DNA of 64,000 nucleotides from Rhizophagus irregularis (taxonomy: Eukaryota > Glomeromycota > Glomeromycetes > Glomerales > Glomeraceae). Positions 1 to 64,000 of this stretch are shown piece by piece. The notes under the pieces are model-generated. The model had not been told where the DNA came from. It did not search any database and worked only from the letters and a program-made list of their open reading frames with translations. The stretch covers positions 2,604,001-2,668,000 of the forward strand of contig NC_089441.1 in assembly GCF_026210795.1 (NCBI RefSeq), read 5' to 3'. The translations under genes and the position numbers were made by a program. Every line of letters begins with the position of its first letter. Position 1 is the stretch's first letter.

Positions 1-1999
1 GAATTCATTCCCAAGCTATTTTCATTGTCTTCATCAACATCTTGTACTTGCTTATCCTGAATGATACTATTACGTAGCATTGATTTCTTTTTGCGTACTT
101 CTAAAAGTAGCCGTTTCTTTTCATCTAAGCTCATCGAACTTGTGGAGTCCTATAAAATGTCATTATTGGTTTAATTTGTCGACTCTAATAATTAATAAAA
201 AAAAAACATACCTTTAAGTTGAGTGAAGCAACCATGCTTCTAGTTATTATTGTCGAGGGAGATATACTTAATTGCTGTCCACTTTGAGGAGATGTGGGCG
301 GTAAAATTTCACATTTGATAGGTTCTGTTATCGATTCGTTCGAATACGACTCCTCTTCAGAAGTGATAGCATTTTCAGTATCTTCTATTAATTGTTCATC
401 AGTTGACGGTCGGTTCGTACTCTGTTCATCATCAATAGATGAATATTCTTTTTCTGTCTTATTTTTGATTTGCTCACATGAAGGCGATAAAGACAAAATA
501 TTATCGTCCGCTAAAACAACCTCATCATCAGTAACGGTATGTTCAAATGATTGTAAATCGCTCGAAAATTTTCCGTCGTCGGAAATATTATTTTTATTAT
601 CTGAATTTTGATCACTATCAGAAAGACTCTGAGGTAATGTCTGTTCTATAAATTCCGGTTGTTTCTTCGTAAGTAAGTTTGCATAGGATTCCTTAAATAA
701 GACATTGTCATCAGAAAATTGACGGCTCTGGAAATTGTTATTATTATTTAACATATTGTTTTCATTTTCATTTATAGTCTTCTCATCAGTATCCATAACG
801 ATATTGGTGGATACGACCATGTTCTTGTCGCGTATTTGTTCAAATCCATCGTGTATTTCCGGAATCATCATACTTGAATCACTTGGTACGATCAGATTAT
901 CTTGACAATGTATACTTTCTTGCTCGCATTTAAAATCTTTTTTAAGTTGTTCCGGAATAAACTGAAGATTCGGTAAACCATCAGAATCATCTTGGTTCTC
1001 TTGACAAATAATATCTTTTATTCTAATTTGATTACCATTTATTGGTACCGCCGCAACTTCCTTGAAAATGTCCATAAAGTGTTTTTTATTAATAAAGGAT
1101 TGAAATCCCAAGATTACTTTAAAATCAGAATCATTTATTCCATCCCAAACCTGTGCATTTATATCAGATAATGACACATTAGGTATTTCTCCATTCGCTA
1201 GAATTGGTGAAGCATCAATATCTGCAATGGCAAGATCAGCAAGAAGAAGGAGGGCACTTGCTTGTAGATCATTTGAATCTTCGTTACTCGTATTCTTATC
1301 ACTGAAACTTGTCAAACGATCTGAGTTTTCAAATGCGGGCTCTCGTGTTACTTGTTCATTAGAAATACTACCTCTTTCAATTATGCTATTGTCTGATAAA
1401 TTGTTATTGGGCTCATTTGTAATCTCGTGAATTGATGTCACGTGGTTCAACGAAACAAGTGATACTTCAATTGCATTCGCATCTGAAGATGTTATAATAT
1501 TCGTACTTTCTCCTTCCATGGCTTTGAAAGGGCCATTTTGCTGTATATTCACAGCATCATCAATGTGTGTACTTATAATGTCACCAAAACTAGTAAAAGC
1601 ATAATTTTCTTTTTCATTCATTAAGTTAGATGAAATTTCGACATCATCCGAAATTTCCTTTTTCACAAAATATTCATTGTCGTTCGTGGATATGTCCGAA
1701 AAATAATCTGTATAGATAACTTCCTTCCCGTCTTCATTTTGTAACAAATGTTCTATGCTCATTTTGTTGACAATAACCGCATAAGCGTTATCAGCGTCAT
1801 CATTGATTTCAACTTTCGCGTCATATTTAGAGTTACGACGAGTTGAATTTTCATCATTTATGAAATTTAAAAGATTCATGGATAAATTATGTTGGTCGTT
1901 ATTAACAGATACGATTTCACCTGAACCATTTTGTTCTAAATTCATTCGTTCAAAGTCCACAGACATATCTGGTGCGAAAAAGAAATCTATATGTGTCAT
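1..1999 (-). CDS. Acidic, low-complexity protein of unknown function, C-terminus cut by window edge
   Basis: Two exons are visible: 1999-212, then an intron at 211-150 (GTATGT..TATAG, phase 0), then 149 to the left edge. About 645 residues are in view and the end is missing. I chose the ATG at 1999 (protein begins MTHIDFFFAPDMSVDFERMN). The frame stays open to an ATG at 2074, but that would run into the short promoter shared with the divergent SNF8 gene. The first exon is rich in Asp, Glu, Ser and Asn and looks disordered. Directly after the intron comes a basic, probably helical stretch, LDEKKRLLLEVRKKKSMLRN, the only part that looks like a conserved motif. That mix would suit a nuclear or chromatin-associated protein, but I do not recognise the family. 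The reading frame is certain; the function is unknown. Confidence 0.75.
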
Positions 2000-2103
2000 A
2001 ATTTCCTTTATATTATAAATTATTTTATGTGTACAAGACGAAATTGGTATTGAAACGAGGTAGAGATTGAACAAAAATTCTAAAAATATATACCGAGTTG
2101 TGA

Positions 2104-2113
2104 ATCACGTGAT
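2104..2113. promoter_or_regulatory. ATCACGTGAT palindrome in a divergent promoter
   Basis: A perfect 10-bp palindrome with a CACGTG (E-box) core lies in the 298-bp gap between the divergent starts at 1999 (-) and 2298 (+). An ACGCGT hexamer (MluI-box type) lies at 2138-2143. CACGTG is a known bHLH-protein site in fungi. Its position between two divergent genes suggests a shared regulatory site, which is inference only. Confidence 0.35.
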
Positions 2114-2297
2114 ATATATAAATGTACAAACAAATAGACGCGTGTGATGTCAGTATCCAGAGATCAGCTCATAGTGAACAAAATAAGAAAAAATGTAGTA
2201 TCAGTGCAGCGTAACACTTGCCGTTTATAAATACTGTATATCTTTAGTTTTCGAAATTCCAGTTTTTTATCATATCTTAATTTTTAATTCTGTCAAA

Positions 2298-3519
2298 ATG
2301 CGAAAGCGTGGCGCTGGCGTATCTCAAATAAGAAGGCAACAACGTGCCAATGTAAAGTAGTTATAAACACTAGTTTCATTTATTTTAGGTTTATTTCGGT
2401 TTCTTGTTCACATACATCTTCTAATAACAGGATCAATATCGTGAGATCGGAAACAATTTTGCGGATCGACAAATGGAACAGGTACTCTTTTCTATATTGA
2501 GTTCAAAATATAAATAATTTTATTATTAATAGTTTTTATATTATAGATGAAATCTCAGTTGCAAGTCTTTAAATCAAATTTAGTGGAATTCTCTCGTAAA
2601 TACCGTAAGAGCATTCGTAAGGATCCCGTGTTCAGACAACATTTTCAGACGATGTGCAGTACAATTGGCGTAGATCCGCTCGCATGTAACCTATATTCTT
2701 AATTTATATTTTATTTTTGTTTTTTTTGGAAATATTAATAATAGAGAAAATTGATTACAGCAAATAAGGGCTTCTGGTCTGAACTCTTGGGGGTTGGAGA
2801 TTTTTACTATGAACTTGGTATACAAATCATTGGTGTATGTTTATCTACGAGAGGTAGAAATGGTGGATTAGTTGAATTGGGAGAATTAAAGCGTCAGTTG
2901 ACTAAAATGCGAAGTGGAGGTAGTTCTGCACAAGAAATTAGTGAGTAAGTCCTTAAAAGATTATTAACTATATGGAAAGTTGCTTTAAAGAATTTACTTC
3001 CATCTTTTCGAAACAATTTTAAAATTTGATGAATCCAAAACATTTTTTAATTAGCGATGACATCATACGTTCTATAAAAACACTCAAGCCATTGGGTAAT
3101 GGATTTGAAATATTACCAATTGGTGATCGTAAAATGGTTAGATCTGTACCCCGTGAACTGAATAAAGATCAAACGGACATATTGGTCTTGGCTCAAGTAT
3201 TTATAGACTGCTGAAATCTCTATTTTTTTACATGTTGTTAACTTTCTCTTGTTTTGACTTTCTAGGAACGAGGTTATGTTACAAAAGAGTTGTTAAGTGC
3301 TGAATTTGGTTGGGGAAATGAACGTATCAATGATGCAATTGTAAGCCAGGAATTAATTTAGTATTTCTTTTTCTTCAGATTTAGTTAATCATTGTATCTC
3401 ATTCTCTTTGATTCATTTAACAGGACACATTGCTTGTTGATGGCCTTTGCTGGATTGACGAACAAGTACATCCGCCGGAATATTGGGTGCCTAGTTTCTT
3501 CAAAGGCGTAGATGATTAA
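2298..3519 (+). CDS. SNF8: ESCRT-II complex subunit SNF8/VPS22 (EAP30)
   Basis: Seven exons: 2298-2351, 2431-2481, 2547-2685, 2761-2944, 3055-3196, 3266-3340 and 3424-3519, coding for 246 residues, the usual length of the family. SNF8 is a core subunit of ESCRT-II, which sorts ubiquitinated membrane proteins into multivesicular endosomes together with VPS25 and VPS36. Recognisable family stretches are the N-terminal [15 protein letters not shown], the helix around [18 protein letters not shown], the block [20 protein letters not shown], and the C-terminal winged-helix part with [14 protein letters not shown] and ending near [10 protein letters not shown]. All introns have GT..AG borders and join in frame. 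The stop lies 110 bp from the stop of the convergent bL12m gene. Identity is close to certain. The donor of exon 4 was chosen as GA/GTAAGT over an overlapping GTGAGT because only the former continues the frame into the next exon. Confidence 0.95.
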
Positions 3520-3629
3520 TAGATAAATTCATATTTAGATAGAAAATTAAATTTAATTCAATTTATTTAATTGGCAAAAACGTTAAGCTTTCAATCAGTC
3601 GTTTTTATTGCGAAAATATAATGCTCTTA

Positions 3630-4620
3630 TTATTCAAATATGACAGTGCCGCCAAGACCTTCCAGAGTCTTTTTAATCTTTTCTGCTTCTTCTTTATTTA
3701 CTTTTTCCTTTATAACCTTTGGAACACTTTCGACAAATTTTTTAGCCTATATAATAGATATAATAGTTAAATATTATTTAAAAAGCATAAATAAACCATT
3801 AATGCATTACCTCCACGAGATTTGTTCCAGGCATAAGATTTTTAATTTCACGAATTATTTTTGTTTTGGCTGCTGCATCATATTTTTCTAGTTTGACAGT
3901 AAACTCAGTTTTCTCCGGAGCTTTTTCTTCCTAAAAGAATTTTGTAAAATTTAAGTAACAGCTAACCAATTCACAATTTTCTCTGAATCTGAAGCAATCG
4001 TTAAATAAACTTACTTCAATATGATCGGAAGCTGCAGGTGCAGTAGCTGGATTAGCTGACGCAGCCACGTTAACAGCTGGCAGTACAACATCATGAATAT
4101 TCAAACGGGTCTTATTCCAATAATGTTGAAAATATCAAACTTATTAAGATTTTGATCGAGTCATGAACTTCAAATTAAATTGTTACCTTTAATAATTGTA
4201 CTAGCTCTGAAGTTTCAATTAAAGTTAACGATGCGATTTGATCCACAAGACTGGCAATACGCGGATTAACTGCAGCATCTTTTCCAGGTGCAGGCATTCT
4301 TTCTTTTGAGTCAGCTTCTGTCGCATATTGAGCAACACGCTGATATTTCAAAGATTGAATAAATAACACGGGCGATGTTCTTCTAGATAAGAATAAAAAA
4401 GGTCAAGAATTACATTTACAATTGTATTTAAAAATATAATAATTTCATCATATTAACTCACCGAAGTATAACTCTATTTGATAAAGATAACGCAACAAGG
4501 GTATAATTAATACAACGTGACTAAATTTCGGGTATTCAAATTCAAAGAATACGTTGTTTGTAATTCAATTTGATAAGTTTTTAATCATTTCTTTAAACAG
4601 AATCGGTTTTAAATTACCAT
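3630..4620 (-). CDS. MRPL12: Mitochondrial large-subunit ribosomal protein bL12m (L7/L12 family)
   Basis: Exons from 5' to 3': 4620-4618 (ATG only, proposed), 4520-4462, 4382-4187, 4110-4015, 3930-3811 and 3746-3630, giving 196 residues. The C-terminal half is a typical L7/L12 fold: EFTVKLEKYDAAAKTKIIRE, NLMPGTNLVEAKKFVESVPK and a final KKTLEGLGGTVIFE. An Ala/Pro hinge precedes it, and the N-terminal helix region has SLVDQIASLTLIETSELVQL. The basic, Ser/Arg-rich first 40 residues (NRVILRRTSPVLF) fit a mitochondrial import signal. bL12 forms the stalk that recruits translation factors. The frame of the second exon has no ATG before an upstream stop. The best start I can find is an ATG immediately followed by GTAATT, spliced to an acceptor at 4522-4521 and giving MSRCINYTLV. 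That first exon needs transcript support; the rest is secure. Confidence 0.92.
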
Positions 4621-4932
4621 TGGAAGTTTTCAAAAAAAAATGCGAGGAACTTAAACGAAATAGAAAATTCATTGGACAACTAAAAAAGTGCAGATTATCT
4701 TGAAAAAGTAAACATGTGATTGATAAATTATTGTGGTTCATTAACCAATCAACGTGATCCTAAAAATCTAATTTTTTTAAATTAACCCTTTGTTTATTCG
4801 ATTAAAATTAAACCATCCATAATAATCTCTAGAATATAAGTAAGTATCAGTTTGTGCAGATAATATTATTTAATTCAAACAAATTCTACCTGTTAACAAA
4901 AAAAAAAAAATTTCAATTTATCCTTTTAGAAA

Positions 4933-5704
4933 ATGTCGGCTGATTTAACTTGGTAAATTAAGAGAATTTGATTAACTATACAAATCTTAAAAATATAATT
5001 AATTAAATGATTCGTTTGATTAAATATTTAGGCTTCTTGTCAGGAACAACAGTTCGTTCCTGGTAAAACGTAATGGATTAGAACTTAGTTCTGAACCGAA
5101 TAATTTGACAAATTTGAATTCATTCAAATATTCGGGTCTTGCAAATAAGAAGGTTGTTTTCTTTTAACTTCATTATTTCTTATAATTTTATAAAAAGATT
5201 AAAATTTATTTTCTTAGGCAATTGGAATAACACCTGGACCAAGTAATAGGGGTGTGACCGTTGTTGCAAAAAAAACCAATATAGCTTCTTATAAACCAGC
5301 AAAAGCTATCAATAAAGTTACACTTACTAAGGGCGTTCGAAGATCAGCCAAAAGTTTTACTAGTCTGCTTACTAAATCTCATTATCGTCCTGATTTACGA
5401 AAGGTAAGATTTTGTTTATATTCTATATATAATATTGCAATATTGCTAGAACCCGCTTAAATTTTATTATTCATTTCTTTGAAAGAAGGGTGTAAATTCA
5501 ATTGCTATAATGAACCAAGGATAAATAATAGTCTTTTTGAACCTTATATATTTCAAACTTTGACAGATTTATTAATTTATTCACATTTCATATATATATT
5601 AGGCTGCATTAGCTCGTATCTCTGCCATTTATCAATCTCAAAAACCCCCTAAGGTCCATGCAAAAAAAACTGGTCGCCGTCATACCAAGAAACCAAAAAA
5701 TTAA
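4933..5704 (+). CDS. RPL28: Cytosolic 60S ribosomal protein eL28
   Basis: Four exons: 4933-4952, 5032-5152, 5218-5403 and 5603-5704, coding for 142 residues, the normal size for eL28. Family features are the opening [20 protein letters not shown], the central SGLANKKAIGITPG, the VVAKKTN and SYKPAKA stretches, and the C-terminal basic tail [12 protein letters not shown]. eL28 is a eukaryote-specific protein on the surface of the large cytosolic ribosomal subunit. The ATG is the only one that fits before the first intron, which interrupts the Trp codon (TG/G). The gene is divergent from bL12m, with 312 bp between the two starts. The first intron is 79 bp and the third is 199 bp. The identification is confident. 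Yeast lacks an eL28 gene, so the symbol follows the general nomenclature. Confidence 0.93.
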
Positions 5705-6461
5705 ATATTAATCATGATGCATTAGGAAAAAAATTTTGTTGGTCGATAAGATCAAAAGATTATAGTATAATGTTCTTAATGTTACTTACTGAATAAATCA
5801 GCAATTTCTTTTTATACAAAAAAAGAATAAAAGAATAATTGCACTCTTTTTAACTTCTCCTAAGCTGAGAAAATTAATTATTTTAAACCATTTATTTAAG
5901 AAGAAAAACTCATTTCATTATTAAATTTAAGTAATCTAAATTAAGAAATGAAAATAACTGACACTCAAATAAATACATCAGGAAATTATTTAGGCATAAA
6001 TTAGCATAATACTTCATAAGTGGTGTAAAACTTTGAAATACATTTTATAAATTTTTACTCTAGAATTTAAGTAAAATTTTCAAAATCCCATAAATCAGTC
6101 CTATTGACATGGTTTTACTCCCATTTACTCCATTTCAATGAGAAGATTATTATTCTAAAATGTTAAGTTTGATCTTCTTTTGACGAGACAAATCTAAGAA
6201 GCATCAATTTTGGATTACTGGTTAAACTCATTCAAAAAGAAATATGTAAGTTTGTGAATAATGGTATTACTTTGGCCTATGGCAAACTTTATTTATAATT
6301 ATTAAGTTAAAAATTTATTATTAATATATATAGTTTGAACCTATAGCTATTTAAAAATAGATGATGATTTTAGCAGGCAATTATGCCCGCAAAGTTCTAC
6401 AAACTAAGATATAATGTTGATATAAAGAGAAGATATTATAACTAAATAAAAATTTTTAACA
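5705..6461. other. Convergent intergenic region between eL28 and ankyrin gene
   Basis: AT-rich 3' flanks of two convergent genes. An AATAAA-like string near 5790-5796 and another near 5826 could serve eL28 polyadenylation. I see no open frame of note and no repeat structure. Confidence 0.5.
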
Positions 6462-7459
6462 TTAATCATCACTAACATCACTTGGTGAACCATCATCAGA
6501 GTCTTCCTGAGCAATATCACTTGCATCCTAAAAGAAAAAAAATATTATAATTTATTATAAGATTAAGTACTGTTATTCAAATTAAAAAAAAAAATTGGTT
6601 TGGATATACAAACCACTTGTAAAGCTAATGCAGCTTTTTGAAGTAAATTTTTTAATTCTTGATTTCCTGAATCAACTAATTGTTGGGGTTTTTGTTTATT
6701 TTTATTTTGTTTACTTTAATAAATAAAAAAAGATTAAATTGATATATTAAAAATAATAAAATGAATTTTTAAACTTACGTTGGGTCGGCCCCATGCTTAA
6801 TCAATAGTTTTGCTATAAGATGAAATCATATTTTATTTATTTTATTTAAGTTGATAAAAATTTTAAAGTACTTTTTCAAAAATTACCTATTTCTAAGGCT
6901 ACAGAAGGATCATCTTTATATTGTACAGCCTTATGAAGTGGTGTATCAAGTTCCAACTTATTTTGCAAATTAACCTTAATATTCGGCTGTTGTAAAAGTA
7001 ATTCAGCAGCAGTTAAAGAACCAAAATGAGCTCTGTTTACATATTCCATAATTAATTAAAATAAAACGCGTTATTTCTTTTTACCAAAAAAAAACAAAAA
7101 TAAATAATAAAATAGTTATAATATAAGAAAGACATAATACGCGTAATGAAGTGCAGTATTTCCGATAGCATCACTATGATTTATATCATAAGTTCCCGGT
7201 TGAGAAAAAATATCTTCTAAAATATCTTCAGAATCTTGTTTGGCAGCAACCAAAAGAAGTTCGTCTAATAAATAATAACAAGCACATTAATATATCACTA
7301 TCCTTGTCAAGATTGATTGGTAACTTGTCAAAATAATTTGAGTCTTGTTGTAGCAACAGTAACTTACGTTTATAAAAAAAAAAAGAAAAAAAAATTATAT
7401 TATATTAATATGTAAGAAAAGAAAAACTCACTATTTGTTGCACCTTCTGAGTCTGCCAT
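6462..7459 (-). CDS. Small ankyrin-repeat protein
   Basis: Six exons: 7459-7432, 7264-7141, 7032-6887, 6812-6779, 6713-6614 and 6527-6462, coding for 165 residues. The protein starts MADSEGATNNELLLVAAKQD. It has two clear ankyrin repeats, one with GNTALHYAAHFGSLTAAELL and one with LDTPLHKAVQYKDDPSVALE, and a third partial one ending LLIKHGADP. The tail is acidic (SDDGSPSDVSDD). Ankyrin repeats bind other proteins. The size, the repeat layout and the acidic end resemble small fungal ankyrin proteins such as yeast YGL242C, whose role is poorly defined. All junctions keep the frame and have GT..AG borders, including a 34-nt exon. The intron before exon 5 uses an AAAG acceptor with little pyrimidine tract. 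Family assignment is firm and orthology is tentative. Confidence 0.88.
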
Positions 7460-8039
7460 AAAATATATAAAAAAAAGAAATCAAAGAGAAAGATGTGTTT
7501 GCCTGAAACTTCTTGTATGGTATGCAAGAAAAAATTGATTGGTCCGATCAATGTATTTGTGATAAAAAATGATCGACATGGATGCGCAGAAGAATGTATT
7601 AATCATGTGGCGTAGTATATTAAACCCTTCTGCTTTAATTAAACTTTCGGCAATTACATAATCGAGTTCGTCCTGAGTTAGACCACCTGTCTACTTCGTT
7701 CGTGTTCGGAAAATATAATAACTTATTACTTATCTTACCATGGAATATACTGAGAAAGCACATCTGAAAAAAGGGTTGAAAAATCATGTGGTCGTTCCGT
7801 TTCGGAATGCTGATCACTTTACCATGCGCTATTTTATTCCAATATAAAACAAGCCCGATGTGGACGCAAACAAAATATATGTTTGAATACAAAAGAATAT
7901 AGTCAGTAGAATTCGGCCCAATCACGGATTTTATCATACAATATACTGTAAAATATATAATAAATCAGCGAATGGTTTAGCACATATGAAGCAAAAATCA
8001 TGATCATAGCACTTTGTAAGACGAAAATCAAATTGAATG
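7460..8039. other. Intergenic region, no supported gene
   Basis: A 100-codon frame on the minus strand (7937-7635) shows no recognisable motif, no family likeness and no splice context. I see nothing else of note. Confidence 0.4.
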
Positions 8040-8480
8040 TTAAAAAAAATAACTATCCCGGACATTATCTTCATCTAAATAATAATCAGCCGCTTTCTTT
8101 AGTAACACTTGATATTTTTTATTTAAATGACTACAAAGAATAAAGATCAATAGAAGAAAGAGTACACCAATATTTAACAGATATAATAGGAAAAAAATTA
8201 CCCGCAATGATAACATCTTTGCCGCTACTTTAGCCAGTTTGGACAAAGCTGTTACTTCTTTCGGTATATCGAGTTCCATGATTGAAAAAACTATTGGCCG
8301 CATATTTGTTGACCAATTATCCAGATATATCTCAGTACTTGCTCCTATGATATAACAGATCAAAGTTTTAGCAAAATAGTTACAAATACATAAAAATTTT
8401 AACTCCCCATTAAACTGAACACAGAGAACAGGCATCGATGATATCTTTTCTAAAAGTTTTTCTGGTAGAGCGGACACCAT
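8040..8480 (-). CDS. Hypothetical ORF, possibly an intron-containing gene remnant
   Basis: An open frame of 146 codons starts MVSALPEKLLEKISSMPVLC. I do not recognise it. Two internal stretches look like introns that happen to stay open. One ends in TATATCATAG before the codons for GASTEIYLDNWS. The other lies between the AAGATG around 8215 and TTCTTTGTAG near 8130 and encodes a run of hydrophobic residues (VIFFLLYLLNIGVLFLLLIF). That run could instead be a membrane helix. The segments outside these stretches (EIYLDNWSTNMRPIVFSIME, KKAADYYLDEDN) have balanced composition and look like real protein. Both readings are possible: a small membrane protein, or a soluble protein with two introns. 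It could also be a decayed fragment. Confidence 0.3.
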   Translation of the reverse strand: MVSALPEKLLEKISSMPVLCVQFNGELKFLCICNYFAKTLICYIIGASTEIYLDNWSTNMRPIVFSIMELDIPKEVTALSKLAKVAAKMLSLRVIFFLLYLLNIGVLFLLLIFILCSHLNKKYQVLLKKAADYYLDEDNVRDSYFF

Positions 8481-8922
8481 TTATAGTTTAAACATGAGAA
8501 TGATGGCCTGATGTAATTTTGACAAATCCATCCTCCGTTTTTGAGAGTATGGACGTGGTTCACGTTTCTATGTAAATGAATTCAAACTGTCGACTGAAGG
8601 AAAAAATTCCATCATATTTTTTTCATTTCGTGTTCTTCGATCAAGACATTTTTGGACACAACTTTGCACTTCACCTCTTATGTCAATGAAGAAAATAATC
8701 AGTTAGGAACATTAATATAAACCACATTTCTCAATGACCTAAAGCCGGAGAATCCATTCATCAACCGATTCGAGACAATCGTCAAAAATTAGAGCCACAA
8801 TGTGACTATTGAAACGCCTCTCCTGTATTAAGGTTCAACGAGCCATTATCTTGGAAAAGTAGAAAACTATGCACACAATCAATATTAAGAAACTACATTT
8901 CAATCTCTTGATAGAATGCGTT

Positions 8923-9189
8923 CTAAATATTTACAATTTTTGAAAGAGGTACTTTTTGGTCTCGTTTTGATAATAATCTAGTGAAGGTTCCGCTATTGTT
9001 GCTATTGTTATTACTATTAACACATATATTTCCATTCCCGCTAATTGACTGGTGAATGCAAATCTGACCATGTGATCGCTTATCATTCCACTCTCTTGCT
9101 TTTTTGCGTATGGAAGGAATTAGTAATAGTATTCTTTGACTAACATCCCAATTCATCATTGATTTCCAACCGAACATCATAGCGACCAA
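8923..9189 (-). CDS. Hypothetical ORF, doubtful
   Basis: An 88-codon frame starting MVAMMFGWKSMMNWDVSQRI, with an Asn/Ser run (NSNNNSNNSG) near the C-terminus. No family is recognised. Its 5' end lies against the GC-rich tandem repeat at 9182-9331. That could mean a repeat insertion has cut an older gene, or that the frame is accidental. Confidence 0.2.
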   Translation of the reverse strand: MVAMMFGWKSMMNWDVSQRILLLIPSIRKKAREWNDKRSHGQICIHQSISGNGNICVNSNNNSNNSGTFTRLLSKRDQKVPLSKIVNI

Positions 9190-9331
9190 GCAGGCCTCCT
9201 CTGCCCAGTGGGTCCAGTGCAGGCTCAGCGAACAGCCTTGAATGTCAGACGACCGAGCGGGCCTCCCGACACGCTATTCCCAGTTTTGTGGCAAAGCGAA
9301 CAGCCTTGAATGTCGGGCGACCACAGACACG
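9182..9331. repeat. 68-bp GC-rich tandem repeat, two units plus a partial third
   Basis: Unit 1 is 9182-9249 and unit 2 is 9250-9317, with a short start of a third unit after that. Shared segments are CGACC(A/G)AGC(A/G)GGCCTCC at the start and GCGAACAGCCTTGAATGTC at the end (9228-9246 and 9296-9314). The GC content stands out sharply from the AT-rich surroundings. The open frame that crosses it at 9242-9640 is not a plausible gene. Confidence 0.75.
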
Positions 9332-9436
9332 TCACTTCTCTCCAAACTATCTTCCAATAAAAAAGAATTTTTACTTGCCTTATCATACCTATCAAGAAGC
9401 ATCCGTGCGCATTCTTGTCTACTACCTAGAAGTTTG

Positions 9437-9620
9437 AACCGGATTAAATCCGGTTTTATTTTAACTTATAAATATATCCGGTTCCTTCGAATCCTTCGGT
9501 TTTATTCGGTTTTCCTTCGGTTATCCAGATATGATAAATCCGGTTTCCTTCGTTTCATCCGGATTTATTATATCCAGTTTCTTTCGATATTCGGATTTAA
9601 ATCCGAATATCGAACACCGG
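9437..9620. repeat. CCGGATT/CCTTCGG-rich palindromic repeat cluster
   Basis: The segment opens with the palindrome AACCGGATTAAATCCGGTT (9437-9455) and closes with a perfect 28-bp palindrome at 9585-9612 (centre TTTAAA, arms CGATATTCGGAT). Between them are repeated TCCGGTT and CCTTCGGTT motifs. It looks like a non-coding repeat or mobile-element relic. No ORF is supported. Confidence 0.65.
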
Positions 9621-10256
9621 ATCTAACCTCTAACTACTAACATGATCAAAGTCAGCGATTGATTTTACATAACAGTCCGTCTTTTAGTAAAACAACTCTA
9701 AATCGCACTCGAGAATGCTCCAACTTTGATGATTTCGGTTGAAATATTCGTGAAATTTATTTTTCATTGGACATATTGAATATAAAAATATTTTGTTGAT
9801 ACGTTCCAAAGTTGAATCAAAAGTACTTTTGAAGAATGAGTTCATCCTGATCCTGATTCCTGATGAGCTGGAGATGTCTAGGCCACTAATGATTAATTTC
9901 CGAGCAAGCAATCCCGCAAATCACTCGCAAATCCCGCACCAAACGCGACTCCAAACGCGTGTTAGCTATGATATAACGAATTTCATCAATCACGTGACAT
10001 TTGGCCAATCAAATATAGAGTGCATGCAACCATACATCTATATTACTTGTTACACAAATCATGAAGAAAAAGATTATTTTTTGCAAGAGAACTTTCCTGA
10101 TATTAAGTAATTTCGAATCTACAGTATAAATTCGGGAGATTAGTCCCACCTTTCTCATTTACATTCGAAGATAGAGAACATGTTTTACTTCTTGAGACCT
10201 ACGGTCAGTTGTTTAATGCGTTATAATAAATGTGTTTCGATTTTTTTATTGCCAGT

Positions 10257-10481
10257 ATGCCAGTACGATGGTATCCGATCAAAAATCTTGACAGTCACTT
10301 GCACGACTAACACAAGATCGATAACAAAGTCTCGACAATCCAGTATAATGATTTGTCGGGATTTTGACTTACTAGAATTTTGACTCGTGGATTGTCGAGA
10401 TTTTGTTGTCGGTCTTGTTTTGTGTCAGTCATTCAAATGATTTTCGAGATTTCGTACCAACACCAAGTACGATAGCAGTAC
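10257..10481. mobile_element. MITE-like foldback element
   Basis: About 225 bp with imperfect long inverted arms. The inner arms are 10305-10342 (GACTAACACAAGATCG.. to ..CTCGACAATCCA) and 10387-10430 (TGGATTGTCGAGATTTTG.. to ..TTTTGTGTCAGTC). The outer ends share AGTACGAT/ATCGTACT-type sequence. The short frame at 10180-10383 falls within this structure and is not a gene. No transposase is present, so the element would be non-autonomous. Confidence 0.55.
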
Positions 10482-11442
10482 GAATTCGGCACGTGAAGAT
10501 GCTTATATAATTTGATGTGAAAAATATACACCAAAGAATAGAACGAAACCAAAAAAAAATTTCCTTAAATTTTTTAAAATAATTAACAGGGTTACAATGA
10601 GAAGTACAAGCAATTGGAAAAGAAAAGTTTCATTAAAAAAAAAATAATATTACAATAATTTATAATTTAAAATAACATAATATAATGCTTTTAAACCAGA
10701 TAACGGAAATATATGATCAAAAACTTAATTTTTAGCCCATAATTGCAAGAAAAACCTTTTTTTAAGATAAATAACTCCTAAATGGTAAGAAATCCGACAG
10801 TTTTCGGAAATTTAATTAACAAAATAACGGAGTAAAAATATTATGCGAAAATTGCAATTTAAATAATTATGAAAATCCTATTGAGAGATTAATATAGACG
10901 ACGCAAAGGATATTACTTACAACAATTATTTATTTAAAAAATTATATCCCATCAGATCAAACGTTCTTCGAATATGATATGTGATGAGTTTTGGGTTTAT
11001 AATAATCAGAGATGATAATATAATTCATTCTACGACATTTTATTTCCAAAACAGGTTTCAAACTACATTATGTAAAATAAAAAAATCCAATCTAAATCGG
11101 AATGGACATATCGCTAATTTTGTAGAGATCGCCCTTCAAAAAAAAGTCGATCCCGTTTTTTATATTCCATCTTTTTTCCGTAAAAGGCTCATATTTCCGG
11201 AATTAATAACCTTATATCACGGAATTTATCGAAGTTGAAAAAAAGAAAACGAATGTAATAAAAAATGTTTATGAAGAGGATTTTCCTATTTTAATAATTA
11301 ATCGATTTTACAATAAATCGTTTTTTTATTAATTTAAAAAATGTCGGATTTGCACGCATTTTATACATAAATGGATTTTCCTAAAATTAGCAAAATATCA
11401 AAATATAATAGATCATCTTGAGGTATTCTCGTTTTTTTTCTT
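10482..11442. other. AT-rich intergenic sequence
   Basis: I see no gene, tandem repeat or inverted repeat that I can support. The short frame near 10981-11238 has no recognisable motif. Confidence 0.4.
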
Positions 11443-11450
11443 TATAAATA
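11443..11450 (+). promoter_or_regulatory. Probable TATA box of the ML-domain gene
   Basis: TATAAATA lies 110 bp upstream of the ATG at 11560, after a T-rich stretch. Spacing and sequence suit a regulated fungal promoter with a leader of roughly 80 nt. Confidence 0.5.
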
Positions 11451-11559
11451 GCAATGACCTCAGCTTACTCATCTCTAAGAAAAAGAGAAAAACAGATAAA
11501 TAAACAAAAAAGCTTACTCATCTTTAATACAAATCGATAATTACATTCACAAAGAAATC

Positions 11560-12021
11560 ATGAATCGAAATTTTATTTTTGCATTCGTTTTATTGGCTAT
11601 TCTTTCAACGGTCTATGCACTTCCATTTGAACTTGATGGTTTAAATGGTATAAATCCACCATTATGTCCTGTAAATGCAGAACATTTAACTTTAACAGTT
11701 TCTCCTAGTCCTATCGTTTCTGGATCACCCTTTACTTTGAATGTTTCCGGAAAACTAAATTCAGAAGTCCCTCAAAATGTCCTATTTAATGCCGCATTTC
11801 TTAAAACTGATACTTTTGAAATATTAGGTACCTTCAGTGATGATATTTGTAGTAGTCCAGGAATTACATGTCCAATTCCGGCTGGAACCGATTTTAGTAC
11901 AACAATTGAAAAAGTAGCACCAGCAGGTTTACCTGCGTCATTTGTGGTTGGGGCTGTTATTGTTGCTCAAGGTGGTACTACTATAGCCTGTACATTTATT
12001 GAAGGTTCAGCGGCACAGTAG
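11560..12021 (+). CDS. Secreted ML-domain (NPC2-like) lipid-binding protein
   Basis: Intronless frame of 153 residues. Residues 1-20 form a signal peptide (MNRNFIFAFVLLAILSTVYA, cleavage likely before LP). The mature part is a single small beta-rich domain with four cysteines at 36, 97, 104 and 144, a spacing that fits the two disulfides of MD-2-related lipid-recognition (ML) proteins. Landmarks are the start CPVNAEHLTLTVSPSPIVSG, then SPFTLNVSGKLNSEV, the CSSPGITCPIPAG loop, and an end near IACTFIEG. Fungal ML proteins include the phosphatidylglycerol/phosphatidylinositol transfer type and sterol-binding NPC2. They bind lipids in the secretory route, vacuole or outside the cell. The ligand here cannot be told. 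A decayed second copy follows 470 bp downstream. Confidence 0.82.
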   Translation: MNRNFIFAFVLLAILSTVYALPFELDGLNGINPPLCPVNAEHLTLTVSPSPIVSGSPFTLNVSGKLNSEVPQNVLFNAAFLKTDTFEILGTFSDDICSSPGITCPIPAGTDFSTTIEKVAPAGLPASFVVGAVIVAQGGTTIACTFIEGSAAQ

Positions 12022-12491
12022 TGTATAAAATTTTTTATAAGCCTTTTTTTTTATATCGAACTAGTTTAATGCTTATAAAAATATTTAGATTATAAAATTG
12101 AAACGCAATCTTAGTATAAAAAATATATATATAGATTCAAAGTTTACATTTTTACGTAGTAGATAATCTTATACATTATTTTAATTATTTTTAATAATCT
12201 TATCCATTAGTTTAATAATCTTATACATTGTTTTTTATAGAAGATCAGACTATACAAGTTTTCTTAATTTTAGTTATTTGAATTTACAATTAATAACCTA
12301 CATTATAAATTATATAATAAATTTCTTTTCAATCTAATGAATCTTGTCTATTACGTTTCCTCCGTAAAGAATATATAACAGATAATGTAAAAAATAAGTC
12401 AGTATTACATCGAACTTTCACGTGTTAATTTCCGCGCCTCTAAAAACTTCGGATAAACGTGTGGTGATTTTCGTGTCACTCATTGCGCTAT

Positions 12492-12862
12492 TTGATTCCA
12501 AAAATTCCAACACCATGTCCTGCAAATGCAAATACGTTCAATTTAACAGTTTCTCCTAATCCTATCGTTCATGGATCATCCTTTACTTTTAATGTTTCCG
12601 GAAAACTAAATTCAGAAATCCCTACAGGTACCCTATTTAATGCCGCATTTTTTAAAGAGCATGGTCTCTTTTTCGAACCTTCGCTGAAGATTTTTGTGCT
12701 AGTCCAGGAATTAGTTGTCCAATTTCGGCTGGAACCGAATTTAGTACAGGAATTCATAAAACAGCACCAGATCTGAGTCATTTGTGATTGGGACTGTTCT
12801 TATTAGTCAAAGGGATATGGTGTTTTAGCCTGTGCATTTATTAAAGGTTCAGCGACAAAGTA
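12492..12862 (+). pseudogene. Decayed tandem copy of the ML-domain gene
   Basis: The sequence reads as an ML protein from CPANANTFNLTVSPNPIVHG through VSGKLNSEIPTGTLFNAAFF. It then shifts frame after about 12670 (FAEDFCASPGISCPISAGTE is in another frame), shifts again for SFVIGTVLI, and again for VLACAFIKGSATK. The signal-peptide exon and promoter are missing. The end, including stop and 3' flank (TAGTGTATAAAATTTTTTA), matches the intact gene upstream. The duplication therefore covered the 3' UTR, and the copy later lost function. Confidence 0.88.
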
Positions 12863-13679
12863 GTGTATAAAATTTTTTACAAGCTTTTTCTTATAAATAA
12901 TCTTATACATTATTTTTTAGAGAAAATAAAAATTTATTTTGTTATTGATAAAATTGACTTTAATGTTTTATTTATTTTAAAATTATTACAAGTTTGCAAT
13001 ATTTCGATATGTATTTCATATGTTATTTTTTCTTTTTTGCAGACTAATGTCAATTTTAACCAGTGTAAAGCTTTATATAAAGTCAAAATTCTATTTCTAA
13101 ACAACAGATAATAATGAAAATTGAATTTTACATATTTTATTAATTCGTGATCCTTAACTATTACAAATCGGGGCAATTTTGTTATTTTTTCAAGTATGTA
13201 TTTCTTAAATATATTTTCAAATATAAGGTTAAATATATATAAATGCATTGGTTGGCTATATTTACTTTTAAAGTTTGACCCCTTTTCTGAAGAAATAAAA
13301 AATGTTTTATATGTGGTAAAATTTTTTTACTATAATCCTAGATTCCCGTATAACTATACAATATAACTTCTAATTCAAAAAAGTAAAATTTACTCTATAC
13401 TAAAGTAGAAATTGGTGTTAAACCAACTTTTGATAAAGAAAATTCATGTAAAGATCTGTTTTATGATTTTGTATTTTCCTCATATTTTATTAATTTAAAA
13501 ATTCTCTACTTTTTAAATGGATTGCAAATTAAAAGTATTAATTTATGATCTATATGTATAAGTTAACTGCAAAAAATTCATATATGATTTCAGTACAAAT
13601 TTTATATTGATCATTAGTAATTTTTTCTGATACTCAATTTTCATTTCTTAAATAATATTCTTTTATACAAACCTATTTA
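12863..13679. other. AT-rich intergenic sequence
   Basis: Overlapping short frames on both strands around 12863-13248 are AT-rich and without motifs. No supported feature. Confidence 0.4.
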
Positions 13680-13680
13680 T

Positions 13681-14032
13681 CCTAGGATAAATCTAATTGT
13701 AACAGCCTGTTACGCGTCTTATTTGTAACAACCCCCAATTTTATCCAATTAAAATTTAAGATCAGGCGTAATGTAAACAAAAACAAAAGATCAGTCGTGT
13801 AACTAAGACAAAAGAATTTTTTAAAAAATTTCAAGAAACTGCTTATAACTTAAAATTTTGTCTATGAAACTGTCTTAAATACATTAAGTAAAAGTTTTCC
13901 AAATTAAATTTTGCATATAAAAATTTTATTTGTAAAACACATATTAAATTTATTATTAAAAAAAAATAAAAAAAGGATGTTACAAATAAGATATGTAACA
14001 GGCTGTTACAAATACATTTTTTCTTTATCCTA
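13681..14032. mobile_element. MITE-like element with terminal inverted repeats of about 50 bp
   Basis: The left end (GGATAAA..TTGTAACAGCCTGTTAC.GTCTTATTTGTAACA, about 13684-13730) is mirrored at the right end (TGTTACAAATAAGATATGTAACAGGCTGTTACAA..TTTATCC, about 13979-14032). The outer tips GGATAAA and TTTATCC match. The arms differ by a few substitutions. The AT-rich centre has no coding capacity. This is a non-autonomous DNA element or its remains. Confidence 0.75.
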
Positions 14033-14175
14033 AAGTTCCAAATAGTTTATTTTTTACAATAATTTTTTTATATAATTTTTTATTTCTATTTGACATTTCC
14101 ATTTTCTGCAATTGACTTGTAGATCACAAATTAATATTAATTATTAATAAAATCATTAAAGTGAAAGTACAATTT

Positions 14176-14691
14176 TATCCTTTAAACTGTAAGGACTAAA
14201 ATTAATTTTAAGAATTTTTGAATTTTTAAAATATCTTAAGATCTAGTGATCAGACAAAATTATATTAATTAAATTCCTTTTATTAAAGCGCATCTAATAG
14301 TAATAAAATTATAATTCTAAAATTAATAAATAAAATGTTATATTAATTTATAAATTTTTAGATTTTATAAGTTATTCTATCACATAATATTTGTAGAAGA
14401 ACAATTTTATTTTATCAGATTCTTCTTATTAATACATATTAAATGGTGGTAATTTTATATTTCTAGGGTTAATGGATAAAAAGATATTTCAATTTAAAAA
14501 ATTTAGCTATTTACTTTTAAAAAATCATTAATCAAATTGAACTTTTTTTTCAATTTTTACTTAAAAAATACTATAGAATTTATTACAAAAATATTGGTTT
14601 ATATAATAAAATATTTTAGATATTTAAAAGTGTCTTTAATTAAAAAATAAAATTGCAGGCAAATTTGGCTGCAAAACAGTTTAAAGGATAA
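14176..14691. repeat. 15-bp perfect inverted repeats enclosing about 490 bp
   Basis: TATCCTTTAAACTGT at 14176-14190 and its exact reverse complement ACAGTTTAAAGGATA at 14677-14691. The interior is AT-rich without a frame. It may be another TIR element, but no target duplication is obvious, so I class it as a repeat. Confidence 0.45.
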
Positions 14692-14952
14692 TATATTTTT
14701 CATAGAATTAAATAAAATTTCTACATTTTATAATATTATACTTCAAAATATAAATTAATTCCCATATTTTCTACTACATTTTCATATTCATTTCCATGTT
14801 CATATCCAAATATATTAATAAAACATTTTTACTATGTTTCCATATTTTACATCACAACTATTAAATATTTTCTTAATAATGGCAAGATAATACAAAATAA
14901 ATAATTTATATATTTTAATTTGTAATTTATTAAGGAAATAATAATTTTACGC

Positions 14953-15086
14953 AGGTGCATTGCAATGCACCCTCCTTTTTTGGAAATTATTAAATAGTAA
15001 ATTTGCTAATCATAACGTGATCATAAATGATCGACAAATTTACTATTTAAAAATTTTCAAAAAAGGGGATGCGTTCAAACGCAGAT
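14953..15086. mobile_element. Foldback element with a small palindrome at each end
   Basis: The arms TCCTTTTTTGGAAATTATTAAATAGTAAATTTG (about 14972-15004) and CAAATTTACTATTTAAAAATTTTCAAAAAAGGGGA (about 15035-15069) are inverted copies. Outside each arm sits a short palindrome, GTGCATTGCAATGCAC (14956-14971) on the left and TGCGTTCAAACGCA (about 15070-15083) on the right. This gives a three-hairpin outline. The 63-codon frame across it is not a gene. Confidence 0.6.
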
Positions 15087-15623
15087 GCATTCAAATTTTA
15101 AACCCATTTACTATTAATCAATTTCTGAAAATAAAATATAATTTAAAGTAAAATAAAATTTTTATGTTAATAATAAAATTTAATAATTTATTTTTAATTA
15201 ATTCATATTTTATTTGTAAAATAAAAACTCTTCTATTATTATTACTAAGGTTGCTTGCCAAAACTAGGAGGTTTCGGTAAGATAGTATATGTGAAACTGC
15301 TAAAACTAGTTTCGCAAAATCGCCTTAAAATGCTGAAATGCCAAAACTGCTAAAATCTGCAAAACTGTTTTGACGTTTTAGCATAGTATATCATATGATA
15401 TACATATAGTTTTAGCATTCACTATAATCTGCGATTTGCAGATTTTATTCTGATCAGTTTTGGTACATCATATGACTTACCAATCATACTAATTTCTGAT
15501 CTGATAATCTTTTTTTTTATTAAAAAAAAAAGGTTAAAAAAAAACATTTTTATTGTTTATAGTTGGAAAAAATAAACCCACCCTAAACATGAAAGGTTGG
15601 GTTTTTAATTTATTTTCGTTAAA

Positions 15624-15731
15624 ATGCCACCAAAAAACTATTTTGTCATGGAGCTGGCTCATTAAAACAATCCAATAAGCCATTTAAATCAAAACATGCA
15701 ACCAAAGGAACCATTAGAGATAAAACAAAAG
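15624..15731 (+). pseudogene. TSR1: Captured first-exon fragment resembling ribosome-biogenesis protein TSR1
   Basis: From 15647 the frame reads HGAGSLKQSNKPFKSKHATK then GTIRDKTK and stops at AAAG/GTTAAC, a plausible 5' splice site. The pattern LK..NK.(F/Y)KSKHA(S/T)KG is, to my knowledge, the N-terminus of the TSR1 family, GTPase-like factors of 40S subunit assembly. An ATG with MPPKNY lies just upstream (15624) but one base out of frame, so the fragment is frameshifted. No later TSR1 exon follows. It sits inside a TIR element, so it is read as a transduplicated gene fragment and not as the working gene. The family match is from memory. Confidence 0.65.
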
Positions 15732-15809
15732 GTTAACAAATTTTTTTTTTGCTTTTCGATAGTAAAACATTCGAAATGACATTAGTATTATATCAAATTT
15801 TTTGTCTCA

Positions 15810-16610
15810 TTATTTATTTTTTTTGTAGAAATGTCACTAACATTCCTTTTCTCTTTTTTTCTTTAGAGACACCTTCTAGACCTGGAATTTGGCGAAGTGG
15901 TAGGTTGGAAAAGGGGAGGTATGGTTTTATTTTAATTATAAGAACATACCTAACATTCCTTTTCTCTTTTTTTCTTTAGGGATACCTTCCGGACTTTAAA
16001 TTTGGTGTAATGGTAGGTTGGAAAGGGGAAGTGTTGTTTTATTTTAATTTAGGAACGTACCTAACGTTCTTTTCTCTTTTTTTACTTTAGAGCACCTTCT
16101 GGACCTGAAATTCGATGAAATGGTAGGTTGAAAAGGGGGAAGTGTTGTTTAACTTGTTTAATTTTAATTGTAGGAACGTACCTAACATTCCTTTTCTCTT
16201 TTTTTACTTTAGGGTGCCTTTCAGACCTAGAATTTGGCAAAACAGTAGGTTGAAAAGGGAAATGTTGGTTTTTTTTCATTATAGGAACGTATCTAACAGT
16301 CCTTTTTCTTTACTTTAGAGTTATTCTTTTGGGATATAAATTCTGTTGAAATGAAATAAAAACAGCCTCCTGAACGAACCAAAACTTAGAATGTAAGAAA
16401 TGGGAAAGGGGAGTTTTTTTAAATATTAAAGAAACATACTGACGTTTCTTTATTTTTATTAGGTTACCAGACTCCTTGGACGAACCTGGACTTTGGAATG
16501 TTAGTTGGAAAAAGGAGAGGTGATTTTTTTTAATATTAAAAACGTTACTAACGTTTCTTTTTTCTACATTTTTTAGATTATCGGACATTTGGGTGAACAA
16601 AACTCGGGTG
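15810..16610 (+). repeat. Tandem array of about seven exon-like units of about 110-120 bp
   Basis: Each unit has a T-rich tract ending in TTTAG (splice-acceptor-like), an exon-like part of 45-50 nt with a core like ACCTTC(T/C)GGACCTGAAATTTGG and TGGTAGGTTGGAAAAGGGG, then a T-rich spacer with AGGAACGTACCTAAC. Acceptor-like TAGs lie near 15867, 15979, 16090, 16214, 16317, 16462 and 16577. The first four units are clearest; the last three are more diverged. In one frame the cores share a pattern like DLEFGEVVGWKRG, DFKFGVMVGWKGE and NLDFGMLVGKRRG. Two copies have lost that frame through TGA. Expansion by tandem duplication inside the mobile element is likely. Confidence 0.7.
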
Positions 16611-16987
16611 GAGACTGGGGAGTTTACTTCAAAGAAATGTAATCTCTTTATTATTGTAATAATTGTAATAAAATAAAAAAATATTAAGTAAAACAATAAA
16701 AATTACAATAATTTTTTTTTAATTACATATAAATTTATTAGACAATTTGAAATTAAAAAAAAAAATGCTAAAAAATATTAGAATAGCGAAAATATGACAA
16801 AATTCATATAAAATATTAATGCTTGTTATACCGAAACTATGGATAAACTTAATTATAGAGGTTTCACAAATTTTGGCAGTTTCGCACATTTTGGCAGTTT
16901 TGCAGTTTTGCAGTTTTGCAGTTTTGCCACTATGTAAGGGGTTTCACCCTTTGGCATTAGGCCAAATAGGTTTCGGCAGGCAACCTT

Positions 16988-17400
16988 AATTATTACATCA
17001 TTAGGAAGCTTACAGATATTATGTAATTATTAAAGGGAGGAAGGGGGTAACCAAAATCTTACATTACACTTAATAAAATATATAATTGATAAATACTATA
17101 ATTTGATTGGTTATTAAATCTGACAAGGGGGAAAGTAAGTTTATATTAAACTGAATATTATGTAATATATGTAACTCCCTTATTATATCATTATTATCAT
17201 GTAATTTAAAAGTCTCCTTCTAAACTTAACCATAAACTTTCTATATGTCTAAAATATTAAGATATCTATATCTTTTTACTAACTAATTTCCTATCTAATT
17301 TTATATATTACAATATTAATGCATTTAATATCAAAATTAAAGTTTAAAGAGAATGATATAAAAAAAGATGTTAAAAATTAAGTAATAAAAATGGATTTAA
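16988..17400. other. AT-rich spacer
   Basis: Contains short G-rich patches (AAAGGGAGGAAGGGGGTAA near 17032-17050, CAAGGGGGAAAGTAAG near 17124-17140). No gene seen. Confidence 0.4.
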
Positions 17401-18240
17401 AAAAAAATAAAAAGCTAGATATGTAAAAATAGAAAATAAGTAATTTAATAATAAAAAGATAAAAGTAAATAAAATATTTTATCAAGAGAAAAGTAATATT
17501 ATTAAATTTTAATGAATTATTTGAAAAAATTTATTTAAAAAAATAGATAAGACTAAAAAACTAAAAATGATTATTATTGAAATAATTAGAAAAACTATAA
17601 TAGTAAAAAATTCAATTAAACAATTAGAAAAAAAAAGTAAGTTAAAAGTGATATTTAATAAATTTAAAAGAAAAAGAAATAATGATAAAAGTTTTAAAGA
17701 ATTATTAAAAGAATATAAATAGTTATTTAAAAAGTTAATAATAAAAAAAATTAATAAATGAATAATAGAATTTAATGACAAAAATGTAATTATATTGGAT
17801 AAATCACTATATAGTAAATATTTTTATAAAATTTTTTATAAAAAATTAATTAATCCATATGGAAACTATAAAATAAAAAAAAAATATTCAAATATAAAAA
17901 CATTATAGATAATGTAATAGTTATTTTTTTTAGAAAATAGAAGATGTTGAGATAATTATATTGATAGAGAAATAAAAAAAAATAATGAAAAATAAAGATA
18001 CATTACAGTTTTTTTTTTAAAAAAAAAAAAATAATGAAAAATATAAAGCTTTATATGAAACTTTAAACAGAAAAAATATATTATATATGAATATAATTAA
18101 TATATTTAAAGAGTATCATATAGTCTATAATAATATAAAAAGATATAAAAAAGTATAGATTAAGAAATAATAATAAAAGTTAAAAAAAATATATTAAAAA
18201 ATTAAAGAATTATTAAATTAAAAATAAATAAAAATGAATA
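17401..18240. other. Nearly pure A/T island with strong A excess on + strand
   Basis: Long stretches contain almost no C and little G, with A far above T on the + strand. Parts of the + strand translate as lysine/asparagine/isoleucine-rich peptide broken by many stops, for example around 17790-17905 (LDKSLYSKYFYK). That is what an old coding sequence, such as a mobile-element gene, would look like after loss of C and G. The opposite-strand frame at 17509-17781 is just the mirror of this bias. Confidence 0.4.
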
Positions 18241-18470
18241 TAAATATGATATAAAGGAATTGCTAACCATCACCTGAATGATTGTTATTTAGATGATTAT
18301 TGCCTGGAGTTTTTTTTCAAATATGTTATATGATATATAATATATAAAGTAAATTTTCTGATAGCTAATTTTTTTAATTTAATTAATTTTGATTAATTAA
18401 ACTTTAATTTTATTGTGAAGATATTTTTAAAAAATTTTTTTGCAAATATATTTATTTAATAAAATTTTAC

Positions 18471-19240
18471 ATATCTGCCGATTTGCGGAATTAACAAAAT
18501 TCGTCTAAATTAAGGAATTTGCCAATAATTTAATAAAAATTAGGTAAATTAAGTTTTGCAAAAATGATCACACTTGTGCTACATGATCATATGACAGATA
18601 TTAAGAAATTACTTCAACAAAAAGTAGTGTTAAAAAAATTTTTTTCTTTTGTAAACTCCCTATTAAACTCTCCATCAACTCTCCATCAACTTTTCAAACA
18701 GTTTTTACATCAAGTAAGTTGAGAATTTTTGCAAGTATATTTATAATTATTTTATATTAGATACAACTTGGAGCTGTTTTTTTATTTTTTTTTTATAGTT
18801 TATAGAAAAAATTTATTTAGAAAGCAAAATTATTCAAAAAAAATCTTTTCAATAAATAAATAACTTTAAATATTAATAACGATGTTTTAGCAGATTTAGA
18901 TTATGTATTGATTAGTTGTTTAATTAAAATCTATTTGATATTTATTATTAATTATTTTTCAGTTAATTTTTTTTCATTAAATCATTAAATATTCTGAATT
19001 TTGTAAAGTTTTTCTTTTGTTTTTTTTAATAAACTAACTTTATAATATTTTTTTCCTTTTTTTCTAGAAACTCCTTCTACTGGCTTCGGGTTAAAGAGGT
19101 AAATATTTTGGGAGAGGTCTTAAAAGTTTTTTTATATATTTTTTGACATTTTTTCTTACGTAAAAATGGGGTTTGATCGATTTTAATCGGTACTGCGCCA
19201 CATAACTGATGATTGGCAAATTCCGCAAATCGGTAGATAT
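18471..19240. mobile_element. TIR element of about 770 bp with a single exon-like unit
   Basis: The left end ATATCTGCCGATTTGCGGAATT (from 18471) is mirrored by AATTCCGCAAATCGGTAGATAT (to about 19240) with one mismatch. Inside, TTTTTTTCTAG at about 19057-19067 is followed by a 32-nt exon-like piece (ACTCCTTCTACTGGCTTCGGGTTAAAGAG) and a donor-like GTAAAT. The piece can read TPSTGFGLKR, which resembles the TPSRPGIWRSGRLEKGR reading of the first unit in the 15.2-kb element. A further donor-like CAA/GTAAGT lies near 18713. No transposase frame. Confidence 0.6.
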
Positions 19241-19409
19241 GATTTGCAAATATTAAATTTAAATCACATATTTATGATTTTAAAGAAAAAAATTACTGTA
19301 TTTATTTTTAATAAAGTAATACAAATAAAAAAATAATAACAATAAATAAAAAAAATAAGTAAATTACAATGATTAAAAAGAAAGATGCTAATAAAAAAAA
19401 TAAGATAAC

Positions 19410-19640
19410 AATGGAATAATGAAAAGTAATAGAAGATGAAAAAAAGTAAAAAAGAGTAATAAGAAGTAATAGAAAATAAAAAGGAGAAATAGAATATAAT
19501 GAAAAATAAAATAGTAATAAAAGATGAAAAGAAGTGATAAAAGATAAAGAGAAGTAATGGGAGGTAAAAAAAGTGATAAGAAATAATAAGAAATGATGAG
19601 AAGTAAAAGGAGTAATAGGAAATAAAAAGAAGTGATAAAA
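19410..19640. repeat. Degenerate purine-rich tandem repeat
   Basis: An irregular repetition of AGAAGTAATA, GATAAAAAG and related 8-12-bp words runs for about 230 bp with purines almost exclusively on the + strand apart from T. Unit boundaries are blurred. Confidence 0.55.
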
Positions 19641-21149
19641 GATTCTACTAATTCTATTTTGAATTACAATAACTTTTCAAATATTCTTTATTAGTTTATA
19701 GATAAATCAATTGTATTAAATAATATTACACTACAAATTATATAATAATAATATGTGAAACTAAAAATATAAATAATATAAATCTAGTACTAATATTTTT
19801 CTTTAATATTTCCAGAGTTTCAGAATTTAAGCAAAAGATATTTAATAGGATAGATATGAAATTCAAATCAAATACTTTTTGTACAATATGCAATAAAAGT
19901 TATATGCAATTTGTATAAAAACAAATTCAATTTACGCATCTAATACTATATTTGCAAAATCTTAAATTTTCATATATAAAATTTTAAAATTATAAATTAT
20001 GCTATATGCAAAATAGAATTATGTATAATTTGCAAAAATTAAAAAGTAGAGTGCATTCTATAAATTCTGCAAATAGATTTCATACACTAGGTAGATATGA
20101 AAATTGAATGATAATGTTTTCTTTTTGCCAAAAAATAACTCAAAAATCAATATAATGTAGATCACTATAAAATAGTAAAAGTTTCTATAATTTATATTTT
20201 AGTTAATTATTAGGTAGGAAAAAATTTTTAATCTGTCATTAAAGATTAAGAAATAGGGATAATATATCTATTTGTTATATTAAATCAATAGATTTACTAC
20301 ATTCCAAATTTTTTATTTTATTTTACAATATTTGTTTAATTTCTTTAATAAAATGGACATTGAGTTAATGTTTAAACCTGAATTCTTAATGAATAAATGA
20401 GTTGACTTATTAAGAATAATACAAACTTAGATTGGTACTTATTAAGGAAATTTAATTCAATTTTTTACTGGATTAATTCAGATTAATTAATAAGTTAATA
20501 ATAGTTAATTAATAGTTTGATAAAAAGTTTTAACAGTTAGATAGCAAATGTTTAATAGGTTAATAATAGTTTTAATCAGATCAAATATATATATTGTATA
20601 AAAATGTGAAAAGTTTCTTCAACTCATTTAATTAACTATTAAACTTATAACTTAATAATCTGTTATAAAACTGATATTTGATATCATTTATTGGGTTAAA
20701 CCAGTTATATCTGATAGTTAATTTTAAACTTGAGTAAAATCTATTAGTTAAAATTTAAAATCATAAATTTAATATTAATAAATATCTATTATAACCTATT
20801 AATAATAGGTTATAGATTTAAACATTATATTAAATTATTTGCTAAGTAATAATTTGTATTTTAGACTTATTATGTATGGTACAAATAAGAAATATCATAA
20901 TTTATTAATCTTAATAATAGTCTTAAACTAATCAATAAATTTGATATGATTATATAAATACTTGTAGTTAATCAATCATTCATTTCAGTCAATTTAAATA
21001 GTATTTTTATTTATAGTTAGGATGATGATCTAGATAACTTATATGCAAAGATAATAAATTTTTTTCAGATGTCAATATTGGTCTTCAATATTTGACTGCC
21101 TTTTGTTAAACCATTTATTAACAGAAGCAAATTTCAATTTTTTTATCTG
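19641..21149. other. AT-rich sequence without genes
   Basis: Many TTAATTAATAG-type words around 20450-20830 give a weakly repetitive texture. No frame longer than background and no clear inverted repeats. Confidence 0.4.
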
Positions 21150-21150
21150 T

Positions 21151-21595
21151 ATATGGTGGTCGTCACCTATAAACAACAATATTAATAATAGTCCAAAATT
21201 TAAAATTTTATTTATTTATATTGTGTAACTTATTTTTAAAGTACTTTGCTAAAATATAATAATTGCTGCGTGAGCGGCAAAATTTTTTTTTGCTATATTA
21301 CATGGAATTCTTGTGGATTTCCATGGAATTTTTGTAAAATCCATAAAAATTACATAAAAACTAGTCCGAAATTTTATGTTTTTATTATGACTACTTATTA
21401 AAATTATCTAACTTTAACCCATAATATTAATTAAAATTCTTATTAAATTCTATAAAATAACCCGATAGAAATGTTCGATACATGTTGTTCTATCATTTTA
21501 TCGGTTTAGTTTTTTCTTTTTACTATTCAATTTACAATTTATAAAAATTTGAAGTCACATAATATTAGTGTTTATGAGCTGACGACACCATATCA
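21151..21595. mobile_element. Possible MITE of about 445 bp with short terminal inverted repeats
   Basis: ATATGGTGGTCGTCACC at 21151-21167 is mirrored, with one base of length difference, by GACGACACCATAT near 21581-21593. The interior holds a local direct/inverted repetition of CATGGAATT and AAAATCCATAAAAATTACAT. No coding capacity. Confidence 0.4.
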
Positions 21596-22451
21596 GTTCT
21601 AAAGATAGTATTTATACGTTATATTTAAAAATTTAAAATTAACTGAAAATGTTTTTTCATTATTTGTTATATATATCAAATGACAAATAATTATTACCAT
21701 GCAAAATAATAATATATTGATATCTGCAAGTTAGATTTACTTATTAATAATAAGTGCAAATATTTTGAGACCAAAATTAGTGAAAATTATTTTCTTCACA
21801 CTTTTAACATTTGAGAATATCCTTAAGTAAGATGAAAATTTACTTTTTGACTTTTTTGTTTCGGTTTTTATTGATTCCAAATGCCATCAGTAATGTTTTA
21901 CATTCTGTAAGAAAAGCAATAAGAATTATCAATTTCTTTGTTATATATGATCAATAACCTTCTTTGATTTACAAATTCTTTTATGATAACATTCAAAATA
22001 CTTTTTTACAATTATTGATTTATTAGTTTTATCTTTTTTTATAAAAAAATATAATCTATTTGATATACTTAAAAAATGGAAAATACATATTTTATTAATA
22101 CTGCTTACCATATTTGGCAGTAATTAAGCACTCCTTTTTTGCACTTAATGCTGGCCAAGATGCTCATAATTCTGGCTAAAATCACCATAATTCTGGCTGG
22201 AAAGCTTATTTTTAGGAAATCTTCTTATGACAAAATATAGTATATAAAGTTATGAATTTAAAAGATTATTGTTATAATAATAATATTTGTAGAGGTATTG
22301 ATCTATGTCTAGTTATTTTTAAAGTCTCTTTTTTTTTTATTTAAATTATCAATATTAAAATAAATGCCAGAATTTTTGATTATAAGGTGTTTATACCTAT
22401 CATCATATTCAATAATTGTATTATATTTTTGATATATATGACATGATAGTA

Positions 22452-22496
22452 AAGCTCCTCATGAGCTGGCTTGCAAGCTGGCTTATGAGGAGTCTT
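22452..22496. mobile_element. 45-bp hairpin insertion with 11-bp flanking direct repeats
   Basis: The direct repeat ACATGATAGTA occurs at 22441-22451 and 22497-22507. The 45 bp between them has ends AAGCTCCTCAT and ATGAGGAGTCTT (inverted, two mismatches) and a centre with two copies of AGCTGGCTT. This is what a very small transposon insertion with an 11-bp target-site duplication would look like. Confidence 0.55.
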
Positions 22497-23451
22497 ACAT
22501 GATAGTATTCTGGATATATTGATTATTTTCTGAAACTACAATATTAATTAATATTAACATTAAATTATTCAATTATGAAAAATAAAACCATTAAGGAGGA
22601 GAAAAAACTTAAAACTAATTTTTGTTATACCAATATACAGTTTTATTTACTTTAACCTGTATAACCTGCAAATGAGCTGACTGTTTATCTAATATTGTAT
22701 ATAATATTATTCCTATATAGGCCATTATTCACAGTTTATAATATTCTTATTCCATACTAATAATATTTTTCTTATTATTAACTTGGACATAGAGAATTTT
22801 TTTGTTTTATTATTATTAAATTATTTTCCTGTATTTTCAAGCTAATGTTTTTTGTTTATATTTATTTATTCTTCTTATTTTGCAATCTATCTTTATTATT
22901 TGTTATTTAGTCATTATTGTTAATTTATCATCTGTATTTGACAAATTAAAATGAGATTGTGTTGATTTGAGTTCAAAAGAAAAAGGATTCTGTTATGCTT
23001 TTTTATTGATGATAAAAGAGTAAAAATAATAAGGATTGGACCTGTTTAACCACAGTTGACCCATAGGGGCTGAATTATGGCAGGAATAATAATCCTGGAC
23101 CACAGTCATCCCTGGAATAGCAAATCTAATTGGATGAGATTGGTTTGTGTAACATTTGTCTTTAAAAAACAAATCGCGTTTTTTTACCCTTTTTTAAAGG
23201 TATTTATTTAATGTTATCATTTTAAAGTAACATGTTATTTAAATTTTATATTTTGGTATGCATGCATTTTATTAAACTTTATTAATGAATAAGTGAAGTT
23301 GCATGAATAACTTTATAAAAAAGGTCTTTACATTATTTTTTACTGTAATTTTATTATTATTAAAACAAAAAGTATAAAGGTAGAGTGAGTCATGTGAAGT
23401 ATTACAAAAATGTAATTTGCGAACCTATTATTATGCATTATTGTTCAGTCG

Positions 23452-23544
23452 ATTAGGAATATGTGGGATTTTAATGACCGATATTTTTATGAGACATCCA
23501 ATATTGATCAGTATTAGTAGCATTAATTCCGCAGTATTCCTAAT
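23452..23544. repeat. Hairpin-forming inverted repeat with 24-bp arms
   Basis: ATTAGGAATATGTGGGATTTTAATG (23452-23476) pairs with CATTAATTCCGCAGTATTCCTAAT (23521-23544) with a few mismatches. The loop is about 44 bp. MITE-like. Confidence 0.55.
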
Positions 23545-23560
23545 GGCCAAACTATAACTC

Positions 23561-23618
23561 AGTTATTGGATGGGGATATCGGTCTTTGACCGATATCTCT
23601 ATTCCCCATCCAATAACT
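23561..23618. repeat. Strong 58-bp hairpin
   Basis: AGTTATTGGATGGGG pairs perfectly with CCCCATCCAATAACT, and ATATCGGTC with GACCGATAT, separated by a small bulge and a TTT loop. It lies 16 bp after the previous inverted repeat. Confidence 0.7.
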
Positions 23619-23733
23619 ATTTAATATATAACAAAAAACTACTAAACTATTGTATGTGCCGAATACTACTATAGTTGAATTGTTAATGCTTAATAATAAT
23701 ACAAAACAACAGGCCTCAAAAAAAAATATTCCA

Positions 23734-23892
23734 ATTCGAAAGTCTCTAGTCGATCGTCACCTTCTGTTTTACCTGCAGGGACAACATCTACAGAATCGAA
23801 TTTACAATCAGCTGTTATAAAAACTATTGTTCAGCCTTTAGCCTCTGATCGACCGACAACACCGCATTATAATTATAAATTTATAAATTGTT
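23734..23892 (+). pseudogene. Possible coding fragment of unknown origin
   Basis: From about 23734 a frame reads NSKVSSRSSPSVLPAGTTST, ESNLQSAVIKTIVQPLASDR, PTTPHYNYKF and stops at 23890-23892. Codon and amino-acid balance (Ser, Thr, Pro, few Lys/Asn) differ from the surrounding AT noise. There is no upstream ATG in good context and no family match. It may be a stranded exon. Confidence 0.3.
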
Positions 23893-24170
23893 AATAATAC
23901 CTTATATTGAAACGCGTTTCTTCGTTCTTTAAATTGTTCTTTAAATTATTGAGTTGAATTTTTTGCTTTTTCTTCGCGTTTTTAACGTCTATGGCGAATA
24001 CTAACTTGCAAAGATGAATATTTTGAATATAAAATATAAAATAATAAAAAAAAATTAAAATTAAAATTAGATTGTAATTGCATACAACTCTTTTTTAATT
24101 TTTAATTTATTAACTCCACACACTTAAAAGGTTTACATACGTACTATTGAGTACAATGTTAGCAGCGTAA

Positions 24171-24242
24171 CGTACTCAACACCTCTTTTAGCACCGTACT
24201 CAACACCTCTTTTAGCACCGTACTCAACACCTCTTTTAGCAC
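24171..24242. repeat. Perfect 24-bp tandem repeat, three copies
   Basis: CGTACTCAACACCTCTTTTA plus GCAC, repeated three times without change (72 bp). The 67-codon minus-strand frame across it translates the repeat as AKRGVEYG units and is probably accidental. Confidence 0.85.
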
Positions 24243-26570
24243 AACTCTTCGTCTCACCTTTAAAAGTAATGTTATAAATGTGTAATTTATGATTAACCCC
24301 AAAACTTAAAAAAATACTTGATTTCCAGAATATCAATATATCATAAAACTCTTCAAAAAGAAAAAAAAAAATACATTTAGTATTATCATGAAACTACAAT
24401 CAATAACAGTAATAATTAAAATATACAAACTGAAATGAAATATGAAATAACATGGGTCTAAGATCTAAGATTCTTATAGGATACAACTTGATAAACCACA
24501 AAAAGAATAGAGGAAGAGTGAGAGATAAAATAAATTGTGCGGAGTTATGTAATAAAAGTGATTAGCCAATCAAAAGTTGACTGGTCCAAAATAAGCTTTC
24601 TCAGTTTTATGAAATTTCTCGTCTTAAAAAAGCGTAGAATGAGCAAGGACCATCGTCTAGTAAGTGAATATATTGTATGCAAGATTCAAAAATATCGACC
24701 CTACCCTCAAAGGAATGTGATATAATATCTCTTATTGAAGATGTGATATTCGTATTACTAGAGTAACTCGGTTCCTTGAAGGGTCACCTGAGTGAAATTA
24801 ATTAAACTTTCAAGAATTAATTGATATAATAGTGAAAAACGGGTCTTTTGTACATAAAAACATTATTATGAATGAATAACACGTAATAATCAAATAATTA
24901 CAAATATGTTTAATATATTCCAATTTAACTATTTTAAAAATATTATATATTATTAAATATTTTATTTTCATATAGTAAAACAATATCATATTAAGTAAAG
25001 TGTCGAGTGAGTCACATGATCTTTTTTTCTGTTTTTCGAACAATTAAAAAAATTCGTTACGTAGTATCCTTACTTTGTATTACTGATAATCATTATTATG
25101 TCACAACTTTAAAAGTTAAGCAAAGAATGAATACTTTTAAAGTATGTCATTCCCATTATAATCCAAATGTGGGGGCTTAAAAAAAAAAAAATGTAACGTA
25201 ATATATTTTGTGTATGAGAAAAATGAAAAATATATTTTTTTTCATCTAAAAACTAAAAAAAAATAAATATTTTTAAAATAAGAGAGAATTTGACTATATA
25301 AAGAATTATTAATAATATATATATATTTAGTGAAACTATATAACGGAGCAACGGAACCGACGGAAAGTCAATAAATAACATAAATAATGGTGATTATTTA
25401 AAATAACACGTACCCTTTTATCTCTAAACTAAAAAAAAAAACCTAATGGCTAATGATATCGTAAGGATCTAGCATGAACACAAGAAAATAACATTATGTA
25501 TCACAATAATACACCATTTAGGAATGAAAAAAAAACAAGGATAGGAGAAAAAGATTTCATTTATCGATTGATTTAAAATTCAAATAAAAAAGATGTGGAA
25601 AATGAATGGTTCACTGTTTGTTCACGGATAAACATTATTTTTGCATATTTTTTATACAAAATTCGTTGATAAGTTTTTGATAGAAAAAATTTTTGATTCG
25701 TCGGAAATGTTATTGGTAAATTAATCCAACTTTAAGAAATATCTCGTTTAGGGAATATTAGGAAATTAGGGTTCCGAATAGCGATTCGAATTATAACGAT
25801 TTGATCAAAATCTTGTGATCCTTGTGATCGATGACACCATCAGATAACCTACATTCTCTTTACCTAATCATAAACATAAACAACAGAAAAAAAAAAACTA
25901 CTTACACTTAAAAATAAGGCGTGGGCTTCTTCATGGCAGATGATTAAGATAGAATGATAAAATTCTTTCCCGAATCTCTTTATTATTGTAAACAAAAACT
26001 ATAAAATCATATGAAAGGAAAATATTTTCTTTCTGTTAGATAATTTTAGGTATTTGTAAATAAAAATGTGGTACTTCCCGTTCATTTACGCGAAAAAATT
26101 TTTTTTTTTTAACGCATGATAAATAAAAAATAAAAATGTAGACGCCCCATTTTAATATGAAGATTACATAATTGTTTTTTTTTTTTCATCCCCTAATTTT
26201 TTAATCCTTTCCTCGCCAAGTTTTCATCGTATGACAAAGTTTATACGAATTTGGTTTCATTGTTCCGAAAGATATCTTTATCTGTTATCCAAAAAATCGG
26301 CGCTATTATTTATTTGGTTGGGCATATTGCATATGTTGTATGAACCATTGTTTTAGGAAATTTGTACAATGAATTTATAGGGGGTCAAAAAAAACAATTT
26401 AAAGTTGTACATAATAAAAACTGTTCAGTTAAGTTCCATATATTGCAATTCTAATTATACTATACTTTTCTGGAATTTTCTTCACGTGTAAATTTCATCT
26501 TTAGTTAGCCTGAATTCTTTGGTGTAAATAGGAAAAAAAAAAATTTTTTTCTACTATCATAGTTTAGAAA
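24243..26570. other. AT-rich intergenic region downstream of the kinesin gene
   Basis: No gene supported. The small frame at 24537-24725 and its surroundings show no known motif. Homopolymer A and T runs become frequent from about 25.1 kb. Confidence 0.4.
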
Positions 26571-26640
26571 GAAAACCGGGTGATCTTTTTGATCTCGGTC
26601 TGTTACGCGAGGGCGCGGACGGCGGTTTGCTGTCGATCTT
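26571..26640. other. GC-rich, hairpin-rich island, possible structured RNA
   Basis: In an AT-rich desert, about 70 bp carry most of the local G and C. By eye three hairpins can form: ACCG..GATC with GATC.CGGT around a TTTTT loop (26575-26601), CGCG-AGGG-CGCG (26608-26619), and GAC.GC with GC.GTC around GGTTT (26620-26636). No known RNA family is recognised. Either strand could be the transcribed one. Confidence 0.3.
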
Positions 26641-27431
26641 TAAAATCTTTAATATATTTTGTGTCTCTTATAATAAGATAGCATGTTTAAGGAGCGAGGA
26701 TTAACGCGTTGCTTCATTAAAATAAATTGATTTGTAGTAAAAATAATCTATTCTTATTCACACGCTTGACGCTTCATAAAGAGTTTAAAAAAAATCCACG
26801 CCATAAAAGGATATAGATGTTATATATTATAATTATTATGCATGCAAGTACAATCAGTATCCGTTCTCTGAAGTAATTCTTGCGCATTAAAAAAATCCTG
26901 TGCATTTTTATTTCGTCGATAATCTTTTTTTTTTTTTTCATTATTATTGATATTATTTCACTTTCCTAAAAAAAATTAATGGATAATTTAACGCTAATTG
27001 TTGACGATCCATAAGTAACTAAAAACACTTTGCGAAAAAACTTCGAAAAAAAATACGAAAGATAAAATGAAAAAATCATAAAAATCATTGAAAAATAAAA
27101 TCAAATTTTAATCGAAAGAATGGTATTATTTCATTTATTTTTTTTTTATAATTACAATTAATTTTTTTTTAAAAAAAACGACTTATATATTACAAATTTT
27201 TTTTTTTTACTGGTGTTACTATCTATTGGTTGAAGAATAAAATAAGAAGAAAAAGAAGAAAAGAAATAAAAGAAAAAAAGAAAAAAAATAATAAAAAAAA
27301 ATAAAAAAGTACACTTATATATCTACAAATAAATTTTTTACAATATGAACAAAGAAAAATTAATGTAAACGTTCAGTTTCTATTATTAAGAATTAAAATC
27401 TAATATAGAAAATTCTAAGATTAATAATAAA

Positions 27432-30400
27432 TTATGCTTGTACTTTTAGTTCAGGCGATTTTGCATATTCTTCTCGCCTTCCTTCTAATGCTGCTAATGT
27501 GTCTTCCACACCACCTCTGGTGACACTGGAAACACTGGTAATACTAGCGACACTACCACGTCTTTCACCATTATATTTCTTTGCTGTACTCGATTGTGTT
27601 TGACTCTTTGATAAACGATCAAAAACATTATCACCTGTCGGTGTTTCTGATCTTGTATGTGTATGATGTGACATTAATGCACGTTTTTCACGTTCACTGG
27701 TCGTACTTGTTACGCTTGCTGCATCATCACTATCGGGTGAATTACGTCCATATGAACTTTGTCGCATATGATATGCTGCTGTTATATCTTTGGAACCTCG
27801 TCGTGCCATACTACTTTGTGACCTTCGCTTATCACCACTGCTAAAATATCCGCTATCACGTGGACCATCGCCACCTGATTCTAAGTGGAAACCCATGCTT
27901 GTTGAACTACTTTGTCGACTATGTGCAAGAATTGTTGATCCATCACGAAGCGAACTTCTTCGTGAACTTGAAAGTTGAAGACCAGCTCTGGCATGTTCTA
28001 AATGTTGATCACTGGATCTGGTACGTTCCAAAGGTTGACCAATAGACCTTGTGCGTTCTAAAGGTTGACTATTGAGTGATCTTGTTCGTTCTAAAGGTTG
28101 ACTATTAAGTGATCTTGTACGTTCTAAAGGAGAAACATGCTCATCTTTTGGTGTTGATGGTGTTGATGGTGTAGATGGTGTAGATGGACCATTAGATGGT
28201 CTCTTTAATCTTCGACCATTTGAACTCCTTCTCTTTGTATTATTATTGTTATCACCACTAGATTCACTATTACCAGAATCTTTTCTTCTTGGATTTGTTG
28301 GAACGTCCGGCGTTGTTTCATTAGTTTGTTCGTTTACTTTTTCACGTGGTTGAAGATTTAACCAACCGGGAGGTATTGGTGGTCTTGAAGAGAAACTTGT
28401 TCTATTATTACCAGTATTCAATGGACTTGCAGATAATGGTGAAGAAGAGAAGTAAGCTGCATCATCATCAAAGAAGTATGAATTACGTCTTGATAATGAT
28501 CCCATTTGACCAGGAGTTCCAAGAGTTCCTGCTGATACTGCAGCTTCGACTTCTGCATAAGCTTGATCTAATTTATGATCAAATAAGGAAATGGCATTGG
28601 AAGTACTATTTTCAATATCATCCATCTGTAATTCTCTCTTTTCCGGAGTTGATGGACTTAATGATCCTCCACCGAAACGTAAAGCTTCTTCAAGTTCTCT
28701 GTTTTTCTTTTCATATTCACTTGTTGTAAGAACTGCAGCTCTTCGCATGGCCAATAAAGTTTTTCTTAAATCAATAATTGTCTTTTCTTGTTGTTCCAAG
28801 GTCATTTGTCGAGACCAATCTCCAGTTTTAAGATCAACAATATCCTTAAAGAAGGATTCTAATATTGTATAACTTTCAAATTCATCCAAATTTCGTAAAA
28901 TGCGAACAGCAACGTCATATGATGCTTCAGGTGTGGCATTTTCTGGTAAGAGGAAAGAAAGTTTCTTTTCAATTTTACTTGACTTGATACTATTCTTTCG
29001 TGATTTATCTTCAGATTCTTTGTTATTTTCAGCAGCTTTTTCTTCTTGTTCGGCTGCAATACTTGATTGTAAAGAATGAATCTTGGCAGTAATATAAGAA
29101 ATTTCCGAGGTGATCATCTCAATCTTATCATCTAATGCTTGAGCATCTCCTCCTAACTCATTTCCAATTTCGCTAGTAATTATTTTTTCACGTTCTTCAA
29201 GTAATTCATTCTTCTCTTCTTGTAAATTATTTCTTTTAACGATCCAATCATCCATCATTGTCAATGTTTGACGACCACTAATATATTTATAGATTGCTTC
29301 ATCAAGAAGTTTTTTCTTATCATAACCACTGGCAAATACTTCATCATAGATAGGACTTAAATCATCAGATGATCGTCTCGATTCCTTTCCATCTTCAGTA
29401 TTATTAGATATTGATTGTCGTTTGTGATTACGGATAGCCTTTGTGATTGATTTTGGAGTAGTAGTTCGTTTAAGTAATGCCATAACTGATTTAAGTTTAC
29501 TATTTGTTTGTAAAACTTCTTTTTGTCTCTTTTCAAGCATGATCTTTTGCATTTCACTAGTTCTTTCAAAACGTTTCTTTTGTTCTTGAGCGGATTTTTC
29601 TTTACGACGAAGGGTTTGAATTTCACGTTGATTACGTTCAGTCATTTCACGAACACGTTCAGCTTCATCTTTCATACGTTTCATCGCTCTCATCTTTTCA
29701 CTTTTTAGTTGTTCAATTTGAGCACGCATACTCTTGAGCATTGTTTCATTTTGATTCTTTGATGTGGTATTAGATTGAGTGGCTTCATTATATTTTCGAC
29801 GAAGTTCACCAATTTCTTGGATTAAACGTTTCATCTTGTGTTCATAACGAGCTTTGAGTTCGGCAAGGATTGAATTCTTATCACGAGTGCTAACACCAGT
29901 ATTAGCATTTTGAGCACGTTTAACAGCGGCATTTCTTTCTTGTTGTAAAGTAATTAAAGCTTCTTGCATATCAGCCAATTTCTGTTCATATTGAGCTCTC
30001 ATATAAGTATATTCTTGTTCAGCACGTTCCAATTGTGAAACGAGTTGTTCTTTAACAGCTATATCAGCTTGAATTTGATGTAACATACGGGTAAGAGCAA
30101 TAACATTTTGTTGTTGTTGAGATGAGCAACCAGTGCTATTTTGAGAAGATTTAGTTGAATTAGGAGAAATTGGTTGATCGGAGAAACTAACCGAACGACT
30201 TGAATTTGAAGTACGACGAGTATTAGTAGGTTGTGGTGGTTGTGGATTAGATTCTTGCCATTCTGGTACTTCAACGGTTTGAAGTTCACTGAAAGATACA
30301 CTGCTTGATCTTCTTTTTTCTTTTTGATTATTAGGAATCATTTGATCAATATAACTTTCACTCTTAGTTGATGAAGGTTGTTTTATTAATTGACTTAAAA

Positions 30401-30782
30401 TAGGATCATCATGTAAAGAACCTCCATTCTTTATTATCATGTAACTTTGTCTGAGTTGTTCCTTTGCCTTTTCAAGCTTATCTCTTGTCTTGCTACGTCT
30501 TCTCAATTTTCGAGTAAATTTGAATGATTCACCATCAACATTTTCACCATCTTCTTCTTCAATGTTTTCTTCATCTTCTTCATATGGTGTGAATAAGGAT
30601 TTAGCATCATCCAAAATTGGATTATTTACATGTTCTAATTGATGATTAGATGAGGAAGGACCAATAGGTGAGATTTTAGTAGTAGAAGTTTCATCAGATA
30701 CTGGGAAGTGACCATCAGCTCTTGTCTTACTTTTCTTTGAAGTACGTTTCTTCTTCTTTTTACCTTTCTTCTCACTATTCTC

Positions 30783-30817
<35 letters not shown>

Positions 30818-33291
30818 GATTATGAATATCTTCATCAGATGAATAAATATGAGGATCGGAGAATTTGATACGACCCGTCTCTCTTCCTGGTGTTGTTCCA
30901 GCCAAAGAAGATTTACGTGGATGTTGAGAAGCTTGAGCAGCTAAAAGTTCAGAAATTTGATTTTTAAGATCTTGAATCTCTGATTCATAACCTTGAACGA
31001 TATTATGAGTTTTAATCCTATGTTCACGATCAGCATCTGAAAGATCTTGATCATTAAAACTAATTTCCATTAAAAGAGTGTTCTTTTCAGCTTTTGTAGT
31101 AATAAGTTCTTGTTCAACATTTTTAAGTTTCCATTTTGTCATTCCTAATTCATTTTGAAGACTCTTAATATCTTCTTCATGTTTACGACTTGTTTCTTCA
31201 TTACAACCACCAGCTCGTAAAGTTTGAATTTCCATCTTTAATCTACTTATTTGACCACGTAATTGATTTATTTCAACAGAATTACCACCATAACTTTCAT
31301 TAACACTAACTTTATTCTTAATATTACGAGCACGATTAGCATATTTTAGTGTATTTAAGGTTTCCATGAAATTAGAATCAGCAGGTGAAACACAAGCCAA
31401 CATAAGAGTTTGACTATTACCACCAAGTGAATCTTGTAATAAACGTGTTAATTTTGAATCTCTATAAGGAATATGAGTGACCTTTCTTGATTCATCACCA
31501 AGAGCACTAATTACATTACCAAGGGCTAATAAACCACCATTAATTGCTATTCCTTCTTTTGCTCTATCACCTACGGCATTAGTTCTCTTTAACTATTTAT
31601 TTAAAAAAAAAAAAAAAAAAAAAAAATATTAATAAATAAAAAAAAAAATAATCGAAAATATTATATATATATATTATATATTATATACATTACCCTTTCA
31701 GAACCAGCCAAATCTACGAAATGAAATTTTGAAGTTATTTTTGATGTTAATGATTTTTGTTTACTCTTTCTTTTTGACATGGTTGCAGCTTCAGGAGGTG
31801 GAGCATCATTTTCTTTATTTTCTTCTAAATTTTCTATTCTTGTTTGTTTCAGTATTACGGAAAATATAGCATGTGATCTTGAAGATACCATATTCATATC
31901 TGTTGAAGCGACAGTTCGACACAGTGAACCCTTTTGTAATTGTCTAATAAAAATTTGATAAAATTAATAAATTATATTTATATTTTTTATATATATATAA
32001 AAAAAAGATAATAGAAACATACCCTAAAAGTTCATCTGGATCCGAAACTTGAACTTCTTTTACACCAGCCCAATATATTTGACCATTTGCATCTTCTCTT
32101 ATCATTAAATCACTCTTTCCTTTTTTATTATTTTCTCTACTTTGTGGGTTTAATAAGTCTATAAGATCTTCATTATATAATTCTAAGAATGATACATAAA
32201 CTTCATATTCATAGGAAGGATTTTTTTCTTTTCGTTCGCAAAGGTCGGCAAATAATTTAGTTATGGCACGTGGTACGATACCTAATAATAATAAAATGAC
32301 GTCATTAATTTGATGAACATATTAAGTTATTGATGATCAACTTATTGATGATCATTTTAAAAAATGATGCAAGGGAATATGTATAACAAACAATGGAAAT
32401 ATGTACCTAAATGTTCGGGTGGAATATTTGCACCATCTAAAGCAGTACCCATACTATATGTTTTACCACTACCAGTTTGACTAAAAAAGTAAGGGGGGAG
32501 AAGGGGATAATAAAATAATAAAATTTAATAAAATTGTTTCAGGTTATAATAAATATAAAAAAGTAAATAATAAATAAATAATAAATATGCAAACTAATTT
32601 AAATAATGATTGTTAATTAAGTTATTTACTTACCCATATGCTAAGATTGTGACATTATAACTAAAATAATAAAATAAAAGAAAAAAAATAATAATAAATA
32701 AATAAATAAAAATATTATAATAATAAATAATAAAAATTTAACAATGGCACGATAAAAATAAAAGTGATATCATCAAAAAAATCAATATCTCCGAATTTGT
32801 TATCAAGAAAAAAAATTAATAAAATTTTTATCTGTGATACTTCGGAATATTAATTATTATATTTGATTCTTCTTGAGCGACGTGACACCGATTTTTTTTT
32901 TCTGTATACTCACCCTTCTACAAGTTTATCTATTAGCGGACTTGCGCAATCATGAAATACTTCTTCTTGTTCAGTTTCAGATGGGAATACATAATCAAAT
33001 GTAAAAGATTTATCGGTTCCCATGAGTATTTGTGGTGCGTCAGGTATTATTGTTAAACATTCACTACAATTTTGTAGGGTTTCTTTGCTATTAAGTGGTC
33101 TTACTCTCAAAGCGACTCTAGAAAAAACGGAATGGAAGATGAGCGAGAGGACGAAACGAAAAACGGTAAAAAGGAAAAGTGGAAGAAAATAAATAAGGAC
33201 GTGAAAGAAACAGGAATAAAGAATAAAAAGATAAAGGGAATTATTTGATTTTTTGATTTATAGATACTTACCGTACGGAAGTTGAAGTCAT
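27432..33291 (-). CDS. Kinesin-4 family motor protein (chromokinesin/KIF4-like)
   Basis: Seven exons: 33291-33272, 33117-32914, 32660-32634 (27 nt), 32480-32407, 32281-32023, 31943-31694 and 31592-27432, giving 1664 residues. The N-terminal motor (about 4-372) has the P-loop GQTGSGKT (84-91), switch [10 protein letters not shown] (212-220) and switch II DLAGSER (272-278). [40 protein letters not shown] and ACVSPADSN agree best with kinesin-4 (KIF4). An Asn run lies near 536-546, then a basic/acidic linker, long coiled coils at about 770-1010 and again after 1090, and a Ser/Arg-rich tail with [11 protein letters not shown] and five LERTRS-type repeats. Kinesin-4 motors act at microtubule plus ends and the spindle midzone, and some bind chromosomes; the role here is inferred. 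All introns lie in the motor part. The start [15 protein letters not shown] is the only in-frame ATG ahead of the motor. Confidence 0.94.
27989..28131 (-). repeat. In-gene tandem repeats encoding [11 protein letters not shown]-type units
   Basis: Five units of 30-33 bp in the kinesin tail: two of 11 residues ([11 protein letters not shown]), two of 10 ([20 protein letters not shown]) and a degenerate [14 protein letters not shown] is a possible phosphorylation or microtubule-contact motif. A 9-bp repeat encoding TPS lies next to it at about 28149-28180. Confidence 0.85.
30783..30816 (-). repeat. Trinucleotide (AAT)n run encoding polyasparagine
   Basis: About eleven TTA/ATT-phase triplets in the kinesin exon encode an Asn run beside the lysine-rich linker. 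Such runs change length easily by replication slippage. Confidence 0.85.
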
Positions 33292-34887
33292 TTTTTTTCG
33301 TGTGTATGTATTATGTATATATTCGTTACAAATGTGAAGACGAAAGTAAGAAAGAAAAAAAAAAAGAAATATATATAAGAAAAAAAACCGAATTTTTTTT
33401 TTTAAGAAAGGGTTTTGTTTATAATACAAACGAAAATATATACAAGAGAATAAATATAATAAATAGGGGGGGGGGGATAATAGTATTGTATTTACTTGAG
33501 AAGAAGATATTTCAAAAGATTCTTTTCTTTGAATGAAAGCAAAAAAAAATTATTTTTTTTTGAATTTATTCAAAAATGAAGGAAGAAAAAAAAAGGATTC
33601 TAGGCAATTAATATAGGCGTTTGGACCTGGGATTACAAAAAAAAAAAAAATTTTTATTCTAAATTGCAAAAATATATTTTGTGTAATTGTGATAGATAAA
33701 TATTTTTATCTTTAAAATAAGATGATAAAAACTCGTAAATTATATATTAAAAAAGTAGAAAGTAATATATAGTATATATATTAAATAATTTATTAAAGAG
33801 AAATTTCGTTCTAAAATTATTTGTTTCTATAAGTTTTTTTTTATTTTTTTTTTTGTTCGAGAACAAAATTGTAGAGAGAACGAAGAAAAAACGCTTGCAT
33901 TTTATATGAAAAAAAAAACTTGATAGATAATATAAAATGTATAAAATGTATAAAAAAAAAATTTTTTTTCAATTATATTAATTTCAATTAATCTAAAAAA
34001 TATATTGGCTTAAAGTTCACATCCCTGCCGGTAACACAAAGTGACATAATAATTTATACTTTATACTTTAAAAAGATCTTTAATATCACAAATTTAATAC
34101 AATTATTTTAATTATAATCTATAATATAAATAAATTTATTTTATTTTATAAAATTTTTTTTTTTTTCTTTTAGTTTAAAAATATCTTTAAGTGCGATATA
34201 GAGTTTAGTTAATTATTATCACCATTTATTCATGCTTTATAATTATTACGTATATTATGTATATTATAGAAGAAGAACAGGTTCTCTTTCGTGTTTATTT
34301 TTTCAATTAAAAAAGGTGAAAAATGTTACATACATTATTGTATAAAGTTAAAAAAAGTTATAATTTATTTATTTATTTAAAAAAAAAAATTTTTTTTTTT
34401 ACATTAAACCTTTACATTAATTATCCTTTATATTAATTAGCCTTTATATTAATTAGCCTTTTACATTAGCCTTTATTATACGAGAAAAGAAGTGCATTTT
34501 TTTTAGAGAAGAAAAAAAAAAAATTTTTTTATTTTATTTTTATTTGATCATGAGATAACCCTTGAAAAAATGATAAAATACAATTTATTTATTTATTTAC
34601 TCGATAATATATTATAATTGAACCATAATTGGATATCCTAATAGTTATTAGGGATATCCTAATAGTTAGGGGTTCTTCAAATTGTCTAATTATATAAGTG
34701 TTCAAAGAAAAATATAGAAAAGAAAGAAAAGAAAAGGAACGAAAGAAAAAAAATAAATAAACAAATTAAGTGCCAATCTCTAAATAAGGTAAGTTACAAA
34801 AGGTAAAAAAACCACCAAATGATATCCATAAATTAATTTAGACTTTTATGATAATTTTTTTAAATTTTTTTTTTTATTAAAATTTAG

Positions 34888-34975
34888 ATGGAGGATGACG
34901 TAAAAACGAAGAAAATTGAAATGAAGAAATTGATGTCGCGTTTTATTTGCAAATCGTATAACATAATGAACTAGG
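34888..34975 (+). other. Exon-like segment with strong splice borders, non-coding
   Basis: A T-run ending ATTAAAATTTAG is followed by 88 bp of higher complexity and then a consensus donor (CTAG/GTAAGAC). None of the three frames gives a convincing peptide. It could be an exon of a non-coding transcript or a 5' UTR exon. Confidence 0.2.
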
Positions 34976-35421
34976 TAAGACTATTTTTCCTATGTAGAGC
35001 TAGTTATCGGATTACTATACTAAGAATAGCGCAGTTTTATAGGTAATAACTTGATATCTAGTTAATTTTATTAATGTTGTGGAATAAGGAATAAGGGGTT
35101 GAAAATATTTTTCGTTTAACTGTGTGTATATCTTATGTATATCATTTATTTATTGTATTTTTGATAAAACTAACAATGTCATTTTGATTTTAGGATTCGT
35201 TCATGGTAAAATTCATGGTAAAAAGTTCATGGTAAAAGAAGTTAATGGTGATAAAAGTAAAAAGGTTGGTAAAAAAACTTCCAACTTCTAAATTTGATAT
35301 CTTAATATAATCGGGATTATTCTATTTTACCTTATCTTTACCTCAATCTCCCTATAATTTTCCGTAAATCAAATGCATTAATAATATAGGGCGAATCATT
35401 TACAATTGTACCTATTCATTT

Positions 35422-35532
35422 TTATGTATATCGTCGCTCAAAACTTCTAAAGTTGACAATAATCCTTTCAATCTTGTAAGTCAGGGCATGTTCATACAGA
35501 AATCCTTTTATCATACCATTTTCAATCTTTAC
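35422..35532 (-). pseudogene. Possible terminal coding exon or relic
   Basis: On the minus strand, an acceptor-like TTTTCTTTTAG is followed by 36 codons with balanced composition (VKIENGMIKGFLYEHALTYK, IERIIVNFRSFERRYT) and a stop. Another non-repetitive stretch on the same strand (about 35680-35810) reads GERKTHAGNLGGSYHLIKCH. Neither is recognised, and no start or other exon was found. Confidence 0.25.
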
Positions 35533-36674
35533 CTAAAAGAAAATAAATGTTATTTAACTGTGCTATTTCTCTATAAGGTTTAGTCAACTTTCTCCACATA
35601 ATGCATTATTATTACTTTTAACTTACTATTTTATGTTGTCTATGTTGCCTATTATAACTATAAACTTTTCAGTATACAATGATTATTATAATGGTTATTA
35701 TCCGGGCAAACCGAATGTTTCTTTTTAATCGGCATAACATAATTCACATGACACTTTATTAGGTGATATGACCCTCCGAGATTACCGGCATGAGTTTTTC
35801 TTTCCCCTACATACATGCACATTTTTTTTTTATAAAAAAAAAAAAGAAAAGAAAAAAAAATATTAAAGAATTTTATTTCCAAATTTCCAAAGAAAAATAT
35901 TATATTTAACCATAGATGATAATTTGTTTTCTTTATTTTGCATTGTTCTATTTTTCTCTTCTTTTTTTTTTTTTTTTTTGCGATTTGATTATCTGTTAAA
36001 AAATTCTTGATATATAAATGCTGATAAATGTTGTGCAAATTGCCAAGTGTATTAATATATTTTTGGGGCGTTTTTTTTTTATATATGCGTTTATAGTATC
36101 TTTAAGTATCTTTTTACATCAAGATACATAAGATACATATCTATTACATTCTATTACATAAAAAAATCAAGTTCTATCAAGTTCTTGAAGAGGAAAATAT
36201 ATAAAATGGGTTTTATTCCTTTAAACAATTGAGGAATTTTCGAACCTTTTTTTTTTTTTTTTTTATATATATATTTTTATATTTTTTTTTCTTTTTTGTT
36301 TTTTTGTTTTTGTTTTGTTTTGCTTTTGCTTTTGCTTTTTTTTTTCATATAAAAATTTAGAAATTTTTCTTGAAAATCTAAATAAACATGTTAAAATCTA
36401 AATAAACATGTTAAAAAATGTTTCAAAACTTTTTTTATTAATCGACCCTTTTTTAAAACATTCATTTTAACGTATTTATTATTTTTTTTTTAACGCATTA
36501 TTATTTTTTTTTTTTAAACGCATTTATATTTATATATTCTTTTGTTTATATAACGCATATAGAAATATAGAATGACTAAGAATTTAAGAATTCTTTTTTA
36601 AAAATAAAACGCGTTTTTTAAAAAAAAATGTTATAAATAATAAATTATTTGTTTACGCGTTTTTTTTTTTACGA

Positions 36675-36762
36675 AAAACTATGGAACCAGTAACCGCAGC
36701 AAGGAGCGAAGGTCGTACTACAATATCACAAAAAACCCGCCCTAAAGGCGCCCTATGCTAAA
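36675..36762. other. GC-richer patch with a small hairpin
   Basis: GGAACCAGTAACCGCAGCAA and the following bases to CCCGCCCTAAAGGCGCCC stand out from flanking A/T runs. CGCC-CTAAA-GGCG can form a hairpin just before a T-run. No RNA family recognised. Confidence 0.25.
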
Positions 36763-39700
36763 AATTTTTTTTTTTTTACAATTAATTAATTTTAAATTTA
36801 ATTAATATTTTTATTTTATTACAGTTATGAATTATTATGATTATTATTATTATTATTTTCGCCACCTGGCACACACACTTTCAAAATATTCATATTTTTA
36901 TCTTGAGAAAAAAAAAAACAATGAGAAAAAAAAATTGTTTGGAATGCCGAATTTGTATGTATTTCTTTATTATATTTTTCATTATCATGTACATGTGTTT
37001 AAAATAATGTGATTTTAAAATTTAATTTTATTTTTATTTATCTCTCTATTTTTTTTCTCTATAAACAAAAAAAAAAAAAAATTTCCAAGATTGTATACTT
37101 TGGTTATAATCCGTTATTACCGTATTAAGATCCATTTTTAGATATTTAAAAATCAAAGGAACCTTTTTTATCTTCCAAACCTTTGGTTTTTAAGCCAACT
37201 CTTGTTTAAGGTTAGGTGTTTTAAGGTTAAGGGAAAATTTTTTTTTTGATTTACACAATGATGTAAAGTATTTATATTATTTTCTTTGTTCACCACGTTC
37301 AAAGATATATTCATATGATATCTTGGTATTAGGAATTTCTTGGGTTACCAGCAAAAAACTTTTTTCGAAAAAATTTTCACATGAGCGAAATGGAAACAAA
37401 TAAGCAAGATTAAAATAAAAAGAGATGATTTTTGGACGGAATAAATAATGAGCGAAACAGAAATAAAATTAAGTTTTTTTATTTTTAACAACACATACAT
37501 TATCGATAATAATATTTGTGTGGGCGGTAAGTGATGATTCATTTTCGGTTTAGCATTATTTTGATTTTATATGCATTTGATTCCGATATTATAAACAAAA
37601 AAAAAAAAATTCTCTTTAGGAATCTTTTAAAGAATCTCTCGGAAGTAATGAAACTATAAAAAGATTCTTTGAAATAATAATAATAATAATTAATAATTAA
37701 TAATAATAAACGATATTTTTTTTTTATCGAAAAAAACAAAATTATCACCTAAAATATATTAAGATTTGAACAATGTAAAAAATTCAAGGTTTATTATTAT
37801 TAACAAAAAAGTTATCGGGTTACATAATATGACGATTTTAAAATAAAGCACGTCATCGAAAATCTGATAAACATATTTTTTTTTTAACACTTTTTTTTTT
37901 TTTTTTTTCTTTTTATTTTTTTTTACATTGTTTTTTTCAAAAAGAAATTTTTAAACAAGATATAATTATTTATTGTTTACAAATTAAAAAAAAAAATTTT
38001 TTTTTTGTTCATATGTTCAAAATCCTTTTTCATAAAAAAAAAATAATCATTATGTTTATTATTATACCCGGAAATAAACAAAAAAAAATTACCGAAAATT
38101 AAATATGTAACTATGATAATATTTGGTAATTATGGTACCGTTTTTTTTTCTATCATTTAAAAATCATTAATAAAATTAAACATTTGTTTGTTACGCCAAA
38201 AAGAAAATTTTTGTTAAACTTTTTACAAATTTGGTAATTTGGATATTAGCTAAATATCTGTAGATTTTAATTATGAAACTATGAATACATAAAAGACGTT
38301 TTTTTAAAGTACATTAATATAAAATATACAATATACGTATAAAATATGTAATATATAATATATATAATATAAAATATATATAAAAAATATGTAATACGTA
38401 TCATATATATATATAATTTATGTATATAATATATGTAATATATAACATTTAGATATACTGTTACATATAAATAATACAGGATGAGGGGTTATTGAGGTTA
38501 TTGCGCCATTTTTTTGTTATTAAGAATTTTCGGCAGGTAGCAGGTAACCCGCAGTATATAATAATGTCAAAAAATATTAGTTCCACTTAATTTCACAAAA
38601 CAGGTAAGAAAAAATTTTTATTACAAGAATTACAAGAATTGAAACTTGAAATAAAACTTGAATATTTTTTTTTTAACAAATAATTTGTGAGATGGTCTAT
38701 GCTTTTTTTTTCTGCGAAAAATGCGAAATGAAAAAAAAAAATTTTTTTTTTTTTTTTTGAAACCAAAAAATTTTTTTGTATAATAATAAACAAAAATAAA
38801 TATATTTTATCAAAGAATACTTTTTTAGAAATGAATTTCATTATTAAGACGAGCTCCGCATACCAAATTTGATAAAAGGATATTAATAAATATAATTTTA
38901 TTTTAAAAGAACGTATAATTACGAATTATTGAATTATTCAAGTTATTTGAAACGCATCGTAATGTGGGTTTATGCGAAATTTCAATAGAAAATTCCGATT
39001 ATTGTTTTAAAAGCGGTAACACTACCGAAAATCCATACTTTCGCAGCTGTCTTATGCTCTCTTGCTTTTACTTACTTATTTATCTTATAAAAAACTTGTT
39101 AGAAATCTTGTTATCATTATTGTTATAATTTTATTACTTGTACTAAATTAGAAAAAATCTACCAGTTTATAGTTTTATAGTTTTATAGTTCACAATTAAT
39201 ACAATTAATACAATTATTAGTTTTTTTTTCAAAAGAAAAAAAAATACTTTTTTTTTCGTTCTGTCGGTAGGTCCGGCACTGTATTATTATTAGAAATGTT
39301 GGTCGATATATAGATTCCATTGTTGTTATACCTTGTTATACCTCGTGTCTTGGGGTTTCGTATTGGGTTAAATTAAAAAAAAAAATAATGAACATAGATA
39401 GGAAACAAAATAAATTAAATTATTAATTTATTTATGCTTTGTGCATGGGCGAAAAAAAATTTTTTTTTTTCACTTTCTTTTTTCTTATTCTTTATAAAAC
39501 CCACGCAAATAACCTAGAAGCATAATATCGCTTTTTTGTTTGTTTTAGAGTTTTTTATTATATCTTTTTATTCGTCAGATTAAAAATCTCTTTAAACTTT
39601 AATTTAAAAATCTCACATGTCCTGAGAAGTACGTAAGACGTTTTATTTATTTACTATTTCTCAGGCTCGGTTACGTTCGGTGAACTTCTTGGTATTATAA

Positions 39701-42700
39701 AAAAAAAGATAATGTGCGTGCGTGTTTGTTATTTATTGGGCGTAAAAAATAATTAATAAATTTATTCTTTCATGTTTTTTTTTTATTTGCATTAAATTTT
39801 ATTTATTTATTTTTTTTTTTTATCCCCCCTTTTTTTTAATTCGTCTCTTTAACTCGCTTATTTATTTATTTATAAAAAAAACTCTGAAACGGATTGAAAA
39901 TAAAAACATTATAAGAATTGAATGAACATTATTTTGTCGATGATTTACAAACATTTAATTATCAAAAATGATATCAAACATATCAAACGATATCAAACGC
40001 GTTTTTTTTTAAAATAGATAGAATTTAATCTATTTTTTTTTCTTATTAAAGGTCCATTAAACTCTTTTTCATCTTTTTTATCACGATATAAAAATGCAAA
40101 GTATTAATAATAAATAATAAACAAACAATGATAATTATTCATAAGTCGCGTAAACAAAAAAGAATCAATTAGAAAAAAAATTTATTTTATTTTTTTTTAA
40201 AAAATATTTTTTTTATTTTTTTTTTTAAAAAAAGACATTAGTAAAAAAAAATTACAAAAAATAAAACCGGTATAGGAAACCGGAATAGATTTACTTTCGG
40301 ATGTATACCGAAAAAATGTTACATCCCCGAAAAAATTGTTACACCATTACGAAAATTACGAAACTTTAAAAAAAAAATATTTTTTTTTTTTTTAACATTG
40401 GATAATAAAATTGGGTAGGATTGGTATGTTGTTATAATTTGGATTGGATTGACATTGAGTTTGGATTTACATATTTTAAACATATTAACATATTTAATGA
40501 TATCGGATTGGATTTGATTTTTTTGATGAGATGATATCTTTTAATCCCTATAACCCTTGCTTAAGTAATAAATATTGCCCTTGCACTTCTTTCACTTTGT
40601 GAATTCGTGAAACTGAACGTTCAATGTAACCAATGTAACCGAGTGTGATGATTTAAAAAGGAGAGAGAGTTTTTTATCTGTGGCTTTGATTCCATTGTAT
40701 CACACTATATAAACGTACGTACAAGAATCATAATTACGTAAATTGAACAATCCAGAAATTGTGTCATATGTAAACATTTCACACATTTTCATACAAAAAA
40801 TTAAAAAAATCTTCTCACGACCAAACCACAATAAGTGATTAAATACTAAATTTTCATTAATACTTTTTACAATTCGGAATTACATTTATAATATTAAATT
40901 CCGATAATTTTATTTTATCAATTTTTTCATAATTTTCCCAACTTTTACCTTCCTAGTTAAAAAAAAAAAATTGAATAAGAAAATCCAGAATTAGAAGCAA
41001 AATTAGAAGGTAAGTATCGTCACTGATGAAATGTTTTCTTGGCGTAAAAAAAAAAAAAATTCGCGTTACTCCGAAAATCACATTTGGATCAGAATTCTCT
41101 CATCATTTCTCTCCTCTCTCTTTTTTTTTTAAAAAAAAAAAATCTTCCTAATTTGGAATTTTGAAATTTTTTTTTTTTTTTTTTGGTGATTATGCAAACT
41201 AATGCAGGTGACAAAATCACAGTTAATAAAGTATGTTTGTTTATTTTTTTTTAAAGTCATTTTTAAAAATAAAACTGATTCGCTTTTTTAAGATCGGTTC
41301 AATAGGAAAAATATTCCTTATATTCCATTCTCTCTCTCTCACTCTTTTTTTTTTTTTTTTTTTTTTTCTATTAAATAAAACTGGAACAATTTGTATTATT
41401 GTATACAAAGTATTGAAGAATGTTCTCATTCTACCATTCTGCTTTAGAAAAAAAAAATAAAGTTATTTTTTTTATTGTTAAAGGAATGATTGTTCTTCCG
41501 GAAAGAGAAACTATTATGGTGACATGATTTTATTAATTATTGTGATGATTTCAAAAAAGATTTTCATGTTTTACAAGCCATAAAAATTTGTTAAATTGTG
41601 GTTAAAAAGTGGCTAAATTTTTTGTCATACGTAAAAGAGCCAGCAATACTAGGATGTGATGGATGTGATGTATGTGACGAATTTTTTTAATAGTTAATCT
41701 TCCCGATCATGAACGATTATAGCAAGATAAGGTTCGTGACACGATTTGCCCTTGTCACTCATAACTTTAACCATATATGTAGTTATAGATGTAAAATAAT
41801 TATAATAGTATTACTCATTATTGTACAACCCGAGATTATTTATTACGGGAAATTGTAAATTCAAATCCTAAATATGTCGAATAAAACATGAAAATAATGG
41901 TAAAATGCGGTATTTATTTGTAAACAACGTGGTGTTAATTTTAAAACTTCTAACTAAATCATCACAAAAACAATTTCATTAAACTACTACTAGGCATGCA
42001 CATGTTATGGCTTACATTTTTTTTTATTATATAACATTATATAACATTTATTATAACATTTATATATCATTATATAACGATTTTATATGTAACTTTAATA
42101 GAGTTATAGTTTAAAATCATAATAAAATTAGTAAAAATGTATGGATCTAAATATATAATTTTTTTTTTTATAAAGGGGGAGGATGGAGCTGTGAAAAAGT
42201 GTGTATCATTATATCATTGTTTTTTTTTTCCTTTTAAATAATAATAAGAAAACCAATAAATTTTAACGAATTTTTTAGCGATTTTTTTTTTTTTAGTGGT
42301 ACACCGAAAAAAATTTAGACTTGTAGATCCCCGATATTAATATCTAAAACATATCTAAGGATTATCTTAAAAGTACAAGATAGTATTTGATAGTATTTGA
42401 TAGTATTTTTATAGTATTTTTATAGTATTCTAAAAAAACATTCTTTTTTTTCATCGGTAGAAATGGTAGAAATGTTAACAACAATATTTAAGGTTAATAT
42501 AATAATAATAAAAACGTAAACGTTCTAAACGCTCTAAACTAAACGTTCTATGACGAAATGTATATATTACTAAAAAAATATGTATATTATGTATTATGTA
42601 TATTTTGCATATTTTGCATATAAAAAAACTAATGAAGTAAATATTAAGATAAATTTGGCGTAAAATCCACATTAATACATTAAAATATAATTCAATCTAG

Positions 42701-44790
42701 GGATTAAAAGAAGGGGAAAAAGAACGGAGTCAACAAATTATTCATCACTACTATTGCTGTATTGTTAAATATGTTAAATATCATCCATAAATTTTTCACC
42801 CCCCCCTTTTACTACCTTTTACTACTCCAAATTTTTTTTACCCACGGCGCCGCTATATTGATTGATAACTTTACAAATATCTTTAATTAGAAATGTAAAA
42901 GATTTCAACGAAAAGAGTTAAGAGTTTCGATTCATATAATAAAAAATGTTTTATTCAATGAGACCTCGTGAACCAAAACAAAAGATATCATCATGTTTTT
43001 TCATATGAATGAGATTAAAAAGTCGATTCCATTCCGGAAATCGGATTTATAAAAATTTTTATTAATGGTTTAAAAGGATATGGTTAAAGTTATTTATTGT
43101 TTATTTATTGTTTACGTTTATTTAATTACTATTTTATTATCATTTTTATTACTATTTACTACTGTATTTTTTTTTTAGAGTTCAAGAAAAAAATTCTTGT
43201 TATGTTCTTGTATTTCTTTAAAATTTTAATGGATAATAACTTTATTTAAAAAGGTTAAATTTATTTTTTTTTATCTTTCATTTGTTTCTTTATCGGAAAA
43301 TGTTACATGTGACTTTATTTTTTCCTTTAAAGATCTGAAAATTGGTAGATCGATCCTGTTTGGAATCATGAATTATTATTATGAATATTTGTGTTGCGTT
43401 TGATGTTTTTTTAGAGATGAAGTCGATTAGTTTTAGTGTTTGGGAAAAGAAAAAAAAAACTTAATTTTTTTTTTTGATTGATGTACGAGAAAATAAACCA
43501 TTAAAGGTTGGTATTAGTGATTGTTAATACGATAAAATATTTACGTGAAAAAAGTCGGGAAAAATAAGATTGAATTCCGGGAGTAAGTTTCTGGAAAGAT
43601 CCTATCATGATCATATCAAAAGAGAAAACAATGGACGTTGTAATACAAATGTTATGGTTAAAATCACATGATTATATTCATGTTCATTGTCCGCAGTTTT
43701 TTAAATAAAACCTATTTAGGCATTATTCCCCTTCAAGACATTTTTTCCATGAACTACTATAGATATAAACGTGGAAATTTATTAATTGTATTCATTGAAT
43801 AAATAATAATATAACTAGATTAATTACAATGAAAAATAATAATTGTAAAAAAAAAACTCCGGGTCTCCACACATTTGAGTTCTCCACATCATTTTTAATT
43901 GTTCCGAACTATCAAACTTATCGGAATTGTTTCACCAACTTCAAACATTTTCATCATTGACCCCCAAAAAAAAAAATTTGCATCATCTTTTTATTGTGAG
44001 AAAAAAAAATAGGTCAATTGTATGTATATTATTCTAATAAAAGAGGCCCTTTGCATTTCTTGCATTTTAAAAAAGATTATGCATTACGACGTATATTTTA
44101 CATGACTTACATGAATAATTTTTTTTTTATATACTTTATAAAAATATAAAATAATTCAAGCTTTCTGTTTTTTCCCAAACCGTGTTTTTTTTGTATGACG
44201 TACATTTTTTTTTCTAGATTATAATCTAATTTATAATCTTTTAGAGATCAAAAAGATTACAATCTAGAATATTTTTATTCTATTCGCGTTTTTTTTTGTA
44301 TATTTTTTTCTTTCTTTCTTTTCTTTCTTTCTTTTTCAATCATATGATATTTTTGTTGATTACCCCAATTCTTTCTCAAAAGAATAAATGGATTTCCCGG
44401 TTCTCAACTTCTCCTCTGTCAACGTTTTGTTTTTGCGTTTTTGCGTTTCATTCTTTTAACTTATTTTACGTTGTTTGTTCATCACTTGTGATAATTTCAT
44501 TTTAAAAGTAATAAAAAACCTAATCCCCTGCATTTTTTTTTTTACTTTCTTATATTTCTTAATCAAGGGCTGTTCAAAAATAAATAAATAATACACCACA
44601 TTAAATACCACATGATCGAAATTCATAAACAAACGATGTTTACCAAGCATGGAATTTCATTGTTTCAAATTGACTAAATTGTCTCAAGAATTTATTCATA
44701 ACACCTCTTCTTATTCTCTTATAAATTTTAATAAACAATCAAGAACGAATGAAATGAATCATTTTTATTTGTTTATATTTCGCGTTTAAA

Positions 44791-44824
44791 ATGCGTTTAA
44801 ATGCGTTTAAATGCGTTTAAATGC
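44791..44824. repeat. 10-bp tandem repeat ATGCGTTTAA, three copies plus partial
   Basis: Three perfect copies at 44791-44820, with partial copies on both sides (CGCGTTTAAA before, ATGC after). Confidence 0.85.
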
Positions 44825-45650
44825 ACGTATTACTTTACTGTTTTCTTTTGAAAAAATTTATTCTTTTTTCTTCCAACTACATACATAAATACACATATTA
44901 TTTTTGTATAGTATGTACGGATAACTATACATAACTCATACAAATAAATTCATTTGATTAAAAAAAACGAACTCTTTTTTTTTTTACGCATTAATGCATC
45001 CTATGCATCATATGCATTAATGCGTCAAAATATTTTGAAACTCTTCCATTAACTCTTTTTTTCTAAAGCGAATCAAAATAAATAGAATAATGATATAAAT
45101 ACGATTAAATTTAAAAAAATTTTAATTATTTATTATTATTAATTTTAAATTAAATTAATAATGAAAATTTACAGAAAAAGTAATTCAAAAGATAAGAAAA
45201 AAGAAATTTTAAAAAACATTTGTAAACTTTGTAAACATTGAATTAATTAAATGCATTTTTATTATTTCTTTTTAAGTAATAATTTTTTTCATCTTGTTCT
45301 CCATGTAAAGGATTTTTCTAATAGAATTTTTTTTTCTACAATGAAACATATAAAAAGTTCGATAGTGTGCAGAATATGTACATAAAGTGTGTGACCTGAC
45401 CGGGATTACATAGATGACATAATAATACTAAAAAAAAACGATAATGAAACGTATAATAAAAAAATATAATAAATGTAATGTAATAAAGATGTAATGAAGT
45501 AAAATATCGTAAAATATAGTAAATATAGTAAATGGGGTAAAATGTGGTGTAGATAACGTGATCTTTCTACATTGTTAACATTACCTAGAATTCGGAAACT
45601 TTAATAATAATGAAAGATATTAAATTGAGAATTCGAAATTTCAAAAATGA

Positions 45651-45710
45651 ATGTTTCATTATGTTTCATTATGTTTCATTATGGTTTATTATGGTTTATT
45701 ATGGTTCATT
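45651..45710. repeat. 10-bp tandem repeat, six copies
   Basis: ATGTTTCATT three times, ATGGTTTATT twice, ATGGTTCATT once, with no gaps. The same 10-bp period as the repeat at 44791. Confidence 0.9.
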
Positions 45711-47724
45711 TTTCTTTGAAAAAAAAAAAGAGATGCACGTCAAAAATGTGAGACATATGTGGAGAAATGTAATCTTGATTCGAGAATTAATCTTTGACAC
45801 TAAATTTCGTTAAAAAAAACTTTTTTTTTTAGGTGAAAATTTATAAATAGATGTAAACAAATATACAAATATTTTAAAAAAAACTTTCGTTTTTTTTTTT
45901 TTAAAAAAAAGGTCATTAAAAAAAAAGGTCATTAAGGTCATTACCGATGGGTAGTACTAAAATTGGGTACTCTTGTGATAAAATACATTTTTAATATACA
46001 TAATATACCGGTATTAATAATTTATTTGTTTAATGTTTATTAAAAAAAGAGAGATTGAGAGCGAGTAAAAAAAAGGTTGAGAATGTTTTTCGAGAATTTT
46101 TTTTTTACGAATTCGTTAAAGAACTACCTTCTGCTTTTTTCTTTTGCTTACAAATTTGTTTACCTAAAAAAAAAAAAGCAGGGTAACCGGGTAGCCTAAG
46201 GTACTTGACTCATTATCACCCCACATCACCTCATCTATTATCTCGTCATTCATATGTTATAGTTTTATGTTACTAAAATTGGAACACGATTCTTTTCGAT
46301 CGGTCCACCGGTTAAACTAGTGTTCCACATTTTATTTTATTTTTGTGATAATTACCATATAATTTACATATATTTTATATATTTTATAAAAAAAAAGAGA
46401 CTTGTATCCAAATTTGTAAAGAGATTGATAGAATTGACCTGTTTAAAAACCTGATTTTTTTTTTTCACTTTATTCTAATTACCAAAATAATTTTAAAATA
46501 GTGAAATGAAATATTTTTTAAGAAATTCTTTTGCAGATCAAACCATTAAGAAGGAGATGTTTCAGAATATACTGTACCGCAGTGGTGATTATATGATGAT
46601 TTTTTTTTTACGCCAAAGAAATTACTTTTTTCGATTATGAAAACAACAATAAGTAAACAACAATTTCGAAACGAATACCACTTGTATATGATGGTTCGAT
46701 GGTTGATGGTCAATGTAATATCTGATAATAATATCTGATATATATTATTAGTTAATGTACTTTTTATAGAACATCAAATCTCGAATTCGAAAAAAAAAAA
46801 AGTTGTCTAAAAAAAATAAATGCGTTGTCCGTGACATCTATCTATCTATCTAATGTATGCAAAATGCAATAATGTACCCCACAAAAAAAAATGATTAAGT
46901 TATTTGAATGATATCGGTAAAAAAAAAAAATTTTCACATACTTTAGCCCATTTTTGCCAAAATGAAAAAAAAAGAAAAAATATTTTTTTTCTCATAAACG
47001 GTTTACCGTTTGGGAGTTGGGACGAGAAAATTTTTTTTTTACTGCGGTGATGCGATGATGTCACGATGTCATGCTTTTTTTAAAAAAAACTTTTTTTTTT
47101 AGGTTTAAAAATTTTAAAAAATCTTAAAAATTTAAAATTAAATTAAAATTAAATTTTAATTTAATCATTTTAACCGAGAATAGAAACCAAAAGAATCCAC
47201 TTTTTTTTTTAAAAAAAAAAGAATTTGTTTGTTAATCATAACAAACGAGGATTTAAAGATTTTCCGTTTAAACAACAATGTGGGTTTAATGTGGTTTGAA
47301 TGAAAATGATAAAAAGATTAAAAAAGTGATTTACGAAAAAAAATACATAACAATTGTATTGTATTATAAAATTTATTATCAATTTTATCTATTATGTATT
47401 TACCTTTTTTGGTATATTTACTTATTTTTTCGATACTAAAAACATACTAAAAACATATTCATTTAAAAAAATATCAAAATCATTTCAATATACAAAATTT
47501 ATTCCCATTGTTTTTTTTTAAATTTCATAACAATGTCGTAACATGGTTTTAACAAAGTGATGTCATTTTATTAATAATAAACATTATGGACTATTGTTAT
47601 TTTTGAATAAAATGGTAAACAAATATGTAAATACTTGTAAATACAAACCCCAATAATGGGGCAAAATATTATAAATATAATACTATTTTTTTTTTTTCAA
47701 GATCTCAGAGCCGAAAACTCCGTG

Positions 47725-47812
47725 TATATTGAGTATATTAGTGTGTAAGTGTGTATTAGTATATTAGTGTGTATCAGTATATTAGTGTGTATTAGTGTAT
47801 TTACTGATTATT
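47725..47812. repeat. TATTAGTGTGTA-type tandem repeat
   Basis: Irregular copies of AGTATATTAGTGTGTA and AGTGTGTATT over about 90 bp. Confidence 0.7.
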
Positions 47813-48432
47813 GCATTTGTTTATTCGTTATTATAATACATACATAACATTTGATCAAAAGAATGAATCATATTATCATATTTTATTTTTGATCAATACA
47901 TAATTAAAAATCATAATGATAGTTTGAATAAAGAAAAAAAAATGTTTACATAAATAAAATGCTTTGTAAATAAATAAATAAATAAACATTTAGAAAATCA
48001 AAAAGAAATTTGTAATTTATTTACGTTTATTTACACTTTACGGTTTTACGATTTGGAGTTTTTTTGCAGTTTTGATATAAAACACTTTCCAAATTTTCTA
48101 AATTAGAATAATGAAAACCCATGGAAAACCTTAGTTAGGATAATGTTTGAACAATGGGTAAAAATCTTGATTTATTGATAATTGATACTTGATTTATTGA
48201 TATGATAATAATAACGATAATCTTAAGAAAAAAAAAATTTTTTTTTTAGAAAAAAAAAAATTAGCCGAGAAAAAAGTCAGAAAACAATTAGCCGAGAAAA
48301 ACAAAAAGGTCGAGAAAACAAAATAAAAAAAGAAATTCTTAGAATCAACCATGGAATTGTTTATTTTCGCGCATAAAAAATCTTGTTATTAAACTTGAAA
48401 ATTAAACTGGCGTACACGTAAACTTGTACACG

Positions 48433-48532
48433 CTAATAATATTAACTAATAATATTAACTAATAATATTAACTAATAATATTAACTAATAATATTAAATA
48501 ATAATATTAAATAATAATATTAACAATATTAA
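48433..48532. repeat. 13-bp tandem repeat TAATAATATTAAC, about seven copies
   Basis: The first five copies are near perfect; the later ones change C to A. A self-complementary AATATT lies in each unit. Confidence 0.85.
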
Positions 48533-51500
48533 TTTTATTAATCTAAATCTTAAAAGATTAAAAAAAATTAAAAAATTAAATCTTAAGAAAAATATTGTTA
48601 TATCATAATAATCGAAAATTAAATCTTAAGAAAAATATTGTTATAATAATCGAAATAGAAATTGATAACATCCATATGAACATCCTATTCCATATTTTTA
48701 TGTTCCATATCCATAAAAGTCATCATTAAAAAATTTATTCACGTTTAATAAAATTAATTAATGCAACAAAGATTCTTTTTTATCAAAACGCCGACCCTCT
48801 TTTCTGATTAGTTAACTTAAAAATATTTTTCGCATATTACATATTTTTCACAATGTTCTTTCATTATAATTATAATTAAAAAAAAAACAAAAAAAACAAA
48901 AAAACATAAACCATTTTTTTTTTTAAAAGAAATCACTTTTAGTAAAAAGGTCTTTTTTAAGAAAAATGCACATGTTCTCGTATATGTAGGAACTCGGACT
49001 TTGTGTTGAAAATTTTTTTTAAAGTTTAAATAAAAATCATCCAAATATAGAACCAACAAACAATAGCCCTATAGTTATAATATTACCAAGAATTGAATTA
49101 AAGTTTCTGATTACCCCATCGTATCACAAATAGATTGGCAGGTGTTACTATATTCAACAATTTACATTGTTTTTTCTCTCCTAAACTTCCTTAACTTTGG
49201 CGTAAATGTATTTTTTTTTTCCATTCTTTTTTCTTTTAGGAAATTTAGAACATTTTTTTTTCTTTTTTCTTTTTTTTTTTATTTATTTGGAAGAAAGAAT
49301 TTTAATTTAAACGAATATTGATTTACGCGTAGATCTTTACTATTCGATAATCATTAAGATTTCAAGATTATAAATTATAATACAATAAACGCCAAGTTTT
49401 TTTAACGCAAAACAAGTGCATGTGAACAGTGCAAAAAAGATGCGTATTTACATAATATTTTTTTTTTTTAAGTTTATTATAACAAATAGTGATAAATTAT
49501 TATTAGCGTAAAGATCGTGATGTAGTTAGTGAAGTATCATAATGAAAATTGATAAAATTGATACTACAAAATTGATACTACAAATTGATACTACAAATTG
49601 ATACAACAATATTAAATACTACATATTGATATATTAATATATTGATATATTGATACTAACTTACTAAACTACATACTATACATACTGCTACGTACTATCA
49701 AATCTATACTAACCCGAATTTTATTAACGAATCAGCTTTTGATAAACGTCACAATAAATCTCATGATTGTGGATAAAATAAAAATCTTTGTTACTATTTT
49801 TAAACTTACTATGTCAATGCGGTGTGACACTGCATTCATTGGTTTTGATTATGTAAATACATAAATTATTTAATCAAACTTGCATCTAATTTCATTTAAA
49901 AAATATCAACGAAAAAAGATTTTTTTTTTTTTTTACACAGCCATCATTTACATCATTTAATTATTACTTTTTTTCACACAATAATAACTAATAATAATTT
50001 TATGGATATATTTAGTATCATTCAAAAATCATACACATATGTTATGTAGCCATCTATTCAATTATACAAATTTGTTCTTTTTTTTTAATTAAAACAAAAA
50101 AGAAATAATATACATACAAAGGTAAATAAAAGAGTAACATACAAGATAAATAAATAAAAAAAATAACATACATACAACATACATAAAATACGTACATTAA
50201 TATTTTTTCTTGACGTGAATTTATTACATTTGGCGTCATTTATATGCTTAATTTAGATTAATCATCTTCTAAACGAGCAAAGAAGAAACGCCTTCAGAAC
50301 TTTTTTTCATGTACCTTTAAGGCTTTAACTCAGGAAATTTGTTTTTTTTATGTTGTTATGTTGTTATGTTTGTTATATGTTTACTATGTTTACTTTAAAA
50401 ATGTATTTTACTTATTTTACTTAAAAAATCTCTTCTCCTGAAATGGTAAAATGTTAGTTTATGTTATTTGAAATGGCGGAATGTGTCGGAGATGCGATTA
50501 AATTGTCACTTTTTTTTTTTACACGATTTTAATTAATTCGAATATAATTAATTCAATATTTTATTAAAGGAAAAGACAATTTAAAAAAGACAATACATTC
50601 AAGATAATTAATTGTAAAAAAAAAAATTTTTTTTTCCTTTTTTCCTTCTTTCTTTTTTGGTTAAAATAAATAAAAAAGTGAAAATGCATGTCAAAAAAGG
50701 ACTAAAAAAATAACGCGATTTCGCATCTCCACACTAAATTATTATTATTATTATATAAATTATTATTATTATTATTATTTGCCGAATTACCATGTTTAAT
50801 CTAGCATTAATAATTGAAATGATTAATTGATGTAGTGTTGGAAACACGAAAAGGGTTTACTATTGTCATAATGTCATTACGAGATTATGTACGATGCAGC
50901 ATTAATCAGTGCAGGAACATCCGAAAAATGTTTGAATCGTACTGTAACAAAAAAAAAATTTTTTTTTTTTCAGACAACGAAAAAAAAAATTTAATATATA
51001 TTTGTGTAAACAAATCATTCAAAAATAAAAACGGTATAGTTTTTTAAGTTTTTTTTACACAAAAAAAAAACAAGAAAGCATTTGGCTAAAATATTTCATA
51101 TTGTTCTTTTAATTGAAACATTGAAAAACCATTGAGACTCGATTACAATGAAATCGATTAAAGAAATTTCTAATTATCTGTCACATTATCTGTCACCGAG
51201 GTGAAAAGAAGAACCGTGTCAGTTAATATTTTCAATTGAATCAAAAAATTAACTTGTACGTGAGAACTGAGAAGAGAGAGAAAAAAAAAAATAATAATAT
51301 GTTTACATTGTGCAATGTGAAATTTCATTCATAAGAAAAAATAAATAAATAAATAAATAAAAAATAAATAAAATATTACGACTATTACGATTGTAACATT
51401 GTCTGAAATAATTACTAAACTGACGACATGATTAATTATTATTTTAACAAAGAAAATACTCAAAGGATATCGGAGAAAAAAAAATATTTTTTTTTTTCAT

Positions 51501-53538
51501 CTGTGACACAGATTATGTGATACGAATTGAATATTTGACATGTAGATCGTCTAACCTTTAACTAAGTAATTTACTGCGCCATTTCCTTAAAAATAATACC
51601 GGTTGTACGATTTGTATGATTAGACTCTTTTTTTTTGATTTATTATAATCATTATAAACCATATAAACCAACCAATACATAATACTTTTTAAAATATTAA
51701 AGAGTGAAATATTTTTTTAAGTAATACGAAAAATATAATAATATGAAGCAATAATTAATTATTACGCGTGGCGCGTTAATTTTAAGATAATAACTTAATT
51801 TTCCCCTTGTTTGAAAAAAAAAAAAGCTTATCTTTCCATTTTTTTTACAAAGAAAAAAATTTCTATTTTCAATCATTTGCATTTATTGTATTTATTGTTA
51901 CAACAAAAAAAAAGAAAACCCGTTTTTAATAAAATAAACCGTTTTTTTAAAAAATTCTAGATTTAAAAAAGATTTACTAGATTTAATTTGGTTAAAACTT
52001 TTTAATATTTTCAATGTTTCTTAGTGGCTGCCCACTTTCATAATAGATTTCAAATATCAAACAACAATAATTTTAAACAATATGAATTTTTACTTTAAGA
52101 TTTCATTTAATTCATTTTAGTTAATTTGGCGCTAAAATCTATAAATCTTTATCATATAAAAAATTTTTTCATAACTAATTTTAGTACAATCAAGTAAATG
52201 ATCCTCATGTATCTTATGATCTTATGTATCTTATCTCAAATAATATTATTAATAGCATATACATACATTATACATATAATACTTACTTTACGTACGTAAT
52301 CTTTCTCAATTTGACTAATTTTAATATTATCGCGTAATTTCTATAAAACGCTAAACGTTATTTAATTAATTCATTCAATATGTTTAGTCATGTTTAGGAT
52401 ATATTAAAAAATATATATGCTTTAGGATAATGTTTGGATAAATGTTGGCTAAATGTTGGATATCATTTAAAATATCCGACCCCATATATTCATTCATTCA
52501 TTTCTTATTGTATTCTTGCATAAACACTCGAAAAAGGTTTCGTTTTAAATTAAGAAAGCATTTATTTAATAAAAATATAGGATCTTCGTATTTAATATTA
52601 TCATTCGTATTGTTCCTTCAAAAAAAATTTTTTTTAAAAAAAAATATTTTCCCTCCGCGAAAAAACGCGCGATTCTAAAATTTTACGCGTTTCTTTTTTC
52701 CTTTTTTTTTTTTTAAAAAAAAAAAATTATTTAGATCTACGAATCATTTGCCATTTTTAAAGTAAAAAGTTACACAAGTATATAATAATTTTTTTATATC
52801 GTACGAGAAAAACTACGAGTATTATAAATGGTTTAGCTTAAAAAAAAAAATAATTTAACCGATTTTAAACCGGTTAAAAAGCCGGTTTAAGTAAATCAAT
52901 TCTTAATACAGCAATATGAATTAAAAACGGTCAAGAAAAATAAAAAAGGAAATTATATTTCTTGTTCTTTTAATATAGGTTTATTGTAATAAATGATTAT
53001 TAAATTTTTTAAAAAAAAAAGTTGCCAAGAAACCATTTTTAACCAATTTTAATTTTAAACAAGTTTTAAAATTAAAAGTCACTATTAGAACTATTAAAAG
53101 TCACTTTTAATTAAAAGTCACTTTAAAAAATTTTTTAAAAAAATTAAATTTTAAAAAATTAAAAAGTCAAATTAAACCTAAAGTTTACCAAATTTTATCC
53201 AAAAGTTATTTAAAAAGTTATCCAAAATTTATCCAAAGTTAACTAAAAGTTGTCCGAAATTTATTTAAAAGTTATCCAAAAAGTTAGCCATTATTTTAAA
53301 AATTTTAAACTTTTTTCATAATCATGAATCATGTGATTTGTATGGTTTGTCAGCTTTATAAAAACTATAAAAAACAATAAAAACTATTAAAGGTAAAGCA
53401 ATTTAATCGAAGTATCGGAAAAAAAGTACAAATAAAGATAAAATCTTCAAGATTAATTATCATTATTATCGGTCTTTGAAACTCTTTTTTTTATAGTTTT
53501 GTTTCAAAATGTTAATAATCTCTCCGTACTTTTCACTT

Positions 53539-53597
53539 TGGGTTACACGAAATCCATATATGGCTAATTCCAATTCACTAATTCGTGTAACCACGTG
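53539..53597. repeat. Inverted repeat next to a CACGTG site
   Basis: GGGTTACACGAAAT (about 53539-53552) and AATTCGTGTAACC (about 53579-53592) form 12-13-bp arms around a 26-bp loop. The right arm runs directly into CCACGTGATA, an E-box core. Confidence 0.6.
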
Positions 53598-55384
53598 ATA
53601 TATTGATCTACAGACGCGCCTTTACTAATTTCTTGATAATTGAGAATATATTTAGCTTGATTGAAAGTATTTTATAATAAGCATAATAAGCATTAATAGA
53701 GTATACTATTTAAAATCTATTAGTACTATTTTACTATTATTCTACTAATCATGGCAAGGATCAAAAAAAGATCAATGATAATAGAGTTCTTCAAAGAATA
53801 ATACTAAAAAAAAATGTTCATCAATAAGGATTCTATTTTTAATGATTGATTTCGCGTTTTCCAATTCCGTCTTTATTTTTAGATAATCATTCTAAAGTTT
53901 TTTTTTAAAACCATTACGTAAATCATCCTTTTAATCAATCCTCAAAAAAGAATTGATTATATGAAAGATTAAGTTGCACTATTTACTCCTAAAAAGTTGT
54001 TACATTGCATAATTTGTCGTAATCTTTTACTTTCTTAAATTTCTAATCCTTTCCCATTTAAATATAGCAACATGATCATAAGAACTTAATAAACTTGTTA
54101 TTTTAAAATCAAAAGAGATGTGATATGTGATGAATGTGAATGATTCTCACCTGTTATTGTTTCAAGTTTTTAAAGTTCTACAATTCACCTAACAGGTATT
54201 TTAAAGAATTTTCTTAATACCATGCATAAATTTTTAAATATTTCACAAGATTATTGGCGTACTTTTTTTTTTCCCAGATTTTTTTCTTTGTTTACGGATA
54301 AAATATTGTCAAATCTAGTTAAATCATCTGTTGAATCTCTTTTTTTTTTATCACACCCCCCCCTTTCATTAAATAAATAAATACATAAATAAATAAATAA
54401 ATAATAAATAAATATATATGTATGTATTTTCTTTGTCTATCATTCAGTACGCACTTTACCGCGAAATATCCGCGACTTTCATGTGTTTGTTAAAAATTTT
54501 TTTTTTTTTTTTTGATTGTAATGATTTAACTTATTTGTTCAAGTTTCAAAACTTGCTAAAAATATCATAGACATTTCCAAGTAAATCAGTTTTGTAAGGA
54601 ATTCCCTTTCCCCCCCTTTCTCTTCTGATTATATCCAAATAGACCCAAACAATAATCTATCCTAATCCTGTCTCATTCATTAAAAAAAATTTTTTTAAAT
54701 AAATAAATAAAAAACAAATACGATGCATATTACGATGCATTTAATAATATATTACTAAATTCAATTACATTACTCAGTCCACTCACCTCTTTTTATATAA
54801 TGTAATCACAGATTTGTTTAGCAAGTATCCAACTTTAATTCATTTTATTTCATTTTGCAGTTTTGTTTTCTCATTAATTGATGCTGTTCCGAATGTAATC
54901 TTGGAAAAAAAAAAATCTTCTTGATTTAGCTCTTATTCCTAACTCTGGATAATTAAAATTTTCCGGATTCTCCCGTTAACCAAATTTGTTTCATGATCCA
55001 CTAAGATTTCACTTGTGCGCCGATACATTCAACCTGCATAACTTACTGCTTAATTTGATTATTCTAATTATTCTAATTGTTTTAATGTCGTCTTATTCAC
55101 ATGTTTAAAAAAGAATGTTGGATTTCGATTAAAGTTTGTTTAATGATAAATATTTTCCTCCGATGATAATGTGAAAAATAAACATTTCTACAAATCCGGA
55201 ATAAACACTTTGATGATTTTCTCAACCTATAAGAACTATGGGTTCACAAATGCAGTATAGTAGTAATGTACTGAGTGCGTACACGACATAAGTCTAGAAT
55301 TCGGTTGTTAATGATGATATGATTGATGATAATTAAATGATTGATAAAACAAGGTAAAAAATGACCATACCAGAATTACGCAAC

Positions 55385-55430
55385 CAGGATCATGCAACCA
55401 GAATCATGCAACTAGAATTATGCACGGTTC
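55385..55430. repeat. About 14-bp imperfect repeat, three copies
   Basis: GATCATGCAACCA, GAATCATGCAACTA and GAATTATGCA follow each other. A separate 13-bp repeat (ATTCTGAAAACAT, three copies) lies at about 55534-55573. Confidence 0.7.
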
Positions 55431-56869
55431 TCATGATCAATATTGATACTGTAATAACTCGTGTTCTCGCGCTCTTTCGTTCTATTATTAATTTGATGAA
55501 AAATGATGACGCGGTTATCCAGAAAACATACATTATTCTGAAAACATATTCTGAAAACATATTCTGAAAACATACAACGAAAAAAAACCCCACTTATAAT
55601 ATATGATATAATACGTGAAAAGTATTCTGCCTTCTGATATTGATCATATTGAATTATTGAATTATTGATCATATTGATCATAAAAAAAAATTACATAGTT
55701 TTTATTATTATTATTATTATTAAAAAAAATGTTTTGTTATTATAATAAATAAGGTGAAATAAAAGAATTTCAGTATTATTTCTCAACAAAAATATAAAAC
55801 TTTTAAAATTGATCGTGTGTTAAAAACATATATACAATATATTCACATTTCGGTAAAAAAAAAACTTTGATTTTTTTTTTAAAAAAAAAGCTTTAGTCAT
55901 ATATTAATCAAGTATATGATAATAATAATATTATTAAAATAGTAGCGCAGTAACATATTAACCTTTTTTTTTTCTTTTTCTTGCATTTCGTTTCGTCTAT
56001 TTTTAAAAATAAGTTTCGTTTTACATTTTTTTAATAGATTAAAAGATTTGATGAAAAAAAGAAAATAAAAAAAGTTTGAGGAAAAAAGAAGAAAAAAGAT
56101 TATTTTTAAAAAAAAAATCGGAATCAAAATTCTTTCAAGATTTTTAAGATTTTTGGAATCATCCAAACTTCTAACATATCATTGCATGAATTAAAGTGGA
56201 ATCCATAATTCGTTGAACTGTGGATTCTAATTTCTTAATTACGTAATCAACCTGTTCCAACCAATCAGAGAATGGTAGATCCAAAAAGATCTACATATTT
56301 TTTTTTTTCCTGATAAAAAATTGATTACAAGACTTATTTTATTTATTTTATTTACAAGATAAGCCACCAAAAAAATTTAGATGTCTTTCTTTTTCGGTTA
56401 TTATTGTTAAATATTACTTATTTATCATTCGATTTATTATTTTAGGAAAATAAAATTTTTTTAGCCTTTTTTGTTTTCTTTTTATATCTCTTGAATTTTT
56501 CTTTTTATATCTCTTTGAATTTTTTTCTTTAAAAAAAAAAATATGGAAATATCAAGAAATAGGACATTGTTATCATTTGGTAAATTTGAAAAATATATTG
56601 ATAAAAAACATAATGGTTAAAAATATTTTTTTATCAAATATTCAAATATCAATGTACGATCAAATTATTGAACAGTTTTCAGGTTAAAGGAAAGTTTTGG
56701 TCAACCTTCTTTGGCACATTCGGTTAGGTAAATATTACTATTGCGTTTTCATTAAAAAATAGAAATTAATTAAAAATTAATTCTAATCAAGTAAATTCGT
56801 TCAAGATCAATATCAATCAACCCACTAATTAAATATCAATCACTCATTGATAAATTAATTATAAACATC

Positions 56870-57312
56870 CATTTAATTATAACACTCATTAATTAATTAA
56901 TTATAACCACCTATTAATAAATTAATTATAACCACTCATTTTATAATTTAATTATAACCATTCATTAATAAATTAATTATAACCGCCCATTAATAATTAA
57001 ATTATAACCACTACATCCATTAATATAACCACCCATTAATAATTAAATTATAACTACAATAATATAACCACCCATTAATTATAGCTCATTAATTAAATTA
57101 TAACCACTACACCCATTAATATAACCACCCATTAATTATAGCTCATTAATTAAATTATAACCACTACAACCCATTAATATAATCACCCATTAATAATATA
57201 GTCCATTAATAATTAAATTATAACTACAAAAATATAACCACCCATTAATATAACCACTACACCCATTATATAATCACCCATTAATAATATAACCATCCAT
57301 TAACCACTTATA
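56870..57312. repeat. Complex tandem repeat of ATAACCACCCATTAATA-type units
   Basis: More than 20 variable copies of (T)ATAACCAC(C/T)(C/A)CATTAAT(A)(AATTAAATT) over about 440 bp, directly upstream of the uL22m frame. Copies differ by length more than by substitution, which points to slippage or unequal exchange. Confidence 0.85.
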
Positions 57313-57313
57313 A

Positions 57314-58233
57314 TCACTCTTTAATTCTCATCAACCTGTAAACAATTATCTAATCAAAAGTTTATATCATTCAATATTTAGATCTCTTCATAATTCACCT
57401 ATTTCAAGAGTAAAATGGTTGCCTTTTTTTAATAAAAAAAAGAAAAAAGAACCTGTTGAACCTCAAACAGCTTATCCTGGACTTGGAGTTTCATCGATTT
57501 TTGATTTGGAAAAAGATGTAGATGATGTGAAGAAAAAAAAGGGTGAAATTCCAAAAATTACAGGTCCAAAAGATCCAAAAGATCCAAAATACACTGAAGC
57601 AAAAAAGAAACATACCGAGGTATTAATTCTAGATTTTATATAAATTCAATCTGGATATTTAACACCCCCTTTATTGATCTTTTTTTAGCATCGGTATTCT
57701 ACAATGAATTTTCGTATATCCCCTCGTAAACTTAGATTTTTAGCAAATCAAATTGCTGGTAAACCAATTAATGAGGCTATTACACAGATGGAATTTTCTC
57801 CAAAGAAAGCATCTAAAAAAATCATGAATTCTTTAATAACGGCTCGAGATCATGCTTGGAGATATAAAGCTATGGAATCTGACAAGTGTTATATTGGTAT
57901 TGTCGATTTTAAAATTATTATTTGAAATACGCATTACTTTGGGAAGTATCACGTGAAATCAATATATTTTTCTAAATTTTAGAACAAGCATGGGTTGGTA
58001 AAGGAGGATATCGGAAAAAACCAAATTTTGGAGCGAGAGGTAGATTTAGTCTTTTACAGATCAAAAAAGCACACATGAAGTATATTGTTAAAGAGAAGGA
58101 ACCTATTGAGGAAGTAGAAGGTATAGGTAAAAAACGGAAATTAAAAGGATTTAATTACGAAAAGAAAAAAGTTTGGACACCACTTATTGAGAATAAACCA
58201 ATATATAATCCCACGCGATTTTATAATTGGTAA
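57314..58233 (+). CDS. MRPL22: Mitochondrial large-subunit ribosomal protein uL22m, start unresolved
   Basis: Exons (57314)-57619, 57689-57896 and 57983-58233, at most 254 residues in the open frame. The L22/L17 domain starts at STMNFRISPRKLRFLANQIA, continues through FSPKKASKKIMNSLITARDH, and ends with the hairpin-loop part GYRKKPNFGARGRFSLLQIK. A long basic tail after it is usual in mitochondrial forms. The upstream frame reads SLYHSIFRSLHNSPISRVKW, an ideal mitochondrial import signal, yet no ATG occurs before the stop at 57311-57313. The ATG at 57415 is in another frame and ends after five codons. Either a 5' exon lies upstream, joined at the acceptor-like TATTTAG (57375-57381), or a base is wrong in the run of seven Ts. 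uL22 lines the ribosomal exit tunnel. Family assignment is firm. Confidence 0.88.
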
Positions 58234-61200
58234 ATAACCCCCTAAGATCGACAAGAAAAATTTTCAAAAGTGGATGATGAGAAACAATGAAACAATGGGA
58301 TAATCTTAAATTGCATAAGAACGTGAAGAATATTTGTAAGATAATAATAATTTTTAATTTAATACACAGTTTATACACAGTATAATTCTTTTGGCTTAGA
58401 CTGATGATTTTCAAAATGTGTATTTTCAAAAATGGGTAATATTGTTCAATAATAATAAAGAAAGCGTGTGAAAAAAAATAACAAACAAATATGCCAATTA
58501 AAATCATTGTAATAAAAGCGAAAAAATAAAATAATCAAATCTTATCTTTTTACCCGAATTTACACTTTATGATCGATCCACTCATTTTTTGAACCGATTA
58601 TACCGATTATAATAGAACATAAAAAAAAAACCATGATAAATTTATTATATTGTTATGCATAACCTTATTTTTTTTTTGAAATCAGAATATTCTACACGTG
58701 GTAACCATGGTAACCATTCGATTCATTTTTGATATTTTTGATTTTAAAAAACATTGATTCATAATCACATGACTAACTTTTTTTTGTTTCTGAGAATTTT
58801 TTTTTTTTTTTGCTGCGCGCCGTACGGACAAGTTAATTGCAATTACGTGACATGAAAAAATTAACATAAAATCAAAAAGTCAATATAATAAAATGGAATA
58901 TAAATTTAATTTATTATATATATTAATTTTTTTTTTCAAAAATTCTTCATAGAAATGCTTAATTGTACAACTTTACACGACGCCAAAAAAATTTTTTTTT
59001 AACGGGCTTTTTCTGTATCTTGGCGTATTTTTCCTCCTTCGTTAATTCAAATGAAATCATATTAAAAAAAAAAAAAAGTTTTCTAGTTTTCCTATTAAAA
59101 ATTTCGTTTATTCCTAACATGGAATTATGAGTCATAAGATCTGGATTTTATTCTTGTTTTTAAGATTTTTTTTTTTATAAATTAATGAACTGTAAAAAGA
59201 CTAAATAAAAAAAGTTTCCCCATAAATTATTAAGGACGCCTAATTTCCTTTAATTTCCTTTTGATGATAATTTTTTCTTAATGTGCATTGTTGATCCTCA
59301 TTTGAGAATCATTTTTATTGTTGTTAGTATTATAATAACGATAATATCATTATATTAATTATTATTATCACATCCTAAAACTTCATAACCCGTCGTCACA
59401 CGTAAAAAAATTGAAAGAAAAGATACTGTTAAAAAAGAAAAGAAAGAAATATATAAAAAAAAAAATCTATTATAAAGATTATAAAGAATCAATTATTATT
59501 TTTCATGTGCATTCATAAAGAACTTTATTGAATTTACCGAGGGCAAAGAAAAAAAAACATGGGTAAAAATTTCATGAAAATGCATAATAATTTAAACAAA
59601 TGAACATTAAACAACGTATATTATTAAAAAAAAAAAAACGTCTTTTAACTTTTTCTAGTCATCATTATAATAAATATCATAAGAAAATCCTTTTTATTAT
59701 TCAGAAAAAAAAAAAACCATTTATCTATATAAAGAATTTCAGCCAAGATTTTACTTTTTTTTCGAAACAAATGTACATTAATGCATTAACAGTATTAACA
59801 GGTAAGAAAGATTGGCCTGAATATCATTACTACGTACATATTTCGTCACATGTACAGTTTACGAATAATATATGTTTTCTTCTTTCATAATCATATTATA
59901 TATAAAAGTAAAATATTAATAAGAATGGATTTTATTGGTTTAAAAGAAAAAAAAAAAACGCAAGACTCTCTTTAAAGAAAAAAATTTTCTCATCATTCAG
60001 TCTTAATAAAGATCTGTTTTTTATTAGTATGTACGTACGTAATCTTTTGGATGGATGCATTTAACAAATTTTTTCTTTATAATTCATGTAATATGTATGT
60101 ACGCGATGTAATGCATTACAATTTTTCAAAAAAAAAACAAAATTCGATAAGCTATGGATCGAATAATAATAATTATAAAAAAAAAATTTATTTTGAAAAA
60201 AAGAAAAAAAAAAAAAAAAAGATATAAAAGTATACATTAATAACATCAATACACAATACACATTAAATGTAAGCTATGACAAAACAACGAATGCACCCCA
60301 CATTAGAATCTTTGTTCCCATTTCCCTAATTCTTGTTCATTTAAGAATAATGCAAAAATGCAAGAAGTAAATTCATTATTATGAAAAATAATGTACTTTG
60401 ACAAAAAAAGAAGTTCTTTTATTTTTATCGCGTAAGAAATTTAATGTATTATGACGATTAAAAAAATTTTTTCTTCTTAATGTGAGAAAATTAAAAAGAA
60501 AAAAGGGAATTATTATTAAATTAATTAAAACCGTCGTTATTCACGAGATTATGAATGTAATAAGAAAGGAGTTACGAAATTACTAATCTTTTTTTAATCA
60601 ATTTTGAAGATTTTTTTTGTGGAGATTAATTAGGGTTTATGTTAATCTTCCGAGTATAGCCAAGCGTACAATTTTCATTAGGTTTATGAGTGAGAGGGTG
60701 TGATTTATTACATTATAACCGACAATTATTTTCGTTTTTTTTTTTCGTTTGTATTACGAACGTGAACCATTAAATATTTGGAGCAACAAGGAATTTAGGT
60801 TAGTGCATATATAATAACGACCCCCTTTAAATTTGATCCCTTTTCTAGGTAAAGAGATGTAAATCAAGGGCCGAGCCTCATCACAACTCAAGGACATACC
60901 CGAAGTCGTTTTTTTTTTTCCGATTTTTTTGATTAACCTCGTATTTTGATTATTAAATGATTTCCATAATTTATTATCTTTTGGCAAAAAATAATTATAT
61001 ATAAAATACGTAAAGATTTACAAATTTCATCTAAAATTCCTAATTCTTTTAAACGATTTAAAGATTAACTGGTGTATCCAGTATTCCAGTTATTTTTAAT
61101 TTAGATTTTTTTTAAAAAATATATATATATATTTTTACTTCGTACAAACTTCGTACTTTGTACAAACTTCGTACAAAATGGCGTATTTCTTAAAAACCTG

Positions 61201-64000
61201 AGAAATTTTTTCGAATTAGATAATGATAAAAGATAATGATAATTAATGATTTTCGGTAGGTTTTTTCATAGATATAATGATAAATTTTCATGTGTTAAAG
61301 ATCATCGAGCTGAGATATAAATATATACATATTACGTTTATTAAATATATTACGTTAATTTTCATTGTTAAACTTTATACCTTTAATACTTTAGTAAATT
61401 ATGCATGAAATTCTTTTCAAGTCATGATTATCGTATATCATATTATATTATTCTGATCCGTTTCTCTAATCAAAAAGATATGCGGTAAAAAAATACGCCA
61501 ATTTTGTGTTTTTTTTTCTCTTTTTTTTTAAAAAAAAAAACTTAAAAAAAAAAAAAAAAAAATCTAAGATCTCAAACTGTACCCAGGAATATTTTTTCGT
61601 TTACTTTTCTTTTTTTGCACATGATTTTTTGTAAAAAAAATTTTTCCTTTTATTTATTTATTTATTTATTTGTTGCAAAAAAAAAAAATTGTAATAGAAT
61701 TAAATAAAAAAAAAATTAAAATAAAAAAAACCCATTTTGTTTTAATATATCCCATATTCTCATTATTCATTATTCATTATCGATGATTAGTGTTTCATTT
61801 TTATTTTTATTTTATAATATATATTTATTTGTGTGTATAATATGCATGAACCGGATTATAAGCCTAAATATGGAATGCGATGAATAATAATAATAAATTG
61901 GTTTTAGCGTTCTAAGTATTTATTATTATTTATTATTGTAAAAAAAAAAGTACATATTTATTTTTTTTAAATTGTCACTGAGGGAGTTGAATTTAAAATG
62001 ATTTTAATAAATAAAGTAAAATAATATCGGACTTTTAAAAAAGTAATATGACCATATATTTCACAATTTTGTGTCACACTTTTCAAACATCTTTCTTAGC
62101 TTCTTTTTTACAACTTCTTTTTTAAATTGACCTAGATCCATAAAGATTTCGTTGTTGTAATTATACATGAAATTGAACAATCGTTATTTTATAATTAATT
62201 CTTTTCAAAAAGTTTCAATCAAAAAAAAAAAAAAAGAGATTCAGGTTCAATTGAAGTAAGATAAGGTAAAACGTTTTCAAATGTAATAAATGTAATAAAT
62301 GTAATATAACATCCCTTTTCTCTGAGAAAACATCACCAAATATAAAAAAGCGAAACATTAAATGAATATGCATTGTTTGAATTCTATTGAAAATTTCAAT
62401 TGAATTCATCACATCCCGTAATCATCAATTTAATCTATCTAACTCAAATCATTAAAGTACTTTTCTATTGCATCTACTAATGCATTGAAAAAAAAATGTC
62501 ATATCTTAAAAACTTGTTTACTCCACAAAGAACATTTTTTTTTACGATCGTACAAAAGCGAAATGATGTGTAAAATACTTGGAATTGAAAGAACCCAAAT
62601 TTAACATGTAAATCACGCAATTACAACATAATAGATAAAAAGATCGCGTACAATACTCCGTACTATTTTTATGATTAGTAACCATTAAAATAAGTATGAG
62701 AAAATAAAAAAAATTTAGATATTCAATAAGCCTTGGAGTCACCAACCCTCCGTCAAGCATGTACAACAAAAAAACTAACATGACAATACAATAAATAGTA
62801 ACATCACATCACACCCCACACTTTAAAAAAGGAAAGAACAAAATTAAATTTGCATAAAAAACTGGAATCCTTTCTTGTTTCTAAATTTTAATTTTCGTTT
62901 ACGTAAAATTTCGAAAAAAAAAAATTAAAAATAAATATCCGTATCTTTGTTTATTTAAACCTTAAATTTTATTAATTCAATCAATGAACCTTCCTTTGTT
63001 CATATAATAATAAAATCGGACAACAAATTTATTTGTATCCGGCATTTGGTATAGGGGGCTTGCATTTTTTTGAATAAGAGAGATGAGTTAAAGTGAATTT
63101 TGATTGGTTAGTGACATCTAATATACTGCGGTGGCGCAAAAATGTAAATCACGTGAAATTGAACCTTAAATACTTGATTTATGCAAGAGAGTATGAAAAA
63201 AATTTTTTTTCCAAGCATATTTAAGTCACAAAAATAATATAAATGGAAGGTTTAAAAAATATAATCACAATAAAGCATGACAAAGGAATTGGATTGTTAC
63301 CCATTCTAGGAAACCCTTTCTAAAATAAATGAATTTTTTTTTAAGATTCCGCGGATGATGGAAATCACAAATAACACGTGATATTTGTAAAACATAAGAA
63401 TTTTTTAGGTTAAAATAATTTTTAGGTAAAATCAATGTGGCGCGAATTTAAGAATTTTTTGTTTACCGCCAAAAATAAAAAATAAAAACCTTCTATTTCA
63501 CATTTGATTTCAACCCTTGATTGCCTTAATGTTTATAGTCGCATTACACTTTAATACTTTTGTTATAAAAACTCTAGGAAAATGAAAAAAGTATCCCACG
63601 CCAAAATTTTTTGAACAATATTAACCTACAATTGATTTTAAATATCACATTCTAGTTTTAGTTATAATATTGTTAATTAAATGATTGTTTAAATAGCACA
63701 AGTTGTACCACGTGTGTGCTACTTATAAACCTGTTTATATGCTGGTTTTTTTTTTTGGTGATATACTGACATGTTTTTTTTACGTGATGATTAAAGGATT
63801 AATATATTAAAAACGAAATTCATTTTAAGAATGACTTTGCATAGGTCATTGTTCTTTGCCTACATCCTACATTACCTACATTACCTGCCTATATTGCCTA
63901 CATACAAAGAAAAAAAAAAATGCATCATTACCCCACACATTTACTTAAAATTTCTTTTCAAATAAAGAAAAAATTTTTTTTTTGATAAATCTTTTTTAAA
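58234..64000. other. AT-rich sequence without recognised genes
   Basis: Short frames are Lys/Phe-rich noise. The only less biased one (60987-60754, minus, MPKDNKLWKSFNNQNT..) has no family match and no splice context. The last kilobase has promoter-like motifs: GATTGGTTA (CCAAT type, about 63101-63109), CACGTG cores near 63150, 63376 and 63710, and GGCGC words near 63131 and 63440. A gene may start beyond the right edge. Confidence 0.4.

Follow-up and report, generated by a model that had tools for sequence, protein, structure and literature searches.

What kind of element is bounded by the inverted termini found in a stretch of 64,000 nucleotides of the arbuscular mycorrhizal fungus Rhizophagus irregularis, and how did its interior come to join a piece of the ribosome-assembly gene TSR1 with an array of exon-like units? 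This stretch, here called the window, corresponds to positions 2604001-2668000 of contig C13. From its sequence it had been proposed that the termini delimit a gene-capturing element that duplicates TA, carries no transposase and parallels the Pack-type elements of plants (the original prediction). For R. irregularis, the accessible text of PMC8647823 describes a recent hAT expansion and the presence of MULEs near expanded genes; according to that of PMC11075540, new hAT families and MITEs have been curated, and two-thirds of the transposable elements of this fungus were unclassified before this recent curation. The reading that we favor, with a probability of about 0.93, is that the feature is a non-autonomous transposon of the hAT superfamily and of the Pack kind, which captured a piece of TSR1, has an array as its interior and is mobilized in trans by relatives that encode the transposase.

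Genome search and sample of loci

The genome searched comprises 146.7 Mb in 32 contigs. Relatives were sought genome-wide with the left 235 and the right 209 bases of the window element; 40 of 134 first-look candidates for the left end and 40 of 123 for the right end were scored, and the copy counts given here are lower bounds. Forty loci were fetched, 12 of which (L031, L032, L039, L040, L043, L046, L048 and L052-L056) were left out before counting, with an end that was missing, weak or not followed. The ends were paired in the other 28, which together with the window element make up the 29 loci counted.

Ends and target site of the element

The original prediction placed the element between AGGTTGC at 15248 and GCAACCT ending at 16986, and took the TA outside each terminus as the duplicated target. 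The inverted termini are present with TA outside each of them, but the true element is two bases longer on each side, from 15246 to 16988 (Table 1). The inverted match extends outward of AGGTTGC and GCAACCT, with arms at 15241-15264 and 16970-16993 that are 83% complementary, and TAAGGTTGC occurs as an exact match at two places only in the window, 15246-15254 on the plus strand and 16980-16988 on the minus strand. Among the 29 paired loci, TA is the start of the inverted repeat in all the left ends and its close in 28 of the right ends; it belongs to the terminal inverted repeat (TIR) and is not the duplicated target, given that an 8-bp duplication with an 8/8 match lies outside it in 20 of the 29 loci. 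Because TA is within the TIR and a duplication of this kind is found outside, the window element is of the hAT type and not of a TA-target type. A Tc1/mariner-like element, suggested by the TA found directly outside AGGTTGC and GCAACCT, has next to no probability, since neither the position of TA nor the perfect outer duplications agree with it, the transposase of the relatives is of the hAT type, and the 8-bp duplications together with the empty site of the element nested in L022, described below, refute it.

The hAT superfamily has short TIRs of the form C/T-A-A/G-N-G, which fits 27 of the 29 left ends (TAAGG in 22, TAAAG in 3 and TAATG in 2), the remaining two being TAAGA. The duplication motif of the superfamily is nTnnnnAn; among 30 duplications, T is found at position 2 in 17 and A at position 7 in 13.

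Two features flank the element. On its left, an inverted repeat at 14974-15066, with 40-nt arms that are 88% complementary, may be a separate small inverted-repeat element. On its right, positions 16997-17196 are part of a dispersed repeat found in at least 36 other places at 86-94% (40 of 194 candidates scored), with matches that start at query bases 192-213.

Table 1. Features of the window element and its target site (window coordinates)
Feature	Position	Strand	Basis or remark
Whole non-autonomous hAT-type element, 1743 bp	15246..16988	+	Paired ends with flanking 8-bp duplication, like other loci
Left copy of the 8-bp target site duplication, ATTATTAC	15238..15245	+	8/8 match to right copy
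Right copy of the 8-bp target site duplication, ATTATTAC	16989..16996	+	8/8 match to left copy
Left TIR, TAAGGTTGCTTGCC	15246..15259	+	1202 genome-wide matches of the 19-base end; control, 0
Right TIR, reads TAAGGTTGCCTGCC on minus strand	16975..16988	-	Paired with left TIR
Left end common to transposase-coding L082 and L084 (69%, 194 columns) and L083 (77%, 123 columns)	15246..15419	+	Alignment
Right end common to L082, L083 and L084 (~76%, 226 columns)	16768..16988	+	Alignment
Captured piece of TSR1 (5'UTR in part, exon 1, intron 1 minus its last G)	15607..15812	+	93% to L058 1488-1693; missing in sisters L017 and L018
Captured TSR1 exon 1, 1-base deletion just after ATG	15624..15731	+	Alignment
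Tandem array of exon-intron-like units, ~113-bp period, 4.2 copies	15837..16311	+	Related units further right
Mini-exon-like unit 1, 33 nt	15867..15899	+	Start by eye; donor from intron prediction
Predicted mini-intron 1 (GTAGGT, CTAAC, poly-Y, TAG)	15900..15979	+	Intron prediction
Mini-exon-like unit 2, 33 nt	15980..16012	+	Intron prediction
Predicted mini-intron 2	16013..16090	+	Intron prediction
Mini-exon-like unit 3, 32 nt	16091..16122	+	Intron prediction
Predicted mini-intron 3	16123..16212	+	Intron prediction
Mini-exon-like unit 4, 32 nt	16213..16244	+	Intron prediction
Predicted mini-intron 4	16245..16318	+	Intron prediction
Predicted mini-intron, second array part (GTTAGT, CTAAC, poly-Y, TAG)	16500..16576	+	Resembles arrays in L026, L037, L041 and others

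Copies of the family and evidence of movement

The same pair of ends is found at many loci and is not confined to the window copy, as a search of the genome confirmed: with up to one mismatch, the 19-base end gives 587 + 615 = 1202 matches genome-wide, and the backward control gives 0. At least 7 of 8 positions of the duplication agree in 24 of the 29 loci, four of which (L017, L025, L026 and L037) show 7/8, and the chance of an 8/8 match at random pairs of positions in the window is 0.00026, that is about 0.0003 per site. The match falls below 7/8 in the expected register at five loci (L020, 6/8; L019, 5/8; L049, 3/8; L044 and L051, 1/8 each); in L044, CTATTGAC is found on both sides once the register is shifted by one base, and L051 was wrongly paired, given that its right-end match runs in the opposite direction and it has no proper right end. 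Two elements of only 222 bp have the same ends, L085 with an 8/8 duplication and L086 with 7/8.

A filled site and its empty counterpart were found for a 244-bp member of the family that is nested inside another member at locus L022 and bordered by TTTGTAGT left and right. The sequence made by joining its two flanks aligns over 112/112 bases, with no gap, to L036 (99.1%) and L024 (98.2%), both of which hold a single TTTGTAGT. The nested copy and these empty sites represent movement of the family ends with an 8-bp duplication; an empty site had been anticipated, although with a single TA, and what it carries is a single 8-bp copy. For the window copy, a search with the joined flanks led to scattered copies of the right-flank repeat and to three sites that seemed to cross the joint; at these sites no trustworthy match was found left of the joint, the alignment there being AT-rich noise. 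Longer copies with nested insertions were also observed: that in L027 includes a MULE-type transposase with a FAR1-like ORF, and that in L020 has ORFs of no clear family.

Transposase-coding relatives

As proposed, no transposase was found between the ends of the window element, where the sole stop-to-stop ORF of at least 90 aa overlapping the element matches no Pfam family. The search for an autonomous relative gave three transposase-coding elements with the same ends as the window element, L082, L083 and L084 (4480, 4480 and 4431 bp, respectively), which have 8/8 duplications and are mutually 99.3-99.7% alike. The scan for transposase domains covered L082 and L084; in L083 the ORF is interrupted. 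In both copies scanned, a 572-aa ORF matches DUF659 (E 6.3e-21) and Dimer_Tnp_hAT (E 3e-5, above the cut-off) of Pfam; the 214-aa ORF that precedes it in L082, the one copy scanned for this ORF, matches zf-BED with E 9e-4 and 19.7 bits, just under the cut-off of 20.6. With respect to the hAT catalytic triad, motif-like stretches are visible by eye in the transposase ORF, and a PDB sequence search with the transposase gave no match at E 0.01. Matches to the hAT dimerisation domain number at least 150 in the genome (150 of 835 candidates scored).

The two ends of the window element match these relatives in the same order, and between the ends there are only weak, off-register and AT-rich matches, the best being 63% over 169 (E 3.5e-9).

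The three transposase-coding elements (L082 is located at C2:4888393-4892872) have an additional ORF of 122 aa, which matches a Myb/SANT-like domain in the one copy scanned, L082 (Pfam Myb_DNA-bind_4, E 2.1e-10), and is followed by an arginine-serine-rich ORF. To our knowledge, no hAT element with such a second, Myb/SANT-like gene has been described.

The captured TSR1 fragment

The TSR1 fragment proposed for the window element is real: 193 of 207 aligned columns are identical to the resident TSR1 gene (L058), another exon of which matches Tsr1 chains in PDB (E 1.2e-16; exon 1 alone gives a weak match, E 0.034). Since the fragment runs from the 5'UTR through exon 1 into intron 1, of which it lacks only the last G, it was copied from DNA; the frame of its exon is lost, because one base is missing just after the ATG. 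Of the contents of the element, only this piece is an identifiable host gene.

The TSR1 stretch was found at five places, namely the L058 gene, the window element, L019, L020 and L059. Given that L019 and L020 have flanks that are alike and are located close to contig ends (C2 near its end and C4 near its start), both were counted as one insertion site, and the TSR1-bearing elements of the family are three, at two insertion sites only. The likeness of these two flanks is what spread of the family by segmental duplication, rather than transposition, would give; the other copies differ in their flanks, most of them with an 8-bp duplication of their own, and the clean empty site of L022 refutes that mode of spread for the family, so it keeps a very small probability. 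L059 (C10:2711124-2714252) carries a copy of TSR1 exon 1 in which 157 of 160 bp are alike; with its different end points and a nearby Plavaka transposase ORF, it looks like a separate copying event.

The sister elements L017 and L018 are devoid of the TSR1 stretch. Because this piece comes from a host gene, we infer that it was gained by one lineage and not lost in the sisters. If L018 is used as the capture-free reference, it has six bases (AATTTA) in common with the source at the left joint and three (TTA) at the right; the six-base microhomology is seen in L018 only, as L017 has AATTAA at that point.

Structure of the array

The amplified exon-like array is real as well, with its period of ~113 bp, but no host source was found for it, and it is present also in the two TSR1-free sisters, in the other relatives examined and in a further hAT-like family. 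In the window, units of 33 or 32 nt lie between predicted introns of 74-90 nt, whose signals are GTAGGT, CTAAC, a stretch of pyrimidines and TAG. The units of the relatives are mostly of 37 nt in L026, L037 and L041, mostly of 39 nt in L042, L044, L047, L049 and L050, and of 37-39 nt in L033, with GTAAGT donors.

Introns were predicted in 28 stretches, consisting of 25 family elements plus L089, L070 and L069 (L020, L025, L027 and L051, nested or unpaired, were left out). The count was 115 in sense, 0 in antisense and 2.1 in shuffled sequences (20 shuffles each), where the 115 are not 115 independent observations, because the units descend from each other. Each of the 28 stretches has at least one predicted intron, the L028/L035 group having only one to three under the strict rule; in the rest of the window, 61,800 bp, the same count gave 0 and 1. 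The array-bearing loci were found through the ends of the window subfamily, so these counts describe that sample and not the whole family.

In many units, including those of L044 and L069, a palindrome that is nearly perfect (AAAGAAACGT..ACTAACGTTTCTTT-like) makes up the region of the branch point, a candidate hairpin or protein-binding site. This palindrome was found in none of the three transposase-coding elements.

An interior common to a second hAT-like family

The interior of L035, a member of the family, matches many other places at ~70% (40 of 83 candidates scored), one of which is a stretch of L089, with 70% over 997 columns. The ends of L089 differ from those of the window family: they read TAAGGATG..., have TTGCGGAAT-like subterminal repeats, and are accompanied by the 8-bp duplication ATTTAAAG, identical in its two copies (779-786 and 2236-2243; by eye). 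The left end of L089 is present in at least 40 copies (40 of 108 candidates scored), and 13 of these 40 adjoin a match to the L035-interior array by their coordinates. L070, with TAAAGTT ends, a 7/8 duplication (by eye) and one further full-length match of its left end, is a weak candidate for a third hAT-like family. The automated end finder was too strict, and did not report the ends of L070 and L089 or the known ends of L044. Upstream of the array, at positions 1-1260 of L070, other exon-intron-like units of different sequences were seen by eye, so arrays of mini-exons may be widespread in the genome.

Coding capacity, divergence and splice signals of the array

Overall, the data do not support a coding role for the array: the length is divisible by 3 in 26 of 67 short predicted exons, near one third, and stops are present in 37 of the 51 frames of 17 joined arrays, including all three frames of the window array. 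The 39-nt group shows a different picture, given that in three of its six elements (L044, L047 and L049) the exons, once joined, read through as a 13-residue repeat; the frame is open with a change of register in L033 and L042, and none is open in L050.

The open frames of L044, L047 and L049, together with the observation by eye that the module begins and ends like a transcription unit, are what would be expected if the array were a real multi-exon host gene family that codes for short repeats and was captured by several hAT families. We consider this improbable, given that the other subfamilies have units of 32, 37 or ~40 nt and stops, that the few matches inspected (L069, L070, L080 and L089) gave no source gene outside transposons, and that in the 39-nt group no in-frame start was seen upstream (by eye). 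A link to SP7-like effector repeats is not supported by the accessible text of PMC11333574, which describes a conserved intron before the first repeat, and not repeats split over exons.

The exon-like parts diverge more than the introns, and 1.4 to 3.4 times as much as the flanks in the three groups with exons. This divergence consists largely of transitions; in two of four comparisons, those of the 39-nt group with its six elements and of the pair L037/L041, transversions too exceed those of the introns, and in the other two they do not, for which reason positive selection on the mini-exons is not claimed. With respect to the splice signals, the six donor bases of the 39-nt group differ in 0 of 480 pair comparisons, versus 3.8% at other intron positions, and neither its branch points (7.3%) nor its YAG (5.4%) show better conservation than those positions. 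Donors are also better conserved in the L026 group (4.4% vs 11.1%), about equal to the other intron positions in the window group (5.0% vs 5.3%) and worse conserved in the L028 group (7.4% vs 1.9%). Selection on the splice signals is not established; it is the order and spacing of the signals, and not the substitution rates, that suggest a splicing role for the array.

A simpler reading is that of an ordinary non-autonomous hAT derivative with an inert interior, in which the TSR1 piece would be an accident of repair and the array a decaying tandem repeat with no role in splicing. The lost frame of the TSR1 exon, the exon lengths and stops mentioned above, splice signals that are not consistently better conserved than the remaining intron, and a faster divergence of the exon-like parts, largely by transitions as the decay of cytosines would give, all agree with it; against it, the order and spacing of the signals are kept over subfamilies and two hAT-like families (115 sense, 0 antisense and 2.1 shuffled), and the donors of the 39-nt subfamily show no differences. 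We give this inert interior somewhat less than even odds.

Discussion

We call the window element Pack-hAT-like because it has hAT ends with an 8-bp duplication, a TSR1 cargo that is absent from its sisters and no transposase of its own. The ends, the 8-bp duplications, a transposase-coding relative, a filled and an empty site of a family member, the source of TSR1 and its presence or absence between sisters were all observed in this genome. With these elements, the following course of events can be proposed. The transposase of the 4.4-4.5-kb relatives with the same ends would move the window element in trans, and its insertion would create the 8-bp target duplication. The interior would be a transcription-unit-like array of mini-exon/mini-intron units and not a shortened transposase gene, and the array is also present in sisters without TSR1. 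One lineage would have acquired a genomic piece of TSR1, comprising 5'UTR, exon 1 and the greater part of intron 1, immediately before the array, the probable route being repair guided by microhomology, with six bases at the left joint and three at the right, if L018 represents the capture-free state; the array could then be transcribed and spliced.

In the window element, the 5'UTR, start codon and 5' splice site of TSR1 are placed in sense directly before the array. A bolder idea, which we put forward as a tentative and rather unlikely one, is that at least two hAT-like families with different ends have in common a passenger module formed by a promoter-like stretch, a tandem array of mini-exons separated by mini-introns with consensus splice signals, and an mRNA-like end; such a module might be mobile and splicing-competent, move between families, and serve as a landing place for captured first exons, giving rise to chimeric spliced transcripts.

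The parallel drawn to the Pack-type elements of plants holds: this is a TIR element without transposase, with a captured TSR1 fragment that was multiplied with the element while the TSR1 gene is still resident. In rice and maize, Pack-TYPE hAT elements with 8-nt duplications are known, and the window element resembles them, as described in the accessible text of PMC8903248, in being non-autonomous, with TIRs, an 8-nt duplication and a captured fragment of a chromosomal gene. It differs from them in being fungal and in having an interior dominated by a mini-exon array that is common to another hAT-like family.

Among the fungi, a comparison can be made with Pyrenophora tritici-repentis, which belongs to a different phylum from R. 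irregularis. In the accessible text of PMC3538342, Manning et al. regard a hAT with a histone H3-like gene in this species as the first case of transduplication among fungi; like the window element, this fungal hAT carries non-transposon sequence between its ends and was multiplied in the genome. The large form of that hAT is called likely autonomous, and its H3-like copies are full-length (PMC3538342, same text), unlike the window element, which has no transposase and a broken exon fragment. The view that no counterpart had been described in this type of fungus agrees with the open-access literature searched, in which no report was found for an arbuscular mycorrhizal fungus, but hAT gene capture was already known in another fungus (PMC3538342). 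In the same literature, no report was found of a gene-fragment-carrying hAT or of a mini-exon array in R. irregularis.

Like hAT-derived MITEs, the window element has the ends of a transposase-coding hAT and no transposase, and 222-bp versions of its family exist (L085 and L086). Its identification as a MITE was rejected, given that it measures 1743 bp and carries cargo, versus the range of 50 bp-1 kb applied to MITEs in the accessible text of PMC11075540. Introners are also mobile DNA with splice signals, and some of their families have TIRs and duplications, although the ascomycete introners are without them, unlike the window element (accessible text of PMC9860276); introners insert into genes and are spliced out as one intron, whereas the window element is a larger unit that holds many predicted introns in tandem. 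The window element is thus of a known kind, a non-autonomous hAT that carries a gene fragment, and its unusual part is the interior common to a second hAT-like family.

For R. irregularis, this is a clear case of gene capture by a hAT in an arbuscular mycorrhizal fungus, with the source gene, capture-free sisters and a transposase-coding relative in one genome, which makes it possible to date the capture and to read its joints. The common mini-exon array raises the question of whether transposons carry spliced passenger modules, and whether these feed new exons into host transcripts.
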